From positions 1 through 64,000 of the forward strand of contig CAJXPQ010000002.1 of the NCBI GenBank assembly GCA_913058265.1: a stretch of DNA of 64,000 nucleotides, read 5' to 3'. This DNA comes from an uncultured Oligoflexia bacterium. GTDB taxonomy: Bacteria > Bdellovibrionota > Bacteriovoracia > Bacteriovoracales > Bacteriovoracaceae. Shown in pieces: positions 1 to 64,000 of the stretch (positions are counted from its first letter, which is position 1; each line of letters begins with the position of its first letter). The notes under the pieces were generated by a model. That model saw only the letters and a program-made list of their open reading frames with translations. It did not search any database and was not told where the DNA came from. The position numbers and the translations under genes are program-made.

Positions 1-19
1 CTTTTAATATGCCCAAACT

Positions 20-70
20 AAAAAAGCCCTTTAGAGACTTAATAAGATCAAGTACCTATAGGGCTTTTTT
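20..70 (-). terminator. Terminator downstream of tRNA-Asp
   Basis: Arms AAAAAAGCCCT (20-30) and AGGGCTTTTTT (60-70) are perfect inverted complements with a 29-base loop, ending in a T run on either strand. It lies directly downstream of the minus-strand tRNA-Asp, so it probably ends that transcript. It could also serve a plus-strand gene left of the window. Confidence 0.7.
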
Positions 71-80
71 AGTTCGAAAA

Positions 81-157
81 TGGCGGGAGCGAAGGGACTC
101 GAACCCTCGGCCTTCTGCGTGACAGGCAGACGTTATAACCAACTTAACTACGCCCCC
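81..157 (-). tRNA. tRNA-Asp(GTC)
   Basis: The reverse complement folds as a standard 77-base tRNA with encoded CCA (81-83). The seven-pair acceptor stem has one G-T pair. The anticodon stem is TCTGC/GCAGA with loop CTGTCAC, giving anticodon GTC (complement at 121-123). The T loop is TTCGAGT. All arms pair, so it looks functional. Confidence 0.95.
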
Positions 158-271
158 GTATTTCGTTTAAAGCAATATAAGATTACAGCCGTTTATCGTC
201 AACATATTTTTAAATATTTTTTCTTAGCTCTAGTTATATTACAATGTATTACGTTACGACGCAGCACGTTG

Positions 272-301
272 TTGGACTGTCTGGTTTTAGAAAAGTATAA
301 A
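272..301 (+). promoter_or_regulatory. Candidate sigma-70 promoter for the secreted-protein operon
   Basis: TTGGAC (272-277) and TATAAA (296-301) are separated by 18 bases, about 95 bases before the GTG at 402. This is a consensus match by eye only. No operator was recognised in the 240-base gap between the tRNA and the first gene. Confidence 0.4.
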
Positions 302-401
302 AATTTTATAAAACTTAAGGATTAATGTTGTCAGCAAATATGAAATCTTGTACGTTGCGGCAATAATTAACAAGCAAATAAACCATACTTTAGGAGGTAT
401 A

Positions 402-1358
402 GTGAAAAATTTTATTTTAATGTTTTTGTTAGTAACAACTAACGCAATGGCCGTAAGTGTTGAGTTCAAGTTTGATATAAACTCTTCAGGTCCAAGTATA
501 TATCCATGTGATGCAGGATTAAAGCATGCAGCACACCAAGAGAGAGTATGTTATGACAGAGTAACAGCAGAATCGTGTAACCCTGCTAGATGTACTGATG
601 AAGTTCAGTGTAACTGTGTATGTACAGCGGATAGTACAAGTGGTGCTGGAGAATACAGACATGACTTTTTAAAGGCAAGTTATGCTAAATGGAGTGAGAA
701 CGGGGAGACTGCAACTAATGTAAGCTCGAAGTCAGTAGCTGCAAAACAAAGCTCATTTGCTAGAGTATTTAAAAACAATCTTGAATGGGATCAGCAGTTA
801 ACAAAATTATCTTTCAACTTAGGTTCTGAGAGATATGGCGCTGAGTTCTACCTAGACGTATGTTATAGAGGACCACAAATAGAGTATTATATGGCCGGAT
901 CTCTTGCAGATACGCCTAACTTTCTTTTAAGAGCACAAGCGACTGTTACAGACATTAACACTAATAATGGAATGAATTACTCATCTCTTGCTGACTTACA
1001 AGTTAGAGCTGTTGCAGTATGTGATCAACAAGGTAAAGGGTCATATGTTTACGCACATGACGGTTCAGGAAATTACGATAATACTTTTGCTCATGAAATT
1101 AACAACAACATGACTGTTGCTAATGGACAATTTGTAAAGTCTGTTGCATTTACAGGATTTAACACAGGATCTAACTTATTTTTAATTAAGAACTGGATCA
1201 ATGTTAGAACAACTAAAACTCCAAGATTTTGTAAAGTTCGTTACACATTCAAAGAAAACAAAAGAAATAGTAGTGATCTATTATCTCAAATCAGAAAGTG
1301 GAAGATTCAACAAGCAGAGGTTTGTACTTACACTTCAATTAACGAAGATATCGAGTAA
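402..1358 (+). CDS. Secreted Cys-rich protein, first gene of a five-gene operon
   Basis: I do not recognise the family. The start is the GTG at 402: AGGAGG lies at 392-397, and translation from there gives a clean Sec signal peptide (KNFILMFLLVTTNAMA) on a 318-residue product. An upstream in-frame start at 348 would put a polar extension before the signal. The mature protein has about 11 cysteines, several packed in one stretch near residue 60-75 (CNPARCTDEVQCNCVC), which suggests disulfide bonds in the periplasm or at the cell surface. It is followed 63 bases later by another exported protein across an intergenic hairpin. All downstream genes to 6842 share orientation and a Cys-rich exported character, so I infer a common complex or surface structure. 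Function unknown. Confidence 0.75.
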   Translation: MKNFILMFLLVTTNAMAVSVEFKFDINSSGPSIYPCDAGLKHAAHQERVCYDRVTAESCNPARCTDEVQCNCVCTADSTSGAGEYRHDFLKASYAKWSENGETATNVSSKSVAAKQSSFARVFKNNLEWDQQLTKLSFNLGSERYGAEFYLDVCYRGPQIEYYMAGSLADTPNFLLRAQATVTDINTNNGMNYSSLADLQVRAVAVCDQQGKGSYVYAHDGSGNYDNTFAHEINNNMTVANGQFVKSVAFTGFNTGSNLFLIKNWINVRTTKTPRFCKVRYTFKENKRNSSDLLSQIRKWKIQQAEVCTYTSINEDIE

Positions 1359-1366
1359 AAAATAAG

Positions 1367-1397
1367 CTTTGAAGGGGAGAGAAATCTCTCCTTTAAA
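1367..1397 (+). terminator. Intergenic hairpin, possible attenuator or RNA-processing element
   Basis: The core stem GGAGAG/CTCTCC around loop AAAT extends through AAG/TTT to CTTT/AAAG, with small bulges. No clear T run follows, so it is not a strong terminator. It sits between the first and second genes of the operon, and may reduce read-through or protect the upstream mRNA. Confidence 0.4.
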
Positions 1398-1421
1398 GTT
1401 AATTATTAGAACAAGGATTGA

Positions 1422-2966
1422 ATGAGAATATTAATTTTAGGTGCTTTAACACTCTTAACTTTTAATGCATTTGCCTGTGAGTTTGATACACCAAGGGCCT
1501 TAAATTTATATACATCTTTAGATCGAAAAGGCTCATATGCCTTTGATTTAAACAAAACACTAAATGATATACCGACTCTCAGTGCCTTTAATTGTAAAAA
1601 ATTAGCACTAAGAAGTAAGTATATTATGATTGGACTCGGACCTGAGCTTAATGAGTTAAATGACGAAGTTCGTACCTACTCATTTAATGACGATATTAAG
1701 CCATCAAATTGTTCAGTTGAAAACTCACCAATAAAAATGATTCCTTTTACTGAAAAACTTAAAGATTTCAAAGAAAAGAAAAAATATTATAATAAATGTG
1801 TACAAATTTATATCGATGATGAGGGGACTTTGCCTCTACGAATTACAGAAGAACAACCAGGATGTAAAGTTCGAAAAATTTCAACGCATAAAGCAGTTAT
1901 TGAGGGTGGTTATTGCTTTATAAAACCAAACGTCACATCTTCATACTTATTTAAATTAAAAATAAAAAGTGAATGCCAAACAAGAGAGGGGTTGAAAAAA
2001 CTAAGAATTCAGCCTTCTGATATAAAAGGAATCTTAAATTTTTACGCTGCTGGCGATGAAACTGGAATGTCTACAGGACTTCAGGCAATTGAGACAACAC
2101 CTTTAAGGTTAATAACAAGTAGTGATGACAAGGTTTTACCATCAAGTGAATCTTATGGAGGAAGACATCCAGAGTTTCCAGTTCAATGGGTTAACCCAAA
2201 TCCTCATTTAGGACAAGTAAAGATTGAAGATATAGGTGGAGAGAGATTCAGAATTAATACTCCAATGCTTGTAGATAACAGATGTGGTAAAAAATGCGAG
2301 AATGGAGTTTGCTATAGTCCTTGTGCTTACGCTCAACCCGTTGTTTATGAAGCACTTTTGTATGAGGTCGGTAAAAAGAAAAACAATATTTTAACTTCAT
2401 GGTATGACGGTGGAATTGCAGGACCGCAGTATCAGGGCTTTATACAGGGAGTAGGTTTTGAAATTCCTACAAGCTATTTAAGCGAGTCTGAAACGTATAT
2501 GCTAGAGCTGAGCTTTAATGACCCTAAGTACGATTTTGATCGTTTTAAAAATAGAATCTTAAGAAAATTTGGAGCAATTCAACAACACTTACCACAGCTT
2601 GGACGAAGTGGAATAGCCACAATACCAGAGATTAACGAAATTTTAAATATATCGACAATTCCAGATATTAGAGAAATTTACGGCCTTAACTTTAGCTCAG
2701 GACTTTCAGGACTTAAATCAGCCTACGATCTGCTTAGATCTTACCTCGATTATAAGATCTGGCCTCCTTATTACGACGAAAATTGTGATGTGAATTTAGG
2801 GACCTGTTTATCTGCTGGTAGTGATGAAACTAAAATAGAGTTAACTTTCAAGTTATTAGGGCTAAGTAGTGGAAATGTTAGGGTTGAAGTTCTTAAAGTG
2901 GAAAGAAAAGCCAAGCTAATGAAAAATTACACAGGTACAAAATTACCATACATAAAATGTGAATAA
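1422..2966 (+). CDS. Secreted protein of unknown family, second gene of operon
   Basis: A 514-residue product with an N-terminal Sec signal (MRILILGALTLLTFNAFA, cut before CEFD). AAGGA lies a few bases before the ATG. The mature part has about 14 cysteines, including a tight group RCGKKCENGVCYSPC near residue 290-300. No catalytic motif or transmembrane helix after the signal was seen. It lies between two other exported Cys-containing proteins on the same strand. I infer an extracytoplasmic, disulfide-bonded protein that works with its neighbours, and I cannot name a function. Confidence 0.7.
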   Translation: MRILILGALTLLTFNAFACEFDTPRALNLYTSLDRKGSYAFDLNKTLNDIPTLSAFNCKKLALRSKYIMIGLGPELNELNDEVRTYSFNDDIKPSNCSVENSPIKMIPFTEKLKDFKEKKKYYNKCVQIYIDDEGTLPLRITEEQPGCKVRKISTHKAVIEGGYCFIKPNVTSSYLFKLKIKSECQTREGLKKLRIQPSDIKGILNFYAAGDETGMSTGLQAIETTPLRLITSSDDKVLPSSESYGGRHPEFPVQWVNPNPHLGQVKIEDIGGERFRINTPMLVDNRCGKKCENGVCYSPCAYAQPVVYEALLYEVGKKKNNILTSWYDGGIAGPQYQGFIQGVGFEIPTSYLSESETYMLELSFNDPKYDFDRFKNRILRKFGAIQQHLPQLGRSGIATIPEINEILNISTIPDIREIYGLNFSSGLSGLKSAYDLLRSYLDYKIWPPYYDENCDVNLGTCLSAGSDETKIELTFKLLGLSSGNVRVEVLKVERKAKLMKNYTGTKLPYIKCE

Positions 2967-2994
2967 CACGTTATTAAGTTAACAAGGGGAAATA

Positions 2995-3561
2995 ATGAAA
3001 ACAATTTTAAAGCTTGTAGTAGCACTGATATCTGTATCAGCTTTTGCTTCTAACGGAAATGGTGGATTAAACGGAAGTGACGATGACTTTGGTCGTGGTT
3101 CTGATGAATTTGAATTTGAAAAATACTCGAACGAAAATGTTCTAAATATGATTGAAGAGGACATGGAGTTTGCTTGTGATAGAGCTGGACTATGTACTCT
3201 ACACGCAGTTACGCAAAGTGACTCAAGGTTTACTGTTTCTTTTAATGTTGGAGAAGGTTCTCCAATAAATAGCGGTGGTAGATCTGATGGTTCTGTCATT
3301 ATTACAGGTGGTGGTGATGGTGGAAATGATCTACTTGGTTCACAAGAGTACTGGGGATTATCACTTGAACATTCTGTAGGAACTTGTACTCAAAACATTA
3401 AAGTACCAAGATCTTTATATGTTTCAATGAACAGATATATGTATGATTTAATGGATGAAAATGGAAACACTAGACGTGGTTTTGATCCTTCTAAAGAAGC
3501 AATGATTATGTTTTATTCAACTATTATGAAAGAGGCCAGTGGCTGTAACGCTCCTAAGTAA
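2995..3561 (+). CDS. Small secreted protein with Gly/Asp-rich segments, third gene of operon
   Basis: A 188-residue product with signal peptide MKTILKLVVALISVSAFA, followed by a Gly/Asn/Asp-rich N-terminus (SNGNGGLNGSDDDFGRGSD) and a second Gly-rich stretch (GGGDGGNDLLG) near residue 105. Four cysteines remain in the mature protein. AAGGGGA precedes the ATG. The stop is three bases from the next start, so translation of the two is probably coupled. The Asp/Gly stretches might bind calcium, but no canonical repeat is present. Unknown family. Confidence 0.7.
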   Translation: MKTILKLVVALISVSAFASNGNGGLNGSDDDFGRGSDEFEFEKYSNENVLNMIEEDMEFACDRAGLCTLHAVTQSDSRFTVSFNVGEGSPINSGGRSDGSVIITGGGDGGNDLLGSQEYWGLSLEHSVGTCTQNIKVPRSLYVSMNRYMYDLMDENGNTRRGFDPSKEAMIMFYSTIMKEASGCNAPK

Positions 3562-3564
3562 TTC

Positions 3565-6288
3565 ATGACTATAAAAACACTTATTTCAGTATTTTTCTTA
3601 ACTTTTACAATGAGCTCTTGCCTTTTTGCGCAAGAGCTAGAGTACTGGAAAAACAGTGAGAATATTCAAAGCAAGTTAAAGCTTAATCCCTTAAGATTTA
3701 CTAATAGGGCACAATGTGCTTTAGATTCTAAGAAAGCAGCGACATCAGTATTCGTAATGATTGATTCTATCAGTACTGGTAAGGCGATATATCGTTTTAG
3801 TAAAATGTCCGATGGGGATACAACCAGCGAGACCAAATTAGGGATTGAGAAGTATCGTTACACTGTTACAGAGCTAATCAAACACATCACTAAGCAATTA
3901 CTTAGCGGTGAGCTACCTATGCTAAAAGCTGATCTTTCAAAGTATGAAGGAACAGAAGTTTTTAACTACTTCGATGATTGTAATAAGGGAAACTGTTATG
4001 AACTCAATGCTCATCTCAAAAAATTGTGGAGTACTGAGAAGCAAAGTTTAATTTCTAGTAATATTGTTCAAAAAAATGACTTCTTAAGTTTAAATCATGA
4101 TGACATTAAGCATAATGATGCAAACGTTGGATGTTATTTTGTTAAGAAGTTTTCAGCTCTTCAGGGACATCTTCAATCTACATCACCAAATGTTAAAACA
4201 GCAGCGAGTATTGCTGAAGCAGTTGGGACTAGTTCTGACTTGGTAAGTGACTGCTCGGATATACATAATCAAGAAAACCTTAAAGTCGCAAACTATCAAT
4301 TTGATATTTTGAATGTCTTGGAGAGAGACTGGAAGTATAGTGGATTTGATTTTTGGAGCTCTGTTAAAACCTACTTAACTTGGGCCTTTAGACACTCAAC
4401 TGAAGCAAAGTCTCTTGCCTTTCCTTACCACTCTATACTTCAAAATGTAGCACTCGAAGAAAACATTCTGTTTATACCGAACGGTTGTAAAAATATTGTA
4501 GAGCCAAAATGTGATGCGAAGACGCTAAATCTAAACTCTATGAGACAATTTACTCAGCTAAATGAGCAAGAGATTTTTAGAACTGATTTTAGTGCTCAAA
4601 TTCCAGACGGGGTTGAGCAAGATTTATTAAATCAACCAATCGTTGATGTTAATACTGATATTTTAAATTTTAATAGAACACAAAGTGCTAATCAGTGGTC
4701 AGCTAACTTTCGAGATAAATTTACAAAGTCGAGAGGATTACTGAAATTAAAGTTCATTAACTCAATTAATAAACTAAAGGCCATCAAAACTCATCTTACT
4801 CCTAAAAGAATTTTAGATGAGTTATATAGTTCAATGACACTTTCAAAAACGAATGAAACTGTTAAAGCAGAAATTTATTATTTATGCTCTGAGTACAAGG
4901 TCGCAACAGATGAAACATTATCATTTTTAAAAGATGAAGTAGATTTATTGGCCCAGACCAGTCTTCTTGACGACTATAGTAAGACTATTGGTGGTGAGAA
5001 GATTGAAAGTTATGTTTCATACTTTAGAGAAGTATCTGATGTCGTAGGAAAATTCTGTGATGATATTACTGTCGACAATTACTGGCATAATATGAAGGAT
5101 GTTGATCGTGAAGGTTTCACTTCATGGTATAAGGAAGTCACTCTAGATAAGAAGCAACCCTTTAAGACAAATATTATTCGTAAATTATCTAAAGAGGTTA
5201 AACCCATTTTAACTTACAGTAGCTTTAGCGAAACGAAAGGTTTAAAGCAAAAAGAAATCATCTGTGTCGAAGGGGCCAACTGTTCACGTGTAATACTTGA
5301 GAGTATTTTTGATTTACACTCTTCTATGCGTTATGCCGATTCACTTCTGCCAACATCTGAAATTCAATCACCAAATTTGGCCAACCCATACAGTGAAAGA
5401 ATGTCTTGTAAGGTATATGATCCATTTAGAAAGAAACGAAGAGTAATTTTTCAATTTTTTTATGATATTGCAAGAGCTGCCACTTTTGGAGTTCTTCCGA
5501 GTCCAGTTTATATTTCTACAGAAGTGAAAGATAAGCAAGTTGTAAGCATGAAGACCCTTATGGAGGATGGAAAGATCTCTTTTGATCCTCAAGTTGATGG
5601 CTATAAATTTAAGCACTCTCTTGTTGCTGACCTTGGTGGACTCTTTGGTATTCCTTGTGCTATAGCGATTTCAGGTACATCTGTTAACCCTGTAAGATAC
5701 TACCGCTTCAACGGTGTTTCTGTTGGTACATGTTCGGAGACAAGGATTAATAACTTAGTCGTAAACTCCTCAACAGATATGAGTGACTATTCTTATGATA
5801 GATCAAAGTGTGTCGCTTGTGCCATAAATCTCGAGACAGTTATTGGTGCAGCAGGCAGTATAAATCCAATTACTAGATCAGCTTATATACTAGCAAGGGG
5901 TGCTTGGAATCTATTTAAGGGGCTTCGAGACCCATTTGATATCCCAAGAAGATGGACTTTAAATGTAAATGATACTTATGATACTTATCGAAAATATGGC
6001 CATGTTAATAAACATTGCCTGCGTCAGTTACTAAAAGGAAAAGCCTGTCTTTCAAATAAATGTGAAGGAGCTGTAGCAAGAAATATTTCACTATTTTTAA
6101 ATGGAGAAATTGAAGCAAGCTCTATTCCGAAAAAAAGAGGGAACGGTTTTGTAAAGCTATCTACCTGTGACCGTGAAGTAGAAGTAAAGCTCTCATACAA
6201 TCGCAATCGAATATGTCAGAATACTAGTAAGATTACAAAAGAGGACTTCATTGTCCCTTCTGAGTGTAAAATATGGAAGTCAAAATGA
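3565..6288 (+). CDS. Large secreted protein, fourth gene of operon
   Basis: A 907-residue product, the largest of the cluster. The N-terminus is hydrophobic (IKTLISVFFLTFTMSSCLFAQ). It can be read as a Sec signal cut after FAQ or as a lipoprotein signal ending at the Cys in SSC, and I cannot decide between them. It has no Shine-Dalgarno sequence of its own and starts three bases after the previous stop, which points to coupling. Many cysteines are spread along the chain. No known domain or catalytic motif was recognised, and no further clear transmembrane helix. By size and position it could be the scaffold of a complex formed by the products of 402-6842. Confidence 0.7.
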   Translation: MTIKTLISVFFLTFTMSSCLFAQELEYWKNSENIQSKLKLNPLRFTNRAQCALDSKKAATSVFVMIDSISTGKAIYRFSKMSDGDTTSETKLGIEKYRYTVTELIKHITKQLLSGELPMLKADLSKYEGTEVFNYFDDCNKGNCYELNAHLKKLWSTEKQSLISSNIVQKNDFLSLNHDDIKHNDANVGCYFVKKFSALQGHLQSTSPNVKTAASIAEAVGTSSDLVSDCSDIHNQENLKVANYQFDILNVLERDWKYSGFDFWSSVKTYLTWAFRHSTEAKSLAFPYHSILQNVALEENILFIPNGCKNIVEPKCDAKTLNLNSMRQFTQLNEQEIFRTDFSAQIPDGVEQDLLNQPIVDVNTDILNFNRTQSANQWSANFRDKFTKSRGLLKLKFINSINKLKAIKTHLTPKRILDELYSSMTLSKTNETVKAEIYYLCSEYKVATDETLSFLKDEVDLLAQTSLLDDYSKTIGGEKIESYVSYFREVSDVVGKFCDDITVDNYWHNMKDVDREGFTSWYKEVTLDKKQPFKTNIIRKLSKEVKPILTYSSFSETKGLKQKEIICVEGANCSRVILESIFDLHSSMRYADSLLPTSEIQSPNLANPYSERMSCKVYDPFRKKRRVIFQFFYDIARAATFGVLPSPVYISTEVKDKQVVSMKTLMEDGKISFDPQVDGYKFKHSLVADLGGLFGIPCAIAISGTSVNPVRYYRFNGVSVGTCSETRINNLVVNSSTDMSDYSYDRSKCVACAINLETVIGAAGSINPITRSAYILARGAWNLFKGLRDPFDIPRRWTLNVNDTYDTYRKYGHVNKHCLRQLLKGKACLSNKCEGAVARNISLFLNGEIEASSIPKKRGNGFVKLSTCDREVEVKLSYNRNRICQNTSKITKEDFIVPSECKIWKSK

Positions 6289-6842
6289 TACGTGTTGTTT
6301 ATTTTTTAATATTTAGTTTCTTATTTAGAACTCAGAGTGTTTATGCAAATTTTAACGTGGAAACATCTTGGAACCTTACAAATGGAAAAGTGATCACTCT
6401 TACTTGTGATGAGGAATCACCTCGAGTTTGTCTTTCTGTATGTGATAGCGAAACTATGTGCGAAGTACCTGAGGGGCTTTGCTATAATTGTATTGGAAAT
6501 GAACTATTTATTGTTAACTTTTATAAAAATCTTGGTCTTACAGTAAATGGGTCTGGAGTGAATCTTCATAGTTCAGTTCTAGAAGACACGTTATTAGTGG
6601 GCAACTTCGTAACGCTCAAAGCAAATTCAGTTTATAATATTATTTCTGATTATGACTCAAAGTCTATGAAGAGAAAGTTTCAAAACCTATGTCCAGAATT
6701 AACAATTAAAGACCCTGTTGTTTTTGCTAAAGTTAATAGGGATAGAAAGCCGGTTGGACTTCTATTTGTTATTTGTGATAGCGAAGTGTTTGAAATGACA
6801 TATGATTACTCATCTTATAGTACGAGCTCAAATCTATATTAA
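6285..6842 (+). CDS. Small secreted Cys-rich protein, last gene of operon
   Basis: The start is the ATG at 6285, which overlaps the TGA of the previous gene (ATGA) and has GGAAG five bases upstream. An ATG at 6273 would add four residues. The 185-residue product starts with signal MIRVVYFLIFSFLFRTQSVYA. Eight cysteines are present, six of them within about 35 residues (TCDEES to CYNCIG). No family recognised. It ends the cluster, 18 bases before a convergent gene. Confidence 0.7.
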   Translation: MIRVVYFLIFSFLFRTQSVYANFNVETSWNLTNGKVITLTCDEESPRVCLSVCDSETMCEVPEGLCYNCIGNELFIVNFYKNLGLTVNGSGVNLHSSVLEDTLLVGNFVTLKANSVYNIISDYDSKSMKRKFQNLCPELTIKDPVVFAKVNRDRKPVGLLFVICDSEVFEMTYDYSSYSTSSNLY

Positions 6843-6860
6843 TCCTCATTTTATTTAATA

Positions 6861-7979
6861 TTATTCTCTTAATATAATGGCCGAATTTCGTGTAAGCACT
6901 CTTGAAATCAAAAAATTCAATTCAATCCACGCGTGAAGGGTTGCCAGTGCAAAGTAGATTTCAGATCCTCGTGGGATGTTAAACATCCACAAGAAAGTGC
7001 TAATAAGGCAAAGTCCTATAATAAATATTGCAATATGCTTTCCAATATTTTTTTTCAGTATCTTAAACCCTTCTCTGTAACTATTTGGAGTTTCTCTGAA
7101 TTGTCTATTCTCAGGTATGGCCTTAAGCCAAATGAAGTAATGTATGGCAAGCCCGAAGGTATATAGAACGAGAGCTCTTTGTCCTACAATCGGATCAAAT
7201 GACCATGGAGCGAGTAACCAGGAAGTCCCTGCTACATCAGTATTAAATATTGAATTTTGAGTTTGAAAGTTTATAAGAAAGTCCATATGACCTGCAAGGG
7301 TTAGATAGTGTATAGCTCCAAAAAATACTGTGGCACCGATGGCCGTGAGTTGGTTCTTTTTATTTTTGGAAACAACGATCCAGTAAATAAAAGCAATCCA
7401 ATTATGAATAAGTAAAGTTATACTCACAAAAATCAAAGGCTCATGCCAAGCGTACGAAAGTAGTCCAAGGTTAATAAGAAGTATAAATAACATCATAGCA
7501 AAACTTTTGATTTTTGATTTATATATAATGAATAAGCTCAGAATTGTTGCAGTAATAATTTCAAAAAAGTCTTTAGGTAAGTTCTCAGTTAGTGGAGTGT
7601 TATAGAAGAAATAATTAAAAGTAATTATTAAAAATGTGGCGATACAGAATAGAAGAAATTTCTTTTTTGAAGAGCTTTCATGCTCCTGGCTGCTGGCCAA
7701 AGGTTGAGTAAAGTAATAACTCGCCACTAAATGAAAGTAGCCATATATGAGAGGACCGAGTACTAAAAGGAGCTCTGGCCTAGTTAGTGCAATAGGGAGG
7801 TAGAACAGGGAAGCAATTATAAAAATGCTTCCAAGCCGTAAGTGGCTTGTTATATAGACTTTACGCAAGATGTTGATCTTCAAGGTTTTTCTAAAAGTAT
7901 AGATTCGAATTAAATCTAGCGATTTAGTGAGAGAATCGATCGGGTTATAGTTGAATAATACTAAGATCTTACTTATCAT
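6861..7979 (-). CDS. Polytopic inner-membrane protein of unknown function
   Basis: The 372-residue product is strongly hydrophobic, with roughly ten predicted membrane segments. Several histidines lie in or at the edge of these segments (GYFHLVASYYF, LIHNWIAF, HYLTLAGH, AIHYFIWL, LHAWIEL). This could mean metal or haem contact, or a fold like the Brp/Blh membrane dioxygenases, but I see no diagnostic motif. The gene has no Shine-Dalgarno sequence. A promoter-like TTGCTA-N17-TATTAT ends six bases before the ATG, so the mRNA is probably leaderless. Confidence 0.7.
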   Translation of the reverse strand: MISKILVLFNYNPIDSLTKSLDLIRIYTFRKTLKINILRKVYITSHLRLGSIFIIASLFYLPIALTRPELLLVLGPLIYGYFHLVASYYFTQPLASSQEHESSSKKKFLLFCIATFLIITFNYFFYNTPLTENLPKDFFEIITATILSLFIIYKSKIKSFAMMLFILLINLGLLSYAWHEPLIFVSITLLIHNWIAFIYWIVVSKNKKNQLTAIGATVFFGAIHYLTLAGHMDFLINFQTQNSIFNTDVAGTSWLLAPWSFDPIVGQRALVLYTFGLAIHYFIWLKAIPENRQFRETPNSYREGFKILKKNIGKHIAIFIIGLCLISTFLWMFNIPRGSEIYFALATLHAWIELNFLISRVLTRNSAIILRE

Positions 7980-8014
7980 ATATGCATAATAAGAGATTAA
8001 TCTTTTGCTAGCAA
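7980..8014 (-). promoter_or_regulatory. Probable leaderless promoter of the membrane-protein gene
   Basis: On the minus strand: TTGCTA (complement at 8009-8014), 17 bases, TATTAT (complement at 7986-7991), six bases, then the ATG at 7979. The predicted transcription start is the A of the ATG. Confidence 0.6.
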
Positions 8015-8032
8015 ATCTTGATGGAGTTAAAA

Positions 8033-8696
8033 ATGTTTTTTAGTGTTAAAAATTTAAGTGTTTCAATTCTTTTGTGTTTTGTTTTTTTCAACTTTTGCGG
8101 ATTCAGTTTATGGAAAAATGGCACCTCCAAGTCGATTTGATACTACAAAGTTAATTTCAGAATTAGTACAGACTCAACAGACTCGCGAGCTAAATACAGT
8201 TGAGACTAATAAGCTATTTCTTTTAAAATTTTTAAATGAAGTTTTAGAACTAGATAAATTTAGTGCCTATATTCACCAACCTATTCAGCCAATGCATTTA
8301 GTAAGTGAACTGGAAAAAATGATTTATTATAAAGGAGCTTGGGCAAAAGAGCTTACTACAGTTCAGATGACTAGACTTGAATCTGATAAGGGTAAATTAC
8401 TAAAGTTACTAGGAGATGACTCTATCTCTTGGGCATGGGTCTAGAATAAAACAGGTGAAACTAAACATTCAAAAAGTATTATAAAGAGATTATTTGAAGA
8501 GCAATTCAAAAAAACAATGGCATTAAAAATAGCTCGTTATGGTCTTACTGGGCCAGTACCCATGGGTTACTCTGTACAGTATTTAGAGTTTTTACTTGAG
8601 CTAAGTTCTGAAAAAGAGCAGGTAGCAGTTAAAGAAAAGCTGCGCAGGATGAAACTACATATTAGTAAAATTCCTCAATCTCGAATTCTAACGTAG
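8033..8696 (+). pseudogene. Broken exported-protein gene: frameshift in a T7 run and an in-frame TAG
   Basis: An ATG at 8033 has GGAG at 8023-8026 and opens a signal peptide, but the reading frame goes off in the T run at 8082-8088. Removing one T joins it to the frame that encodes STFADSVYGKMAPPSRFD. The joined product starts with a good Sec signal. That frame runs to a TAG at 8442-8444, after DDSISWAWV, and continues open for 83 further codons (NKTGETKHSKS onwards) to a TAG at 8694. Two independent lesions in one frame mark a pseudogene. The intact product would be about 220 residues. The family was not recognised. Confidence 0.8.
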
Positions 8697-8713
8697 ATTA
8701 CAATTTTGAAGAC

Positions 8714-8749
8714 CTCCTCAATAGACTGTGTTAGCCTTTCATAGAGGAG
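8714..8749 (+). promoter_or_regulatory. Possible hairpin hiding the permease ribosome binding site
   Basis: CTCCTC (8714-8719) is the exact complement of GAGGAG (8744-8749), which is the Shine-Dalgarno sequence of the permease starting at 8755. The loop is 24 bases. Six G-C-containing pairs could block translation. This is a suggestion from complementarity only. Confidence 0.3.
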
Positions 8750-8754
8750 TAAGT

Positions 8755-9807
8755 ATGGAGTATTTAAACGTTCTTTGGGCATATTTATTAGTGTCAGCAC
8801 CGTACCTATTATTCGGGCTTTTAATTTCTGGTGCCATTCATCAATTCATTTCAGTCGATAAAGTTAAAAAATGGTTGGGGGCAGATAAGTTCTCATCAGT
8901 GTTTAAGGCAGCATTAGTGGGTGTTCCCATTCCTTTATGCTCATGCTCAGTAATACCTGCAGCTGTAACAATTAAAAAAAGTGGGGCTTCAAATGGTGCG
9001 ACTTCAGCCTTTCTAATTGCAACTCCTGAATCTGGTGTTGATTCAATATCTATTACATATGCTCTAATTGACTTACCAATGACTACTATTCGACCGATAG
9101 CGGCATTCTGCTCTGCGTTTTTTGCTGGAACTCTTCAATTTATGTTTAATGATTTTGAGTTACCACCAGAAGAAAAAGAAGGGCCCACAAAAGGGTGTTG
9201 CCCGAAAACTGGAAAAACAACTTCAGAGGCCGACTTCTCTACCAAGTTTAAAGGAATGTTTAAATATGGCTTTGGAAAACTTAGTGATGATATTGCTGGT
9301 TGGTTAACGATTGGAATCCTGCTTGGGGCACTCATTGATTTTTTAGTTCCTGAAAATTTCTTTATGGGAATGGGAATGGTTGAAAATCGCTTAATGATTT
9401 TAGCTATTGGTGTGCCTTTATACATTTGTGCATCGGCCTCAACTCCTATTGCAGTATCCTTAATGCTTAAAGGATTATCTCCTGGAAGTGCCTTACTATT
9501 ACTATTAGTAGGACCCGCCACAAATATTTCTAATATAGCTGTTCTTCAAAAATATATTGGTAAAAAAGGCGTTATTATTAATATTTTTTCAATAGTTTTT
9601 GTCGCACTTATTTTTTCTTTTATTGCTGATTATTTATATGAAAACTTTTTTACTCTTCAGCTTAATGAGATGCTTAGCAAGCATGAACATGGGGCCGCTT
9701 GGTGGGAGAGTGCTTCGGCGATAATTCTCATGGTCCTACTCGCCAAGGGAGTTTGGAAAGAAGAAATTAAGCCACGATTTTTTAAGAAGGAAAGCTCATG
9801 TCACTAA
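8755..9807 (+). CDS. SO_0444-type metal (Cu/Zn) efflux permease, DUF318/ArsP-like
   Basis: A 350-residue permease with about eight to ten membrane helices. The family signature VPIPLCSCSVIPAA (Cys62 and Cys64) is clear, and a cytoplasmic loop carries GCCPKTGK (about residue 147-154). Both fit the permease family whose SO_0444 branch exports copper and zinc. The ATG at 8755 is preferred over the GTG at 8728 because GAGGAG lies at 8744-8749. It overlaps the next gene by ten bases. The exact metal is not readable from sequence. Confidence 0.8.
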   Translation: MEYLNVLWAYLLVSAPYLLFGLLISGAIHQFISVDKVKKWLGADKFSSVFKAALVGVPIPLCSCSVIPAAVTIKKSGASNGATSAFLIATPESGVDSISITYALIDLPMTTIRPIAAFCSAFFAGTLQFMFNDFELPPEEKEGPTKGCCPKTGKTTSEADFSTKFKGMFKYGFGKLSDDIAGWLTIGILLGALIDFLVPENFFMGMGMVENRLMILAIGVPLYICASASTPIAVSLMLKGLSPGSALLLLLVGPATNISNIAVLQKYIGKKGVIINIFSIVFVALIFSFIADYLYENFFTLQLNEMLSKHEHGAAWWESASAIILMVLLAKGVWKEEIKPRFFKKESSCH

Positions 9808-10550
9808 GTGTTTTTATTACTGGGGGCACCTCTGGAATAGGTCTTGCTATGGCCCAGGCTTATCTTGATCGTGGGGCAACAGTAGGTATTTGTAGTCGTA
9901 GCCTAGATAAAGTCTCAGATTTTAATCACAAAAATTTATATAAATACGAAGCCGATGTCACAGACAAAGTTGCCATGGAGATAACGATCTTAGAGTATTT
10001 CTCTGAACATGGTCTGGACTATATGGTGGCCTCAGCTGGAATTGGATATGCTAAGAAGAAAAAGATCCCAGACTTTGATCAATCAAGACAAATTTATGAA
10101 GTGAATGTTGTAGGAGTGCTTAATGCTTTTGAGCCCGCAATGAAAATAATGCTTAAACAAAAAAGGGGAAAACTGATTGCGATATCAAGTCTTGCTGCTT
10201 TTAATGGCCTGCCTGGAGTCTCTGCTTATAGCGCCTCAAAGGCTGCAGTTAAACAATTGTGTGAGTCATTTGCAATTGATTTAAAGGACCAGGGCATTAG
10301 TGTTACATGTATCGCTCCAGGATTTATTGATACGCCATTAACAAGAAGAAATCATCACCCAATGCCATTCTTAATGGATTCAGATAAGGCGGCGAAGCTC
10401 ATACTAAGAGCAATTGATAAGAATAAGGTGTTGTATGCCTTTCCATTTATCATAAGTAATGTTGTGAGACTTTTAAGTTTTCTTCCAAGAGGACTTTATA
10501 CGAGAATCATGACTAGAGACTCAATGAACTACTCTTTAAAGGAAAAATAA
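9798..10550 (+). CDS. Short-chain dehydrogenase/reductase
   Basis: A 250-residue classical SDR. The cofactor-binding TGGTSGIG is at residue 8-15, the structural ASAGIG follows strand four, and the catalytic SS...YSASK lies near residue 133-152. The PG motif (APGFIDTPL) follows. Substrate unknown. Its ATG overlaps the permease gene and the next gene starts two bases after its stop, so the three are probably one transcript, although the functions look unrelated. Confidence 0.85.
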   Translation: MSLSVFITGGTSGIGLAMAQAYLDRGATVGICSRSLDKVSDFNHKNLYKYEADVTDKVAMEITILEYFSEHGLDYMVASAGIGYAKKKKIPDFDQSRQIYEVNVVGVLNAFEPAMKIMLKQKRGKLIAISSLAAFNGLPGVSAYSASKAAVKQLCESFAIDLKDQGISVTCIAPGFIDTPLTRRNHHPMPFLMDSDKAAKLILRAIDKNKVLYAFPFIISNVVRLLSFLPRGLYTRIMTRDSMNYSLKEK

Positions 10551-10552
10551 AA

Positions 10553-11611
10553 ATGAAATTTTTAATCTTACTATTAATACTTCCATTAAATGCTTTTTCA
10601 TTTAAATATGAAACGGTTGTTTCTGGCCAGGAAATCATATGGTCCATGGCATTTATTGAAAATGAAATCATGTTTACTGAAAGAAGAGGCAGACTAAAGG
10701 TTTATAATCCTATCACTAAAAAAGCACGAATAATCAAAGGAACTCCTAAGGTATATGCTAGAGGGCAAGGCGGACTGTTGGATGTTAAACTTCACCCTGA
10801 CTTTTCCAAAAATAAAAGAGTCTATTTAACATACTCAATAAGCCTCAAAGACGGTGATCGAACAACAGCTTTAGGGTTCGGAATCTATGATGGAAAATCA
10901 CTGAACGACTTTAAAGAGATTTTTGTCGCTATAGGTGAATCGAGTAAAAGACATCATTTCGGATCACGTATTCAATTCGATGAAAATAATAATATTTATA
11001 TGACAGTTGGAGATAGAGGAATAAGACCTAATGGGCAGGATTTAATGACTCACTTTGGATCAGTATTAAAGCTAGATGGTAACGGGAACGCTGCCGCAGG
11101 TAATCCATTTATCGGTCAAAAAGGAAAGCTTGCTGCTATCTGGAGTTATGGACATCGTAACGGGCAAGGTTTGTACTATGATAAGGACTCTAAAGTTCTC
11201 TATGAAATGGAGCACGGGCCACGAGGTGGGGATGAAATTAATATTATCACCCCAGGAGCCAACTATGGGTGGCCTATAGTTTCTCATGGTAAAGAATATA
11301 CTCTACCCCTTTGGGTGGGAGATTATCGCGAGAAGAATGCAAAGATGGTTGATTCAATCAAGTACTATGCTCCAAGCATCGCTCCCAGCGACCTTTTAAT
11401 GTATAAAGGAGATAAATACCCTAAGTTAAAAGGCTCTTTAGTTGTTGGAGCTCTGGCAGAGAGTCACCTTCATATATATAATCTCAAAACTAAAAAAGAG
11501 CTAAAACTATTTGATGACGACGATCTTAGAATTCGCGCTGTAACTGTCTCAAATGACGGGTATATATACTTTGCTGCTGATGATGGAGTTATTCGAAAAC
11601 TACTTAATTAG
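10553..11611 (+). CDS. Secreted PQQ-dependent sugar dehydrogenase family protein
   Basis: The 352-residue product has a signal peptide (MKFLILLLILPLNAFS) and the six-bladed propeller of the soluble glucose/aldose dehydrogenase family (GSDH/YliI). Family signatures are visible in order: GQGGLLDVKLHPDF, the GDRG loop, GSVLKLDGNG, WSYGHRNGQGL and EHGPRGGDEIN with GANYGWP. Family members oxidise aldoses in the periplasm with PQQ and calcium. The substrate and the presence of PQQ synthesis in this cell are not shown here. Confidence 0.85.
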   Translation: MKFLILLLILPLNAFSFKYETVVSGQEIIWSMAFIENEIMFTERRGRLKVYNPITKKARIIKGTPKVYARGQGGLLDVKLHPDFSKNKRVYLTYSISLKDGDRTTALGFGIYDGKSLNDFKEIFVAIGESSKRHHFGSRIQFDENNNIYMTVGDRGIRPNGQDLMTHFGSVLKLDGNGNAAAGNPFIGQKGKLAAIWSYGHRNGQGLYYDKDSKVLYEMEHGPRGGDEINIITPGANYGWPIVSHGKEYTLPLWVGDYREKNAKMVDSIKYYAPSIAPSDLLMYKGDKYPKLKGSLVVGALAESHLHIYNLKTKKELKLFDDDDLRIRAVTVSNDGYIYFAADDGVIRKLLN

Positions 11612-11655
11612 TCTGTAATTTCTTCAACTTAAAGGCCAATCTAGACTTCATAACT

Positions 11656-11661
11656 TATAAA
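11656..11661 (+). promoter_or_regulatory. -10-like box six bases before the protease ATG
   Basis: TATAAA at 11656-11661 ends six bases before the ATG at 11668, and no Shine-Dalgarno sequence is present. No convincing -35 box was found 16-18 bases upstream. A leaderless start is possible. Confidence 0.4.
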
Positions 11662-11667
11662 TATCTT

Positions 11668-12528
11668 ATGAAGTTACTATTTATCTGTATTTACTTGTAT
11701 TCCGTTAACTCAATGGCAGTCATTTTTGGCGATGATGACCGTGTTGAGTATTATGATATGCCCACAGATATCCAAGAACTCTCACAAGCAAGTATCGCTC
11801 TTATACCAAAAAGTAAACTGACGAAGCTCCCTGATGGTAATTTTAGGGCCTCATATAAATCCTTGGAAACTCTTTATCCAATGTGTTCAGATTCTAAATT
11901 TAAAGACCAAAAGATTATTAGTAATTGTTCCGGTGCTCTGATCGCTGACGATATGGTTTTAACAGCTGCTCATTGCATTGATGGCGAGGGGACTCAAAGA
12001 AAAGATTACTATTTTGTTTTTGATTATAAGAAAGAATCTTTCTATTCTGATGAACTTATTATTAAAGCTAAAAATATTTATGAAGGAATCAAAGAAGAAT
12101 ATAATTACTTTGATACACAATTTAAAGATTCGATTGATCTCGCTATTATAAAGCTTAACCGTAAAACAACTAGAAAGCCTATGAAGCTTAACCTGTCTCC
12201 ATTGAGTGAGGGAGATCAAATTTCTATCTTAGGATATCCTTTAGGTGTGCCTATGAAGTGGACGGGGTATGGAGAGATTAAACAGATGAGACCAAAGGAA
12301 AACTCCTTTAGACATGAACTCGATATTTTCTCTGTGAACTCTGGATCTCCAACATTAAACGATCGTAATGAGATTGTGGGAGTTCTTGTGCGCGGTACTG
12401 GCGCTAATATTTCACAAAAAGATGGAGCTGAGTGCTCAGACTGGACTCGGGGGGAGAAGATGAAGGATTACCACGAAAGTAATGTCTTAAATCCACTTTC
12501 TGAGACACTCAAGAGATTAAAAATTTAG
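11668..12528 (+). CDS. Secreted trypsin/V8-like serine protease
   Basis: A 286-residue protein with a signal peptide (MKLLFICIYLYSVNSMA). The chymotrypsin-fold triad is complete: His102 in LTAAHC, Asp157 in SIDLAI and Ser225 in VNSGSP. The last motif resembles V8-like and Glu-specific endopeptidases (NSGSP) more than trypsin (GDSGGP). It probably acts outside the cytoplasm, perhaps on prey or environmental protein if this is a predator, which is an inference. The ATG follows a -10-like box with no ribosome binding site. Confidence 0.85.
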   Translation: MKLLFICIYLYSVNSMAVIFGDDDRVEYYDMPTDIQELSQASIALIPKSKLTKLPDGNFRASYKSLETLYPMCSDSKFKDQKIISNCSGALIADDMVLTAAHCIDGEGTQRKDYYFVFDYKKESFYSDELIIKAKNIYEGIKEEYNYFDTQFKDSIDLAIIKLNRKTTRKPMKLNLSPLSEGDQISILGYPLGVPMKWTGYGEIKQMRPKENSFRHELDIFSVNSGSPTLNDRNEIVGVLVRGTGANISQKDGAECSDWTRGEKMKDYHESNVLNPLSETLKRLKI

Positions 12529-12591
12529 ACAAATTCTATGAGTTATGGAAAAATAATTTCTTATAACAAGCAACAACTTAGGCTTCTATCC

Positions 12592-13335
12592 ATGAAAAAA
12601 ATTTTCTTTTTACTTCTTATATTTACTCAGTTTGCTTTGGCAAATGAAGTACTTCGAAATCAAGATTCTTTAGAGGACTTTGGACATATTGATTCAATTG
12701 AAAATGATAAACTCATTTATTTTACGGATCTATTCCCAGCAAAGGAATTACATAGTACGAATTTAAGTTTTCTCGAAGATAAAAATCTGACTCCAGGAGA
12801 GAAAAGCCTGAGCATGCTTTTGGCCAGAGCTCAGTTCCGAATTGATTACTCAAAAGTTGATCTCGACCCTGCAGTAGTGAATACAGATAAGAATCTGAGA
12901 GTGATTTATAACTCCAGTCTTAATTCAAAAGTGAGTTCAAACCTTTATAATATGACAAAAACTAAAGTTGTTGTAAAAATTAACTATCAGCTTGAGTTCT
13001 TCTCTACTAAGACAGGTATTCTGGAAGGTGAAAGAAATCAAATGATAATCGATGAATCTCGTGCTCTTGATAACTCTTCGAAAGAGTACTTAGGCTCAGT
13101 CATTCACGAACAACGTAACTTCTCAAAGCTATTTGAAACAGGAATACTTGTGGCAAATGTTTACAAAGTCAGTGAAACCGAAATAGCAGTCTCAGCTTAT
13201 AACTTATCTTATGTTCGTAACTCGGCCATAAGGACTTTAAATAATGTTCTTATTTGGAGTTCAGCGAGAAAAGAGCTCAATAAGGAAATTCGAAACTCGT
13301 TATGGGCAATATTTAGAGCAGCGAAAACGTTTTAA
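12592..13335 (+). CDS. Secreted protein of unknown function
   Basis: The ATG at 12592 gives a 247-residue product with a clean signal peptide (KKIFFLLLIFTQFALA). An in-frame ATG at 12538 would add 18 polar residues before it and is unlikely. No cysteines, catalytic motif or later membrane helix were seen. The rest looks like a mixed alpha/beta soluble domain. It lies between a protease gene and an EamA transporter, and starts 63 bases after the protease stop. Confidence 0.65.
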   Translation: MKKIFFLLLIFTQFALANEVLRNQDSLEDFGHIDSIENDKLIYFTDLFPAKELHSTNLSFLEDKNLTPGEKSLSMLLARAQFRIDYSKVDLDPAVVNTDKNLRVIYNSSLNSKVSSNLYNMTKTKVVVKINYQLEFFSTKTGILEGERNQMIIDESRALDNSSKEYLGSVIHEQRNFSKLFETGILVANVYKVSETEIAVSAYNLSYVRNSAIRTLNNVLIWSSARKELNKEIRNSLWAIFRAAKTF

Positions 13336-13338
13336 TAA

Positions 13339-14235
13339 ATGGTAAATAGAATCCTCTTCTTTTCTCTCGCCACATTCTGGGGAGGGTCATTTGTAGTCAT
13401 TAAGTATGCGATAGCAGAGATTCCATCTTTTACAGCTGCCTTCTATAGAGTTTTCTTTGCCCTTATTTTTCTAGGTTGCATCTATTTCAAACACTTTAAA
13501 GGAGTTCCAAATTTATTTGATCGGAGAGTTTTCTATTCGAGTCTAGCGGGTCTATGCTCTATTGGTATTCCATTTTCCCTTTTATTTTGGGGGGAAAGAT
13601 ATATTTCAGCTAGTATTGCTGGCGTTCTAAATGGAACGGTACCATTTTGGACCTTATTAATGGGAATATCTCTTTTTCGTAATATTAAATCAGTGACGAG
13701 AGTAAAAATACTTGGATTGATCCTTGGCTTTATTGGAATTAGTGTTATCTTCGGCCCAAAGGTTCAGTTGCAAGGTAGTATTGAAGAAATCAAGGGACTT
13801 TGTGCACTTATTGGAATGTCTTTGTTTTATGCCTTAGGAATAAATATTAATCGAAGTATTTTAGTGAAGGAGACCTCTCTATCTTCTCCTGTGAATTTAA
13901 TTATTCAACATTCTGTTTCGGCGATATTTTTAGGGATACTTGCATATTTTGTTGATGGAGTATTTGAGTGGAGCTTGCTTCTAAAGTCTGAAAATGGTTT
14001 GAGTATATTTTATTTATCATTTATATCAACTAGTCTTGCATTTATAGTCTTTTTTAGATTAATTCGTGAAATGGGTTCTGTTGAAGCGTCGAGTGTAACT
14101 TTTTTTGTTCCTGCTGTGGCACTTATTCTAGATATGATTACTCACCAAAGTACCCTCACTCTTTTGGAGAGTGTAGGTACAACTATTATCTTTGCGAGTA
14201 TGTTTCTTCTGAAAGAGCGCAAAGTCTTATCATAA
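13339..14235 (+). CDS. EamA-family (DMT) transporter
   Basis: A 298-residue membrane protein with ten predicted helices in two repeats, each typical of the EamA/RhaT domain. The first helix carries the family-like FWGGSFVVIKYA, and the second half contains LYFLSFISTSLAF-type small-residue helices. The family exports or imports metabolites such as amino acids and nucleotides; the substrate cannot be predicted. It starts three bases after the preceding stop without a clear ribosome binding site and ends convergent with the DUF4105 gene. Confidence 0.85.
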   Translation: MVNRILFFSLATFWGGSFVVIKYAIAEIPSFTAAFYRVFFALIFLGCIYFKHFKGVPNLFDRRVFYSSLAGLCSIGIPFSLLFWGERYISASIAGVLNGTVPFWTLLMGISLFRNIKSVTRVKILGLILGFIGISVIFGPKVQLQGSIEEIKGLCALIGMSLFYALGININRSILVKETSLSSPVNLIIQHSVSAIFLGILAYFVDGVFEWSLLLKSENGLSIFYLSFISTSLAFIVFFRLIREMGSVEASSVTFFVPAVALILDMITHQSTLTLLESVGTTIIFASMFLLKERKVLS

Positions 14236-14236
14236 A

Positions 14237-16261
14237 CTATTTTAGAATTGTGAGGATGTGGCCAGGTCCAAGAACAATCGTATTATCATCCTTTGATCTC
14301 AAGTCTAATTCATCAAGTCTAAACTCTCTCGATCTCACTGCATGATCAATTTCAATTTGTGCTTGTTCCATAAATTTAATATCACCAATAAAATCGAAAT
14401 CACTATTAAAGTATGGAAACTGTAGTTTGAAGTTATTGTCTAATACATAAAGAGTATGTAGCCCTGTGTTCGGGTCATATGTGGTCAGTCGATGTGTGCC
14501 GTCATCTTGCTTATTAATATCAAAAACAAGAATAATATGTCCCACATTACTATCAAGTTTATTCGTTCCTTTCACCATTCTTCCTATTGTTAAGGGAACT
14601 ATTACTCCTTCAGTAAGCATTGCTTTGAGTTTGGGAAGTGAGTTACTGTCAAGAACTCCTTGATAACGTAAGTTCTGATAAAGTTGAACCGCTGGATTTA
14701 AATTTAGATCATTTTGAACCGTAATAATAAATGTCTTTAACTCTTCTTTTTCAATTGAAGCTGTAAAGTCATTGATGTTTTTATGGCCAGGTATAATTGC
14801 GTATTCGCCCTTATAGACTCTTCTAAGAAGCTCGAGTTTATTTAACGTTGAGTTTTGTGCCTTTTCAGGTAGGAATGTAACCCTCTCTATAAGAGCTTTT
14901 TGTAGCATCGCCATTGCATAGCAAGTTCCACCAGATCCTTGAAAATCCTTGTTATTATTTACAGCAAGTATACCCTTCGCTTTTAGTGTTTCATAGTTTA
15001 ACTGGGGTGACTTAACTTTATCGGAAGAGTCTAAGTAGACAAGTGTATGAATGGTTTTCGATTCTACATCAATATCAATACCGTAATCAAGTCTTTGAGA
15101 CAGAACGAAATCAAGCTTTTTATGTTTTAGATATGTACCCATTTGCATACCATTAAAAGTAATAGCGTATGTCTCTGGGGTGTATTCTAGTTCTTTGATT
15201 GGAACTAACTTTTTAACTGTTACGTATCTTCGTGTTTTTGAATTGGCTCTTCTTACTCTTTTTTTCCATTCAAGTTGAATTTGAACCAGATTGTCTTTTA
15301 AAACAAGTTTGTGCTTTATCTTGGACTTATCTTTTGGCATTGAAAGATTATATTTAATTGGTGCTAATTCAATGACTTTTTTATATTGAGGATTAGAAAA
15401 TAGATTATTTATGGCAAATTTATTTCCCTCAGTCTCAGCGGTTTTTAGGTATCGAACTAGTGAGCGAATCTCTTTATTAGTTTTATCGCTAGTTTTATTA
15501 TGACTATTTAGTGCCAATAGTTTTAAATAAGAATTTTGCCTTATGTAGAAGCTCTCGCTTCCAAGGTTTGTTATGAAGCGGTTTATCCAACTTTTTTTCG
15601 GGAAGGCATCTTCTAACTTATTCTTTTTTATTGCACGGTCTGCGAAGCGCATTCTCTCGTGACTGGCCTTTGAGATAATATGCTTTGCTGTACCAATACC
15701 ATCTCCAATAAGTACGCCTGGGGTAAGCCAAGGTAGAGATTTGTAGGGTAGCTTTTTTCCGATAGCTTTTTCTATTGCCTGAATGGCAAAGTATGAGCAA
15801 TTTTTATAGAAGAACGTATAATTTTCTAATGTTTCATTGTTTTGAAAGTTAATTATATACTGTGTGACTTTTTGTACCTCTTCATCTGTTAAATTAAGGT
15901 CAACAAGCGTAATATCTCTATCTTCTTCTATTCTTTTAATCTTTTTGAATTCATAATAAGGTAAAAGCTTTGCAGCTACTTTGTATGGAGCTATCCCAGC
16001 ACCTCTAATATATTTTTTGAGGGAAAATTCCCCTTCAGGTATATCCGCCACAAACTCTAGAGTTGCATCTGTAACAGTGAAGTTTTCGTGTTGAGATAGT
16101 CTTAGCGCCACATGGCCAAATGAAGATTCACTAAAACCACCTTCAGTCTTTCCCACAAAGATTAAGGATACTCGTTTAGTCTTTTTTAATACTTCAGTAT
16201 TACCATAGCTAAATAGAGATATAAGTAGGGTTACGAGAACTAATAGGATATGTATTTTCAT
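14237..16261 (-). CDS. Secreted DUF4105 protein with a second cysteine-protease-like domain
   Basis: A 674-residue protein with an N-terminal signal (MKIHILLVLVTLLISLFSYG). The N-terminal half is DUF4105 (Lnb-type permuted NlpC/P60 fold): SSFGHVALR with His50 and YKNCSYF with Cys155. The C-terminal part (residues 430-600) has a second papain-like pattern: a Gln at 441 then GTCYAMA (Cys447), VGHIILVF (His575) and YDPN (Asp596), in the order expected of a C39-like peptidase. I infer two thiol-hydrolase domains acting in the periplasm, on cell-wall peptides, lipoproteins or proteins. The ATG has no Shine-Dalgarno sequence; TATACT ends seven bases before it. Confidence 0.75.
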   Translation of the reverse strand: MKIHILLVLVTLLISLFSYGNTEVLKKTKRVSLIFVGKTEGGFSESSFGHVALRLSQHENFTVTDATLEFVADIPEGEFSLKKYIRGAGIAPYKVAAKLLPYYEFKKIKRIEEDRDITLVDLNLTDEEVQKVTQYIINFQNNETLENYTFFYKNCSYFAIQAIEKAIGKKLPYKSLPWLTPGVLIGDGIGTAKHIISKASHERMRFADRAIKKNKLEDAFPKKSWINRFITNLGSESFYIRQNSYLKLLALNSHNKTSDKTNKEIRSLVRYLKTAETEGNKFAINNLFSNPQYKKVIELAPIKYNLSMPKDKSKIKHKLVLKDNLVQIQLEWKKRVRRANSKTRRYVTVKKLVPIKELEYTPETYAITFNGMQMGTYLKHKKLDFVLSQRLDYGIDIDVESKTIHTLVYLDSSDKVKSPQLNYETLKAKGILAVNNNKDFQGSGGTCYAMAMLQKALIERVTFLPEKAQNSTLNKLELLRRVYKGEYAIIPGHKNINDFTASIEKEELKTFIITVQNDLNLNPAVQLYQNLRYQGVLDSNSLPKLKAMLTEGVIVPLTIGRMVKGTNKLDSNVGHIILVFDINKQDDGTHRLTTYDPNTGLHTLYVLDNNFKLQFPYFNSDFDFIGDIKFMEQAQIEIDHAVRSREFRLDELDLRSKDDNTIVLGPGHILTILK

Positions 16262-16268
16262 AGGCTTA

Positions 16269-16274
16269 AGTATA
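16269..16274 (-). promoter_or_regulatory. -10-like box seven bases before the DUF4105 ATG
   Basis: TATACT on the minus strand ends seven bases upstream of the ATG at 16261. No ribosome binding site is present, and no strong -35 box was found. Confidence 0.4.
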
Positions 16275-16334
16275 TAACTTGTTTCATTTATTCTCAGGTG
16301 AAGTGAATGAATTTCATTGGGTGTTTAATTTTTG

Positions 16335-16364
16335 GACAAAAAAAGGGAGCAATAAATTGCTCCC
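16335..16364 (-). terminator. Rho-independent terminator of the small exported protein gene
   Basis: On the minus strand, the eight-pair stem GGGAGCAA/TTGCTCCC (16345-16364) with a four-base loop is followed by seven T residues. It lies 27 bases past the stop of the 16391-16744 gene. Confidence 0.85.
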
Positions 16365-16390
16365 TATATCGTCTTAAATACTTGTTTTAA

Positions 16391-16744
16391 TTATAATTCA
16401 GCAGTAACTGCAGCAATAACTTCTGAGCTTGTCATTTCTTGAGCAGTTGCATAGATTTCAATTGTTGAGATATCTTCTGCAGATGCTTCACCAGCGTTAG
16501 TATTTTCTACTGCAATTTGTAACATTTCAACAGCTTCTGGAGAACCTAAGTTCAAAGATTGTGATCCGTCCTCAAGAAATACAACTAAACCAGCAAGTGG
16601 TGATGCATAAACAGAAACAGTAGTTGAAGTTAGCATTCCGCCTAGAGCTAGTGTTTGATCGTGTAAGCCAGCTAAAAATCCAGCAGCAGCGAAAGATTGT
16701 GCCATAGATGCAGTTAAAGTAAGTGCAATTAATAGTTTTTTCAT
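16391..16744 (-). CDS. Small secreted Ala-rich protein
   Basis: A 117-residue protein with a signal peptide (MKKLLIALTLTASMAQSFA). The mature part is short, Ala/Thr/Glu-rich and without cysteines. AAGGAT precedes the ATG, and a strong terminator follows, so it is a monocistronic unit. It might be an abundant periplasmic or surface protein. No family recognised. Confidence 0.7.
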   Translation of the reverse strand: MKKLLIALTLTASMAQSFAAAGFLAGLHDQTLALGGMLTSTTVSVYASPLAGLVVFLEDGSQSLNLGSPEAVEMLQIAVENTNAGEASAEDISTIEIYATAQEMTSSEVIAAVTAEL

Positions 16745-16915
16745 GGTTATCCTTTAAGTTGTCTATTGTTTAAAATTTTTACCACAAATATTAATTAAAT
16801 AAACAATAAATTGCGCGGAGTGTAAGAGTTACTCGTCACAGTTTTCTCTCCTTTTGACTCTTAGTGCGAACTAACGATATTGTCAGAGTTATAATTAACT
16901 AATTAGGATTGTGAC

Positions 16916-18106
16916 GTGCAAGTATCGAGAAAATTTGATTTCAAAAACTCAAATGGTGAAACCCTCTCTGGTCGCTTAGAGCTTCCAGCTGGTAAGCCTA
17001 AAGCGTTTGCTTTATTTGCCCATTGCTTCACCTGCTCTAAGAACTTCATCGCAGCTTCTAAAATTTCCAAGCACTTGAGCTTGCTTGGGATTGCAACTTT
17101 GCGTTTCGACTTTACTGGTCTTGGTAACTCTGAAGGTGACTTTGCAAACACTAACTTCACATCAAATATAGACGACCTTAAGTCTGCCTACAGTGCTATT
17201 AGAGAGGAATATTCAGCACCAGAGTTGATTATTGGACATAGTCTTGGGGGAGCAGCAGTTTTAAAACTTCAAGAAGGGCTTGATGAAGTGAAAGCAGTTG
17301 TAACAATTGGTGCTCCAAGTGATGTTGAACATGTCTCTCATTTATTTAAAAGTAATATTGCTGAGATTAATGAGTTAGGTCGCGCAAAAGTTAACCTTGC
17401 CGGCAGAGAGTTTGAAATACAAAAGCAATTTATAGATGACATAAATGAGCAAGATCTTCTCACATGTCTATCTAGATCTAAAAAATCATTTCTTATTCTG
17501 CATTCTCCAATAGATGCCACAGTGTCAGTTGATCATGCCGCAAAGATCTATGGTGCCTTAAAGCATCCTAAGAGTTATATTTCTCTGGATAAGATTGATC
17601 ACCTTATAACCAAGGTTAAAGATGCACAGTACATAGCGGAAGTCATAAGTTCGTGGGTTACAAAATATCTAAATATAGATAAGGTGGAAACTAAAGTCAT
17701 TAAGGAAGGTGTTTTTGTAGAGTCTCGTCATGGTTTTAAATTCACTAATGATATTACCTCTCCAAAGCACCAACTTGTGGCAGATGAGCCTAAAAGTGTA
17801 AAGGGCGATGATCTAGGAATGGCACCTTATGAACTACTTCTCAGTGGTCTTGGTGCCTGTACATCTATGACTATGAGAATGTATGCAGATCGAAAGGGCT
17901 TTGACCTTCAAAGTATAAAGGTAGCACTGACACATGAGAAGGCGGATACAGGAGGCGATTTAAAACAAGATGTTATTCATAAGCATATAGAGCTTATTGG
18001 AAACTTGAACACCGAAGAAAGAGAGAAAATTTTGGCAATTGCTGATAAGTGTCCGGTCAATAGAACTCTCTTATCTGAAGTAAAGATGACCAAGTCTTCA
18101 GTCTAG
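16916..18106 (+). CDS. Bifunctional alpha/beta hydrolase-OsmC family protein
   Basis: A 396-residue fusion. Residues 1-255 are an alpha/beta hydrolase with GHSLGG (Ser109) and likely Asp200 (HSPID) and His229 (KIDHLI). Residues 265-396 are an OsmC/Ohr-like domain with the two redox cysteines Cys315 (GLGACTSM) and Cys379 (DKCPVNRTL). OsmC proteins reduce organic peroxides. The natural fusion is a recognised architecture, and the hydrolase may supply or remove acyl peroxides. The GTG start has AGGA eight bases upstream. It converges with the hemolysin III gene and overlaps it by nine bases. Confidence 0.85.
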   Translation: MQVSRKFDFKNSNGETLSGRLELPAGKPKAFALFAHCFTCSKNFIAASKISKHLSLLGIATLRFDFTGLGNSEGDFANTNFTSNIDDLKSAYSAIREEYSAPELIIGHSLGGAAVLKLQEGLDEVKAVVTIGAPSDVEHVSHLFKSNIAEINELGRAKVNLAGREFEIQKQFIDDINEQDLLTCLSRSKKSFLILHSPIDATVSVDHAAKIYGALKHPKSYISLDKIDHLITKVKDAQYIAEVISSWVTKYLNIDKVETKVIKEGVFVESRHGFKFTNDITSPKHQLVADEPKSVKGDDLGMAPYELLLSGLGACTSMTMRMYADRKGFDLQSIKVALTHEKADTGGDLKQDVIHKHIELIGNLNTEEREKILAIADKCPVNRTLLSEVKMTKSSV

Positions 18107-18958
18107 TTTGTCTTCTTTAAAGTATTTTAAACGTACATTTTTGGGAGTTAGAGCTTTTAGATAGTTTGTCTCTATCCAGGCTTTTATCTTCAATCGCATA
18201 CCCTCATCACTTTGGGCTTCAAGTTGACCATGCTCAGTGGAAAAGTGAGCTTTATATATATTGGGGAGTACTCTTATATAAACATCTAGTTGGTCACTGA
18301 CGGGTATTGTTGATAATCGGTAAATGGCTTTAAAGTGAACAAGTGCACCTGCAGTGACAAAGATATGAAAAATTTCATGGGCTTCAAAAACTGAATGTAT
18401 AAGACTGGGCCACCTTGCAAAGTCAAAAATTGCTCCCGTAGTATAAAGTAGTCCACCGATAAAAAGATACTTAACTGACTTAAAATCAACTTTTCTAATA
18501 AACCAGACAGTAAAAACACTCATCCAGCCCATTGAAATAAAGAAACTTAATAATAACCATTCGGGCATTGTACTAAAGAAAATAGAGGTGAGTGTAAGAC
18601 CTGTAATACCCAGTAACCATATACATGTTAATGGAATCCACCTTTTATATCCCCTAAGTAAAACAACCTGAAAGGGTGTAAAGGACCCACTTATCATTAA
18701 GTAGATACCTGCATGATCAAGGACTTGTAAAACATAGTTGGATGTAGTCCCTTTTTCAAGGAGGTGATAAACTCCACTCATAGAGAAGAGAAAAACGGCA
18801 CAACCAATATAAAGCAATAGGCTAATGACTCTGACAGCATTACCTCTTCCTTGCCAAATCATTTTAGATCCAAAATATAAGAAAATCAGAGCAGAGATAA
18901 GGTGAGTAAGTGAGCTAATTGGTTCGCTAAAGCCTAAAAACGGTATTCGTTCTATCAT
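18098..18958 (-). CDS. Hemolysin III family (PAQR) membrane protein
   Basis: A 286-residue membrane protein with seven predicted helices. PAQR signatures are present: SSLTHLISA near the N-terminus, GVYHLLEK, DHAGIYLMISGSFTP and HEIFHIFVTAGALVHF near the C-terminus, which together give the Ser, Asp and three His of the metal site. An extra C-terminal tail of about 60 residues follows the last helix. The ATG at 18958 is chosen over 19015 because a promoter-like TTGTTT-N17-TATAAT ends exactly six bases before it, which suggests a leaderless message. Confidence 0.85.
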   Translation of the reverse strand: MIERIPFLGFSEPISSLTHLISALIFLYFGSKMIWQGRGNAVRVISLLLYIGCAVFLFSMSGVYHLLEKGTTSNYVLQVLDHAGIYLMISGSFTPFQVVLLRGYKRWIPLTCIWLLGITGLTLTSIFFSTMPEWLLLSFFISMGWMSVFTVWFIRKVDFKSVKYLFIGGLLYTTGAIFDFARWPSLIHSVFEAHEIFHIFVTAGALVHFKAIYRLSTIPVSDQLDVYIRVLPNIYKAHFSTEHGQLEAQSDEGMRLKIKAWIETNYLKALTPKNVRLKYFKEDKLD

Positions 18959-18964
18959 AGAGGG

Positions 18965-18993
18965 ATTATACAGAGTATTTAGTGACAAAACAA
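18965..18993 (-). promoter_or_regulatory. Probable leaderless promoter of the hemolysin III gene
   Basis: On the minus strand TTGTTT (complement at 18988-18993), 17 bases, a perfect TATAAT (complement at 18965-18970), then six bases to the ATG at 18958. The bases between contain no Shine-Dalgarno sequence. Confidence 0.6.
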
Positions 18994-19098
18994 TGGCGAA
19001 GGGGAACCTATACAAATAGTAAATTTTCGATATATGTAGAACAATCTCTTGCGACGATTTTTTTTCAATGCTAGCGTAAGTAAAAAGGGGATTAGAAG

Positions 19099-19557
19099 TT
19101 GTTTTTAGAACTCACGTCTGTTGATTTAGTTCCATTACTTTGGATATCAAATTTTACAATAGCTTGTATATTATTCGGTTTAATTCTTGTTATTCAATTT
19201 GTTCATTATCCTAGCTTCCACTGGATAGATAAGGATAAGTTTGTAGATTTTGAAAAGTTTCATTCAAGATCGATCAGCTTTATTGTGTTGCCACTGATGG
19301 TATTAGAGTTGGCCATTGCAATTTCTCTCTTATTTACTATTATTGACTTCTATATTCTAATTTTCGCTAACCTTGCTTCTATTATATTGATTTGGCTCTC
19401 TACATTCTTATTGAGTGTTCCTTGCCACAGTACTCTCATAAGTGGAAAGGATGATGCAGTCATTACCAAACTCATAAAAACAAATTGGATACGCACTATT
19501 CTTTGGGGAATCAGGGTTGTTTCATTATTTTATGTTCTTTTCATGGAGCTAGACTAG
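19099..19557 (+). CDS. Small four-helix membrane protein
   Basis: A 152-residue protein with about four membrane helices. The loop between helices one and two carries FVHYPSFHWIDKDKF and FEKFHSRS, a pattern I associate with small membrane proteins next to flavin/SDR genes but cannot name. The start is a TTG, since an in-frame TAG lies two codons upstream and GGGGA sits seven bases before it. It abuts the SDR gene directly (TAG then ATG), so it is the first gene of a four-gene operon to 22354. Confidence 0.65.
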   Translation: MFLELTSVDLVPLLWISNFTIACILFGLILVIQFVHYPSFHWIDKDKFVDFEKFHSRSISFIVLPLMVLELAIAISLLFTIIDFYILIFANLASIILIWLSTFLLSVPCHSTLISGKDDAVITKLIKTNWIRTILWGIRVVSLFYVLFMELD

Positions 19558-20334
19558 ATGGCCGAGAAAGAAAAATTTAACCTTACAGACATTAATCATG
19601 CCATTGTATTTGGTGCTGGCCACGGTATAGGGTTGGCAATAGTAGCTGAGTTGTTGCAAGAAAATCCGAAAGTAAAAGTCTTCGCCACATATAATAATAA
19701 GGCCAAGGCGGATGATCTCTTGAGCCTTGCAGTCGACTTTCCTGTGAGACTTGAGGTTAAGCACCTTGATCCTATTTGCGAGAAATCATTAGGAAATTTT
19801 TCAAAAGAGCTAAAAGAAGATAGTACTAATATAGACCTTATTATTAGCTCAATAGGTTTTTTGGGTCATGAAGATATCAAACCAGAGAAAAGTTTGAATG
19901 ATATCAATAAAGACACTCTGCTTAAGTACTTTGCAGTGAATAGTATTTCTTCTGTCCTAATTGGTAAGTACTTCCATAGACTCTTTCCGAAAAAAACGTT
20001 GTCTTGCTTTGCAAGTGTATCCGCAAAGGTCGGTAGTATTGAGGATAATAGGATGGGAGGCTGGTATGGGTATCGAAGCTCTAAGTCAGCTCAGAACATG
20101 TTGATGAAAAATATGGCCTTAGAATTTTCGAGAAACAAGCTTGATATTATAACCCTTTCAATTCATCCAGGGACAACTATTACTGAACTGTCTAAACCTT
20201 ATATCTCAAATACTAAATACAAGCTTCATTCGCCTAGTGATACGGCAAAGAATATATTAAATGTTATAAGCAACCAGACTATTGAGGATACAGGTTCTTT
20301 TTTGTCTTGGGATGGGAGTCAAATACCATGGTGA
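19558..20334 (+). CDS. Short-chain dehydrogenase/reductase (C-factor-like)
   Basis: A 258-residue SDR with GAGHGIG at the cofactor site (about residue 20-26), a SSIGF segment after strand four, and the catalytic YGYRSSK with Tyr and Lys spaced by three. The insertion of KVKVFATYNNK resembles the cell-cell signalling C-factor branch of the SDRs, but the substrate is unknown. It begins right after the previous stop and its TGA overlaps the start region of the flavin reductase. Confidence 0.8.
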   Translation: MAEKEKFNLTDINHAIVFGAGHGIGLAIVAELLQENPKVKVFATYNNKAKADDLLSLAVDFPVRLEVKHLDPICEKSLGNFSKELKEDSTNIDLIISSIGFLGHEDIKPEKSLNDINKDTLLKYFAVNSISSVLIGKYFHRLFPKKTLSCFASVSAKVGSIEDNRMGGWYGYRSSKSAQNMLMKNMALEFSRNKLDIITLSIHPGTTITELSKPYISNTKYKLHSPSDTAKNILNVISNQTIEDTGSFLSWDGSQIPW

Positions 20335-20960
20335 AAATAAGTAACTCTGACTTTGAAGAGTTCTCGAAAAGAAAAAGAGCCGCCTTTATTAACTCTCTTT
20401 CTGGCTATAAAGCTTTGAACCTCATCGGATCAATAAGTGCAGACGGAAAAACAAATGTCTCTATCATTAGCTCAGCATTTCATTTAGGTAGCGACCCTGC
20501 ATTATTAGGCTTTATAATTAGGCCAGATCTTTCTCCAAGGCATACACTTGATAACCTCAGAGAAAATAAAGTGTGTACGTTCAATCATGTGAATGAAAAA
20601 ATATATAAAAAAGCTCATCAAACGAGTGCAAGATACGACAGATCTGAGAGCGAGTTTGACCATTGTGGTCTAACAGAAGATTATAGAGATGACTTTGTTG
20701 CCCCGTTTGTTGCTGAGTCTCAAATAAGTATTTCTCTTGAATTTCAAAGGGAAATTATTATTGAAGAAAATGGGACACATCTAATTATTGCTAAGGTCAA
20801 AGATGTATACTTACCTGAGGATGCCATGGAAGCTGATGGCTTTATCAATCTTGCAAAGGCAGGAACTGTTTGTGGATCTGGGTTAGACTCTTACCATACG
20901 ACTGAAGTCTTAAGTCGATTAAGTTATGCTAAACCATTTACTGAAGCAAAGGTTTTATAA
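20328..20960 (+). CDS. Flavin reductase family protein
   Basis: A 210-residue protein matching the flavin reductase/FMN-binding split-barrel family: NLIGSISADGKTNVSI, then SSAFHLGSDPALLGF, RHTLDNL and a typical FNHVNEK strand. Such proteins bind FMN and serve reductase-oxygenase pairs or bind flavin tightly. The ATG at 20328 is chosen over 20307 because GGGAG lies about nine bases upstream and it overlaps the SDR stop. The stop overlaps the next ATG (TAATG). Confidence 0.85.
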   Translation: MVKISNSDFEEFSKRKRAAFINSLSGYKALNLIGSISADGKTNVSIISSAFHLGSDPALLGFIIRPDLSPRHTLDNLRENKVCTFNHVNEKIYKKAHQTSARYDRSESEFDHCGLTEDYRDDFVAPFVAESQISISLEFQREIIIEENGTHLIIAKVKDVYLPEDAMEADGFINLAKAGTVCGSGLDSYHTTEVLSRLSYAKPFTEAKVL

Positions 20961-22354
20961 TGTTAAAGGTCTGCCTCACTGGCGCCACTGGATTTATTGG
21001 AAAGAATTTACTCAATATTCTTGCAGAGAAATCAGATATTGAAGTCATAGCCTTAAGTCGAAAAGTTTCACCACTTATGGATGGTGCAAAGAAGGGGAAT
21101 GTCACTTGGAGGCGCTGTAATGGCTTCTCATTGATTGACGTAGAGAAAGCAACTGAGGATGTTGATGTATTAATCTATCTTATTCATTCGATGTTGCCGT
21201 CAACGGCATTATCTCAAGGGAACTTCACTGACTTTGACCTTTATCTCGCAGATAACTTTGCACGAGCGGCAAGCAAGAACAAAGTTAAGAAGATCATTTA
21301 TTTAAGTGGAATCATACCTCCGGACAAAAACTTATCTAATCATTTACTGAGCAGACTCGAGGTTGAAAGTGCACTTTCACAATTTAATAATGATCTGACT
21401 GTTCTTCGGGCCGGCCTTATAGTTGGTCCAAATGGAAGTAGTTTTACTATTCTAGAAAAGCTTGTAAAAAGACTACCGGCCTTAATTTGTCCTGCATGGA
21501 CCTTAACCAAAAGCCAGCCAATTGATTTGAAGGATGTACTCTCAAGTCTAAACTATTGTATTGAAAATCACGAGAGTCTCAATGATCTTTATGATATTGG
21601 TGGACCAGACATATTAACTTATATGGATATGCTTAAGAAGACTGCAGAGGTACTTAATAAAAAGAGGCTAATTGTAAATGTCCCTTTCTTTTCTCCAGGA
21701 CTCTCAAAACTTTGGGTTTCACGGATAACTTCTACTCCCTCAAATTTAGTATATCCTCTAGTCGAATCCCTTAAGCATGAAATGGTTGTAAACAAAGATC
21801 AGCAATTAATAGTCGAGAATCACAAGTATACTAACTTTATGGAATCGTTGAAGCGGGGTGTATGTCTAGAGCCTGAGAGCTGGGGACGTATTATAATTAA
21901 TTATAATGCCAATATAAACTTTAGATGGATGGAAAATGTCACATCAATTCAGAGAATTGAGAAAGTTGACTTTGTATCGGCTGAGGAGATTTCAGCTCTC
22001 TACTTTAATTGGTTACCAAAACTACTAAAGCCCCTTGTTACAGTGATCCAGGAAAAAGATCTCGTTTTCTTTAAATTATTTAATAAGTACAATCTACTTG
22101 TTTTACAAAAAAGTGAAAAACGAACAAGTACAACACGTATTGTTTATTATATTTTAGGCGGGCTTCTAGCAAGAGAGACCACCCTTAATGGACGCTTAGA
22201 GTTTCGTTGGATTGAGTCGAGCCAGTCAGTACTTATAGGCTTACTAGACTATAGACCTGCTCTTCCTTGGTTTATTTATAAGTATACACAAGCGATTCTA
22301 CACTCAATTGTCATGAGGCGCTTTAATGCCCATGTAAAGAAAATCAAAAAATAA
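20960..22354 (+). CDS. NAD(P)-binding SDR-like protein with C-terminal DUF2867
   Basis: A 464-residue protein. Residues 1-230 are an atypical SDR (TGATGFIGKNLL at 8-19, YLSGIIP). The C-terminal 150 residues match DUF2867, including GRLEFRW, LLDYRPALPWFIYKYTQ and the terminal MRRFNAHVKK. This pairing is a known architecture, often near photolyase and flavin genes. Here it is coupled to a flavin reductase and an SDR. I infer a membrane-lipid or cofactor redox role; no reaction can be assigned. Confidence 0.85.
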   Translation: MLKVCLTGATGFIGKNLLNILAEKSDIEVIALSRKVSPLMDGAKKGNVTWRRCNGFSLIDVEKATEDVDVLIYLIHSMLPSTALSQGNFTDFDLYLADNFARAASKNKVKKIIYLSGIIPPDKNLSNHLLSRLEVESALSQFNNDLTVLRAGLIVGPNGSSFTILEKLVKRLPALICPAWTLTKSQPIDLKDVLSSLNYCIENHESLNDLYDIGGPDILTYMDMLKKTAEVLNKKRLIVNVPFFSPGLSKLWVSRITSTPSNLVYPLVESLKHEMVVNKDQQLIVENHKYTNFMESLKRGVCLEPESWGRIIINYNANINFRWMENVTSIQRIEKVDFVSAEEISALYFNWLPKLLKPLVTVIQEKDLVFFKLFNKYNLLVLQKSEKRTSTTRIVYYILGGLLARETTLNGRLEFRWIESSQSVLIGLLDYRPALPWFIYKYTQAILHSIVMRRFNAHVKKIKK

Positions 22355-22453
22355 CGCTTAAATTTTGTACAGTACTCTGTAAAAAATTTGAAAATGGTCA
22401 AAACTTCTCACTTTATTGATAAAGTATAGAAAATCTAATTTGTTGGAGTTTTG

Positions 22454-22852
22454 ATGAAGTACATTTTTGGGCTTATGCTCATCTTTCTATTCTCTTTTAG
22501 TGCCATGGCATGCCCTGATGACCAGCTATGTGCTGGAGATCGTGTTATCGATGCAAATAATGACATCGGGAGCATTGTTGAAGTCCTTAAAGGGGGCGAG
22601 GTCTATATTGATTGGGATAAGCCTTCCTATGTAAATACGACGACTTCTACGGATAAGCTGGCATTTGCAATAATTTGTTTAGGTAAGCTTCGTAATGGTT
22701 ATGGAATTATTGATAACAACGGCGCCGAAGGGATTGTTGTAGAGATGTTCACCAACGGAAAGGTTCATGTGGATTGGAATAAGGCATCTGATGACAATTC
22801 AGTAACCACGATAGTACGTGTAGGACATAAGTTAGAAGCTTGTACTCAATAG
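22454..22852 (+). CDS. Small secreted protein with two internal repeats
   Basis: A 132-residue product with signal peptide (KYIFGLMLIFLFSFSAMA) cut before CPDD. The ATG at 22454 is preferred to the TTG one codon earlier; TTGGAG precedes it. The mature protein is an internal duplication of about 45 residues. GDRVIDANNDIGSIVEV with GGEVYIDWDKPS is matched by GYGIIDNNGAEGIVVEM with NGKVHVDWNKAS. The fold looks like small beta barrels of the SH3/KOW size. Function unknown. Confidence 0.7.
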   Translation: MKYIFGLMLIFLFSFSAMACPDDQLCAGDRVIDANNDIGSIVEVLKGGEVYIDWDKPSYVNTTTSTDKLAFAIICLGKLRNGYGIIDNNGAEGIVVEMFTNGKVHVDWNKASDDNSVTTIVRVGHKLEACTQ

Positions 22853-22937
22853 TGTATTTAGATAAATTAAAGTTATTTCTTCTTTTCATTTTTCAATAAG
22901 ATTTCTATAGTTAAGGTTAACAAGAGAACTATAAACT

Positions 22938-23792
22938 ATGGAATTGTCTAAACACAAAAATCACCGCAATCCAAAATATCTCAGCTGGCTGAGAAAGCAG
23001 CCCTGTGTCGCCTCTGGTAACAAAGCGCAATGTGCTCACCATATCCGCCTTGGAACTAATGGTGGGAGTTCACTTAAGCCATCTGATTACTTTTGTATTC
23101 CACTACTCAATGAATTTCATACAACTGGTTTGTTTGCAATCCATGTTGTAGGAGAAGATACTTTCCTAAAACAATTTAAACTTAATCGAAACGAACTCTT
23201 TATTAAGTATTTGACTCAATATTTAATTGAAACATTTGATGTCTACATTCAACTTGAAGATAAAAAAGATGAAGAGCTGATTGCCTATATGATTAAGCTC
23301 GTTGAAGAGAAGGGCCCAAAGTTTGATCGTCCTAAAAAGAAGAAAAAACCTAAACATAGTCTTGTTGATGATGAGTTTTATCAAAAGGCTAAGGAAGCCA
23401 AAAAAACTCAAGACCGAGAACTTCGCTTAAAAATCAAAGAAGATGTTAAGCTTGAGAAAGCTTCAAGTATGACTAAATCTTTAAAGGGGAATGAGTACTA
23501 TGAAAAATCTAAAGAACTTAAGCGCCTTAAAGATAAGGAGCTAAGGGCCAAAATTAAGGATTCAGCTCAAAGTCAAAAAAAACAGATACAAGAATCAGAG
23601 TTTCATAAACAGGCAAAAGAACTTAAGCGTGCACGTGATAAGGAATTACGAGCAAAGATCAAACTAGATCAAAAAAATAAGGCGCCGACTGAAAGCTCTA
23701 TAGCTCAATCAGAATATCATCAAAAAGCTAAAGAGTTTAAGCGTGCTAGAGATAAAGAGTTTAGGGCGATGCTTAAAGCTCAGCGTAAATAA
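22938..23792 (+). CDS. HNH-like nuclease with four C-terminal charged repeats
   Basis: A 284-residue protein. The N-terminal 85 residues match phage-type HNH/DUF968-like nucleases: CVASGNKAQCAHHIR (Cys23, Cys32, His34, His35), KPSDYFCIPL (Cys53), NEFHTTG (His61) and AIH (His69). After a Lys-rich linker (131-140), four repeats follow at about 145-167, 185-207, 220-242 and 258-280. Each has the form (E/Y/F)xKAKExKxxxDxELRxKIK and is strongly basic and helical. They could bind nucleic acid. It stands alone, without phage genes nearby, so the role may be cellular. I did not recognise this exact combination. Confidence 0.7.
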   Translation: MELSKHKNHRNPKYLSWLRKQPCVASGNKAQCAHHIRLGTNGGSSLKPSDYFCIPLLNEFHTTGLFAIHVVGEDTFLKQFKLNRNELFIKYLTQYLIETFDVYIQLEDKKDEELIAYMIKLVEEKGPKFDRPKKKKKPKHSLVDDEFYQKAKEAKKTQDRELRLKIKEDVKLEKASSMTKSLKGNEYYEKSKELKRLKDKELRAKIKDSAQSQKKQIQESEFHKQAKELKRARDKELRAKIKLDQKNKAPTESSIAQSEYHQKAKEFKRARDKEFRAMLKAQRK

Positions 23793-23827
23793 GCTTAAGA
23801 ACACTTCATAGATACCTCGGAGATAAC

Positions 23828-24652
23828 GTGAAAAAAATTATTTTAATATTTATGCTTTTATCTTGTGCAAGCGAATTACCAAAAAAAAACGAATCAAAAC
23901 CATTAGATAATAATCTGCTTTCTTCAAATGAAATTATGCAAATATACTCTAAATCTTTAAGCTCAATCGGCAGTAAGAAGAACTTCTCTGATAATATAAA
24001 GTTATCGAAACTAGGAGAGCTATGGAAAGAGCTAACTTGGAGTAAAATTAAAAAAGATAATAATATTATTTCTTTAAGCTCTGGAACTATCGGAAGAGGA
24101 ATGCTTTTTGTGCTTTCAAAAGATCATTCTTATTTATCTCAAGATGGACCAACTTTATCCGCAAGAGTTATCAGTGGCTTTAATGGAGTCTTAATTCGTC
24201 CCTATGATATTAGTAATGAATGGGCCGCTGTCATGCTGATACATGAACTGGTGCACCTAGATCACCTTATAACAAAAATAGATATTTCACCTGATAAGAA
24301 TGAATATTTAGCCTATGAAATGGAAAAAAAAGCCCTCGATATTCAGACGGACAAAAGACTTACTATTGAACAAGCAAAACTAATTAAAGATATGAAGCTA
24401 AATAGTTATATCCAAGTCATCTGGCAATTCAAAAATAATATCGTAGAATTTCAAAAAAGAATCATTCAAATGGATCAAGAAATATCAGCAGAGGCTCCTA
24501 AAAGTATTTCAGAGCTTGAGATGAGACTTGGATTCTATGCGGTTTCACTATCATTAGATATCCTTGATAAAGGCGACTTTCCTAAAGGCGAAAAAGAAAA
24601 GAAATCTATTGAAGCGATAGCACAAGTCTTAAAAACGGTGGGTAAGTACTAA
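23828..24652 (+). CDS. Lipoprotein with an HExxH zinc-protease motif
   Basis: A 274-residue protein with a lipobox (FMLLSC, Cys13). The motif HELVH (His139, Glu140, His143) sits in a helix with a following DHL, and a candidate third ligand lies in AYEMEKKALD. This is the pattern of a gluzincin-like metalloprotease domain, although the family is not recognised. The GTG start has CGGAG six bases upstream. It converges with the response-regulator gene nine bases away. It would act in the periplasm, anchored to a membrane. Confidence 0.65.
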   Translation: MKKIILIFMLLSCASELPKKNESKPLDNNLLSSNEIMQIYSKSLSSIGSKKNFSDNIKLSKLGELWKELTWSKIKKDNNIISLSSGTIGRGMLFVLSKDHSYLSQDGPTLSARVISGFNGVLIRPYDISNEWAAVMLIHELVHLDHLITKIDISPDKNEYLAYEMEKKALDIQTDKRLTIEQAKLIKDMKLNSYIQVIWQFKNNIVEFQKRIIQMDQEISAEAPKSISELEMRLGFYAVSLSLDILDKGDFPKGEKEKKSIEAIAQVLKTVGKY

Positions 24653-24661
24653 GGTTAGCAC

Positions 24662-25054
24662 CTACCTTGAGCCTTCTAATAATATAGACTTTACAAGTTC
24701 GTCAATCAGGTCAAAATTAAAGGGTTTATCTAAAAGCTTTTTAGCTCCCATCTCTATAAGCATTTTTTCATCGAAATCTGCATAACCAGTCATCATAACA
24801 AAAACTGGTGACTCTGGATTTCGTTGCATAGATTCTTTTAAGAGGTCGATGCCAGATGCGATAGGCATTTTAATATCTGAAATGACTAAGTCTATAGATT
24901 CTTTTTCAATAACCTCTAAGGCATCCTTTGCATTATAGACGGAAAAGGATTGGTAGCCAAGGTCATCTAATTCTTCAGTCAAAATATCGGCAATAAGATT
25001 TTCATCATCTACTACCAGGACTTTATATTTGGATCGATCAAAATTTTCACTCAT
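24662..25054 (-). CDS. Single-domain response regulator (CheY-like)
   Basis: A 130-residue receiver domain with the acidic pair VVDDE (16-17), phospho-acceptor Asp60 in LVISDIKMP, a Thr in MMTGYA and Lys110 in LDKPF. It has no output domain. It starts two bases after the stop of the histidine kinase (25057-26373), so the two are a cognate pair, with the regulator acting by protein interaction or phosphorelay. Confidence 0.9.
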   Translation of the reverse strand: MSENFDRSKYKVLVVDDENLIADILTEELDDLGYQSFSVYNAKDALEVIEKESIDLVISDIKMPIASGIDLLKESMQRNPESPVFVMMTGYADFDEKMLIEMGAKKLLDKPFNFDLIDELVKSILLEGSR

Positions 25055-25056
25055 AG

Positions 25057-26373
25057 TTAGGTGTCCCTTGTGTTTTCGTGGATGGGTATAGATATTACAA
25101 ACTTACCATCATGAATTTTTGAGCCTACAGATAAGGTTCCACCCATGGATTTTATGATACTGGTCACAACTCCAATTCTTAATCCCGAACCCTTTTCAAT
25201 CCCTTCACTCTTGGAAAAAGGAGTGTCGATATGATTGGAAATTGATTTTTCTATTTTTTTACAAGAGTCGGAAATAAGAAAAGAAAAAAGCTCTTTGTCT
25301 TTTTTACTCGAAAGTATTATCCACTTCTCTTGTTGATTAACCATATTATTAACACATTCGTCGACTAAATTTACAATGGTATTGACTAGTGTAACTTGAT
25401 TGCACTTTATAGTCGTTCTAGTATATTCGTTTTGATATTCAATCTTAATTCCAGAAGAGGAGAACTTCGAATCACAGAAATAATAAACATCTTTAAAAAT
25501 ATCTTCTACTTTAACACTCGTGATTTCTTCAGGTGCGCTCGATGTTTTAGCATACGTTCCTAGCGACTTCGTCAGTCTGAAGATACGCTCTGCTACATCA
25601 ATCATACTTTCGAGTTTACCTTCAATTCTGTCTAGAGGAATTTTTTCTTTCTTAAGAAGTCTCTTACATTGATTAAGATTCATATGGATTACGGTCAGCG
25701 GACTATTTATTTCATGTGCTATTCCCCCGGCCATAGAGTTTAGAACAATTTCATTTTTTGCTTGTATTAAGTCTTTTTGCGATGTTTTAAACTTCGTTAT
25801 GGCTTCGTTCTTACCGGCTTCAAAAGAGACTGCAATCCAGGTGACGGTTGGTGTAAAACCTAGCGCAGTAAAGAAGTAAAAGTAGCTCCACATATTTTCA
25901 GAAACCTGTGAAACAAAGACGTGACCGTTAAGTTGCATGGTGAAAATTGTTACTAAAAATATTGTGACTATAATTGTCCAAAGGATACCAGCAAATATTC
26001 CCGATATCAGCAGTGCAACCAAGGGACCTATACTAAGCCAGGCCAAGACATTTGAGTCTAGCCCTCCTGTATATAAGACATCCACCATAATAATTGCACA
26101 TGCTGCAAGCGCAAATTGGTGTCCAGCAGAATTTATACTCTTTAGTTTCTTTAAGGTATATAGGCCTGTAATGCTTGTAAGTGACCAGAGTGCTGTATTT
26201 AGTCCCGCCAAGTGTAATCCGAAGGAGCTGTAAATGACGGCATATGTAGGTGCCACAGTAAGGTAGATAAAAGAAAGTACGACGATTAGTCTCGATCTAC
26301 GATACTTATCGATATCATCAGCAAACGCTGGCGGTATAAACCAAGTAATGATCGAGTTAATTCTCCTATTCAT
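25057..26373 (-). CDS. Membrane sensor histidine kinase
   Basis: A 438-residue kinase. Six predicted membrane helices occupy residues 28-180 with short loops, so it probably senses in or at the membrane. The HisKA domain follows with AGGIAHEINSPL (His220), then a HATPase domain with an N box (VNLVDECVNN) and a degenerate G box (SGLRIGVVTSIIKSMGG). No HAMP or PAS is evident. It is followed by a single receiver. The signal is unknown. Confidence 0.9.
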   Translation of the reverse strand: MNRRINSIITWFIPPAFADDIDKYRRSRLIVVLSFIYLTVAPTYAVIYSSFGLHLAGLNTALWSLTSITGLYTLKKLKSINSAGHQFALAACAIIMVDVLYTGGLDSNVLAWLSIGPLVALLISGIFAGILWTIIVTIFLVTIFTMQLNGHVFVSQVSENMWSYFYFFTALGFTPTVTWIAVSFEAGKNEAITKFKTSQKDLIQAKNEIVLNSMAGGIAHEINSPLTVIHMNLNQCKRLLKKEKIPLDRIEGKLESMIDVAERIFRLTKSLGTYAKTSSAPEEITSVKVEDIFKDVYYFCDSKFSSSGIKIEYQNEYTRTTIKCNQVTLVNTIVNLVDECVNNMVNQQEKWIILSSKKDKELFSFLISDSCKKIEKSISNHIDTPFSKSEGIEKGSGLRIGVVTSIIKSMGGTLSVGSKIHDGKFVISIPIHENTRDT

Positions 26374-26456
26374 TTAGATTTCATCGGAATATAAGCTGGT
26401 TACTTAACTTAAATTTTAATGACTTAGATAAAGTTGATAAATGAAAACTATTAAAC

Positions 26457-26540
26457 TGGTGGGCTCGGGGGGACTTGAACCCCCACACGCGAAGATAAGT
26501 GATTTTGAATCACTCGTGTCTACCATTCCACCACAAGGCC
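26457..26540 (-). tRNA. tRNA-Leu(CAA), copy 1, with a 3-70 mismatch
   Basis: Reverse complement: GGCCTTG acceptor 5' side, TGGTGGAATGGTAGACAC D arm, anticodon stem AGTGA/TCACT with loop TTCAAAA (anticodon CAA), a long variable arm, T stem GGGGG/CCCCC and encoded CCA. The 3' acceptor side is CGAGCCC, so position 3 faces 70 as C-C. All other pairs hold. It shares D arm and anticodon with the tRNA-Leu at 32189-32272, but the acceptor and variable arms differ. Confidence 0.9.
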
Positions 26541-26979
26541 ATTTTTTAGAATTTACCAATTCGTTTTCATTTTGATCAATTTTATTAATAATATCAACCA
26601 GTTAATCTATCTTATATGTTTGGTAATCAATTTTTCAACTCTATTTACCAATTCATCTTTTCTATCAATCATATCAATGGCTTATGGAACAAAATTCAAA
26701 ATTCTTATTTTTTTGAATCTTCTGTAGCTACCATTTGAAAATAGACCAAATTATAATCACCAATGTGTTCACTGTGGGATTGTGTTCGGTAGTGAAGAAA
26801 ATCGGATTTTCTAGAATGGTTAGTCATTATGTTAAATCATACATAAAGATTCGTTTTTTATGGTGAATGGAAAAAGAAAACTTATTTAAAGCAATTTAAA
26901 TTTTTTAATATAAATAGTTAAAATGAACCTCTTATAGAAACAAAGGATAAAATACTACAAGAAGTTCATTCATTTTAAA
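26541..26979. other. Gene-free AT-rich stretch between tRNA-Leu and the subtilisin gene
   Basis: No supported gene in 439 bases. It holds a 17-base perfect palindrome, AGAAAATC-G-GATTTTCT (26796-26812), an AT-rich inverted repeat ATTCAAAA/TTTTGAAT (26694-26718), and a direct repeat ATTTACCAATTC at 26551 and 26643. A short minus-strand frame (MIDRKDELVNRVEKL...) near 26610-26680 might be a gene-end remnant, but it has no further support. Confidence 0.6.
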
Positions 26980-28197
26980 TTAGTGCTCTAAAGATTGAAA
27001 GGAATCTACGAATCCCGAAACACTATAGTCTTTCAACTTATTTCCTTCTTTAGCATGAGTCATGATTCTAGATTTAACTTCTTTGTAAGTTAGATTAGGT
27101 TCGTTTGCCATTATTAGACCGGCAACACCTGCTATAAAAGGACATGCCATTGAAGTTCCTGACATCTTTTTATATTTATTATTTTGTACTGTTGAATAAA
27201 TATTTACTCCTGGAGCAAATACGTGAACTGTCTTTTCCCCATAGTTAGAAAAGTTTGCTCTTTTGGCCTTACCATCCATTGCACCTACTGAAATCACATT
27301 ATTAATTTGAGTATTTGCTGGGGCTGTAGGTTTTATATCGTTATTACTATTTGAATTTCCTGCAGCCGCCACGAAAAGTATTCCTGCTTTTTCAGCTTTT
27401 GCTATAGCTTCGGTTAAAGCTTTCGAAGGCTCTCCTCCGCCCCACGAGTTACTCATGATATTTACACCTCTTGAAGTCGCGTAATCAATTGCTTTAATTG
27501 CACCCTCAAGTGTTCCTTGCCCAGAAACCGTTAAGAATTGAATAGGGAGTATTTCTACTTTACTCATAACACCTCTAATTCCGATATCATTATGAGTTGC
27601 TCCAATAACACCGGCGCAATGGGTTCCATGTCCATGACCATCCATTGGATCATTATCGTTATTTGCAAAATCATAGCCATAGATATCATCTATATACCCA
27701 TTTCCATCGTCGTCAACTCCTTCTTGTCCATTGAACTCAGATTCGTTTATCATTATGTTTTCTTTAAGATCTTCATGTTGGTAATCAACGCCTGTATCGA
27801 TAACTGCAATTTTAACTTCTTTTGATCCTGTTGTAATTGTCCATGCTTTTTCAGCATTTATATCCATTCCTTTGATTCCTGGAAAAAAGATATTACCTGA
27901 GTTTTTACCATTGTTCTTTAGACCCCATTGTTTTTCATATTCAGTATCTTGAATTGTATCAACTGAAAAAACTTGATTAGGTTCAATGTATTCAACTTCA
28001 TCATAAGATTTAAGTTGGCTTAGTTGGTCAGGATTAATGTTTATCACACTAAATTTTCCAAAAGAGAGTTCGAAAGTTGATTGAATATTTAAGTTTTTGT
28101 TTAAAAGAGTTTTTGACTCTTTTAACTTAACTAAGTATTCAGCAGAGAAAACGGGTAGTGATAATAGAATAGAAATCGGTATTATTAATTTTTTCAT
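26980..28197 (-). CDS. Secreted subtilisin-family (S8) serine protease
   Basis: A 405-residue protease precursor. The ATG at 28197 has an excellent AAGGAGG, and gives the signal MKKLIIPISILLSLPVFS. An inhibitor-I9-like propeptide (about 20-80) precedes the catalytic domain with Asp134 (AVIDTGVD), His193 (HGHGTHCAG), Asn281 (AAGNS) and Ser349 (SGTSMACP). A calcium-site-like VDDDGNGYIDD lies at 161-171. It would be exported and self-processed. It is the outermost gene of the tRNA-flanked cassette; a GCAA-N5-TTGC palindrome lies in its upstream region. Confidence 0.92.
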   Translation of the reverse strand: MKKLIIPISILLSLPVFSAEYLVKLKESKTLLNKNLNIQSTFELSFGKFSVININPDQLSQLKSYDEVEYIEPNQVFSVDTIQDTEYEKQWGLKNNGKNSGNIFFPGIKGMDINAEKAWTITTGSKEVKIAVIDTGVDYQHEDLKENIMINESEFNGQEGVDDDGNGYIDDIYGYDFANNDNDPMDGHGHGTHCAGVIGATHNDIGIRGVMSKVEILPIQFLTVSGQGTLEGAIKAIDYATSRGVNIMSNSWGGGEPSKALTEAIAKAEKAGILFVAAAGNSNSNNDIKPTAPANTQINNVISVGAMDGKAKRANFSNYGEKTVHVFAPGVNIYSTVQNNKYKKMSGTSMACPFIAGVAGLIMANEPNLTYKEVKSRIMTHAKEGNKLKDYSVSGFVDSFQSLEH

Positions 28198-28296
28198 AGA
28201 TCCTCCTTGATTTAAAAAAAATATAACATTCATATCTTGATTGATCCGATAGGGCGGCGTCAAAGTATTTTTATAAATGTAAGTTTTTATCACTTT

Positions 28297-28315
28297 ATTG
28301 CAATCTACTTGCGAT
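28297..28315. promoter_or_regulatory. Palindromic operator, copy 1 (GCAA-N5-TTGC)
   Basis: ATTGCAATCTACTTGCGAT is an imperfect palindrome with arms ATTGCAA/TTGCGAT. It shares GCAA, TACTTGC and the same spacing with the site at 29379-29395. Its right half overlaps the -35 box of the 28343 gene. It probably binds the Fur-family protein encoded at 28674. Confidence 0.6.
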
Positions 28316-28336
28316 AAGGGTTGTGTTGATTATAAT
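28309..28336 (+). promoter_or_regulatory. Probable leaderless promoter overlapping the operator
   Basis: TTGCGA (28309-28314), 16 bases, a perfect TATAAT (28331-28336), then six bases to the ATG at 28343. There is no ribosome binding site. Confidence 0.55.
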
Positions 28337-28342
28337 AAAAGT

Positions 28343-28657
28343 ATGAAACTGATATTTATGTTATTTATACTGTCTGTTAATGCTCTAGGGGTAGAACTTG
28401 AAGTACTAGATATAAAGGTTGAAGATAGATCTAGGATTTTTGAAATTGTAACTGACTCTCCAGCAACACTGGTAGTATTAGATTGTGCCAGTTTTATACA
28501 TAATTTGAGTATAAATAAAAGAAAAGAGTCTTTTTTATATTATCTTACGGTAACAGAGTGTAGGGATATTCATAATTATATCAATGAAATTTATTTTTCT
28601 CAAAGGAGATGTATCAGATACGATCTAAATGGTGTTAGTTTTAATGATTGTGAATAA
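28343..28657 (+). CDS. Small secreted Cys-containing protein in the metal cassette
   Basis: A 104-residue product with signal MKLIFMLFILSVNALG and four cysteines in the mature part (LDCASF, TECRDI, RRCIRY, NDCE). The ATG at 28343 is chosen because it follows a TATAAT by six bases; an upstream frame start at 28298 lies inside the operator. It faces the repressor gene tail to tail (16 bases). No family recognised. The operator overlap suggests expression under metal control, perhaps a periplasmic metal binder. Confidence 0.6.
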   Translation: MKLIFMLFILSVNALGVELEVLDIKVEDRSRIFEIVTDSPATLVVLDCASFIHNLSINKRKESFLYYLTVTECRDIHNYINEIYFSQRRCIRYDLNGVSFNDCE

Positions 28658-28673
28658 AAAACAAATACAGAAC

Positions 28674-29123
28674 CTAAGATACTTTAGCACACTTAGGACA
28701 GAGACCAGTAATTTCTAAGTGATGCTTGAGATTTTTAAAACCATTTTTTTCTAATTCTCTTTCCTTCGAAGAAACGAAACAATTATGAAAGGGCTTAATA
28801 TAATTACAAGCAGTGCACTTAAAATAGTGCTCATGCCCGAGAGAATTATTTTCTTCCATATTAGATAGTATGTATCTAGAAGCTTCTCCTTGAAAATTAC
28901 TTTTTTTGATGAAGCCAATTTCATCGTAAGTAGAAAGAATCCTATATACCGAGACTTGGTCACAGTCATATTTTTTAGATTTTTGAATTTTATTAAATAT
29001 TTCTTCAGAAGTAAGTGGTTTTTCTTTATTATTCAAAAGAATTGTTGCTACTGCCAAGCGAGTTTGAGTTACTCGAAGTTGCTTAGATTTAAGTAGAGAT
29101 TTGATTTCGTTTAAACTTTCCAT
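28674..29123 (-). CDS. Fur-family metalloregulator, probably Zur-type
   Basis: A 149-residue Fur-family protein. The winged helix lies in residues 1-85 (LRVTQTRLAVATILL, VSVYRILSTYDEIGFI), and the dimer domain has HEHYFKC (His97, His99, Cys103), TAC (Cys106), HHLEITGLCPKC (His134, His135, Cys142, Cys145). The two CxxC pairs give the structural zinc site. The neighbours (NicO, MerC, COG0523, DUF1826-like) point to zinc rather than iron. Its ATG overlaps the stop of the short upstream gene (TAATG), so translation is coupled. I infer that it binds the two GCAA-N5-TTGC sites. Confidence 0.8.
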   Translation of the reverse strand: MESLNEIKSLLKSKQLRVTQTRLAVATILLNNKEKPLTSEEIFNKIQKSKKYDCDQVSVYRILSTYDEIGFIKKSNFQGEASRYILSNMEENNSLGHEHYFKCTACNYIKPFHNCFVSSKERELEKNGFKNLKHHLEITGLCPKCAKVS

Positions 29124-29299
29124 TAAGCTACTTTAGATAAAAATACTCTATCTTTAAAGTTATAAATATGACGCAAAGAAAACTCTTTCTTTAAAACGAT
29201 TCGTCTTTGACCTGTTGGTTTTATGGGAGGTGAGCGGTGAACGACACATATCACTTTATTCAAAAAAAACTCTTCAATTTTATAATCGAGAGAGTCCAT
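29123..29299 (-). CDS. Short DUF1826-like C-terminal remnant, upstream of the Fur-family gene
   Basis: From the ATG at 29299 the product is 58 residues. It contains VVHRSPPIKPTGQRRIVL, which resembles the C-terminal VHRSPP...RLLL signature of DUF1826, a family often found in Zur regulons. The usual N-terminal 150 residues are absent and no coding sequence lies upstream. A TTG at 29395 in the same frame falls within the operator, upstream of the predicted transcript start. It may be a remnant kept because it couples translation of the repressor. Confidence 0.45.
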   Translation of the reverse strand: MDSLDYKIEEFFLNKVICVVHRSPPIKPTGQRRIVLKKEFSLRHIYNFKDRVFLSKVA

Positions 29300-29355
29300 A
29301 ACTTGTATGATCTCATTAATGTAATAGTTAATATTTTCGTTAATATCTCGGGGTG

Positions 29356-29384
29356 TATATTCAATGTTATTCTTGTTAATGCAA
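29356..29384 (-). promoter_or_regulatory. Candidate promoter for the DUF1826-like/Fur-family unit
   Basis: On the minus strand TTGCAT (complement at 29379-29384), 17 bases, AATATA (complement at 29356-29361). The -35 box lies in the left half of the palindrome, so a bound repressor would block it. This is a by-eye match. Confidence 0.4.
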
Positions 29385-29395
29385 GTTACTTGCAA
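29379..29395. promoter_or_regulatory. Palindromic operator, copy 2 (GCAA-N5-TTGC)
   Basis: TGCAAGT-T-ACTTGCA (29380-29394) is a perfect palindrome. It sits between the divergent repressor unit and the transporter operon, and both halves supply a TTGCA -35-like box. A half site, TGCAAGTATAT, follows at about 29410. Confidence 0.65.
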
Positions 29396-29442
29396 AAGAA
29401 GGGAGGAAGTGCAAGTATATATTTGGAAAAGGAGAATTAGTT

Positions 29443-30156
29443 ATGGAAGGTTCAATCATGACATCTTGGCTAGCGCTAAGCATTGGTTTTTTACACGCAC
29501 TAGAGCCAGGTCACGGTAAAACAGCATTGTTTACATATCTAGCATCAGGAAAGAAAACTTGGAGAGATGGACTTGTTATTTCATTCTCCTCAGCTTTGAC
29601 TCATTCTTTAGCAGTTTTCTTAATTGCTTTTATTTCACATTATATTTTACATCATAATGTGACAGAGGAAGGGATGCATGAATTATCTGGATTCTTAGGA
29701 GTGATCAGCGGAGGAATTATCTGTGTCTTGGGACTTTGGGTTTTAATTAAAGCAAAAAAAGGTGAGGACTTACATGCAAATTGTTGTGCCCATGGCCATG
29801 ATGATGACCAATATCATCATCAAAGTAAAAATCCACAACAGAAAAATTTCTCTAAGGCTACTTTTTTTACATCTAGTTTAATTGGAATTGCTACTGGAAT
29901 GATTCCTTGTCCAACTGTAATTGTGGCCTATTTAAGCGGAGTTTCCACAGGGAATACATATCTGGGATTGCAAAGTGTAACTTACTTTGCTGTTGGGATG
30001 TTTGTAGCTCTTATGTCAGTTGTGATTGCGTTTAATTTTGGTGGACAAAAAGTTGTAGATAGATTTAAAGGTGGTAAGTTGTCTGCATTTAATTGGGGAT
30101 ATATCCAAGGTGGGCTATTTATAGTCATTGGTGTATTCACAGCGACAATACATTGA
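29443..30156 (+). CDS. NicO/RcnA-type metal transporter
   Basis: A 237-residue membrane protein with about six helices. The family motif HALEPGHGKTAL (His18, His24) is in the first helix. A His-rich loop (HANCCAHGHDDDQYHHQ, about residue 108-124) binds metal, and IATGMIPCPTVIV follows. Relatives (RcnA, HoxN/UreH-like) move nickel, cobalt or zinc; direction is not readable. GGAG precedes the ATG, and the next gene starts nine bases after the stop, so it leads an operon to 31516 controlled by the palindrome at 29379. Confidence 0.8.
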   Translation: MEGSIMTSWLALSIGFLHALEPGHGKTALFTYLASGKKTWRDGLVISFSSALTHSLAVFLIAFISHYILHHNVTEEGMHELSGFLGVISGGIICVLGLWVLIKAKKGEDLHANCCAHGHDDDQYHHQSKNPQQKNFSKATFFTSSLIGIATGMIPCPTVIVAYLSGVSTGNTYLGLQSVTYFAVGMFVALMSVVIAFNFGGQKVVDRFKGGKLSAFNWGYIQGGLFIVIGVFTATIH

Positions 30157-30164
30157 GGATTTAA

Positions 30165-30623
30165 ATGGAAAATATAAAAAATAAAGAAAATTATGATTAT
30201 TTAGGTATTTCATTATCAATACTTTGCGGGATTCATTGTTTGATAACTCCATTTTTGATTATTTACTTACCTATAGTAGGTAATACAATCGAAACAATTT
30301 GGTTTCATACAGGTACGATCTCTTTTATGGGATTTGCATTTCATCAATCTATTTACAAGCATTTTAAAATACATAAATCTAAGTTTATTTTTGGTCTTGG
30401 ATCTATGGGACTTATATTATTTTTAGTAAGCTATATTAATGAATTAATACATCAGTCAGGAGAGCAGGAGCATGGACATACCTTAAGTGATGTTCACGGT
30501 GATGAGACGTTTATGATATATGTTGCTTTTGTTGGAGGGATATTATTGGTGAGTGCCCACATACTTAATATCAGAAAATGTAAATGTTTAAGAGGCAAAG
30601 GCCTTTGTACAGATAAGGAATAA
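30165..30623 (+). CDS. MerC-domain membrane protein
   Basis: A 152-residue protein with four predicted helices. The first has the MerC pattern SILCGIHCLITPF (Cys21, Cys25). A His-rich loop (EQEHGHTLSDVHGDE) and a Cys-rich tail (RKCKCLRGKGLC) add metal sites. MerC proteins import mercury or zinc-like ions, and in Zur regulons they are thought to bring in zinc. It lies between a NicO transporter and a COG0523 GTPase. Confidence 0.8.
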   Translation: MENIKNKENYDYLGISLSILCGIHCLITPFLIIYLPIVGNTIETIWFHTGTISFMGFAFHQSIYKHFKIHKSKFIFGLGSMGLILFLVSYINELIHQSGEQEHGHTLSDVHGDETFMIYVAFVGGILLVSAHILNIRKCKCLRGKGLCTDKE

Positions 30624-30625
30624 CT

Positions 30626-31516
30626 TTGGAAGCTATTATTGTTATTGTCGGTTTTCTAGGTTCAGGGAAAACAACTTTACTTAAAAAAATCGTACAAAAT
30701 TATATAAAAATTAAGTGGAATCCTTTTGTTATTCTAAATGATTATGAGAATGCTAACTTGGATGCTCAGTATTTTCTGCAATATTTGAATCCTAAGGAGA
30801 TAAATGCTTTAAGTGGAAGCTGCATTTGCTGTAGTGGAATTAATGAACTTAGGGATCAAGTAAATAGAGTTCTTCCACGGGATAAAGGAATCACTTTAAT
30901 TGAGGCCAATGGAACAACTGATGCTTTTAGTTTGATGGGGTTCCTAGGTGTTGGAATGGAGAAACATTTCTTGCCTCCCGTACAAATTGCAGTTGTTGAT
31001 GTCAGAAATTGGCAAAGAAGAGGGCATAATAATGAACTTGAGGCGAATCAAATTCAAGTCTCATCTGTTATTATTTTAAATTTTGTAGATCAAGTTAGTA
31101 TTGAAAGAGTAGTACAGGTTGAGCAAGATTTAAGAGAGATAAATAAAAAAGCGATTATTTGTCATTGGGATAAATTTGATATGTACTCTCTTTCAGAGTT
31201 AATTCCAGTTGATAATGAAACACAGAAAATGGAGCATGTAAAATCACATTGGTCCTCTTGTTCTGTGGATCTTCCAGATCCTATCAATTCAGAACGTTTA
31301 TCTCGTATTATAGATAACATCCCAGCAGAAGTATTAAGAGTTAAAGGTTGTACGCGAGTTGATGAAAATGAGTACTATTCTCACTTTGAAAGAACTCCCA
31401 GTGGAGAAGTTTTTGTTAGGCCTTACAATGGTACTCCTATTACAGGACCAAAAGTTTTAACTATTGGCCCCGGAAGTGACCCTGAAAAATTGAAAAGTAT
31501 AATTAATAATAGTTAA
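30626..31516 (+). CDS. COG0523 (CobW-like) metallochaperone GTPase
   Basis: A 296-residue P-loop GTPase with GFLGSGKTT (9-17), the COG0523 metal-binding GSCICCSG (Cys66, Cys68, Cys69), and a C-terminal CobW_C-like segment without the His-rich tail. These proteins hand zinc or cobalt to target enzymes under metal shortage. The start is a TTG at 30626 with AAGGA seven bases upstream. It abuts the MerC gene. Confidence 0.85.
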   Translation: MEAIIVIVGFLGSGKTTLLKKIVQNYIKIKWNPFVILNDYENANLDAQYFLQYLNPKEINALSGSCICCSGINELRDQVNRVLPRDKGITLIEANGTTDAFSLMGFLGVGMEKHFLPPVQIAVVDVRNWQRRGHNNELEANQIQVSSVIILNFVDQVSIERVVQVEQDLREINKKAIICHWDKFDMYSLSELIPVDNETQKMEHVKSHWSSCSVDLPDPINSERLSRIIDNIPAEVLRVKGCTRVDENEYYSHFERTPSGEVFVRPYNGTPITGPKVLTIGPGSDPEKLKSIINNS

Positions 31517-31535
31517 AACTACAGGACGAGCTTAG

Positions 31536-32126
31536 ATGATTAATTCAAAATCGATTGGTTTATTTAATGACTTTACTAAAGCTTTAGGACAGTAACTATA
31601 TTTTTGGGGCTGTGATATTGAACATGCAAGGGGAAATTTGCTTTGTGAATTTGGCATGGACCGATTTGAGTCTGAAAGTATAAAAAGTACTAGTCGTTAT
31701 AGAATGGACTATAATGGTGATTTAATTGAATTACATGGGTTATGTGTTGGTCGTTACTCAAAGAAACAACCAAGTTTTCTTTATACACGTAAGTTTCGAC
31801 GTTGCTGGGTGTACGGTGACTCCAAGCCTCCTTTGCCTGGTTATTATAATAAAGAACTAGTTACTACTAATTCCTTTGCTTTACTTGAAGAAGCTAGTCT
31901 TCAATTTCTTGAGTGGTGGCTTGAATATGAATTATGGATTTCTAAAAATACAGATCCATCTTACCGTGAAGAATGTTTTAATACTTTTAAGAAGCTACCG
32001 AAATCAACTGTATGGCTACATCCTGATATTGCCTTGTCTTGGCTACAACAGTACCGGGAGTCGCGTTCTAACTTAAAACGATCTCGAGAGTGGAAAAGAG
32101 AGTATTCAATACCATTGGTGTCATAG
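31536..32126 (+). pseudogene. Gene interrupted by an in-frame TAA in the metal cassette
   Basis: An ATG at 31536 opens MINSKSIGLFNDFTKALGQ, then a TAA at 31593-31595 interrupts the frame. The same frame goes on without a further stop through LYFWGCDIEHARGNLLC to 32126, a 196-codon span. The fragment LYFWGCDIEHARGNLLCEFG looks like the conserved core of a real family, and a TTG at 31638 inside it could only make a truncated product. The likely original codon was CAA (Gln) changed to TAA. It ends the metal operon just before tRNA-Leu copy 2. Confidence 0.75.
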
Positions 32127-32188
32127 CTTAAACTTGTTATTATAAATTTAATTATAAATTTAAAATGTTGAGAAGATGTCATTTGAAG

Positions 32189-32272
32189 TGGTGGCCAAGG
32201 CGGGACTTGAACCCGCACACCCGAAAGCGGTTGATTTTGAATCAACTGTGTCTACCATTCCACCACTCGGCC
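32189..32272 (-). tRNA. tRNA-Leu(CAA), copy 2
   Basis: Reverse complement: acceptor GGCCGAG pairs fully with CTTGGCC (with G-T/A-T ends), D arm TGGTGGAATGGTAGACAC, anticodon stem GTTGA/TCAAC with loop TTCAAAA (anticodon CAA), a long variable arm, T stem GCGGG/CCCGC and encoded CCA at 32189-32191. All arms pair, unlike copy 1. Confidence 0.95.
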
Positions 32273-32284
32273 ATTAAGATAAGT

Positions 32285-32313
32285 ATAGTAGGTTGTTAGT
32301 CAGGTTTTTGCAA
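32285..32313 (-). promoter_or_regulatory. Promoter of tRNA-Leu copy 2
   Basis: On the minus strand TTGCAA (32308-32313), 17 bases, TACTAT (complement at 32285-32290), then 12 bases to the tRNA 5' end. This is a by-eye match. Confidence 0.45.
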
Positions 32314-32390
32314 TAGTCCTCTTGGTACTTACTCTTTTCTACGTATATTCCGATAGTTTTTTACCCGCTATGAGCTGAAGATATTTTAGC

Positions 32391-32396
32391 TATAAT
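32391..32396 (+). promoter_or_regulatory. -10 box six bases before the hybrid-kinase ATG
   Basis: A perfect TATAAT (32391-32396) ends six bases before the ATG at 32403, with no ribosome binding site. No clear -35 box was found. Confidence 0.45.
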
Positions 32397-32402
32397 GTTA
32401 TT

Positions 32403-34523
32403 ATGAAAAATAGTATTAAGACTCAAAAGCCTAGTAATGATGACTTGCTGAAATTAAACAGCTCACTGCGGTCTCTACATAAAGTTGTTATGATGGATCA
32501 TAAGAACTACTCCGTAAAAATGTATGAATACTTAAAGGTTGGTTGCAAAATTTTTAATTTAGAGACGGGTATTGTTAGTCATATTAAGAATGATGAATAC
32601 ACAGTTATCACGACTATCTCCCCTGGAGATGCAATAACCGCAGACATGGTCTTTCCCCTAGAGGGGACATATTGTCGAGAAGTATTTGATAAGCAAGCTA
32701 CAGTTGCATTTGGAAATATTCGGCGTGATGAAAAGATGTGTAAGCACCCCGTTTATGAAGCTATGAAACTAGAGTCTTATTTATCAGCTCCAATTTGGGT
32801 CAGTGGTAAACTATATGGAACTATCAATTTCACATCTGTTGCTATACGTGAAGATGGTTTCTTTCCATCTGAGCTTGAAATGATTGAGCTGATGGCGCAA
32901 AATATTGGGAAAATATTAGAACTTCATTTTTTAGATGAAAAACTCATTGAATCTAAGAAGAATGAAAAGATTAATCAAGATAAGATATTAGATCAAAGAA
33001 ACTTTTATGAAGATATTTTAAATAATATGATTGATGGTTTTGTTGTTCAGGATACCTCTGGTGCAATTATTGAATTTAATCCTAGGGCATATGAAATTTT
33101 AGGACTAAGCGAATCTCAACTATTGGGCAAGACCTCAATGGATCCCCTTTGGAAAACTGTTAAAGAATCTGGGGAAGACTTCCCAGGTGAAGAGCATCCA
33201 GCGATGATTTCTTTAACCCAGGGTAAATCTTCTAAGTCAGTCATTATGGGGGTGCACACTCCAAGCGGAAGATTAAGCTGGATTTCAATTAATTCGGTTC
33301 CTCTATATCGCTCTGGTACAGATAAGCCATCACATGCAATGACTACTTTTGATGATATCACTAAGCAGTTCGAGTATCAATCATTACTTACAAAAGCTAA
33401 ATTAAAAGCAGAGAAAGGATCAAAGGCTAAGTCGGAGTTTCTTGCAAATATGAGTCATGAGATTCGAACCCCTTTGAACGGAATTATAGGAATGCTATCT
33501 CTCATTGAGGACTCAAAACTTACTGCAGAAGATAAAGACAACTTCGCGCTTATTAATCAAAGTTCGGACCTTCTACTTGCTGTTATAAACGATATTCTTG
33601 ATATATCTAAAATTGAAGCCGGAAAAATGGATTTAAATGAAGTTTCATTTAACGGAGCTTTAGGAATTGAAAGAGTTTTTGATTCTTTTAGAAGTAAGGC
33701 AAATGAAAAAAAGCTCGACTTTAACTTAAAGATAGATTCTTCCTTTCCAGCTTACATTTTAATTGATGATACTAAGTTATCTCAAATTATGAATAACTTA
33801 ATTGGAAACGCTATTAAGTTTACAAGTGAGGGGCTGGTTTCCGTTGAACTTATTGTAGATAAGCTAACAAGTACAGATGTAAAGTTCTTTATAAGAGTGA
33901 AGGATACTGGTGTTGGTGTTTCTAAGGAGCAAGAGGAAAGTCTTTTTAGGGCATTTAGCCAGGCAGACTCATCGGTAACTAGAGAGTTCGGTGGAACTGG
34001 ACTTGGGCTTATTATTAGTCAAAAATTAGCGAATATGATGGGGGGAGATTTAAGCTTTATCTCAAATCACAATTCAGGTGCAGAATTTATTTTAAGTCTT
34101 AGGGCAGATCTTAGCTCAGGCTCTGAAGATAGTGACGAATTACATCTAGAAGGGATGAGAGAAGACTTAAAAGTTCTTTTGGCTGAGGATAACCTTGTAA
34201 ATCAGAAAGTTGTTGTACGTATGCTTGAGAGAATTGGCGTTGATGTAGATGTTGCTGAGAATGGTGCCATCGCTTTGGATATGCTCCATAAAAAAACTTA
34301 TGATATTATTCTGATGGATATTCAAATGCCAGTGATGGATGGAATCACTGCTATGAATAGAATTACCGAGCTGGGTTTAAAGAAGCGACCAAAAGTTATA
34401 GCACTTACCGCCAATGCATTTGCTGAAGGTCGAGAGATGTGTCTTGGAGTAGGGATGACGGATTTTGTTACAAAGCCAGTTAAAAAAGAAAAGCTATATC
34501 GTATTTTGAAACAATATCAGTAA
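32403..34523 (+). CDS. Hybrid sensor histidine kinase/response regulator (GAF-PAS-HisKA-HATPase-REC)
   Basis: A 706-residue cytoplasmic protein without membrane helices. In order: GAF-like domain (about 25-175), PAS domain (about 200-325), HisKA with FLANMSHEIRTPLNG (His352), HATPase with N, G1 and F boxes up to GGTGLGL (530-535), and a C-terminal receiver with acceptor Asp639 (IILMDIQMP) and Lys in KPVKK. Such proteins start phosphorelays. No partner gene is adjacent. The ATG follows a TATAAT by six bases. Confidence 0.92.
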   Translation: MKNSIKTQKPSNDDLLKLNSSLRSLHKVVMMDHKNYSVKMYEYLKVGCKIFNLETGIVSHIKNDEYTVITTISPGDAITADMVFPLEGTYCREVFDKQATVAFGNIRRDEKMCKHPVYEAMKLESYLSAPIWVSGKLYGTINFTSVAIREDGFFPSELEMIELMAQNIGKILELHFLDEKLIESKKNEKINQDKILDQRNFYEDILNNMIDGFVVQDTSGAIIEFNPRAYEILGLSESQLLGKTSMDPLWKTVKESGEDFPGEEHPAMISLTQGKSSKSVIMGVHTPSGRLSWISINSVPLYRSGTDKPSHAMTTFDDITKQFEYQSLLTKAKLKAEKGSKAKSEFLANMSHEIRTPLNGIIGMLSLIEDSKLTAEDKDNFALINQSSDLLLAVINDILDISKIEAGKMDLNEVSFNGALGIERVFDSFRSKANEKKLDFNLKIDSSFPAYILIDDTKLSQIMNNLIGNAIKFTSEGLVSVELIVDKLTSTDVKFFIRVKDTGVGVSKEQEESLFRAFSQADSSVTREFGGTGLGLIISQKLANMMGGDLSFISNHNSGAEFILSLRADLSSGSEDSDELHLEGMREDLKVLLAEDNLVNQKVVVRMLERIGVDVDVAENGAIALDMLHKKTYDIILMDIQMPVMDGITAMNRITELGLKKRPKVIALTANAFAEGREMCLGVGMTDFVTKPVKKEKLYRILKQYQ

Positions 34524-35489
34524 TTAACTTTTAAGCTTTAAGAGCTTTAAACTCTCTTCCATTTTAAATCTAAAAAAGTCATTTCCGAGTTGTTTTTTTA
34601 ATGCACTATTATCTAGAAGGCATGAATATTTTAAGTAATCGATGAGGTACTCAGGGACATTAAAATTCGTTACCTTTAGAATTTTATTAAAAATACTGGC
34701 CATTGAAATAGGGAACGGTATACCTTTTGAGCCAATGATGTCGAGTGCATCTCTTAAGCTGACAAACTCATCAGTCGTTACATTATAAATTCCTGTGGGA
34801 AGATCTTCGATCGAGCGGTAGAGCACTTGTGCCATATCGAATTCATGAATAAATTGAAAGACTGGATTGTAGTCAACAGGTCTTAGGGCAAGGTGACTTA
34901 AGAGGTAGTTACTCATTGTATTTGAGATCTGTGTACCAATAATATTACAAGGTCGTAATATAACTGAACTGACTTGATTTTGATATTTCCACATCCAGGT
35001 AGAACATATTTGATCCATCTCTACAACATCTCTTAGTTCAGGGTATTTCATCGATGCTTTGAGAGGAGAGTCTTCTGGTAGAAAAATACTATTATCACTT
35101 AGTGCACCATAAACGTGAAAAGTACTAAGGATAATAACTTTCTTAATTTTAAATCTCAGACTGAGATCTAAGATTCTATTGGTACCCATGACACTTAGTT
35201 GAAAACGCTCATTGAGGCTTTCATGAATATTAGAACTATGAGAGATTCTTGCCAAGTGATAGACGTAATCAAATGCATTATCGCGAAATAAGTTCTCAAA
35301 GTTTCCTCTAGAGTACCTCATCTGTACCGTCTTAAGACCTTTGAGTTTTGGGACACTCTTAGTCGATCTAGAGTCTACACCGTAAATCGTCCAAGTCGGA
35401 TGATTCTGTAATATGAGTCGTGTTAGTATTTGAGCCAGTCCACCTGAGATGCCAATAATAAGAATTTTTCTTGATACGATTTCGGGCAT
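34524..35489 (-). CDS. NAD-dependent epimerase/dehydratase family protein (extended SDR)
   Basis: A 321-residue extended SDR with a Rossmann start (IIGISGGLAQILTRLIL), a typical YHLARIS after strand four, and STFHVYG in strand five. The usual catalytic YxxxK is not at its expected place (YPELRD is found instead), so activity is uncertain. It follows the acyltransferase gene by two bases on the same strand, which suggests a paired role, perhaps on a lipid-linked sugar or sterol-like substrate. Confidence 0.75.
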   Translation of the reverse strand: MPEIVSRKILIIGISGGLAQILTRLILQNHPTWTIYGVDSRSTKSVPKLKGLKTVQMRYSRGNFENLFRDNAFDYVYHLARISHSSNIHESLNERFQLSVMGTNRILDLSLRFKIKKVIILSTFHVYGALSDNSIFLPEDSPLKASMKYPELRDVVEMDQICSTWMWKYQNQVSSVILRPCNIIGTQISNTMSNYLLSHLALRPVDYNPVFQFIHEFDMAQVLYRSIEDLPTGIYNVTTDEFVSLRDALDIIGSKGIPFPISMASIFNKILKVTNFNVPEYLIDYLKYSCLLDNSALKKQLGNDFFRFKMEESLKLLKLKS

Positions 35490-35491
35490 GA

Positions 35492-36358
35492 CTAAAATCT
35501 CTTGATAAATTTATTAACAGGGTTTCTAAGCCAATCAAAGAACTCTCTTCTAGATTCTAAACCTTGATGGATATTACGTTTTATTTCATTTTCTATTTTA
35601 TAAATATAAGGCCTAATTTCTTTTTCTGTTGCATCGGGAGATACATCAACTGGTACATCGATAGGCTTTCCAATATATATATCAATAGGGGATGGTAACG
35701 GAAAAAGATTAAGAGGAATTGGTAAGTTCGGAAGGCCAAGTTTTTTACCAACCTCAGCAGCTTGAAAAACAAGCGGAAACATCTCTTCTGCTCCAACAAC
35801 AGAGACGGGTAGGATTTGGGTCTGAGCTTGTAGAGCAATTCTATAGAAGCCACTTGAAAATTTTTGAAGTTGATAAAAATTCTTAGTACTTTTGTTTATT
35901 CCTCTCACTCCCTCTGGAAATACGAGAATAGACTCACCTTGATTCAATAACCATTTACAGTTTTCTCTGTCTCCAAGAATAGAACCCGTTTGTGCAGATA
36001 AATCTCCAATGAAAGGTAATCCCGCCATGAATCTTTCAACCATACTATGCAGGACTCGTGGCTTATCAAACTCATAGGCCATGGCCATGGTGATCAACAT
36101 ACCATCTATAGGTACTTGACCAGTATGATTCGATACGACCATATAAGGCTTGTCTTGGACGTTTTCTAGTCCGAAAACCCTTACTCGAAAGTACTTAGAG
36201 TAGAAGGGAAGCATAATATCCATGGCTTTTTCAACCGATTTTAGGTTAAATCCCCAAGGATCCTTATAGTCTTTGTATCGTATGTGTAGGTTTTTATAGA
36301 CTTCAGTCTTGCGCTCTTTACCTGAACTTGATAATTTCATACTAAACTGATCAAACAT
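35492..36358 (-). CDS. 1-acyl-glycerol-3-phosphate acyltransferase-like protein (PlsC superfamily)
   Basis: A 288-residue LPLAT-family enzyme. The catalytic motif is NHTGQVPIDG, with six residues between His and Asp, as in the NHSGxLPxD branch (MGAT-like) rather than the HX4D of PlsC. FPEGVRG and PVSVVGAEE follow. It transfers an acyl group to a lipid, with the exact acceptor unknown. GAGGAA lies before the ATG, and it forms an operon with the epimerase gene. Confidence 0.82.
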   Translation of the reverse strand: MFDQFSMKLSSSGKERKTEVYKNLHIRYKDYKDPWGFNLKSVEKAMDIMLPFYSKYFRVRVFGLENVQDKPYMVVSNHTGQVPIDGMLITMAMAYEFDKPRVLHSMVERFMAGLPFIGDLSAQTGSILGDRENCKWLLNQGESILVFPEGVRGINKSTKNFYQLQKFSSGFYRIALQAQTQILPVSVVGAEEMFPLVFQAAEVGKKLGLPNLPIPLNLFPLPSPIDIYIGKPIDVPVDVSPDATEKEIRPYIYKIENEIKRNIHQGLESRREFFDWLRNPVNKFIKRF

Positions 36359-36441
36359 AATTCCTCAAATGAGTTTCTCTATTCATTTATAAAGCATTTA
36401 GCGCTATACTGTAAGCGATAATTAGTTATCGGAGAATAAAA

Positions 36442-36762
36442 ATGAATTCTGAAAATAAAAACACGAGTAAAGATAGTTCTAATGACTGGAAAGAGAAGAT
36501 CAATGACTTGGTTAATACCTGCCAGACAGAACTTAAGAAGACCACAAAAATAGGAATGAAGATGTTTTCAGCATCTCAAGCCAACGGTCAGTTACACGAA
36601 ACCTATGAGGCCATTGGTCGTTGGGCGGTAAGCTCTATGGATGAAGGTACTTTAAAGATTGAGGATGAAAAGCTAATTTCTTTAATTGCAAAAGTTAAAG
36701 AGTTAGAGAAGAATCTTATGGGTTTTGAAGAAGAGGTTCAAGAAATAAAGAAGAGTGAGTAA
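36442..36762 (+). CDS. Small conserved coiled-coil protein
   Basis: A 106-residue soluble protein with no signal peptide. The middle (MKMFSASQANGQLHETYEAIG) looks like a short helical hairpin, and the C-terminal 30 residues are a coiled coil. CGGAG precedes the ATG. It ends convergent with engB with no gap. Function unknown. Confidence 0.65.
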   Translation: MNSENKNTSKDSSNDWKEKINDLVNTCQTELKKTTKIGMKMFSASQANGQLHETYEAIGRWAVSSMDEGTLKIEDEKLISLIAKVKELEKNLMGFEEEVQEIKKSE

Positions 36763-37476
36763 CTAGTCTTTACTTTCTGATTCAATGATCTCGTCTAGTC
36801 CTGATGTATCACCTTGATTATTTTTCAAATTTAAATTGAAGTTAATAACGGCCTGTTCTAGTTGCTCTACTCCTGTTTTTTTTTGGGCAGATACAAAGAA
36901 GATTTGTTTTACGTGCTTATAGTCGCTGTAAATTTGAGGTTTTAATTTATTTAGCGCCGCACGTTCTTTTTGTTTTTTTAACTTATCAATCTTATTAACA
37001 ACGAGAAAAATATCAATCAGCTTGGGATTAATATAATTATAAAACCCTTGGTCAGCAGCTTGATGTGGATGTCTGGCATCTTGGATATTCAGCAATAATG
37101 TTTTTTGGTTTAAGGCAGTAAAGAAGGCATCCATAAGCGCCATCCAACTTTTACTCATGGACTTCGCTACAGAGGCATGTCCATAGCCTGGTAAATCATA
37201 AAGATAGTATTTAAAATAAGTATTATCTTTGGTGAGTTCATAAGTGAAAACATTTATCGCTTGGGTCCGGCCAGGAGTCTTAGAGGTTCTCGCCGTTTTT
37301 CCGCCAAACATCGTGTTAATAAGGGATGACTTACCAACATTTGATCGGCCAACAAAACCGATCCCGATTGTATCAGCGTTCTCTATCCACCAGTTATTGA
37401 TTTCTTCTGGTGTCGTGAATCCTCTAATAAACTTAGCAGATCCTTTTTTAATTTGAATACGACTTTTATCATCCAT
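36763..37476 (-). CDS. engB: Ribosome biogenesis GTPase EngB (YihA/YsxC)
   Basis: A 237-residue GTPase of the YihA/YsxC family, slightly longer than the usual 195-210. The G1 motif is GRSNVGKSS, switch I has SKTPGRTQ, G3 is DLPGYGHA and G4 is NKIDK. It binds the large ribosomal subunit and assists its assembly. The extra length is a Lys/Glu-rich C-terminal tail. Confidence 0.92.
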   Translation of the reverse strand: MDDKSRIQIKKGSAKFIRGFTTPEEINNWWIENADTIGIGFVGRSNVGKSSLINTMFGGKTARTSKTPGRTQAINVFTYELTKDNTYFKYYLYDLPGYGHASVAKSMSKSWMALMDAFFTALNQKTLLLNIQDARHPHQAADQGFYNYINPKLIDIFLVVNKIDKLKKQKERAALNKLKPQIYSDYKHVKQIFFVSAQKKTGVEQLEQAVINFNLNLKNNQGDTSGLDEIIESESKD

Positions 37477-37603
37477 AAGTTCATCTATTTAACCCTTTTG
37501 GTGAGCTCATGCAACCAATAAATCTTTAAGTGATGATAATTATAGAGTATATCAATGGCATTTAGATTGAATAGAAGGACTCGAACTAACAGGGAGTATG
37601 TAT

Positions 37604-38884
37604 ATGGAATTTAGTGAGACAAAGGCAATGACAGAAGTTTTAGATGACTATGCTGTACGCGAGGGAGATCTAATCATTATAAAGCCTTTAGCGGGGAGAA
37701 GACAGGAATTTAGAATTCGTCACACAGAATTGAGCTTTGAAAGTCAAAATGAAGGACAAATGTCCCAATCAAGGGGGCTTTTTTATCTTCCTCATATGAA
37801 AAATGAAAAATTTAATCTCAGAATTCGTAAAGAAAAATTTAGAACAAATCGAAATCAAATATGTGAAAGATACGTCTTTAATATTCTCAATGGGCCTGTT
37901 GCGAAACTGAATGGGCAGCTTGCCTTTAGTGGCGTACTCCAGGCTGGAGACCTTCTAGAGGTTGGACATAATGAGATCGTTTTCAAAAAACATACGAAAA
38001 GCTTAGGGGATACTCAAAAAAAAGAATACATAAATCAAAGAATTGTTAATTCAAATCTACCCATTTTAATCGCAGGCGAGACCGGGACTGGTAAAACTTC
38101 CCTGGCAAGTTCAATTCATGATCTATCAGGCCGTAGCGGAAAATTTGTACATCTTAATATTAGTGCATTATCTATAAATCTGGTTGAGTCAGAGCTCTTT
38201 GGCCATGTAAAGGGCGCCTTTACTGGAGCTGATAAAGATAAAAGAGGCGCCTTTCGAGACGCTGATCAAGGAACCTTATTTTTAGATGAAATTGATTCAC
38301 TTTCTCCAGAGATACAAACGAAATTACTACTTTTTCTGGATGATATGAAAGTTCGCTCTGTAGGGGGAGAATCATTAAGCCGAGTGGATACAAAAATTAT
38401 TCTCTCCTCTGGACAGAAGTTAGAAACTCTTCTTGATAAGGGATCTATGAGAAGGGACTTTTATTATCGCATCTCTTCTGGATTTCAAGTGGACTTACCA
38501 TCCCTAAGAGATCAACCAGAACTTATTGAGAATTTTTGTGTGGAGTTTGCAGCTAAGAAAGATATATTTATTCACAAGGAACTAATGTCATTTTATAAGT
38601 CATTACCTTGGCCTGGAAACTATAGGCAGCTGAAGGGGCATCTTGAACGAAAGATGATTTTATCTAAGAGCTTTAAGTTATTCTTCGATGAGAGTGATGA
38701 ATATCTAATTACTAAGGGATCAGGTTTAAACCAACTTGCTGAAATAGATATGACGATGAGTTTATCTGAGGTGAAAGAGGCCTATATTAAGAAAATATAT
38801 TTAAAGAGTAATAAGAATGCGACTGTGACTGCAGATAAATTGAAAATATCAGCTCGGTCCGTAAGAAATCTTATGAACCAATAA
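37604..38884 (+). CDS. Sigma-54-dependent transcriptional activator with FHA-like N-terminus
   Basis: A 426-residue bacterial enhancer-binding protein. An FHA-like domain spans about 15-125, the AAA+ domain has Walker A GETGTGKT, GAFTGA (contact with sigma-54) and Walker B GTLFLDEID, and an Arg finger region follows. The C-terminal HTH is short (KISARSVRNLMN). The ATG at 37604 is chosen over 37598 because GGGAG lies eight bases upstream. It overlaps the convergent FliL-like gene by 14 bases. FHA domains read phospho-Thr, so a Ser/Thr kinase may regulate it. Confidence 0.85.
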   Translation: MEFSETKAMTEVLDDYAVREGDLIIIKPLAGRRQEFRIRHTELSFESQNEGQMSQSRGLFYLPHMKNEKFNLRIRKEKFRTNRNQICERYVFNILNGPVAKLNGQLAFSGVLQAGDLLEVGHNEIVFKKHTKSLGDTQKKEYINQRIVNSNLPILIAGETGTGKTSLASSIHDLSGRSGKFVHLNISALSINLVESELFGHVKGAFTGADKDKRGAFRDADQGTLFLDEIDSLSPEIQTKLLLFLDDMKVRSVGGESLSRVDTKIILSSGQKLETLLDKGSMRRDFYYRISSGFQVDLPSLRDQPELIENFCVEFAAKKDIFIHKELMSFYKSLPWPGNYRQLKGHLERKMILSKSFKLFFDESDEYLITKGSGLNQLAEIDMTMSLSEVKEAYIKKIYLKSNKNATVTADKLKISARSVRNLMNQ

Positions 38885-39749
38885 TGAACTGAATATCGAC
38901 TTCATCTACTACGCCTTCAACTCTTTGGCTTTCTAGGAAGTCATTTATCTCACGGCGAATTTTATCTTTGAGGATATCCTTACTCTCGGTATCAATAACA
39001 AGATCAGAATCAATGGGATTAACCGAGGTAAAGAAATAGTCTTTCAATTTGTATTCATTATTTTCAAGGTAGTAGGCAGCAAATTTTGTGCTAGTCCTAA
39101 TTGTAAAATCAATTGTGAAAGAGCTGATCTTTCCCGCTTTTTCAACCTGAAGAGGGAGTTTGATATTTTGTACTTTTAGAGTTTTTTCTTTGAACTGAAG
39201 GTAGTCAGGCTTGATATCATATTCCTGATTACTTGCTGGGGCCCTGTAAGGGTATTCTTTTTCAATGATGTCATTGGCAGAAAAGTAGATACCGGTAATC
39301 CCGCCGAGAATCATAAATAAGGAGCCGGCCGCTATATAAAATTGAGTCGATACGATTTTGTTAAGTCTTGCTTGAAGTCGCTCAAGTCTTGGCCTTAAAA
39401 ATTTTGATAAGAGTTCGATCACTGATCGCAGTGGTGTTGTCTTTAAGAACTTCGTGGTTTTAGCAAAAGACTTATTAACATTATCTTGTAACGGATAATT
39501 GAGTACACTTTTTAACTTAGAGAAATACCTTAAGCTGATCTCTTTCGCCTTAAGCGCTTGTTTGATGAGCCAATCTTTAGATTGATTGAAAGCCTGGTGG
39601 GATCTTAGCTTAACTGCCTTGTTAAAGCTCGCAACTCTGAGCTTTACCGCTTCCGGTATGATTTTATTGAGAATGAGTAGAAAGATTCGCAGGAGCTTTT
39701 CAACTATCAGCTCTAATAAATCTACGACCTTTTCAAGTTTATCCATCAT
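38871..39749 (-). CDS. Membrane protein with a possible FliL-like C-terminal domain
   Basis: A 292-residue protein. A long, basic helical region (1-140) precedes one membrane helix (FYIAAGSLFMILGGITGIYF, about 140-160) and a periplasmic domain. The C-terminus, DKIRREINDFLESQ followed by VVDEVDIQFII, resembles the end of FliL, which supports the flagellar stator, but the N-terminal part is unusual and no flagellar gene is near. The start at 39749 is chosen because GAGG lies about nine bases upstream. Low certainty on family. Confidence 0.5.
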   Translation of the reverse strand: MMDKLEKVVDLLELIVEKLLRIFLLILNKIIPEAVKLRVASFNKAVKLRSHQAFNQSKDWLIKQALKAKEISLRYFSKLKSVLNYPLQDNVNKSFAKTTKFLKTTPLRSVIELLSKFLRPRLERLQARLNKIVSTQFYIAAGSLFMILGGITGIYFSANDIIEKEYPYRAPASNQEYDIKPDYLQFKEKTLKVQNIKLPLQVEKAGKISSFTIDFTIRTSTKFAAYYLENNEYKLKDYFFTSVNPIDSDLVIDTESKDILKDKIRREINDFLESQRVEGVVDEVDIQFIIGS

Positions 39750-39901
39750 ATTTGTAAACCTCACTATATTTATCGGTTACTAATTGAATTAACTTTAGCT
39801 TTTGTGTCGGGTAATGCAGCAAGATTTTCCAGTATTAATGCTCTTGGTTAAGTCTTAGACCTGATTTGTCGATTTGGAGGTAGGGAATAAATGGAGCTTA
39901 T

Positions 39902-40552
39902 ATGAAGTATTTAAACTTAACATTTTTATTAATAATATCAGCGGGTTGCTCAATGTTTGAGCGCAGAGACTTTGAGTACCAAATGTCTGAATATAACTTT
40001 GCAGATCCAATGTTTGTGGCAAATAGAGATTTTATGCCAGTCGCAGGGGATTCTGGCCGTGGGCATAGGTCAAAGTCTGAACTTAATGAGCGAACTCCAG
40101 CAACTGAGGATCAACTATTAAGTCAAAGATACGACAGAAGTTTGCAACGTGAGCTTCAAAATTTAGAAATGCAAGTTTCTGAAGCTGAATACGAGCAATT
40201 TAGTAGATATAGAGATCAGATTGGTGGGGCATCTCAGCAAATTTACTTTCTAAGGCTATCGCCTAGGTCTAAGCGCGCGTATCTCGAAAGTCGAGGAATT
40301 ACCAAGCAAAGACAGATGAGTAATCTAAGTTATGGAAATAACTACCGAAATCCAGCATTTTCCTCTGTTCCAAATGATGTGACTTTAGGAATGAGTAAAG
40401 ATCAAGTGATCCAGAGCTGGGGAAAGCCTGTTAGGCGAGAAACCTCTGGCAGCATTGCAGAAGGAAACGAAAGATGGGCGTTCAGAAGAGGTGATAAAAT
40501 GAAGTATATCTATTTTGAATCAGGGCAAGTTCAGGGCTGGACTGAGCAGTAA
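39902..40552 (+). CDS. Lipoprotein with a BamE/SmpA-like C-terminal domain
   Basis: A 216-residue lipoprotein with lipobox ISAGC. The C-terminus (TLGMSKDQVIQSWGKP to YIYFESGQVQGW) matches the SmpA/OmlA (BamE) fold: MTKDQV-type helix, GxP turn and a terminal beta strand. BamE belongs to the outer-membrane assembly complex; this protein has an added N-terminal half and may not be BamE itself. GGAG precedes the ATG. Confidence 0.7.
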   Translation: MKYLNLTFLLIISAGCSMFERRDFEYQMSEYNFADPMFVANRDFMPVAGDSGRGHRSKSELNERTPATEDQLLSQRYDRSLQRELQNLEMQVSEAEYEQFSRYRDQIGGASQQIYFLRLSPRSKRAYLESRGITKQRQMSNLSYGNNYRNPAFSSVPNDVTLGMSKDQVIQSWGKPVRRETSGSIAEGNERWAFRRGDKMKYIYFESGQVQGWTEQ

Positions 40553-40624
40553 CAAATTTACAATTTCGAGTAAAAAGTAGTACATTCATAGAATAACTGA
40601 CAGAAATAGGTAACTAGGTATTTT

Positions 40625-41593
40625 ATGGATTTTACACTCGAATTTGAGAAACCAGTACACGAATTAGAAAGTCAAATCAAAGACTTAAAAGAAGCCAACA
40701 ATAAATCCGACTTGGATATTAATAAAGAAATTGGCGCCCTCCAAACTAAGGTTGATTCTCTTTTAAAAGGAATTTATGAGAATTTAAATCCTTGGGAGCG
40801 GGTTCAATTATCAAGGCATCCCAAAAGACCTCACGCACTAGACTATATAGAAATCTTAATTGAAGACTTTCATGAAATTCATGGTGATAGACGATTCAGT
40901 GATGACCCATCTCTCATTGCAGGATTTGGATATTTTAAAGGTCAGAAAGTTGCTGTTATGGGAATCGAGAAAGGTCGTAAAACTCAAGATAAAATCAAAA
41001 GGAACTTCGGGATGGCAAGACCTGAGGGTTATAGAAAAGCACTTCGCTTAATGCGAATGGCAGAACAATTTGATATTCCGATAATTAGTTTTGTTGATAC
41101 GCCAGGTGCTTACCCAGGAATTGGTGCAGAAGAAAGAGGGCAGGCTCAAGCTATTGCAGAGAACCTCGAAGAGATGTTTGGAATTAAAACTCCTATGATT
41201 GCGGCGATTATTGGTGAAGGTGGCTCTGGTGGTGCTTTAGGTATTGCTATTGCTGATAGAGTTCACATGATGGAGTACTCTGTGTATTCAGTCATCTCCC
41301 CTGAGTCATGTGCTTCTATACTTTGGTCTGACCCAAAGAGAGCAGAACAGGCGGCCAATTCACTAAAGCTTGATCCAAGAAAGGCCAGTGAATTAAAGAT
41401 TATAGATTCAATTATTACGGAACCAGTTGGTGGTGCCCATAGAGATATTCTATTCGCTGCAAATCAATTAAGCCTAACTATTGAGAGTAATTTAAAAGAG
41501 CTTAAGTTACTAAGCAAAGAAGACCTGCTTGAAAAAAGATATGACAAGTTCAGGGCCATGGGTAATGAAACAATTATAATTGGAGAAGACTAG
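40625..41593 (+). CDS. accA: Acetyl-CoA carboxylase carboxyltransferase subunit alpha
   Basis: A 322-residue AccA, with the usual N-terminal coiled coil, HPKRPHALDYI, GDRRFSDDPSL, GIEKGRKTQDKI and DTPGAYPGIGAEERGQ followed by GEGGSGGALG. It makes malonyl-CoA with AccD, AccB and AccC, which are not in this window. It leads a close run of genes (accA, yicC, gmk, rel) with gaps of 2-8 bases. Confidence 0.97.
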   Translation: MDFTLEFEKPVHELESQIKDLKEANNKSDLDINKEIGALQTKVDSLLKGIYENLNPWERVQLSRHPKRPHALDYIEILIEDFHEIHGDRRFSDDPSLIAGFGYFKGQKVAVMGIEKGRKTQDKIKRNFGMARPEGYRKALRLMRMAEQFDIPIISFVDTPGAYPGIGAEERGQAQAIAENLEEMFGIKTPMIAAIIGEGGSGGALGIAIADRVHMMEYSVYSVISPESCASILWSDPKRAEQAANSLKLDPRKASELKIIDSIITEPVGGAHRDILFAANQLSLTIESNLKELKLLSKEDLLEKRYDKFRAMGNETIIIGED

Positions 41594-41595
41594 AT

Positions 41596-42468
41596 ATGAG
41601 TGCTCAATCGATGACTGGATTTGGAAAGGGTGAAGCCGAAAGCGAAAACTATACTCTTTCTGTTGAAATTAAGTCAGTAAATCACAGATTCAAAGATATT
41701 CGGTTTAAGATGGGCTCTGTTTTTAATATATTAGAACTGACTCTGAAAAAACAACTTGAAGCTAACTTTGGAAGAGGCAGCTTTGATATTTATGTGAACT
41801 ATAAAAAGAATGCTGTTAAGTCAAAAGAACTTGAATTGGATTACGCTAAAATCGAAGCTGTTGTCTCTAAGTTAAAAAAAGTGGCAACTGCAACTGGTGC
41901 AGAGTTAACAATATCTCCTACCGAGTTTATGCGTTCGGATTTTTATAAAGAAGATGAGAAAAAAGAAACAGAGCTAGCTGAGATGCTGAAGCCTGCATTT
42001 GATCAAGCTGTTGCTTCTCTGCTAGAGAGTCGCAGTGAAGAGGGAAGTAAACTTGTTGATCAGCTGCATGAACACAAAGAGATGTTTCAGGAGTCTTATA
42101 ACAAAATTTCTCCACTTAAAGAAAGTTATCAAGCAAAGGTTAAAGATAAGCTAAAAAAGAAATTTGATGTGGAAGCAAGTGATCTCAATATCGATGAACC
42201 ACGCTTCTTACAAGAGGTGATTTATTATCTTGAGAAACTTGATGTTGATGAAGAAATAAATCGAATAAAAATACATTTAGAGAAACTAAATAAAATATTA
42301 TCATCTGAAGGTGAAGTTGGTAGACAAATAGACTTTCTGATCCAAGAGCTTAATCGTGAAACAAATACTATTGGCTCAAAATCTGGTGATAGCGCGATCT
42401 CTGAAAATGTTGTTCAAATGAAAGTGCAACTTGAAAAAATCAGAGAGCAGGCATTAAACTTACAATAG
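41596..42468 (+). CDS. yicC: YicC/YloC family endoribonuclease
   Basis: A 290-residue protein that begins with the family hallmark QSMTGFGKGE and has VEIKSVNHRF, and a C-terminal DxxxxxxEINRIKIHLEKL with the terminal QxNREANTIGSKS-like segment. YicC proteins are metal-dependent endoribonucleases that act on some small RNAs. It is two bases from accA and seven from gmk, the common order yicC-gmk. Confidence 0.92.
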   Translation: MSAQSMTGFGKGEAESENYTLSVEIKSVNHRFKDIRFKMGSVFNILELTLKKQLEANFGRGSFDIYVNYKKNAVKSKELELDYAKIEAVVSKLKKVATATGAELTISPTEFMRSDFYKEDEKKETELAEMLKPAFDQAVASLLESRSEEGSKLVDQLHEHKEMFQESYNKISPLKESYQAKVKDKLKKKFDVEASDLNIDEPRFLQEVIYYLEKLDVDEEINRIKIHLEKLNKILSSEGEVGRQIDFLIQELNRETNTIGSKSGDSAISENVVQMKVQLEKIREQALNLQ

Positions 42469-42475
42469 GTAGTAA

Positions 42476-43045
42476 ATGGAACGTGGTAAGTTAATAGTTA
42501 TAGTGGCACCTTCTGGTACCGGTAAATCAACACTTCTTGAGCAATTAAAGAAAGATGTTCCCTCGCTTGAGTGGTCAGTATCTTGTACAACTAGGCCTAT
42601 GAGAGAAGGTGAGGTTAATGGAAAAGATTATCACTTTATCTCAAAAGAGGACTTTTTAGACCTTAGGTCTAAGAATGAATTTGTTGAGTGGGCCGAGGTT
42701 CACTCTAACTTCTATGGAACAAGTAAACCTTTTATAGATAAAGGGCTTGAGACAGGTGCTCACCTATTATTTGACCTTGACGTCCAGGGCTGTGACTCAA
42801 TGAGAGATATATACGGTTCAGAGGCAAATATTATCTTTATTGAACCTCCAAGTGTAGATGAACTGGAGAGGCGCTTGAGAGCAAGAGATACTGATTCGGA
42901 CCAGGTTATTCAAGAAAGATTGAATAATGCAAAAAAAGAGATTCTACGTAAAAACGATTTCGACTATAATGTAATTAATGATGAGTACGATAAGGCTTAT
43001 ACCAGACTTTATCAGATCGTGACGACTATACTTGGTAAGGAGTAG
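42476..43045 (+). CDS. gmk: Guanylate kinase
   Basis: A 189-residue GMP kinase. P loop APSGTGKST (11-19), SCTTRPMREGEVNGKDYHF (GMP site), YGTSK and the LID-region RLRARDTDS are all present. Reaction: ATP + GMP to ADP + GDP. The rpoZ gene that often follows gmk is absent here, and rel follows after three bases. Confidence 0.96.
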   Translation: MERGKLIVIVAPSGTGKSTLLEQLKKDVPSLEWSVSCTTRPMREGEVNGKDYHFISKEDFLDLRSKNEFVEWAEVHSNFYGTSKPFIDKGLETGAHLLFDLDVQGCDSMRDIYGSEANIIFIEPPSVDELERRLRARDTDSDQVIQERLNNAKKEILRKNDFDYNVINDEYDKAYTRLYQIVTTILGKE

Positions 43046-43051
43046 CTTATT
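43037..43051 (+). promoter_or_regulatory. Ribosome binding site and ATT start of rel
   Basis: AAGGAG (43037-43042) includes the end of gmk and lies six bases before the in-frame ATT (43049-43051). The gmk stop TAG (43043-43045) is in frame upstream, and no ATG, GTG or TTG occurs in frame before 43229. Confidence 0.65.
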
Positions 43052-45235
43052 TATAATAGGCTTGATTTTTCACATGAAGGCGACCTTACAATTGAAGAAT
43101 TAGTAAGAAGAGTAAAAGCATCGATACCAGATGTTAATGTAGAGCTCTTTGTACGTGCTTATGAATTCGCAGAACTCCATCACAGACCCCAAAAAAGAAG
43201 TTCAGGTGAACAGTATATAATTCACCCTATGAACGTTGCAGCTACCTTGATTAAGCTGAAGATGGATGAACAAAGTATTGTGGCCGGCTTCCTACATGAT
43301 GTCGTTGAAGACTGTGATATCTCTGAGGAAGAGATTCGCGCTGAGTTTGGAGATGATATCGCCCTTATTGTTATTGGCTGTACAAAGATTTCAAAAATAA
43401 AATTTAAAACAAAAGAAGAGTCCCAGGCCGAAAACTTTCGTAAGATGGTTGTGGCGATGGCGAAAGATATTCGTGTCATAATCGTAAAGCTTGCTGATAG
43501 AATGCATAATATGCTGACTCTTCAGTATGTCTCTAAAGAAAAACAAATAAAAAAAGCTCAAGAAACTCTCGATATTTATGTGCCACTTGCTAGTAGGCTC
43601 GGAATTAACTCTGTTAAGAGCGAACTCGAGGATCTTTGTCTGCGCTTTCTACACCCAGAGGTTTATTATCGCCTAGCTGAAAAGATAGCGATGAAAAAGT
43701 CAGAGCGTGAGAAGTATATTCGCGATACTGTAGATGAAGTTGTAGAAAAGTTTCTTGAATACTCAGTTAGGGCCGATGTTCATGGACGTCCTAAACACTT
43801 TTATTCTATTTACAAGAAAATGCATCATAGAGGCGTTGACTTTGATCAAATTCAAGATCTTCTTGCCTTTAGAATTATAGTGAATAACATTACCGAATGT
43901 TATAAGTGTTTGGGTATCATTCACTCATCTTTCACCCCGGTTCCCGGACGCTTTAAAGATTATATTGCAATACCGAAAGTGAATAATTATCAATCGCTCC
44001 ATACAACAGTCATTGGTCCTAAGGCCGAGAGAATTGAAATACAAATTAGAACAAATGAGATGCATGAGATTGCAGAGACTGGTGTTGCCGCTCATTGGTT
44101 ATATAAAGATAATAAAAAAACAAATAAGAAGCTACAGTGGGTTGAAGAACTCATGGAGTATAATCGTGATATCAAAGGAAGCTCTGAGTTTATGGACGTT
44201 GTTAAAAACGACCTTGACGTTGGGGGCATTTTTGTGTTTACGCCAAGTGGTGATGTTAAAGAGCTGCGCTATGCTTCTAGTCCTCTCGACTTTGCTTACG
44301 CCATTCACACGGATGTCGGAAATAAATGTGTGGGAGCAAAAGTTAATGGAAAGATGGTACCACTTAAGTACCGTTTAAAATCTGGAGACACTGTTGAGGT
44401 TTTAACAAGTAAAACTCAGACTCCAAGTAAAGATTGGCTTAAAATTGCAAAGTCAAGTAAGGCACGCACAAAGATAAAACAGTACCTTATTAAAAATGAG
44501 CGTGATAAAAATAAAGAGATCGGCGAAGAGATGCTTGAAAAAGCACTTAAGCAATACGGCTCAAGTATCAAAGCTATTGAAAAGAAAAATGAGTTTGCAA
44601 AAGTTTACGAGGAACTCAACTTAAAGAACTTAGAAGAGCTTAGTTTACATATTGGTTCTGGACGATTTTTAGTTAAACAAATTCTTGAATTACTTCCATC
44701 TATTGTTCTTGAAGAAGACACGGAGGAACCAAAGCAAAGAAAAACTTTTGATACCCTTTATAAAGAAGTCTCTGATAATGCCAAAAAATCTTCTAATAGG
44801 GACAATGCGGTTATCGTAGACGGTCTTGATGACATAATGGTTAGAATGGGCAAGTGTTGTAATCCTATACCTGGAGATCCAATCGTTGGCTTCATTACAA
44901 GAGGACGTGGAATAACAATTCATGTAAAAGCCTGCCAACGAGTTATGGAAGGGGAAGATACAAGGAAAGTGTATGTAGAATGGAATACTTCATACGCCTT
45001 CAGACATCCGGTTAGCTTACGAGTTATTACTCATGACAGGCCAGGAATACTTTCTCGTATCACAAATAATATTCACGGACACGGTATTAATATTAAGTCT
45101 GCCATCGCAAAATCACTTCCTGATATGAAAGGAAGCTTTCTCTTTGAAATAGAAGTTAAAGATTACTCTGAATACTTAAAAGTGGTCTCGCTGATTGAGG
45201 CGATGGAAGAGATCATCTCTGTTACTAGATCATAA
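43049..45235 (+). CDS. Bifunctional (p)ppGpp synthetase/hydrolase (RelA/SpoT family), ATT start
   Basis: From the ATT at 43049 the product is 728 residues, the normal length for long Rel proteins. Residues 36-60 read AYEFAELHHRPQKRSSGEQY then IIHP, the standard start of the HD hydrolase domain. His59 and the pair His83-Asp84 have the 24-residue spacing of the metal ligands of Rel from Streptococcus (His53, His77, Asp78). Starting at the first ATG (43229) would remove His59. Then come the synthetase domain (GRFKDYIAIPK, YQSLHTTV), TGS (VFTPSGDVKEL), helical and ACT domains. It is the last of the accA-yicC-gmk run, and is followed with no gap by a lipoprotein gene. Confidence 0.9.
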   Translation: MYNRLDFSHEGDLTIEELVRRVKASIPDVNVELFVRAYEFAELHHRPQKRSSGEQYIIHPMNVAATLIKLKMDEQSIVAGFLHDVVEDCDISEEEIRAEFGDDIALIVIGCTKISKIKFKTKEESQAENFRKMVVAMAKDIRVIIVKLADRMHNMLTLQYVSKEKQIKKAQETLDIYVPLASRLGINSVKSELEDLCLRFLHPEVYYRLAEKIAMKKSEREKYIRDTVDEVVEKFLEYSVRADVHGRPKHFYSIYKKMHHRGVDFDQIQDLLAFRIIVNNITECYKCLGIIHSSFTPVPGRFKDYIAIPKVNNYQSLHTTVIGPKAERIEIQIRTNEMHEIAETGVAAHWLYKDNKKTNKKLQWVEELMEYNRDIKGSSEFMDVVKNDLDVGGIFVFTPSGDVKELRYASSPLDFAYAIHTDVGNKCVGAKVNGKMVPLKYRLKSGDTVEVLTSKTQTPSKDWLKIAKSSKARTKIKQYLIKNERDKNKEIGEEMLEKALKQYGSSIKAIEKKNEFAKVYEELNLKNLEELSLHIGSGRFLVKQILELLPSIVLEEDTEEPKQRKTFDTLYKEVSDNAKKSSNRDNAVIVDGLDDIMVRMGKCCNPIPGDPIVGFITRGRGITIHVKACQRVMEGEDTRKVYVEWNTSYAFRHPVSLRVITHDRPGILSRITNNIHGHGINIKSAIAKSLPDMKGSFLFEIEVKDYSEYLKVVSLIEAMEEIISVTRS

Positions 45236-46141
45236 ATGAAAAGGCTTTTATTTCTAATCCTATTTATTTCATGTTCAGATGAGCCCTTTGATCCTAATGC
45301 CTATGAAGAGTTTGCTGACGAATCATTTCGAAAAATTGAGAATTCTATTACAATTAATATTATTCCTTCTACCTATGAGCTCGAGTGGACGACACCGCGA
45401 ATGTTAATCTTTTCCATTCTTAAAAATCAATATTACTTTCCAAAAACCAAAAGCTATATAGGTCATGTCAGTGCAGAGGTAAATTGCTTTGATGGAAATA
45501 ATCAAAAAAGAGAGTTCATAGGACAGTCGTCTCATTCTCTCGATGGATTTAGAAATTTTATTTTGGGAGGTTACGGCTTCTCATTACTTAATAAGCCACA
45601 AAATAACTATGATCTCCCGCTGCTTATGGTGGCAGGAAAGCTTGATGACTATTCAGAAGTAAATATAAAATATGCTGAGTATATGGCCAATAAAAACTTT
45701 GCTATATTGACGACCAAGATGAGTGAGAAGTCTTGCTTAAGAGCTTTGAGTTATATAAAAGAATATAAGAAAAAAACAATCGAAGGGAAAGAAGCTGGTA
45801 ACCGTTATGGTTTTGGCGCAGACCCTCTAAAGTTTGAAGGTGCCGGTTGTGCTCCCATGGTCCAGACTATTCTTTCTCTAGCTGATCTAGAGTCTTTGTC
45901 CTCCGGCATGGATCAAGAGGTTTTTATTCCTAAGGAACTTCTGGGTGATCCCGAGACTAAGAATAAAGTCTCATTGTGGAAAGTACTGACTAACAATAAG
46001 AATATCTCCAATTCAGGTAATGGGGGAGTCAAATTCTCTTTTCCTGATCCCCAGCAACTTTATGATATAACTAAGAATTCACCACTTACGAGAACCATCG
46101 ACGATAAATTTCTCTATTTAGAGCTTAACTCTGAAAAATAG
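45236..46141 (+). CDS. Lipoprotein of unknown function
   Basis: A 301-residue protein with lipobox LFISC. The ATG directly follows the rel stop and no ribosome binding site is seen, which indicates coupling. YIGHVSAEVNC and, 120 residues later, FGADPLKFEGAGCAPM give a His-then-Cys order reminiscent of permuted NlpC/P60-like hydrolases, but the match is weak. Function unknown. Confidence 0.6.
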   Translation: MKRLLFLILFISCSDEPFDPNAYEEFADESFRKIENSITINIIPSTYELEWTTPRMLIFSILKNQYYFPKTKSYIGHVSAEVNCFDGNNQKREFIGQSSHSLDGFRNFILGGYGFSLLNKPQNNYDLPLLMVAGKLDDYSEVNIKYAEYMANKNFAILTTKMSEKSCLRALSYIKEYKKKTIEGKEAGNRYGFGADPLKFEGAGCAPMVQTILSLADLESLSSGMDQEVFIPKELLGDPETKNKVSLWKVLTNNKNISNSGNGGVKFSFPDPQQLYDITKNSPLTRTIDDKFLYLELNSEK

Positions 46142-46162
46142 AGCTATCTTAGAGGGAATTTC

Positions 46163-46191
46163 TTCACAATCTGCGTTAAATTTGAAATAAT
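46163..46191 (+). promoter_or_regulatory. Probable leaderless promoter of the beta-barrel gene
   Basis: TTCACA (46163-46168), 17 bases, AATAAT (46186-46191), six bases, then the ATG at 46198. No Shine-Dalgarno sequence. Confidence 0.6.
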
Positions 46192-46197
46192 CAGCAT

Positions 46198-47022
46198 ATG
46201 AAACGTACTATCCTAGCATTTGCACTACTATTACTCTTGTCATCAATATCCTTTGCTGAAGAAGCTGGAAGCCCTGATGAGGGTTTTATGATTTTTGGTG
46301 ATAAAAATTTTGCCGCAGAGAAAACAGAGGAGAGTAAGTGGATCTTTAAAACAGGTCTCGAGTATATCCAATATACTTCAAATCTACCTGAATACAGTGG
46401 TAAGTTTGAGTCCGTTTCTGCTGGAACGAAGGCGGATATCCTTGGTTTTGGTCTCGGTATTGGACGAGAGTTTTATTTTACGAACGGTTTCTCAAGTACA
46501 TTCTTAATTAGTGCTGTTTATCAAAAGTCCTTAGACAAATCTATTGGTAAGGCTGCTGAAGATATTGACTATGATTTATCCAACGTTCGAGATGCTCAAT
46601 ATGTCTATGCGTATGAAGCTTCTCTTTCTCTAAACTATCTATTGGATTATAAAACAGTTGATGTGCAACCATTTATTGATATTGCTGGTGGCATGGGCTA
46701 CGCGGAAATTGAAAAAGAATATATTAAGAAAAAAGAAGCTCCCTCTGATAGTGCTAATACGACAGAAGATTACGATGTTAAAACAAAAGAGAATTTTCTG
46801 TTTACACGATTAGGTCTCGGAGTAAACTTTATTCACTTTAAAGGTTTTATGTCATACTTTAAGGTTTCCTCGATGATTGTTCAGGTTACAGACAAAGAAA
46901 CAATTGGAAGCTCTAATCTAAGTGGAACAACAGCGGTTGTAGACTATGACGGTAAAGAAAAGAACTTAGATGAGACTGAAATCATAACAACAGCTCAACT
47001 TGGTTTGGGGTATTACTTCTAA
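46198..47022 (+). CDS. Outer-membrane beta-barrel protein
   Basis: A 274-residue protein with signal MKRTILAFALLLLLSSISFA, followed by alternating beta strands and a C-terminal Phe (LGLGYYF), the typical last strand of outer-membrane barrels. Strands have aromatic girdles (FYFTNGFSSTF, KGFMSYFKV). About eight to ten strands fit. The ATG follows a promoter-like sequence by six bases. Its stop overlaps the next ATG (TAATG). Confidence 0.7.
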   Translation: MKRTILAFALLLLLSSISFAEEAGSPDEGFMIFGDKNFAAEKTEESKWIFKTGLEYIQYTSNLPEYSGKFESVSAGTKADILGFGLGIGREFYFTNGFSSTFLISAVYQKSLDKSIGKAAEDIDYDLSNVRDAQYVYAYEASLSLNYLLDYKTVDVQPFIDIAGGMGYAEIEKEYIKKKEAPSDSANTTEDYDVKTKENFLFTRLGLGVNFIHFKGFMSYFKVSSMIVQVTDKETIGSSNLSGTTAVVDYDGKEKNLDETEIITTAQLGLGYYF

Positions 47023-47915
47023 TGAAAATTCTTTTCATTATACTCTCATCTCTTTTTATATTTCTCAGTTGCGATACTGAAGAACAAATTTATCATTATA
47101 ATAAGTATGATGATGAGTATGCCGGTCTCGTCTTGATGGCGGCTCAAGAATGTATTGAAGAAAATGATATCTTTGCTGCACTTGATACGACTAATGATTT
47201 TGATACAGCAGAGTTTAAAGTTAATGATGTATATAAGATTACAAGAGTTGCTGATAGTATTACGAATATATTCTTTATGAAAATTACGGCGATTGCTACA
47301 GGAACTCCCGATACGATGACTGTCGTTCTTAACGGTGATGGTAGTGAGTATGATAAGATTATCAACTTTGACTCAGACTTAAATTCAGATATGTATGATA
47401 ATATCGGACTTGCTGCCTGTAATATTACCTATAAAGATATATGGTCGGCTTCTGGGCTTGGAAGCTCTGAGCAGATGACCTTAGTTTGGGATAAAGAAAC
47501 GATTCAAATTGCTGATGATGCTGGGGCAGGGGATGACGATGATGATGATGATCCGGAAGCCTACACAGAACAAACAGATAGCTTTAGAATTAATCGAGAC
47601 TATCCACTCTTCTTTTCTTATTTTAATGCCACCTATTCATCTACCATACTAACTGATGGAAGTGACTCGACAGTTAATAAAACTGGGGAAATGACTATTA
47701 GTCTTATTGTGGATACTGATGATGACGGAAACTATGAAGATGAAGATGAGTGTACCGGAAATGTAAATTGTAGCTTTGTTACTACTGGTTTTGATGACTG
47801 TGATATCGCAGTAGATACAAATATTGTAACAAAGTCAGATTATACAGACTTATTTTTTAGCTATGTTGCGAATACAGGTGACTGTAAACTAATACCTGAG
47901 TTTGGAACAATCTAA
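47022..47915 (+). CDS. Lipoprotein with Asp-rich linker
   Basis: A 297-residue protein with lipobox FLSC. An Asp-rich stretch (GAGDDDDDDDPEAY, about residue 167-180) divides two domains. Other Asp-rich loops (DTDDDGNYEDEDE) suggest calcium binding. It is translationally coupled to the beta-barrel gene, so the pair may form an outer-membrane unit. Family unknown. Confidence 0.65.
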   Translation: MKILFIILSSLFIFLSCDTEEQIYHYNKYDDEYAGLVLMAAQECIEENDIFAALDTTNDFDTAEFKVNDVYKITRVADSITNIFFMKITAIATGTPDTMTVVLNGDGSEYDKIINFDSDLNSDMYDNIGLAACNITYKDIWSASGLGSSEQMTLVWDKETIQIADDAGAGDDDDDDDPEAYTEQTDSFRINRDYPLFFSYFNATYSSTILTDGSDSTVNKTGEMTISLIVDTDDDGNYEDEDECTGNVNCSFVTTGFDDCDIAVDTNIVTKSDYTDLFFSYVANTGDCKLIPEFGTI

Positions 47916-48583
47916 TCCAAAATTGGGCTCTCTTGATCCCAAAAGAGTAAAAATGTAGAGGCCTTAAAAAACTTATAAACTTCTTTAACTAATTTTTTAA
48001 GATTTCCCGTTTTCTTGTAATCACTTGGAATACTCTCATAATAAAATTGATAATCAGCGCTATGATCTTTTAGGGCATTCATAATACGTGAAATTCTGAA
48101 TATATGGTAGTCACTGGAAATAATGAGAATCGATTTTGGTGACTTTAATTTTCTTAGATAGTTGATTGTCGCGAGTCCATTTTCAACCGTATTTCTGGCA
48201 AGGTAATCGAGCTCAATATGATGACTCTCTTGAGATAAGTAATCATCAATGGAGATCTCTTTTCCCTGCTTTCGAAGTAGAGTTGATAAACTATTTTTTG
48301 CATAAACCCCAGTGATAAAAACTTTTGCTGAGGGGTATTGCTCAGCTTTTTTTAGAGTATAATCAATACGCCCTATATCCCCAGTGAAAACGGCTATAAC
48401 GTCTGGAGACTTCTGATAGAGTGCTTGAGAAGTTATTTCATTTTGCTCTTCAGCAAAAATAGGAATATAGATACAGAGAAGAATACAGCCCATAACAGCT
48501 ATGGATCCAACAACGGCGGAAGTTTTTAAAATTCTCTTCGTTCTAGTCGTTTTTGTTTCAAAGATGTATTTCTTAGTAAACAA
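47912..48583 (-). CDS. YdcF/SanA (DUF218) family membrane protein
   Basis: A 223-residue protein with one N-terminal membrane helix and a DUF218 domain: IAVFTGDIGRI, KVFITGVY, ARNTVENGLATI and ILIISSDYHIFRISRI. Relatives (ElyC, SanA) act in envelope biogenesis and vancomycin tolerance. The TTG at 48583 has AAAGGATAGGGA upstream and follows ridA by three bases. It overlaps the convergent lipoprotein gene by four bases. Confidence 0.75.
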   Translation of the reverse strand: MFTKKYIFETKTTRTKRILKTSAVVGSIAVMGCILLCIYIPIFAEEQNEITSQALYQKSPDVIAVFTGDIGRIDYTLKKAEQYPSAKVFITGVYAKNSLSTLLRKQGKEISIDDYLSQESHHIELDYLARNTVENGLATINYLRKLKSPKSILIISSDYHIFRISRIMNALKDHSADYQFYYESIPSDYKKTGNLKKLVKEVYKFFKASTFLLFWDQESPILD

Positions 48584-48586
48584 TCC

Positions 48587-48973
48587 CTATCCTTTAGCCG
48601 CTATGACTTCTATTTCTACGACTGCACCCTTGGGGAGATTTGGAACTTCAACACAAGATCTCGCTGGGTAAGGTTCCGAAAAATATTTAACGTACTCTTC
48701 ATTTACGAGATTAAACTTATCAAGATCTGTAACAAAGATACTTGTTTTAATAATATGCTCTCTTGTAATAGAGCAACTTTCTAGTAATCCATCAATATTC
48801 CTCATGATTTGTTTGATCTGTGCCTCAAAACCTTCAACAAGCTGAGAAGTCTTAGGATCAATACCGATTTGTCCTGAAAAGAAATAAGTTCCATTATGTT
48901 CAACACCTTGCGAGTAGGTACCTACAGCGGCCGGTGCAAGGTCAGTTTCTATTATATTTTTATTAAATCCCAT
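48587..48973 (-). CDS. ridA: RidA family enamine/imine deaminase
   Basis: A 128-residue RidA/YjgF protein: APAAVGTYSQGV, FFSGQIGIDP, and YPARSCVEV with the catalytic Arg before SCVEV, then PKGAVVEIEVIA. It hydrolyses reactive 2-aminoacrylate-type enamines. It lies between maeB and ydcF. Confidence 0.92.
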   Translation of the reverse strand: MGFNKNIIETDLAPAAVGTYSQGVEHNGTYFFSGQIGIDPKTSQLVEGFEAQIKQIMRNIDGLLESCSITREHIIKTSIFVTDLDKFNLVNEEYVKYFSEPYPARSCVEVPNLPKGAVVEIEVIAAKG

Positions 48974-48974
48974 T

Positions 48975-51248
48975 CTAATCTTCCTTTTGAATCTGACTGA
49001 TAAGTGCTGTTAGGTGAGTCATGTTTACAATCTCTTCTACAGTTGAAGTTCTTTGAACGATATTGGCAGAGTAGTCCATTGGAGCCACAATAGGTCCTAT
49101 GGCCGTACATTCACTTAATTGTCCGAGAAGCTTATAACTAATATTTGCTGATTGGAGATCAGGGAAAATGAGAACATCTGCTGAATCATCTAGCTCTGAG
49201 AACTTAAATAGATTTTGTAAAATCTGGTTATTAACTGCAACATCTGCTTGCATCTCACCATCTACTTGTGTTTTAGGAAGCTTCTTCTTTGTAATTTCTA
49301 CTGCTTTTTTTACTTTCTTTGCGTCTGTATTTAGGTTTGATCCAAAGTTCGAGTAACTTAAAAAAGCCACTCTTGGCTCTCTTTGCATAAGACTTCGATA
49401 CATTTCAGTTGTGGCGATAGCGATATCTGATAATGCTTCCGCGTCAGGATTGATTTGTACTGTACAGTCCCCTAAGAAGAGAACTTTATTTCTATAAACA
49501 AGAATAATCATCCCACAAGCTTTCAGTTGCGTTTTTCTACCAAGAACTCTCATCATTGGTTTGAAACACTCTGGGTAGTTATGGGTAGTTCCAGTAATCA
49601 TTCCATTGGCATGACCTTGTTTAACCATCATAGCTGCAAAATAATTCCCACGTTTTAGAAGCTCTTCAGATAAGGAGAGTGTTGCACCCACTCTTTTTCT
49701 TTCATCATGGTATGTAAAGTAATAATCTTTAAAATGCTTATCTTCAGATGGTTTAATAATCTGAACTTTATCTTTCAAGACTCCAAGACCTAGAGTGTCC
49801 ATCTTTGCATGAATCGTTTCTTTTTGTCCTAGCAGAATTGGCTCTATTCGACCTTCATCTACTAAGGTTGCAACAGTTCTAAGAATTCTTGTATTTAGTC
49901 CCTCTGGGAAAACAATTTTCTTTTTATCATCTTTTGAAAGTCTTGATCTAATTGAGCGCATAAACTCAGCTGACTGACCAAGTCTTGCCTCAAGATCCAT
50001 GGCATATTGGTGATAATCTGTAATCACTTCTCTTGCAACACCTGAGTCACAGGCGGCTTTTGCTACTGCAGGAGAAACTCTTGTTAGAACTCTTTTATCA
50101 AATGGCTTCGGGATTAAGTAATCACGACCAAATTTAAATTGTTTTCCACCGTAGGCCATAATAACATTCTCAGGTACTTCTTCTTTGGCAAGGTCAGCAA
50201 GTGCCTTAACAGCAGCAAGTTTCATTTCTTCATTTATTTTTCTGGCTTTAACATCGAGTGCACCTCTAAAAATAAAAGGAAAACCTAAAACATTATTGAC
50301 CTGATTGGGGTAGTCTGTTCTACCTGTGGCCATAATTGCATCATCTCTAACTTCAGCAACTTCTTCTGGAGTTATTTCTGGATCAGGGTTGGCCATAGCA
50401 AAAATGATGGGCTCTTTTGCCATTGATTTAACCATTTCTTTATTCACAACGCCTTTTGCAGAACATCCCATAAAAGCATCTGCACCGTCTAAAGCGTCAG
50501 CAATAGTTCTTGCGTCAGTAGCAACAGCAAACTGTTCTTTATATGGATTCATTCCTTCTTTACGATCCTTATAAATAACACCTTTAGAGTCACACATGAG
50601 AAGATTTTCTGGTTTTACACCAAGTTGAAAAAATAATTTAGCAATCGCCATGGCCGCTGCGCCAGCTCCACTAAAGACAATTTTTGTTTTCGTAATATCT
50701 CGCTTCGTAAGCTCTAGGGCATTTACAAAACCGGCAGTCGCTATGATTGCAGTTCCATGTTGGTCATCATGGAAAACAGGTATATCCATTATTTCTTGAA
50801 GTTGCTTCTCGACTTCAAAACATTCTGGAGCTTTAATATCTTCAAGATTTATTCCACCAAATGTTGGCTCAAGTGCCTTAACAGTCCTAACCATTTCTTC
50901 AACTGTTTGACAGTTAATTTCAATATCAAAAACATCTACATCCGCGAACCTTTTAAAAAGAACGCCTTTACCTTCCATAACTGGCTTACTTGCTAAGGGA
51001 CCAATATTTCCTAAACCTAAAACAGCTGATCCGTTACTTACAACACCAACCAAGTTTCCTTTAGAAGTGTATTTGTAAACATCATCAGGATTTTTTGCAA
51101 TTTCTAAACATGGTTCAGCAACACCAGGTGAGTAAGCAAGAGATAAATCTCGTGAACTAATACAAGGTTTGGTAGATACAACTTCAATCTTTCCAGGCCT
51201 CCCGTTTGAGTGATAATCTAGTGCCTGTTGTTTTTTGTTATCTTTCAC
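48975..51248 (-). CDS. maeB: NADP-dependent malic enzyme with phosphotransacetylase-like C-terminus
   Basis: A 757-residue MaeB-type protein. The malic-enzyme half has [23 protein letters not shown] and DIEINCQT at the N-terminal catalytic domain and the NAD-binding [15 protein letters not shown]. The second half (residues 425 to the end) is a phosphate acetyl/butaryltransferase-like domain, typically non-catalytic and regulatory in MaeB. It makes pyruvate and NADPH from malate. Confidence 0.93.
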
Positions 51249-51323
51249 AGTCTTTCCTTTTTAAATTAAATAGTTAACACTTTATTCTACTTGATTGTGT
51301 AGTGTCAATTCACGTACTAGGCT

Positions 51324-51362
51324 AAAAATTCTCAAAAACTCTCAAAAATTCTCAAAAATTTT
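51324..51362 (+). repeat. Four A-tracts at 10-bp spacing (likely curved DNA)
   Basis: AAAAA tracts start at 51324, 51334, 51344 and 51354, each followed by (T/C)TCTC or TTTTC. The period of 10 bases equals one helical turn, so the DNA should be bent. It lies just upstream of the -35 region of the PilZ-like gene and between it and maeB. Confidence 0.7.
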
Positions 51363-51384
51363 CTATTAATTTTCTGATTTGGTG

Positions 51385-51390
51385 TATTAT
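51385..51390 (+). promoter_or_regulatory. -10 box six bases before the PilZ-like ATG
   Basis: TATTAT (51385-51390) ends six bases before the ATG at 51397. No ribosome binding site. The A-tract array lies immediately upstream of the expected -35 position. Confidence 0.5.
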
Positions 51391-51396
51391 ATTCCC

Positions 51397-52104
51397 ATGG
51401 GTATTTTAAAGAATATATTTGGTAAAAAAATTAATTCGCGTTCTCGCCGATTCTTCGTGGGGAAATACCATAGTGCCAGTATTGAGATTGGTGGCAAGAG
51501 CTACGACTTAACAAATGTTTCCGTTTATGGACTGGGGATTAAGAATCCAGATATTAATGATGGCTTTGAGCTCCAATCAACTCACCATGTAAAACTAAAT
51601 TTAGCGGATACAGTTCTCGAGTTTAATACTCGGGTAGTGCATGTTAACGAAGAAATTCTTGGCATGGCGGTTACGGCAAATCTAGAGACTTATGCAAAGA
51701 CTATTCAAGAATATTTTCGCTGTGAAATTGATGCCTTTAAAACTCGTGAGCTAGATCCTAAGAAACTTCAGGTTAGAGGTGACGGCAGTCCTCATTGGTT
51801 TTTTGCTGATTCAAATAAAGAACTTTTTTATTTAGAAAAAGAAGGAAGAATTTTATTTTTTCAAATTTGTTATAAAGATAAAATACTTGAGATGGATGAG
51901 AATAGTTTCTTTACACTCGGGGAAGTTGAGTCATACGTAGGAGAGAAGATTAAGGGCAGTGATATTATTACTGTTGATGGTACGGTCGACCTCACTGTTG
52001 TTAAGAGCTTTATTCGATATATTCAGGGTATAAACGCTATCAATCAAGATCATAAAGATTTAATTGTTGCAAAAATTGAAAACTACTACCTAAGTGCTAA
52101 ATAA
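51397..52104 (+). CDS. Probable PilZ-domain protein
   Basis: A 235-residue protein. The N-terminal part has RSRRFFVGK and, 20 residues later, LTNVSVYGLGI, which resemble the RxxxR and (D/N)xSxxG motifs of PilZ c-di-GMP receptors. The C-terminal domain is unassigned. The ATG at 51397 is chosen over 51379 because it follows TATTAT by six bases. It converges with coaE with no gap. Confidence 0.6.
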   Translation: MGILKNIFGKKINSRSRRFFVGKYHSASIEIGGKSYDLTNVSVYGLGIKNPDINDGFELQSTHHVKLNLADTVLEFNTRVVHVNEEILGMAVTANLETYAKTIQEYFRCEIDAFKTRELDPKKLQVRGDGSPHWFFADSNKELFYLEKEGRILFFQICYKDKILEMDENSFFTLGEVESYVGEKIKGSDIITVDGTVDLTVVKSFIRYIQGINAINQDHKDLIVAKIENYYLSAK

Positions 52105-52749
52105 TTATTTATTCAATAGGATCTCTAGGAAGCGATCTACCTGTTTTCTTAAATGATCTATGTCTAAATTATTCTCTATAGAGTAGTCCGATTTTTTAAT
52201 TTTAAAATTCACATCAAACTGTTGATCAATAATTTTTTGTGCCAACTGCGGCGATGAGCTGTCTCTTCTAATAATTCTTTCCAGTTGAATATTGGGTGAA
52301 CAAAATATATTCAAAATATAGTCAAATTGTAATTCTAGTTTCTTTTCAAACAACAACGGGACATCATAAACGACAAAGGAATGACTTAAGTTTTGATCAA
52401 GCTTTTCTTGAAAAACTATTGGAAGTCTCTGGTACAGAAAATTTTCGATTTTGTGTTTAATTTCAGCATTTTTAAAGAATTGAGCTCTTAAAACTTTAAA
52501 GTCTACTTCCCCATTAGAAATTGCTTGAGGTAAAAGTTTATCGATAAAGATTATCGTTTCTCTTTTGCGGTAAATATCCTTGATTAGCTGATCTGCATCA
52601 ATGACAAAAAGTCCCTTCTTATTTAATATTTCAGCAACTGTAGACTTACCAGAAGCAATGCCACCCGTTAGACCTACAATAGGCCTTGATGCGCCGTGCA
52701 ACCTTGTGGAATTGTCTAATTTAATATACTTAGATTTGAGCTTATACAT
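52105..52749 (-). CDS. coaE: Dephospho-CoA kinase
   Basis: A 214-residue CoaE with Walker A GLTGGIASGKST, VIDADQLI and the LID-region RIIRRDSSS. It has an N-terminal extension of about 23 residues before the P loop, longer than most. It makes CoA from dephospho-CoA with ATP. No Shine-Dalgarno sequence is seen; TACAAT ends five bases before the ATG. Confidence 0.92.
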   Translation of the reverse strand: MYKLKSKYIKLDNSTRLHGASRPIVGLTGGIASGKSTVAEILNKKGLFVIDADQLIKDIYRKRETIIFIDKLLPQAISNGEVDFKVLRAQFFKNAEIKHKIENFLYQRLPIVFQEKLDQNLSHSFVVYDVPLLFEKKLELQFDYILNIFCSPNIQLERIIRRDSSSPQLAQKIIDQQFDVNFKIKKSDYSIENNLDIDHLRKQVDRFLEILLNK

Positions 52750-52794
52750 AACTAATTGTAATATTAATCAATAATTACCTCGGAGTAAAACATT

Positions 52795-53616
52795 ATGAAA
52801 GGTCATACATATATTTCTAATCCCGTAGACTCAGAAGGTTTCGTGGATTGGAACGAAACAGAGAATGAAACCTGGTCTAAACTGGTAGCAAGACAAAGAG
52901 AAATTATAAAAGGAAGGGCCAGTGCAGAATTCCTTAGAGGTCTTGAGTTATTAAACTTTGATGACCATAAAATTCCTCAGATACCAGACGTAAACAAAAT
53001 CTTAGGTGAAACTACTGGCTGGGGAGTGGCACCAGTTCCAGCACTAATTCAGCCAAGAGAATTTTTTACTCTGCTGTCAGAAAAGAAATTTCCAGCGGCA
53101 ACGTTTATTCGAATTCCAGAAGAATTAGATTATATTGAAGAGCCTGATATATTTCATGAAGTTTATGGGCATACACCACTTTTGACGAATCCATCTTATG
53201 GTAAATTTATGGAAACATTCGGAAAGTTAGCTTTAAAGGCCAATCCAAAAGATAGAAGACGATTATTTCGTTTGTTCTGGTTTACGATTGAATTTGGTCT
53301 TATAAATACAACTGAGGGGCTAAGGGCCTATGGTGGGGGAATTCTTTCTTCTATTGGAGAAACTCAGTACTCTTTATCTGGAGAACCAGAAATTGCTCCT
53401 TTTAATACTCTCAGCGTATTAAGAACACCTTATCGAATAGATATTATGCAACCGCTGTATTTTGTTATTGATGATTTTCAAGATTTGTTTAAAATATTAG
53501 ATCAGGACATTTTAAATTTACTAGATGAAGGGAAGAGGCTTGGGGACTTTGAGCCAAAGTATCCACCCAAAGAAGTTGAAGATGAGAAAGAAGGAATGGG
53601 GGCAATGAAATGTTAA
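52795..53616 (+). CDS. phhA: Phenylalanine-4-hydroxylase
   Basis: A 273-residue bacterial aromatic amino acid hydroxylase. The iron ligands are His121 and His126 (IFHEVYGHTP) and Glu166 (FWFTIEFG). QPREFFTLL and the SSIGETQYSL segment are also typical. It oxidises phenylalanine to tyrosine with tetrahydropterin and oxygen. CGGAG precedes the ATG. It overlaps phhB by seven bases, which confirms the pathway. Confidence 0.95.
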   Translation: MKGHTYISNPVDSEGFVDWNETENETWSKLVARQREIIKGRASAEFLRGLELLNFDDHKIPQIPDVNKILGETTGWGVAPVPALIQPREFFTLLSEKKFPAATFIRIPEELDYIEEPDIFHEVYGHTPLLTNPSYGKFMETFGKLALKANPKDRRRLFRLFWFTIEFGLINTTEGLRAYGGGILSSIGETQYSLSGEPEIAPFNTLSVLRTPYRIDIMQPLYFVIDDFQDLFKILDQDILNLLDEGKRLGDFEPKYPPKEVEDEKEGMGAMKC

Positions 53617-53879
53617 ATATAAAAGAAAGTTTAGCTGAGCTATCAGACGGTTGGGAAATCAATGATAATATTTTAAGAAAGACATATGAGTTTAAAGGTT
53701 TTCTTAAGACAATGTCCTTTGTAAATGCAGTGGCGTGGGAAGCTAACCGCTGTATGCATCATCCGGATATGGAGGTAAGTTTTAGTAGGTGCACTATAAA
53801 TCTTACGACACATGATGAAGGTAATACTTTAACGAATAAAGATTTTGAATTAGCAAAGGCGATTGATAGTTTATTATGA
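53610..53879 (+). CDS. phhB: 4a-hydroxytetrahydrobiopterin dehydratase
   Basis: An 89-residue pterin-4a-carbinolamine dehydratase: GWEINDN, FVNAVAWEANRCMHHPDME with the catalytic His pair, and LTTHDEGNTLTNKDFELA. It recycles the pterin made by PhhA, whose gene it overlaps. Its stop overlaps the FHA gene (ATGA). Confidence 0.93.
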   Translation: MLNIKESLAELSDGWEINDNILRKTYEFKGFLKTMSFVNAVAWEANRCMHHPDMEVSFSRCTINLTTHDEGNTLTNKDFELAKAIDSLL

Positions 53880-54994
53880 AAGTCACTGTAGATTATGGAA
53901 ACGGAAAATTAACTGAAGTGGAGATTAATAAATTTCCTGCAATTGTTGGTCGTGGTAAGCAATGTGATATTGTACTAGAAAGTGATCACGTATCTAGAAA
54001 GCATCTGGAAATTATTAAGGTTAAGGGGGATGTTTTTATTAAGGATCTTACTTTGGCAAATTGGGTTTCATACAGCGATGAAAAGCTTGAAAAGGGTGTC
54101 GAAACACAATATTTTGACTTTGCTCTTTTAATCTTACCGGGAGGTATCTCTGTAAGAATAGCAGATGAAATTGTTGCTCCTATAGTGCAAGATATGAGGA
54201 AGAACTCAAAGAGTGGACGAGAAACAGTCGATCTCTATAAGAATAAACTTCCCGTAGAAAAGAAAAAGTCTACAAATGAAAGCAAGCAAGGCATGTCCGA
54301 AGAGAGTATGAAGCTCGCGGTTATCGTTTTAGCCTTCATTGGAGCTCTAGGATATGTTTATTATGAATTCTATCTCAACGGTCCAGAGTATGTTCCTATG
54401 ACTGCTGCACCGACACCTATCAAAAAAGCTAAGGTCATTCCTAAAAAAAAGCAAGTAAAACCGGTCAACACAGCACCGGTCAAAAAACAAGTAACTCAGA
54501 AAATAAACTCAAATTTACTTCAGGAATTTAATTTACTAATAGCTAAGAAAGATAAATGTACCGGATTTACGACAAATCTTTGTCGTTTAATTTTAAAAAA
54601 CAAATACCCATCAGAAGGTTTGATTGCACAAGAGGGAAAGCTAATCGTTCTTAAAAATCACAAAGCGAGATTGGAAAATTTATTCTCAGCTAATTTATCT
54701 ATGATGGAGCAAGCAAGTGTTGTAAAGGATATTAGTCTAGTTGTTGGGGGAGAGTTTCTTCTCATGCCTCGGATTTTGGAAAGTTTAGAGAAAAGATTTA
54801 TTACATCTATTGAAATCTATATTTTTGAAAATACCCTCAGAGGCTTAAAGCTTAAAACAAAGCTTCGTCTTGATACTAGCTTTTACAGACGTTACGATTT
54901 AAAAGACTATAACCTGGCCTATCAAAATATTAAAAAGAATTTAGATATGAAGAAGTTTAATAAAGAATTCGCCAAGTTTTTCATAAGGGAATAA
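53876..54994 (+). CDS. FHA-domain membrane protein
   Basis: A 372-residue protein. An FHA domain (about 1-95) has VGRGKQCDIVL and HVSRKHLEI, then a linker, one membrane helix (LAVIVLAFIGALGYVYY, about 144-160) and a Lys/Pro-rich linker before an unassigned C-terminal domain (220-372). The FHA part would face the cytoplasm and bind phospho-Thr proteins. It overlaps phhB by four bases and ends three bases before the next gene. Confidence 0.8.
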   Translation: MKVTVDYGNGKLTEVEINKFPAIVGRGKQCDIVLESDHVSRKHLEIIKVKGDVFIKDLTLANWVSYSDEKLEKGVETQYFDFALLILPGGISVRIADEIVAPIVQDMRKNSKSGRETVDLYKNKLPVEKKKSTNESKQGMSEESMKLAVIVLAFIGALGYVYYEFYLNGPEYVPMTAAPTPIKKAKVIPKKKQVKPVNTAPVKKQVTQKINSNLLQEFNLLIAKKDKCTGFTTNLCRLILKNKYPSEGLIAQEGKLIVLKNHKARLENLFSANLSMMEQASVVKDISLVVGGEFLLMPRILESLEKRFITSIEIYIFENTLRGLKLKTKLRLDTSFYRRYDLKDYNLAYQNIKKNLDMKKFNKEFAKFFIRE

Positions 54995-54997
54995 TTC

Positions 54998-56395
54998 GTG
55001 AAAGAAATTGATGTTGTAATTATTGGTGCTGGATCTGCTGGTCTGTCTGCTCGAAGTGAAGTTTCCAAGATAACAAGTAGCTATGTTGTTATCGATGGAG
55101 GGAAGCTTGGTACAACCTGTGCTCGTGTTGGCTGCATGCCTTCAAAAGTTTTAATCCAAATAGCCGAAGACTTTCATCGAAAAGCCAAGTTTGCCGAAGA
55201 AGGAATTATTTTAGATGGAACCCTATCTATTGATAAGGTCCAAGCGATGAAGCATGTGAGAAAACTTAGGGATCGATTTGTACGAGGGGTAATGTCTGGT
55301 ATGGATTCATGGATGAAGACAAATTTTATCTCTGGCTATGCTGAGTTAATTGATGCCCATACATTGAAAGTTAATGATGAAATTATAAAGTTTAAAAAGC
55401 TTATTCTTGGAGCTGGTACAACTCCAAATGTCCCAGAAATATTTAAGCCTTATCCCGATAATATTGTGACGACAGATTCATTCTTTGAAATGGAGAGCTT
55501 ACCAAAATCAATCGCTGTTATAGGGCTAGGTGTGATTGGATTAGAATTAGGTCAAGCATGTTCTAGACTTAATGTCGAAACGATTGGAGTAGCGAGACGT
55601 AAAGTACTTGCAGGAATTTCAGACCCTCAGCTATCAAGCTATGCCGTCTCTAAATTTTCGGAGATGATGAATCTTTCTTTTGATGGAATTCAGTCTGTGG
55701 AAAAAGATGGTAGTGAGTTAGTTATTACCACTGGAGATAAGTCAGTTCGCGTTGAAAAAATACTCGTTACAGCAGGAAGAGGTTTAAATCTTTCAAGGTT
55801 GAATATTGCAAATATTGGGCTGGATAATACTAAGGTTCCAGAATTTGATGTAAATAGTTTAAGTCTTAAACAACATCCACATATTTTTATTGCCGGTGAT
55901 ACTACAGGAGATAAACAAATCCTACATGAAGCTAGTGATGAAGGAAAAATTGCAGGTTATAATGCTGTAAATTCAAGAACAGTTTTTAAGCGAAGAGCTC
56001 CTTTAATGATAACTTTTACAGACCCAAATATAGCTTTCTGTGGAATGAAATATAGTGAACTTAAAAGTGCTCAGTTACCTTTTGAAGTCGGAGAAGTTAG
56101 TTTTGAAGGACAAGGTAGGAGTATTGTTAAGCTTAAAGAAATAGGTATGCTTTATATTTATGGACATAAAAATTCTGGAAAAATTCTTGGAGCAGAGCTT
56201 ATGGGGCCTGACGCTGAACATCTTGCTCATTTAATTAGCTGGTCAATAGCCCAAGATCTTACGGTTTACGATATGCTTGCTATGCCATTCTATCACCCAG
56301 TAGTTGAAGAGGGACTAAGAACTGCTTTACGCTCATTAAGAGGTAAGGTGGACGAGCGACCAGAAGTTGGTCCACTCGAAATACCTTTACAATAA
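54998..56395 (+). CDS. Dihydrolipoamide dehydrogenase-like flavoprotein
   Basis: A 465-residue pyridine nucleotide-disulfide oxidoreductase. FAD site GAGSAGLSA (10-18), redox cysteines Cys41 and Cys46 in TTCARVGCMPSK, NAD site VIGLGVIGLELGQ, FAD site 2 FIAGDTTGD, and the C-terminal FYHPVVEEGL with the base His. Standalone members may act on lipoyl proteins or other disulfides; no E1/E2 genes are nearby, so I leave the symbol empty. The GTG has AAGGGA upstream. Confidence 0.88.
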   Translation: MKEIDVVIIGAGSAGLSARSEVSKITSSYVVIDGGKLGTTCARVGCMPSKVLIQIAEDFHRKAKFAEEGIILDGTLSIDKVQAMKHVRKLRDRFVRGVMSGMDSWMKTNFISGYAELIDAHTLKVNDEIIKFKKLILGAGTTPNVPEIFKPYPDNIVTTDSFFEMESLPKSIAVIGLGVIGLELGQACSRLNVETIGVARRKVLAGISDPQLSSYAVSKFSEMMNLSFDGIQSVEKDGSELVITTGDKSVRVEKILVTAGRGLNLSRLNIANIGLDNTKVPEFDVNSLSLKQHPHIFIAGDTTGDKQILHEASDEGKIAGYNAVNSRTVFKRRAPLMITFTDPNIAFCGMKYSELKSAQLPFEVGEVSFEGQGRSIVKLKEIGMLYIYGHKNSGKILGAELMGPDAEHLAHLISWSIAQDLTVYDMLAMPFYHPVVEEGLRTALRSLRGKVDERPEVGPLEIPLQ

Positions 56396-56422
56396 CTTCT
56401 TTAAATTATTTAAGTTCTTTTT
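56396..56422 (+). terminator. Weak candidate terminator after the flavoprotein gene
   Basis: AACTT and AAGTT arms enclose an AT-rich, partly paired centre and are followed by CTTTTTTAC. The stem is weak, so the confidence is low. Confidence 0.35.
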
Positions 56423-56481
56423 TACAAGAGATGGTATATTTTTTCCACTAGATCCCGTATATCTTGTTTCAACTTCGGACT

Positions 56482-56978
56482 CTAAGGCTTTTCGTAGCGA
56501 CGTAGAACAAAATAAAGACCAGCAAGCTCTATGAGATCATCTTTGCAGACCGACTCAAGCTTACTTTCGTTCTTGAGGTATGAGGAGAAGTGATCTTTTG
56601 GTATCTGAGATTGACATGATAGACATAAGTTTGCGTCTCATTAAGCCTGAGTCTCGCAAAATTTTTGTTATCATATTTAAAGTTTAATAATGCTTCATCA
56701 ATTTTTTGAGAAAGAATTCTATAGTTAGGATAGAAGGTTGGTAAATTAAATATCTTAATTGTGTTTTGCGGATTTAAATGATTGTACAAGGTTTTCCATA
56801 TGATACTGGATTTTCTTGTCAAATTTAGGATCTTCAAACTTCATAGGAGAGCTCATGTACGGTAGTAGTGAGCTAAAGAATCAAGGGGTCCTTTCATCGC
56901 CTCTTGTGTTGGATTACTTTTTTCTGCATAGGCCTGACCTATAAATAGTATAATTATTAATAAGCATGTTTTCTTCAT
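56482..56978 (-). pseudogene. Decayed exported cytochrome-c-like gene with three frameshifts
   Basis: An ATG at 56978 with GGGAG upstream opens a signal peptide (MKKTCLLIIILFIGQAYA). The coding sequence then changes frame three times. Frame 1 to HYYRT ends at a TGA. The next frame reads LLPYMSSPMKFEDPKFDKK to SAKHN. The first frame resumes with TIKIFNLPTFYPNYRIL to LRLNETQ. Then a shift gives LCLSCQSQIPKDHF to LRRYEKP and a TAG at 56484. The joined product, about 165 residues, resembles small Bdellovibrio-type exported cytochrome-like proteins; CLSCQ is a CxxCH haem site with His changed to Gln. No frame alone is a plausible gene. Confidence 0.75.
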
Positions 56979-57073
56979 CTAAATTCTCCCTTATAATTAT
57001 TGTATTCTGAATATGTTTGAATTATATGATTTGTATCATGTTCTACCTTAAATATTCTTATCAGGAGACTTAA

Positions 57074-57499
57074 ATGAGTATTTGGTTTAAAGACTATTCT
57101 CTAGAAGAAATAAATCTTGGAAATGCAAAATCCATGGTTGAGCATTGTGGCATTATAATAACAAATAATGACAAAAATTGCCTAGAGGGTACGATGCCAG
57201 CAGATTATAGAAATAAGCAACCATTTGGTATTGTTCATGGCGGTGCAAATTGTGTTTTGGCGGAAAGCCTCGGAAGTATAGCCGCAAATATGACTTGTGA
57301 TCCATCAACTCACCATTGTGTTGGTTTGAGTATTACTACAAATCATATTAAGGCCGTTCGAAATGGACTCGTAACCGGAAAAGCAAGGCCAACTCATATT
57401 GGGCGAACAACTCAAATCTGGGACATTGAAACCTTTAACGACGCTCAACAATTAACATCTAAGACCTCTCTGACTATGGCGGTTGTAAAAAAACCTTAG
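57074..57499 (+). CDS. Hotdog-fold thioesterase (PaaI/YdiI-like)
   Basis: A 141-residue hotdog thioesterase with FGIVHGGANCVLAESLGS (catalytic Glu after the HGG) and a TTNHIKAV strand and GKARPTHIGRTTQ. Relatives hydrolyse aryl- or acyl-CoA esters; the branch with VHGG and the catalytic ES is like MenI/EntH. AGGAG precedes the ATG. It converges with the EEP gene, overlapping by four bases. Confidence 0.85.
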   Translation: MSIWFKDYSLEEINLGNAKSMVEHCGIIITNNDKNCLEGTMPADYRNKQPFGIVHGGANCVLAESLGSIAANMTCDPSTHHCVGLSITTNHIKAVRNGLVTGKARPTHIGRTTQIWDIETFNDAQQLTSKTSLTMAVVKKP

Positions 57500-58341
57500 T
57501 TAAGCTTATTAATTTTTATATCAATGAATATGGCTCTGTGGTCAGACGGGAATGTTTCTTTAAAGTTTCTTGAAATATCTATGGTATAGTTTTTTACTTC
57601 GAATGGATGACTTTGAGAAAATAAAATGTGATCCACTAAGCATTCAGGAAAGACTTTTCCTTTCTTTAAGTAGCAGAGGTCTCTTTCCTGTTTTTTGTTA
57701 CCAATAATATTAAACTCATTCTTGATTTTATAAGCATTTACGAATGTGCCTTGAGTCAGCCTTTTGTACTCCGGCATGTAAGAAGTCTGGTTGGTATCCC
57801 CAGCTAGGATGATAGGAACTTTGATATCCTTGATAAAATCGTGAATCATTATTGTACTACCATCCATATTCTCTAAACGATTATCAATATGAGTACTCAT
57901 AAAAAGAAATTCAGTTTGCTGATACTTAAATCTTGCCCAAAGAACTTGCCTCGGAAGAGATAATTTCCATCCGAAGCTGAGGTTTCCAGAGTTAGGTCCA
58001 AGCCAAAATTGACCCGAGTTCATTAATTCAATTTTTTTTTTATTATAAAGAATAGAGGGATCCGCATAACTAAATATAAGGTTTTGAGTTACTATCTGAC
58101 CATAGTCCTTAAGTGAGGAGTTAATAGTATTTAATTGTTCAACACTTCTTAACTCTTGAAGACTTATAATATCTGCTTGTGTATTAATAACGATTTCAGT
58201 AATACTTTTTAACCTCTCATCGAACTCACTTAACTTAGAGCCTTTACAGAAGTCACACATAGTATTGAAAGTCATAACCCTTAGGTCTGAAGCCCTTAGA
58301 TTTAAACTAAATAAAAGAAATACTGTGATTAGAAGTTTCAT
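57496..58341 (-). CDS. Secreted endonuclease/exonuclease/phosphatase (EEP) family protein
   Basis: A 281-residue protein with a signal (MKLLITVFLLFSLNLRA). EEP catalytic pieces appear in order: VMTFNTMC, IISLQELR, STHIDNRL, LAGDTNQTS and PSDHRAIFIDI. Such exported enzymes cleave DNA, phosphodiesters or sphingomyelin. Two early cysteines (MCDFCKG) may form a disulfide. No clear Shine-Dalgarno sequence is visible. Confidence 0.85.
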   Translation of the reverse strand: MKLLITVFLLFSLNLRASDLRVMTFNTMCDFCKGSKLSEFDERLKSITEIVINTQADIISLQELRSVEQLNTINSSLKDYGQIVTQNLIFSYADPSILYNKKKIELMNSGQFWLGPNSGNLSFGWKLSLPRQVLWARFKYQQTEFLFMSTHIDNRLENMDGSTIMIHDFIKDIKVPIILAGDTNQTSYMPEYKRLTQGTFVNAYKIKNEFNIIGNKKQERDLCYLKKGKVFPECLVDHILFSQSHPFEVKNYTIDISRNFKETFPSDHRAIFIDIKINKLN

Positions 58342-58443
58342 CCTATATTTATATTATGAATCAAGTCTTTTGCAAACTGACAAAAAAAGACGGGTAATTG
58401 TCATAGTCATTGGCTCGAGCTAATATTTGGCATAGGAGAATTT

Positions 58444-59364
58444 ATGAGAACAACATTATTACTAGTTTTACTTTTAAGCGTACAAGCACTTTACGCTTCA
58501 ACAACTGACTTTTTTAACTCTATGACGGCAAAAGCTTTATGCGCTGAGGAAAAAATAAATATTATTAGAGGTGATGAAAATACTATCGCTTTTAGTTATA
58601 TGAGTAAAAGAGAGAGTTACGTAAAACTTGTAAATTTGGTTGATGGTAATATTCAAAAACTAGAGCAAAAAGACAAAATTAAAGATACTCTTTTTATTCA
58701 AGATAAAATATTTATATTAACAACAAAAGAACTCATTCAGTATGAGCGTCAAACCGGTTATGAAATTAGTCGTACTCGCACACTTCCTAACAATTTAATA
58801 TATGGAAAGTATAGAGGAGCTAGAGGATTATACCTTACAGATAGTTCTATTTTTATTGCCCATGGTATTTATGGAATTATTGAATTAGATCGATACTCAT
58901 TAGAACATCTTAGAATATTAAATCCTTCTGTACCTCAACCAAATGATGCACATATTTCAATGGTAACAGATATTGAGGGTAAGGATGGCAAGCTTTACGC
59001 AACCCTAGATAATGTAACGATAGGTCCTGGCCCTGATGAAAGAGCTTTTGAAGGACTAATTATTTACGATCATCTAAATGATAAAATGATCAGAGTTATT
59101 CCAGTAAATCAAAGAAAAGAGGCTTATCATATGTCTACTCTGACAATGTTAGAGGATGAACTTATTATATCTAACCTTCATCTTAACTTTCGCCATAAGC
59201 TTTCTAAATTAGCAACAGATAGAACTATGAGACCATTTCAACGTCTTTGGAGATATCCACAAGGAAGTTTAAAGGGCCATCCGTATATTACAAATACAAA
59301 AATCTATGGTTGCTTCGAAAACTTTAACACAGGTGTGATTTCGTCGGGAAGTTATAAGCTTTAG
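58444..59364 (+). CDS. Secreted protein, probably beta-propeller-like
   Basis: A 306-residue product with signal MRTTLLLVLLLSVQALYA and a repeated strand-turn pattern (VDGNIQKLEQ, YERQTGYEI, LDRYSLEHLRIL, IYDHLNDKMIRVI) like the blades of a propeller. No catalytic motif was seen. GGAGAA precedes the ATG. Its stop overlaps the GTG of the radical SAM gene (TAGTG), which suggests that the two work together. Confidence 0.65.
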   Translation: MRTTLLLVLLLSVQALYASTTDFFNSMTAKALCAEEKINIIRGDENTIAFSYMSKRESYVKLVNLVDGNIQKLEQKDKIKDTLFIQDKIFILTTKELIQYERQTGYEISRTRTLPNNLIYGKYRGARGLYLTDSSIFIAHGIYGIIELDRYSLEHLRILNPSVPQPNDAHISMVTDIEGKDGKLYATLDNVTIGPGPDERAFEGLIIYDHLNDKMIRVIPVNQRKEAYHMSTLTMLEDELIISNLHLNFRHKLSKLATDRTMRPFQRLWRYPQGSLKGHPYITNTKIYGCFENFNTGVISSGSYKL

Positions 59365-60221
59365 TGTTTAAACGAATCTATGTAGAAATTTCAAATCTTT
59401 GCAATGTGCAATGCTCCTTTTGCCCTATCGTTGATAGGGATAAAAAGGTTATGAGTGTTGTCGAGTTTTCCAATATTATTGAAAAATTGAAAGGTAAAGC
59501 TGATGAGATTTGTCTGCACCTTATGGGGGAACCTACCGCCCATCCAGAATTCGAAGAGATTTTAAAAATTTGTAATGATTCTGGGGTACTAATTAATCTA
59601 ACTACCAATGGCTTACTGATTAAAAGAAAAGCGGAGCTATTGTATAAATCAAAATGTATTCGCCAGGTGAACTTTTCCCTTCAGAGTTATAAGGATAATT
59701 TCCCTCAAAAAGACCTTTCACAATATTTAAAACCAATCATGGATTTTTCAACCAAGTTGGCAGAAGTAAGACCAGAAGTGTATGTGAATTACCGCGTTTG
59801 GAATGTTGGGACGAGTAGTGATAATGAAGAAATATTTAAACTCGTAGAAAAGAATTTTGATATATGCATTAATCGAAATATTAATGTCGAAAATATAAAA
59901 TCAAAGCGTATTTGGAATAAACTCTACTTACACTTTGATTCACGTTTTGAGTGGCCGAGCCTTGAAGGTGAAATCTTAAGTGAAGAGGGAAGATGCCACG
60001 GACTTAAAAGTCATATCGGTATTCAGGCTGATGGAACTGTTGTCCCGTGCTGTTTAGATAAGGAAGCAGTCATTAGCCTAGGTAATCTACATGAAAGTAA
60101 TTTGGATGAAGTATTAAGTACAAAACTTGCACAAGATATGAAGAAAGGTTTTGAGCAAAATAAAATTGTTCATGAGATGTGTAAAAGATGTGACTATATT
60201 CAGAGGTTCAGAAAAAAATGA
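59364..60221 (+). CDS. Radical SAM protein with SPASM-like C-terminus
   Basis: A 285-residue radical SAM enzyme: SNLCNVQCSFC (Cys13, Cys17, Cys20), HLMGEPTAHPEF and NLTTNGLLI. The C-terminus has further cysteines in the order CHGLKS, VPCCLD and CKRCDY, the pattern of a SPASM-type second cluster. Such proteins modify peptides or sugars. The GTG overlaps the previous stop by one base. The substrate could be a small exported product of the upstream gene, but this is a guess. Confidence 0.82.
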   Translation: MFKRIYVEISNLCNVQCSFCPIVDRDKKVMSVVEFSNIIEKLKGKADEICLHLMGEPTAHPEFEEILKICNDSGVLINLTTNGLLIKRKAELLYKSKCIRQVNFSLQSYKDNFPQKDLSQYLKPIMDFSTKLAEVRPEVYVNYRVWNVGTSSDNEEIFKLVEKNFDICINRNINVENIKSKRIWNKLYLHFDSRFEWPSLEGEILSEEGRCHGLKSHIGIQADGTVVPCCLDKEAVISLGNLHESNLDEVLSTKLAQDMKKGFEQNKIVHEMCKRCDYIQRFRKK

Positions 60222-60320
60222 GAGAAAAAATGAGAGAGAGAGAGAAAAAGTAGAATAAAAAAGAAAAAGAGATTGCTCACTCTTACTCACTCACACTCAC
60301 TCTTACTCACACTCACTCAA
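60222..60320. repeat. Purine tract followed by pyrimidine-rich tandem repeats between convergent genes
   Basis: From the radical SAM stop the plus strand is almost pure purine to about 60273 (two AAAAAATGAGAG units, then GAGAGAGAGAG). From 60276 to 60318 it has only C, T and A (CTCAC, CTCTTACTCAC repeats), with a 15-base unit, CTCACTCTTACTCAC, repeated at 60276 and 60296. The two halves are partly complementary, so a long imperfect hairpin could form between the convergent genes. Confidence 0.7.
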
Positions 60321-60359
60321 GACCATTCTACAAAAAATATATATTATGTGCAAGGAGTA

Positions 60360-61448
60360 TTATTTTTGCTCTTTAAGGAAGTTTAATATAAATCTAACTG
60401 ATTGATTTCCCATCTTGCCAAAGAGTGGATCGATATGTCCAGCTTGCCTTAGACTTAAGAAGGTTTCTCCGTGGGCACGAGCTTCTTGTATGAGAGATTC
60501 AGTTGGCGCCAAAGGGTCCTCGGAGCCTGTTATGTAGGCAAAAGGAAAAGGTCTCTTTTCTTTAAGAAAGACATCGGCGTACACAATATCTCCGGAAGAA
60601 GATCCAATCTGGTCACTCATTCTTTGTAAGTCATCTTTGTAACTTACAGGCACTGGCTGGTAACCATACCTTGCTAGCTTAGCAAGTGAGTAGTCATCAA
60701 AGTCATGCATTTTCATATTAAAAACAAAGGTTATAAAGTCGGAGACAAATGGAATCCGTAAAACGTAAAGATTAAGATTTAAGAGCTTTACCCAAAGGGT
60801 GTCGGTCTCTGCAACACCTGCATTGATAACATGTGATAGATCTACAGACCCTGGAAGGTATGAATTAGGCATATTATCAAAGATCTTTAGATAAGAGGAT
60901 ATGTCTTCTGTGAAGATACCGTTCGGAGAAGATATAACAACAGAGCCTTTTACGTACCTTGCATTATCTCTTTGCGCCTCTTTGCTAATGATATACTTTC
61001 CGTCGCTGCCTTTGATTAATCCTAGGGCATAGATTCTTGCAACCATTCCACCAAGAGAGTGGCCTATGATGAATGATTTCTGTCCTGTGCGTTTGAAAAC
61101 ATACTTTGCAATCTCTTTTACAGTTTTTGCACCCGCAGCATCAATATTTCTTTCTTTATTAATAGTCCAAGTAAAACCCCAAACATCATAACCTTCATTA
61201 TATAGAGCAGATCCAAGATCCATCCAGTTGTGAACATTACCCCCAAAGCCATGTAAGAGGATTACTGGGATTGCTCCTGGTCTATTTAAATGCACAAGAG
61301 GGTACTTTATATTTGTGTGCTCTTTGAGTCGTACTTTTTTGTGAATACCATTCTTCCAGGCTTTAGGAATAATATTTTCTTTGGCATGAGCATAGCTGTC
61401 GATGGAACCTATTTGAATGATAAAGATAATAGCAATTAATAGTCTCAT
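60360..61448 (-). CDS. Secreted alpha/beta hydrolase (lipase-like)
   Basis: A 362-residue hydrolase with a signal (MRLLIAIIFIIQIGSIDSYA). The oxyanion HGFGGN, nucleophile in GHSLGG and a His in RQAGHIDPL complete the family triad. The fold resembles triacylglycerol lipase/PGAP1-like enzymes. The ATG at 61448 is chosen over the TTG at 61460 because GAGAGG lies upstream. Substrate unknown, probably a lipid or ester. Confidence 0.85.
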   Translation of the reverse strand: MRLLIAIIFIIQIGSIDSYAHAKENIIPKAWKNGIHKKVRLKEHTNIKYPLVHLNRPGAIPVILLHGFGGNVHNWMDLGSALYNEGYDVWGFTWTINKERNIDAAGAKTVKEIAKYVFKRTGQKSFIIGHSLGGMVARIYALGLIKGSDGKYIISKEAQRDNARYVKGSVVISSPNGIFTEDISSYLKIFDNMPNSYLPGSVDLSHVINAGVAETDTLWVKLLNLNLYVLRIPFVSDFITFVFNMKMHDFDDYSLAKLARYGYQPVPVSYKDDLQRMSDQIGSSSGDIVYADVFLKEKRPFPFAYITGSEDPLAPTESLIQEARAHGETFLSLRQAGHIDPLFGKMGNQSVRFILNFLKEQK

Positions 61449-61695
61449 GGCCCCTCTCAAGTTTATGATACAAACACATATATAGATGACAGGACTTGTA
61501 AAAGCAAATGAGACTTAAGTCTAAGTATTTGTAATTATTCGTCTGAATATTGGGACTTCATGGTTTAATGTATAAAATTTTTACGTCTCTGTAATAATAA
61601 CAACTTGAATACTATCAAATAAAAATCTCTATTAAGCTTAAGGTATCTAAAAATTATGAATCGGACTAATTTGTCCCCAACGATGGATGTGAAAA

Positions 61696-62433
61696 ATTAA
61701 AAAACGCTCAAATTTAATTCCCCTAGGTCTCTTGTGTTTATCCCTTTTAGCAGCTTCTTGTAATAGCTCTAGAAAGCCTAAATCAGACTCTACTGCAAAA
61801 AAATTAGAGCAAAGTCAGGCTAAGGAAAAAGCGGATAAAGCCGCAGCTGAATCAAAGGCAATACAGGAAAAGTCAGCTGAACTAGCTGCTGAGATAATCC
61901 TATCTATGGATGAAGATATGGCGAGAATGCAGGATGAGTTAACGAAGAAGATTCTTGCAAAAATTGAATTACAAGTAATCGATCTTGATATGACTGCGAC
62001 TATGGAAGCCAATAGTAAAAAAATTGATGAGTCGCTTGCTACGCGAATTGATAATATCATGAAGGAAGAACTTGATGAGTTAAACGAGTTATCACCAATT
62101 GAATATAGAACAAGAGTATCTGTTGAAGAGGCGAATACTAGAAACTTAGAAAATTTGAATCGTGAACTAAGTGAACAAATTGATGCTAAAATTTCAGCGA
62201 CACTTCAGTCTGAGCAATTAAAAATGCAAAAGCAAGAAAAACTGAGTGAAGATATTGCGGAAGTTGCTGTTGCAGTTGAGGCTAGCGAAGATGAAAAAGC
62301 AAGTACATTAGTTGCAGATATCGTAACTGGTAAAATTGTTGATCAAATGATTGAAGAAGGAATTGCAAACGCTGAATTAGAAAAAGACCTTAAGGCAGAA
62401 TTTTGTGATAAAGCAGATAATTGTTCAAAATAG
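61696..62433 (+). CDS. Lipoprotein with coiled-coil region, candidate ATT start
   Basis: In the frame of this gene the only in-frame choices are a TTG at 61732, which gives a signal with no basic N-terminus, and an ATT at 61696, which gives MKKRSNLIPLGLLCLSLLA then the lipobox LAASC. A TGA lies one codon before the ATT. GGA sits eight bases upstream. The ATT start explains the lipoprotein signal fully. The mature protein is almost all charged helix (coiled coil), about 245 residues in total. It ends just before a bidirectional terminator. Function unknown. Confidence 0.65.
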   Translation: MKKRSNLIPLGLLCLSLLAASCNSSRKPKSDSTAKKLEQSQAKEKADKAAAESKAIQEKSAELAAEIILSMDEDMARMQDELTKKILAKIELQVIDLDMTATMEANSKKIDESLATRIDNIMKEELDELNELSPIEYRTRVSVEEANTRNLENLNRELSEQIDAKISATLQSEQLKMQKQEKLSEDIAEVAVAVEASEDEKASTLVADIVTGKIVDQMIEEGIANAELEKDLKAEFCDKADNCSK

Positions 62434-62460
62434 TATTTATAAAGTTTTATTTTATATAGA

Positions 62461-62487
62461 AAAAGCCTCACTAAATGAGGCTTTTTG
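62461..62487. terminator. Bidirectional rho-independent terminator
   Basis: Arms AAAAAGCCTCA (62461-62471) and TGAGGCTTTTT (62477-62487) pair over 11 bases with a five-base loop. T runs follow on both strands, which serves both the lipoprotein gene and the convergent yjdM. Confidence 0.9.
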
Positions 62488-62494
62488 TTTGAGG

Positions 62495-62848
62495 CTATAC
62501 CTTCTTAACATACTCTGACTTGAGTCCCATAGCACCGAAGCCATCTATTTTACAGCTGATATCATGACCATCACCAGAATCAGGATTAAGTTTTATATTC
62601 TTAACCTTAGTTCCGACTTTAACTGCATTTGATGAACCCTTAATCTTTAAGTCCTTAATAACAGTGACAGTATCACCATCTTTAAGCTCATGCCCATTGG
62701 CATCGCGAATAACATTGGCAGCAGCTTCTTCTGCAGTAAGCTCAGGGCTCCATTCAAAGGCGCATTCCGGGCAGATCCATAGACTACCGCTTGGGTAGGG
62801 ATAAGGAGATTCACACTTTGGACATGGATGTTGTTCTTCTTCGGACAT
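62495..62848 (-). CDS. yjdM: YjdM/PhnA-family zinc-ribbon protein
   Basis: A 117-residue protein with an N-terminal zinc ribbon (CPKC and CPEC) and the C-terminal KOW/SH3-like core typical of Yjd[20 protein letters not shown] and [36 protein letters not shown]. The old name PhnA is misleading, since no phosphonate role is shown for this family. It ends at a bidirectional terminator. Confidence 0.92.
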
Positions 62849-62871
62849 TGGTCTTCCTTATTTCACTCGGA

Positions 62872-63576
62872 TTAAATTTTATCGATAGATTTAGTAAGTG
62901 GTATCTTTGCATGAAAGAATCTCACAACATCAGAGTACTCAACAAAGCCCCTATCTTTTCCACCTAAAAAGCTAAAGATAAGGCCAACCTCAAGCTCTCC
63001 TGGAGCACTTATAGTGACATCTTCATCTTCACAGATCTTAAGCTTCACTTTCATTAGATCATCGTGAGTAAGTGTACCCTGCTTTTGATCAGCAAAAACT
63101 TTTAGACGAGCAAGAGTTTGTGATCTTCTAATATCACTAACTTCAGTTCCACCTTTCTCAAATGTAAGGCCACAGTCATGAGCAACACCTCTCGCTTTAT
63201 GAAGCTTTGAAATATTCACGCTCATCATATTCGTAGTGCCTGGGTGAGTATTCTGGCCAGCAGAAACAAGCGTTGCAACGGCAGCACATTCAACCCATTT
63301 ACAGCCAAATTCTTTAGCCTTGGCGGCGATATTAAGAATAGAAATAATGATATCTGATTCTTTTGCTTGATTGATAGTATCTAATGTTCCTGAACGCTCA
63401 ATCAATCTCCAAAAAGGACATAGTATTTCTTTTTTCTCCACTCTTCGGCTTCCGTCATCGATACTTGGGTATTTCATTCTAAGTTCTTCACTTGTTGCGA
63501 AATCAGCAAGGGCAAAAGAGTTAAGAGATGAAAATGTTAAAAGAATAAAAAGAGTAAAGCTTAAAGAGTTTTTCAT
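62872..63576 (-). CDS. Secreted protein, possibly a distant heme-thiolate peroxidase relative
   Basis: A 234-residue product with signal MKNSLSFTLFILLTFSSLNSFA. ILCPFWRLIERSGTL resembles the proximal Cys region (CPxxNxLANHG) of chloroperoxidase/peroxygenase proteins. A HDCGLTF segment loosely resembles their EHDxSxxR motif. The match is too weak for an assignment. Two other cysteine pairs may form disulfides. Function uncertain. Confidence 0.5.
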   Translation of the reverse strand: MKNSLSFTLFILLTFSSLNSFALADFATSEELRMKYPSIDDGSRRVEKKEILCPFWRLIERSGTLDTINQAKESDIIISILNIAAKAKEFGCKWVECAAVATLVSAGQNTHPGTTNMMSVNISKLHKARGVAHDCGLTFEKGGTEVSDIRRSQTLARLKVFADQKQGTLTHDDLMKVKLKICEDEDVTISAPGELEVGLIFSFLGGKDRGFVEYSDVVRFFHAKIPLTKSIDKI

Positions 63577-63692
63577 AATGGTCCAGTTTAGTTAAAATTT
63601 AAACCGAGATTAGCATTAATAGATGTGTTTAAGAAGCAATTATTATATACTTTTGTAAAGTCTTCAAAGTGAATTTAAAGGGTTAAACAACT

Positions 63693-64000
63693 ATGAACGT
63701 AAACGAAAAGTTTAAACTCCCTTGTGGTGCAAGTCTTCCAAATCGAATTGGCAAGTCGGCCATGAGCGAAAATATGGCAAAGCCAGTATTCTACCCAGGA
63801 AGAGAGTTTTATCAGGCTTACAAAACATGGATAGATGGTGGAACCGGACTTTGCATCTCTGGAAATGTCATGATCGATTCTAACCACTTGGGTGAAGCTA
63901 ATAATGTTGTGATCGAGAAAGGTCTCGATAATTTTAGTGAATTAAAAAGTTGGTCAAAAGCATCAGCAGACTCCGATTCTCATATATGGATTCAACTTAA
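63693..64000 (+). CDS. NADH:flavin oxidoreductase/Old Yellow Enzyme-like protein (partial)
   Basis: An ATG at 63693 opens a frame that stays open to the window edge (102 codons). The N-terminus, LPCGASLPNRIGKSAMSENMA and then GGTGLCISGNVMID, matches the first strands of the OYE-like TIM barrel, where the flavin is bound. The gene runs past position 64000. The family reduces activated alkenes with NAD(P)H and FMN. Confidence 0.85.
   Translation, partial: MNVNEKFKLPCGASLPNRIGKSAMSENMAKPVFYPGREFYQAYKTWIDGGTGLCISGNVMIDSNHLGEANNVVIEKGLDNFSELKSWSKASADSDSHIWIQL

Follow-up and report, generated by a model that had tools for sequence, protein, structure and literature searches.

A very probable AUU start codon for the rel gene in a small clade of Bacteriovoracaceae

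The rel gene studied here, from a member of the Bacteriovoracaceae, a family of predatory-type bacteria, very likely starts with an AUU codon at position 43049. It lies in a stretch of 64,000 nucleotides (the window), and its stop-to-stop frame (43046-45235, 729 codons) opens right after the stop codon of gmk at 43043-43045. From this TAG the rel frame runs on in the same register with CTT ATT TAT AAT AGG CTT GAT TTT. The segment 43031-43063, which spans the end of gmk and the proposed start of rel, reads ...cttggtAAGGAGTAGcttATTTATAATAGGCTTG. The first-pass annotation of the window had stated that the gmk stop closes the rel frame 6 bases before 43049, that there is no ATG, GTG or TTG between this stop and the ATG at 43229, and that an AAGGAG stands at the proper distance before the ATT. 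Reading of the frame confirmed these statements: the gmk TAG shares the rel frame, the earliest canonical codon is the ATG at 43229 (residue 61 counted from the ATT), and a 6-nt spacer (TAGCTT) separates the AAGGAG at 43037-43042 from the ATT. In addition, the 16S tail of the same genome carries the usual anti-Shine-Dalgarno sequence CCTCC. The features of the region are the following:

42476..43045, + strand: gmk, guanylate kinase, the upstream gene (Pfam Guanylate_kin 5.8e-46; open reading frame with stop TAG at 43043-43045)
43037..43042, + strand: Shine-Dalgarno sequence AAGGAG within the last gmk codons (from the sequence and the anti-Shine-Dalgarno CCTCC in the 16S tail)
43049..43051, + strand: ATT, proposed rel start codon (ATT also in the genomes G003 and G061; elsewhere in the family the column is ATG, TTG or GTG)
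43049..45235, + strand: rel, long bifunctional-type RSH (p)ppGpp synthetase/hydrolase, 728 aa from the ATT (Pfam HD_4, RelA_SpoT, TGS, RelA_AH_RIS and ACT_4; aligns with 6yxa)
43157..43606, + strand: HD hydrolase domain, residues 37-186 (Pfam HD_4)
43229..43231, + strand: ATG (Met61), first canonical codon in frame, rejected as start (lacks a Shine-Dalgarno sequence, cuts conserved HD residues, and is Leu/Ile in many relatives)
43784..44116, + strand: (p)ppGpp synthetase domain (Pfam RelA_SpoT 1.3e-42)
44228..45229, + strand: regulatory C-terminal half with TGS, AH/RIS and ACT (Pfam TGS 6e-23, RelA_AH_RIS 1.8e-12, ACT_4 2.7e-11)

Judged by its sequence, the protein read from the ATT is an ordinary long RSH enzyme of the bifunctional type. 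The order of its Pfam domains (HD hydrolase and RelA_SpoT synthetase, followed by TGS and ACT) matches the long RSH architecture, and it aligns from residue 9 on with the solved GTP pyrophosphokinase 6yxa, an alignment in which the HD motifs RSSGE..IIHP and HDVVED are intact. The first 24 residues of the HD domain, which include RSSGE and His59, are encoded upstream of the ATG at 43229; the earlier claim that His59 lies before the first ATG was thus correct, since this histidine of the IIHP motif precedes Met61.

To place this start in its family context, we compared the rel loci of related genomes, all of them assemblies and some of modest quality (G003, for instance, has 720 contigs and is 80% complete). 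Of the 129 family genomes searched, 122 yielded a rel gene. It was not found in G002, a congener, nor in six other genomes, and gmk was not found there either, so the rel-gmk locus is most likely missing from these assemblies. The 5' end of rel was read in 117 family genomes (the tally of start codons covers 115, to which one TTG and one ATG were added separately). In them the gene starts at one homologous place, with ATG in about 70 cases, TTG in 33 and GTG in 11, nearly always five or six codons ahead of the D in the DFSHE motif (codons -5 and -6). A canonical start is present at or near this place in 114 of the 117. The three genomes that have no ATG, GTG or TTG there are that of the window (G000), its congener G003 (locus L003) and G061, which by its label belongs to another genus (locus L142) and whose Rel is 80% identical; all three carry ATT at codon -5. 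In each, the ATT follows a purine-rich Shine-Dalgarno sequence after a spacer of 6 nt: AAGGAG-tagctt-ATT in G000, GAGGAG-taagct-ATT in G003 and AGGGAG-ctagat-ATT in G061, the last one being weaker. The flanking codons vary among the three, with CTT, GCT or GAT before the ATT and TAT, TTT or TTC after it. Given that 114 of 117 genomes are canonical at this site, and that the other three all have ATT in the same column and with the same spacing, its presence is more than chance. That rel starts at the ATT, the only good start in the view of the first-pass annotation, is strongly supported: it occupies the homologous position, recurs in two more genomes, has a properly spaced Shine-Dalgarno sequence, coincides with the onset of protein conservation and has no intact rival.

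The proposal to look up this codon in related genomes gave a divided answer: the ATT is found in the same column in G003 and G061, but the congener G001 has GTG, so that the ATT is kept in three of the four members of the clade. Beyond the clade, neither 69 readable GTDB loci nor 19 such loci of further Bdellovibrionota families contained an ATT-started rel or one lacking a canonical start. In a maximum-likelihood tree built from 51 Rel proteins, the clade is resolved as (G061 ATT, (G000 ATT, (G001 GTG, G003 ATT))), with supported forks. This topology allows a history of one gain of ATT and one loss in G001, through a local change to a GTG one codon upstream, although independent gains may have occurred. 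The GTG of G001 (locus L002) overlaps the gmk stop (GTTAGTGG) and represents a different local solution. Among the three ATT genomes, the first 59 rel codons, from the ATT to Met61, showed pS values of 0.73-0.80 and pN values of 0.14-0.21. Since synonymous differences are saturated and non-synonymous ones are few, the stretch upstream of Met61 is coding and under constraint at the protein level. Moreover, with synonymous sites saturated and flanking codons different, the ATT has outlasted neutral sites.

Another aspect to consider is the use of such codons by the gene for IF3 itself. In 24 of 25 infC loci of the family, a script located the start at ATT, ATA or ATC, 4-6 nt after the core of the Shine-Dalgarno sequence; the remaining locus, L121, was read by eye (GGGAGGAGTTATT). 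Sixteen of the 25 loci are devoid of any canonical codon before the conserved PRVN motif. The infC of G000 (L111, G000:C3:166600-166900) reads GGAGG-tatatc-ATA, and ATA is the start in the congener G002 as well. A single bacterial family thus has infC starts of three kinds, ATT, ATA and ATC (L112-L141), and the spacing from the Shine-Dalgarno sequence is mostly fixed at 6 nt. On these sequences, initiation at AUU, AUA and AUC is very probably part of the normal repertoire of the lineage, for IF3, and for this reason non-canonical initiation is to be expected in the lineage of G000.

In the mechanism that we propose, the AAGGAG, at its optimal spacing of 6 nt, would position the 30S subunit at the AUU at 43049, where the fMet-tRNA would pair with two of the three bases. 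Initiation on rel is probably assisted by ribosomes coming off gmk three bases before the AUU; in E. coli, excess IF3 lowers re-initiation too (PMC2268962). The product would be a full-length Rel of the bifunctional type with the N-terminus fMet-YNRLDFSHE. A low yield of Rel from this codon is quite likely; because AUU is a poor start, the enzyme would be made at a low level relative to Gmk. There was no sign of a stable RNA structure spanning the start codon, as 80-nt folds of the G000 locus and of L003 were no stabler than shuffled sequences (z 0.59 and 0.52). Rel synthesis would be predicted to rise if IF3 discrimination is weak and to fall if IF3 is abundant. IF3 represses AUU-type starts, and in the cases studied the sensitivity is intrinsic to AUU starts. 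For this reason, and since infC of the family uses ATT, ATA and ATC, control of alarmone synthesis by IF3 through the start codon is a plausible and reasonable prediction.

How much this prediction means for the cell is a separate question, and we regard a physiologically meaningful response of Rel to IF3 as rather unlikely. The AUU of rel is no strictly kept switch, because it is confined to three genomes and absent from G001. With this narrow occurrence, and with the IF3 response of Rel being a prediction, the new link between IF3 and the alarmone that the first-pass annotation had envisaged is best taken as a hypothesis with a sound precedent. A serious rival, one of meaning, is that the ATT is the true start and yet nearly neutral, or merely lowers the yield, with the good Shine-Dalgarno sequence compensating and with no regulatory role; we consider this fairly probable. 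It agrees with the frequency of weak starts in both gmk and rel of the family, with the origin of the ATT in one small clade that excludes G001, and with cvfC1 of S. aureus, whose AUU cut the yield without any response to the medium (PMC13009471). Against it, the ATT has been held at the same base through synonymous saturation in three lineages, at one change from ATG, and the intrinsic IF3 sensitivity mentioned above would apply to it. Start codons at the same loci gave no sign of a family-wide pressure for weak initiation of Rel: weak canonical starts are no more frequent in rel (69 ATG, 32 TTG, 11 GTG and 3 ATT) than in gmk (74 ATG, 30 TTG and 9 GTG). A doubtful though conceivable extension of the AUU start is that IF3 sets the amount of Rel in this clade via this codon, with the alarmone level coupled to the state of the initiation machinery (IF3 per 30S); the ATA start of infC probably buffers the ratio of IF3 to 30S in its turn. 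Were the synthesis of Rel sensitive to IF3, the fidelity of initiation would be tied to ppGpp, in a direct translational link with the stringent response.

To our knowledge, bacterial starts other than AUG, GUG and UUG are rarely documented, and gene finders miss them; an annotator would call the Rel of this genome lacking part of its hydrolase domain. In the literature searched, no rel gene was described as starting with AUU. AUU-type starts are already known elsewhere (infC, pcnB, sigR and ccpN), and rel very probably adds to them. One of them is E. coli infC, whose AUU start serves an autoregulatory loop of IF3, as shown by mutation of AUU to AUG. Both infC and rel have an AUU with a Shine-Dalgarno sequence, and IF3 repression is expected in both; however, autoregulation has been demonstrated in infC, whereas rel is another gene and its IF3 response is predicted. 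A translational GTPase case resembles rel in that an AUU start was inferred as the only way to restore the full-length protein, but it is a single-genome inference, while the ATT of rel is common to three related genomes. In E. coli pcnB, an unrelated gene that shares the AUU start with rel, the codon limits the amount of enzyme, an effect shown experimentally (Binns and Masters 2002, as cited in PMC1780047 and PMC13009471). The Streptomyces sigR gene is repressed by IF3 from its GTC start, and replacing the GTC with canonical start codons deregulates the response to stress (PMC5472188). Like rel, it encodes a stress-response regulator with a non-canonical start and a good Shine-Dalgarno sequence, and it is held low and conserved in one genus only; unlike rel, which has ATT and is known from sequence alone, it is a sigma factor gene with GTC and was tested experimentally. 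In S. aureus, AUU and AUA starts with an extended Shine-Dalgarno sequence give about 10% of the AUG yield (PMC13009471). The AUA of ccpN and the AUU of cvfC1 have a good Shine-Dalgarno sequence and are conserved in relatives, as in rel, although they were mapped by ribosome profiling, are more broadly conserved and have a longer Shine-Dalgarno sequence (PMC13009471).

Other explanations of the missing canonical codon leave the AUU start in place. In G000, gmk and rel share a frame and are parted by one TAG (followed by C) and one sense codon, so readthrough could in principle yield a Gmk-Rel fusion, with no start of rel's own. We judge this very improbable: gmk ends in another frame than rel in G003 and G061, which also lack a canonical start, and G003 has an extra in-frame TAA directly before GCT ATT. 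Across the family the frame offset between the two genes is 0, 1 or 2 (37, 30 and 50 loci, respectively), and in the relatives rel has a canonical start of its own at this position. As a common explanation, a readthrough fusion is ruled out by the frame differences in G003 and G061. Even less credible is a start at the ATG at 43229, which has in its favour that no canonical codon comes before it in frame; no Shine-Dalgarno sequence precedes it, many relatives have Leu or Ile in place of its Met, and the 59 codons upstream of it are under purifying selection. The resulting Rel would lose RSSGE and His59, reducing the HD_4 profile match from 1-155 (with the ATT start) to 26-155, and an enzyme that makes the alarmone but is unable to hydrolyse it would presumably do harm. 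That the ATT is an ATG misread in sequencing or assembly, as suggested by two other genes of the contig with a single in-frame TAA in otherwise intact frames (point errors or recent mutations do exist there), is equally remote, since two more genomes, diverged from this one (80% Rel identity), have the same ATT in different surroundings, and independent hits on the same base in three assemblies are very unlikely.

Finally, the AUU start of rel was set against other genes in a background survey, in which the contig C2 (360 kb, window included) was searched against parts of G001 and G012 (790 kb), covering 195 genes with homologues. Among the intact frames, rel alone had relatives with a start clearly ahead of its first canonical codon; the other genes flagged were one with a weakly aligned leader and the two with an in-frame TAA, both outside the window. 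One of the latter is a D-aminoacyl-tRNA deacylase-like gene, dtd (about G000:C2 211285, minus strand), with a single TAA in place of the Leu seen in the relative (NSIE*AVNKIKK) and a frame otherwise intact. The other encodes a secreted protein (about G000:C2 180597), with the TAA just past the signal peptide (NASTPT*KLVPVDH) where G001 has Glu. In each of them the TAA is either a recent mutation or a sequence error. The minus strand of the window also carries two tRNA-Leu(CAA) genes (26412-26543 and 32144-32275), which lie in 132-nt repeats only 71% alike and 5.7 kb apart.
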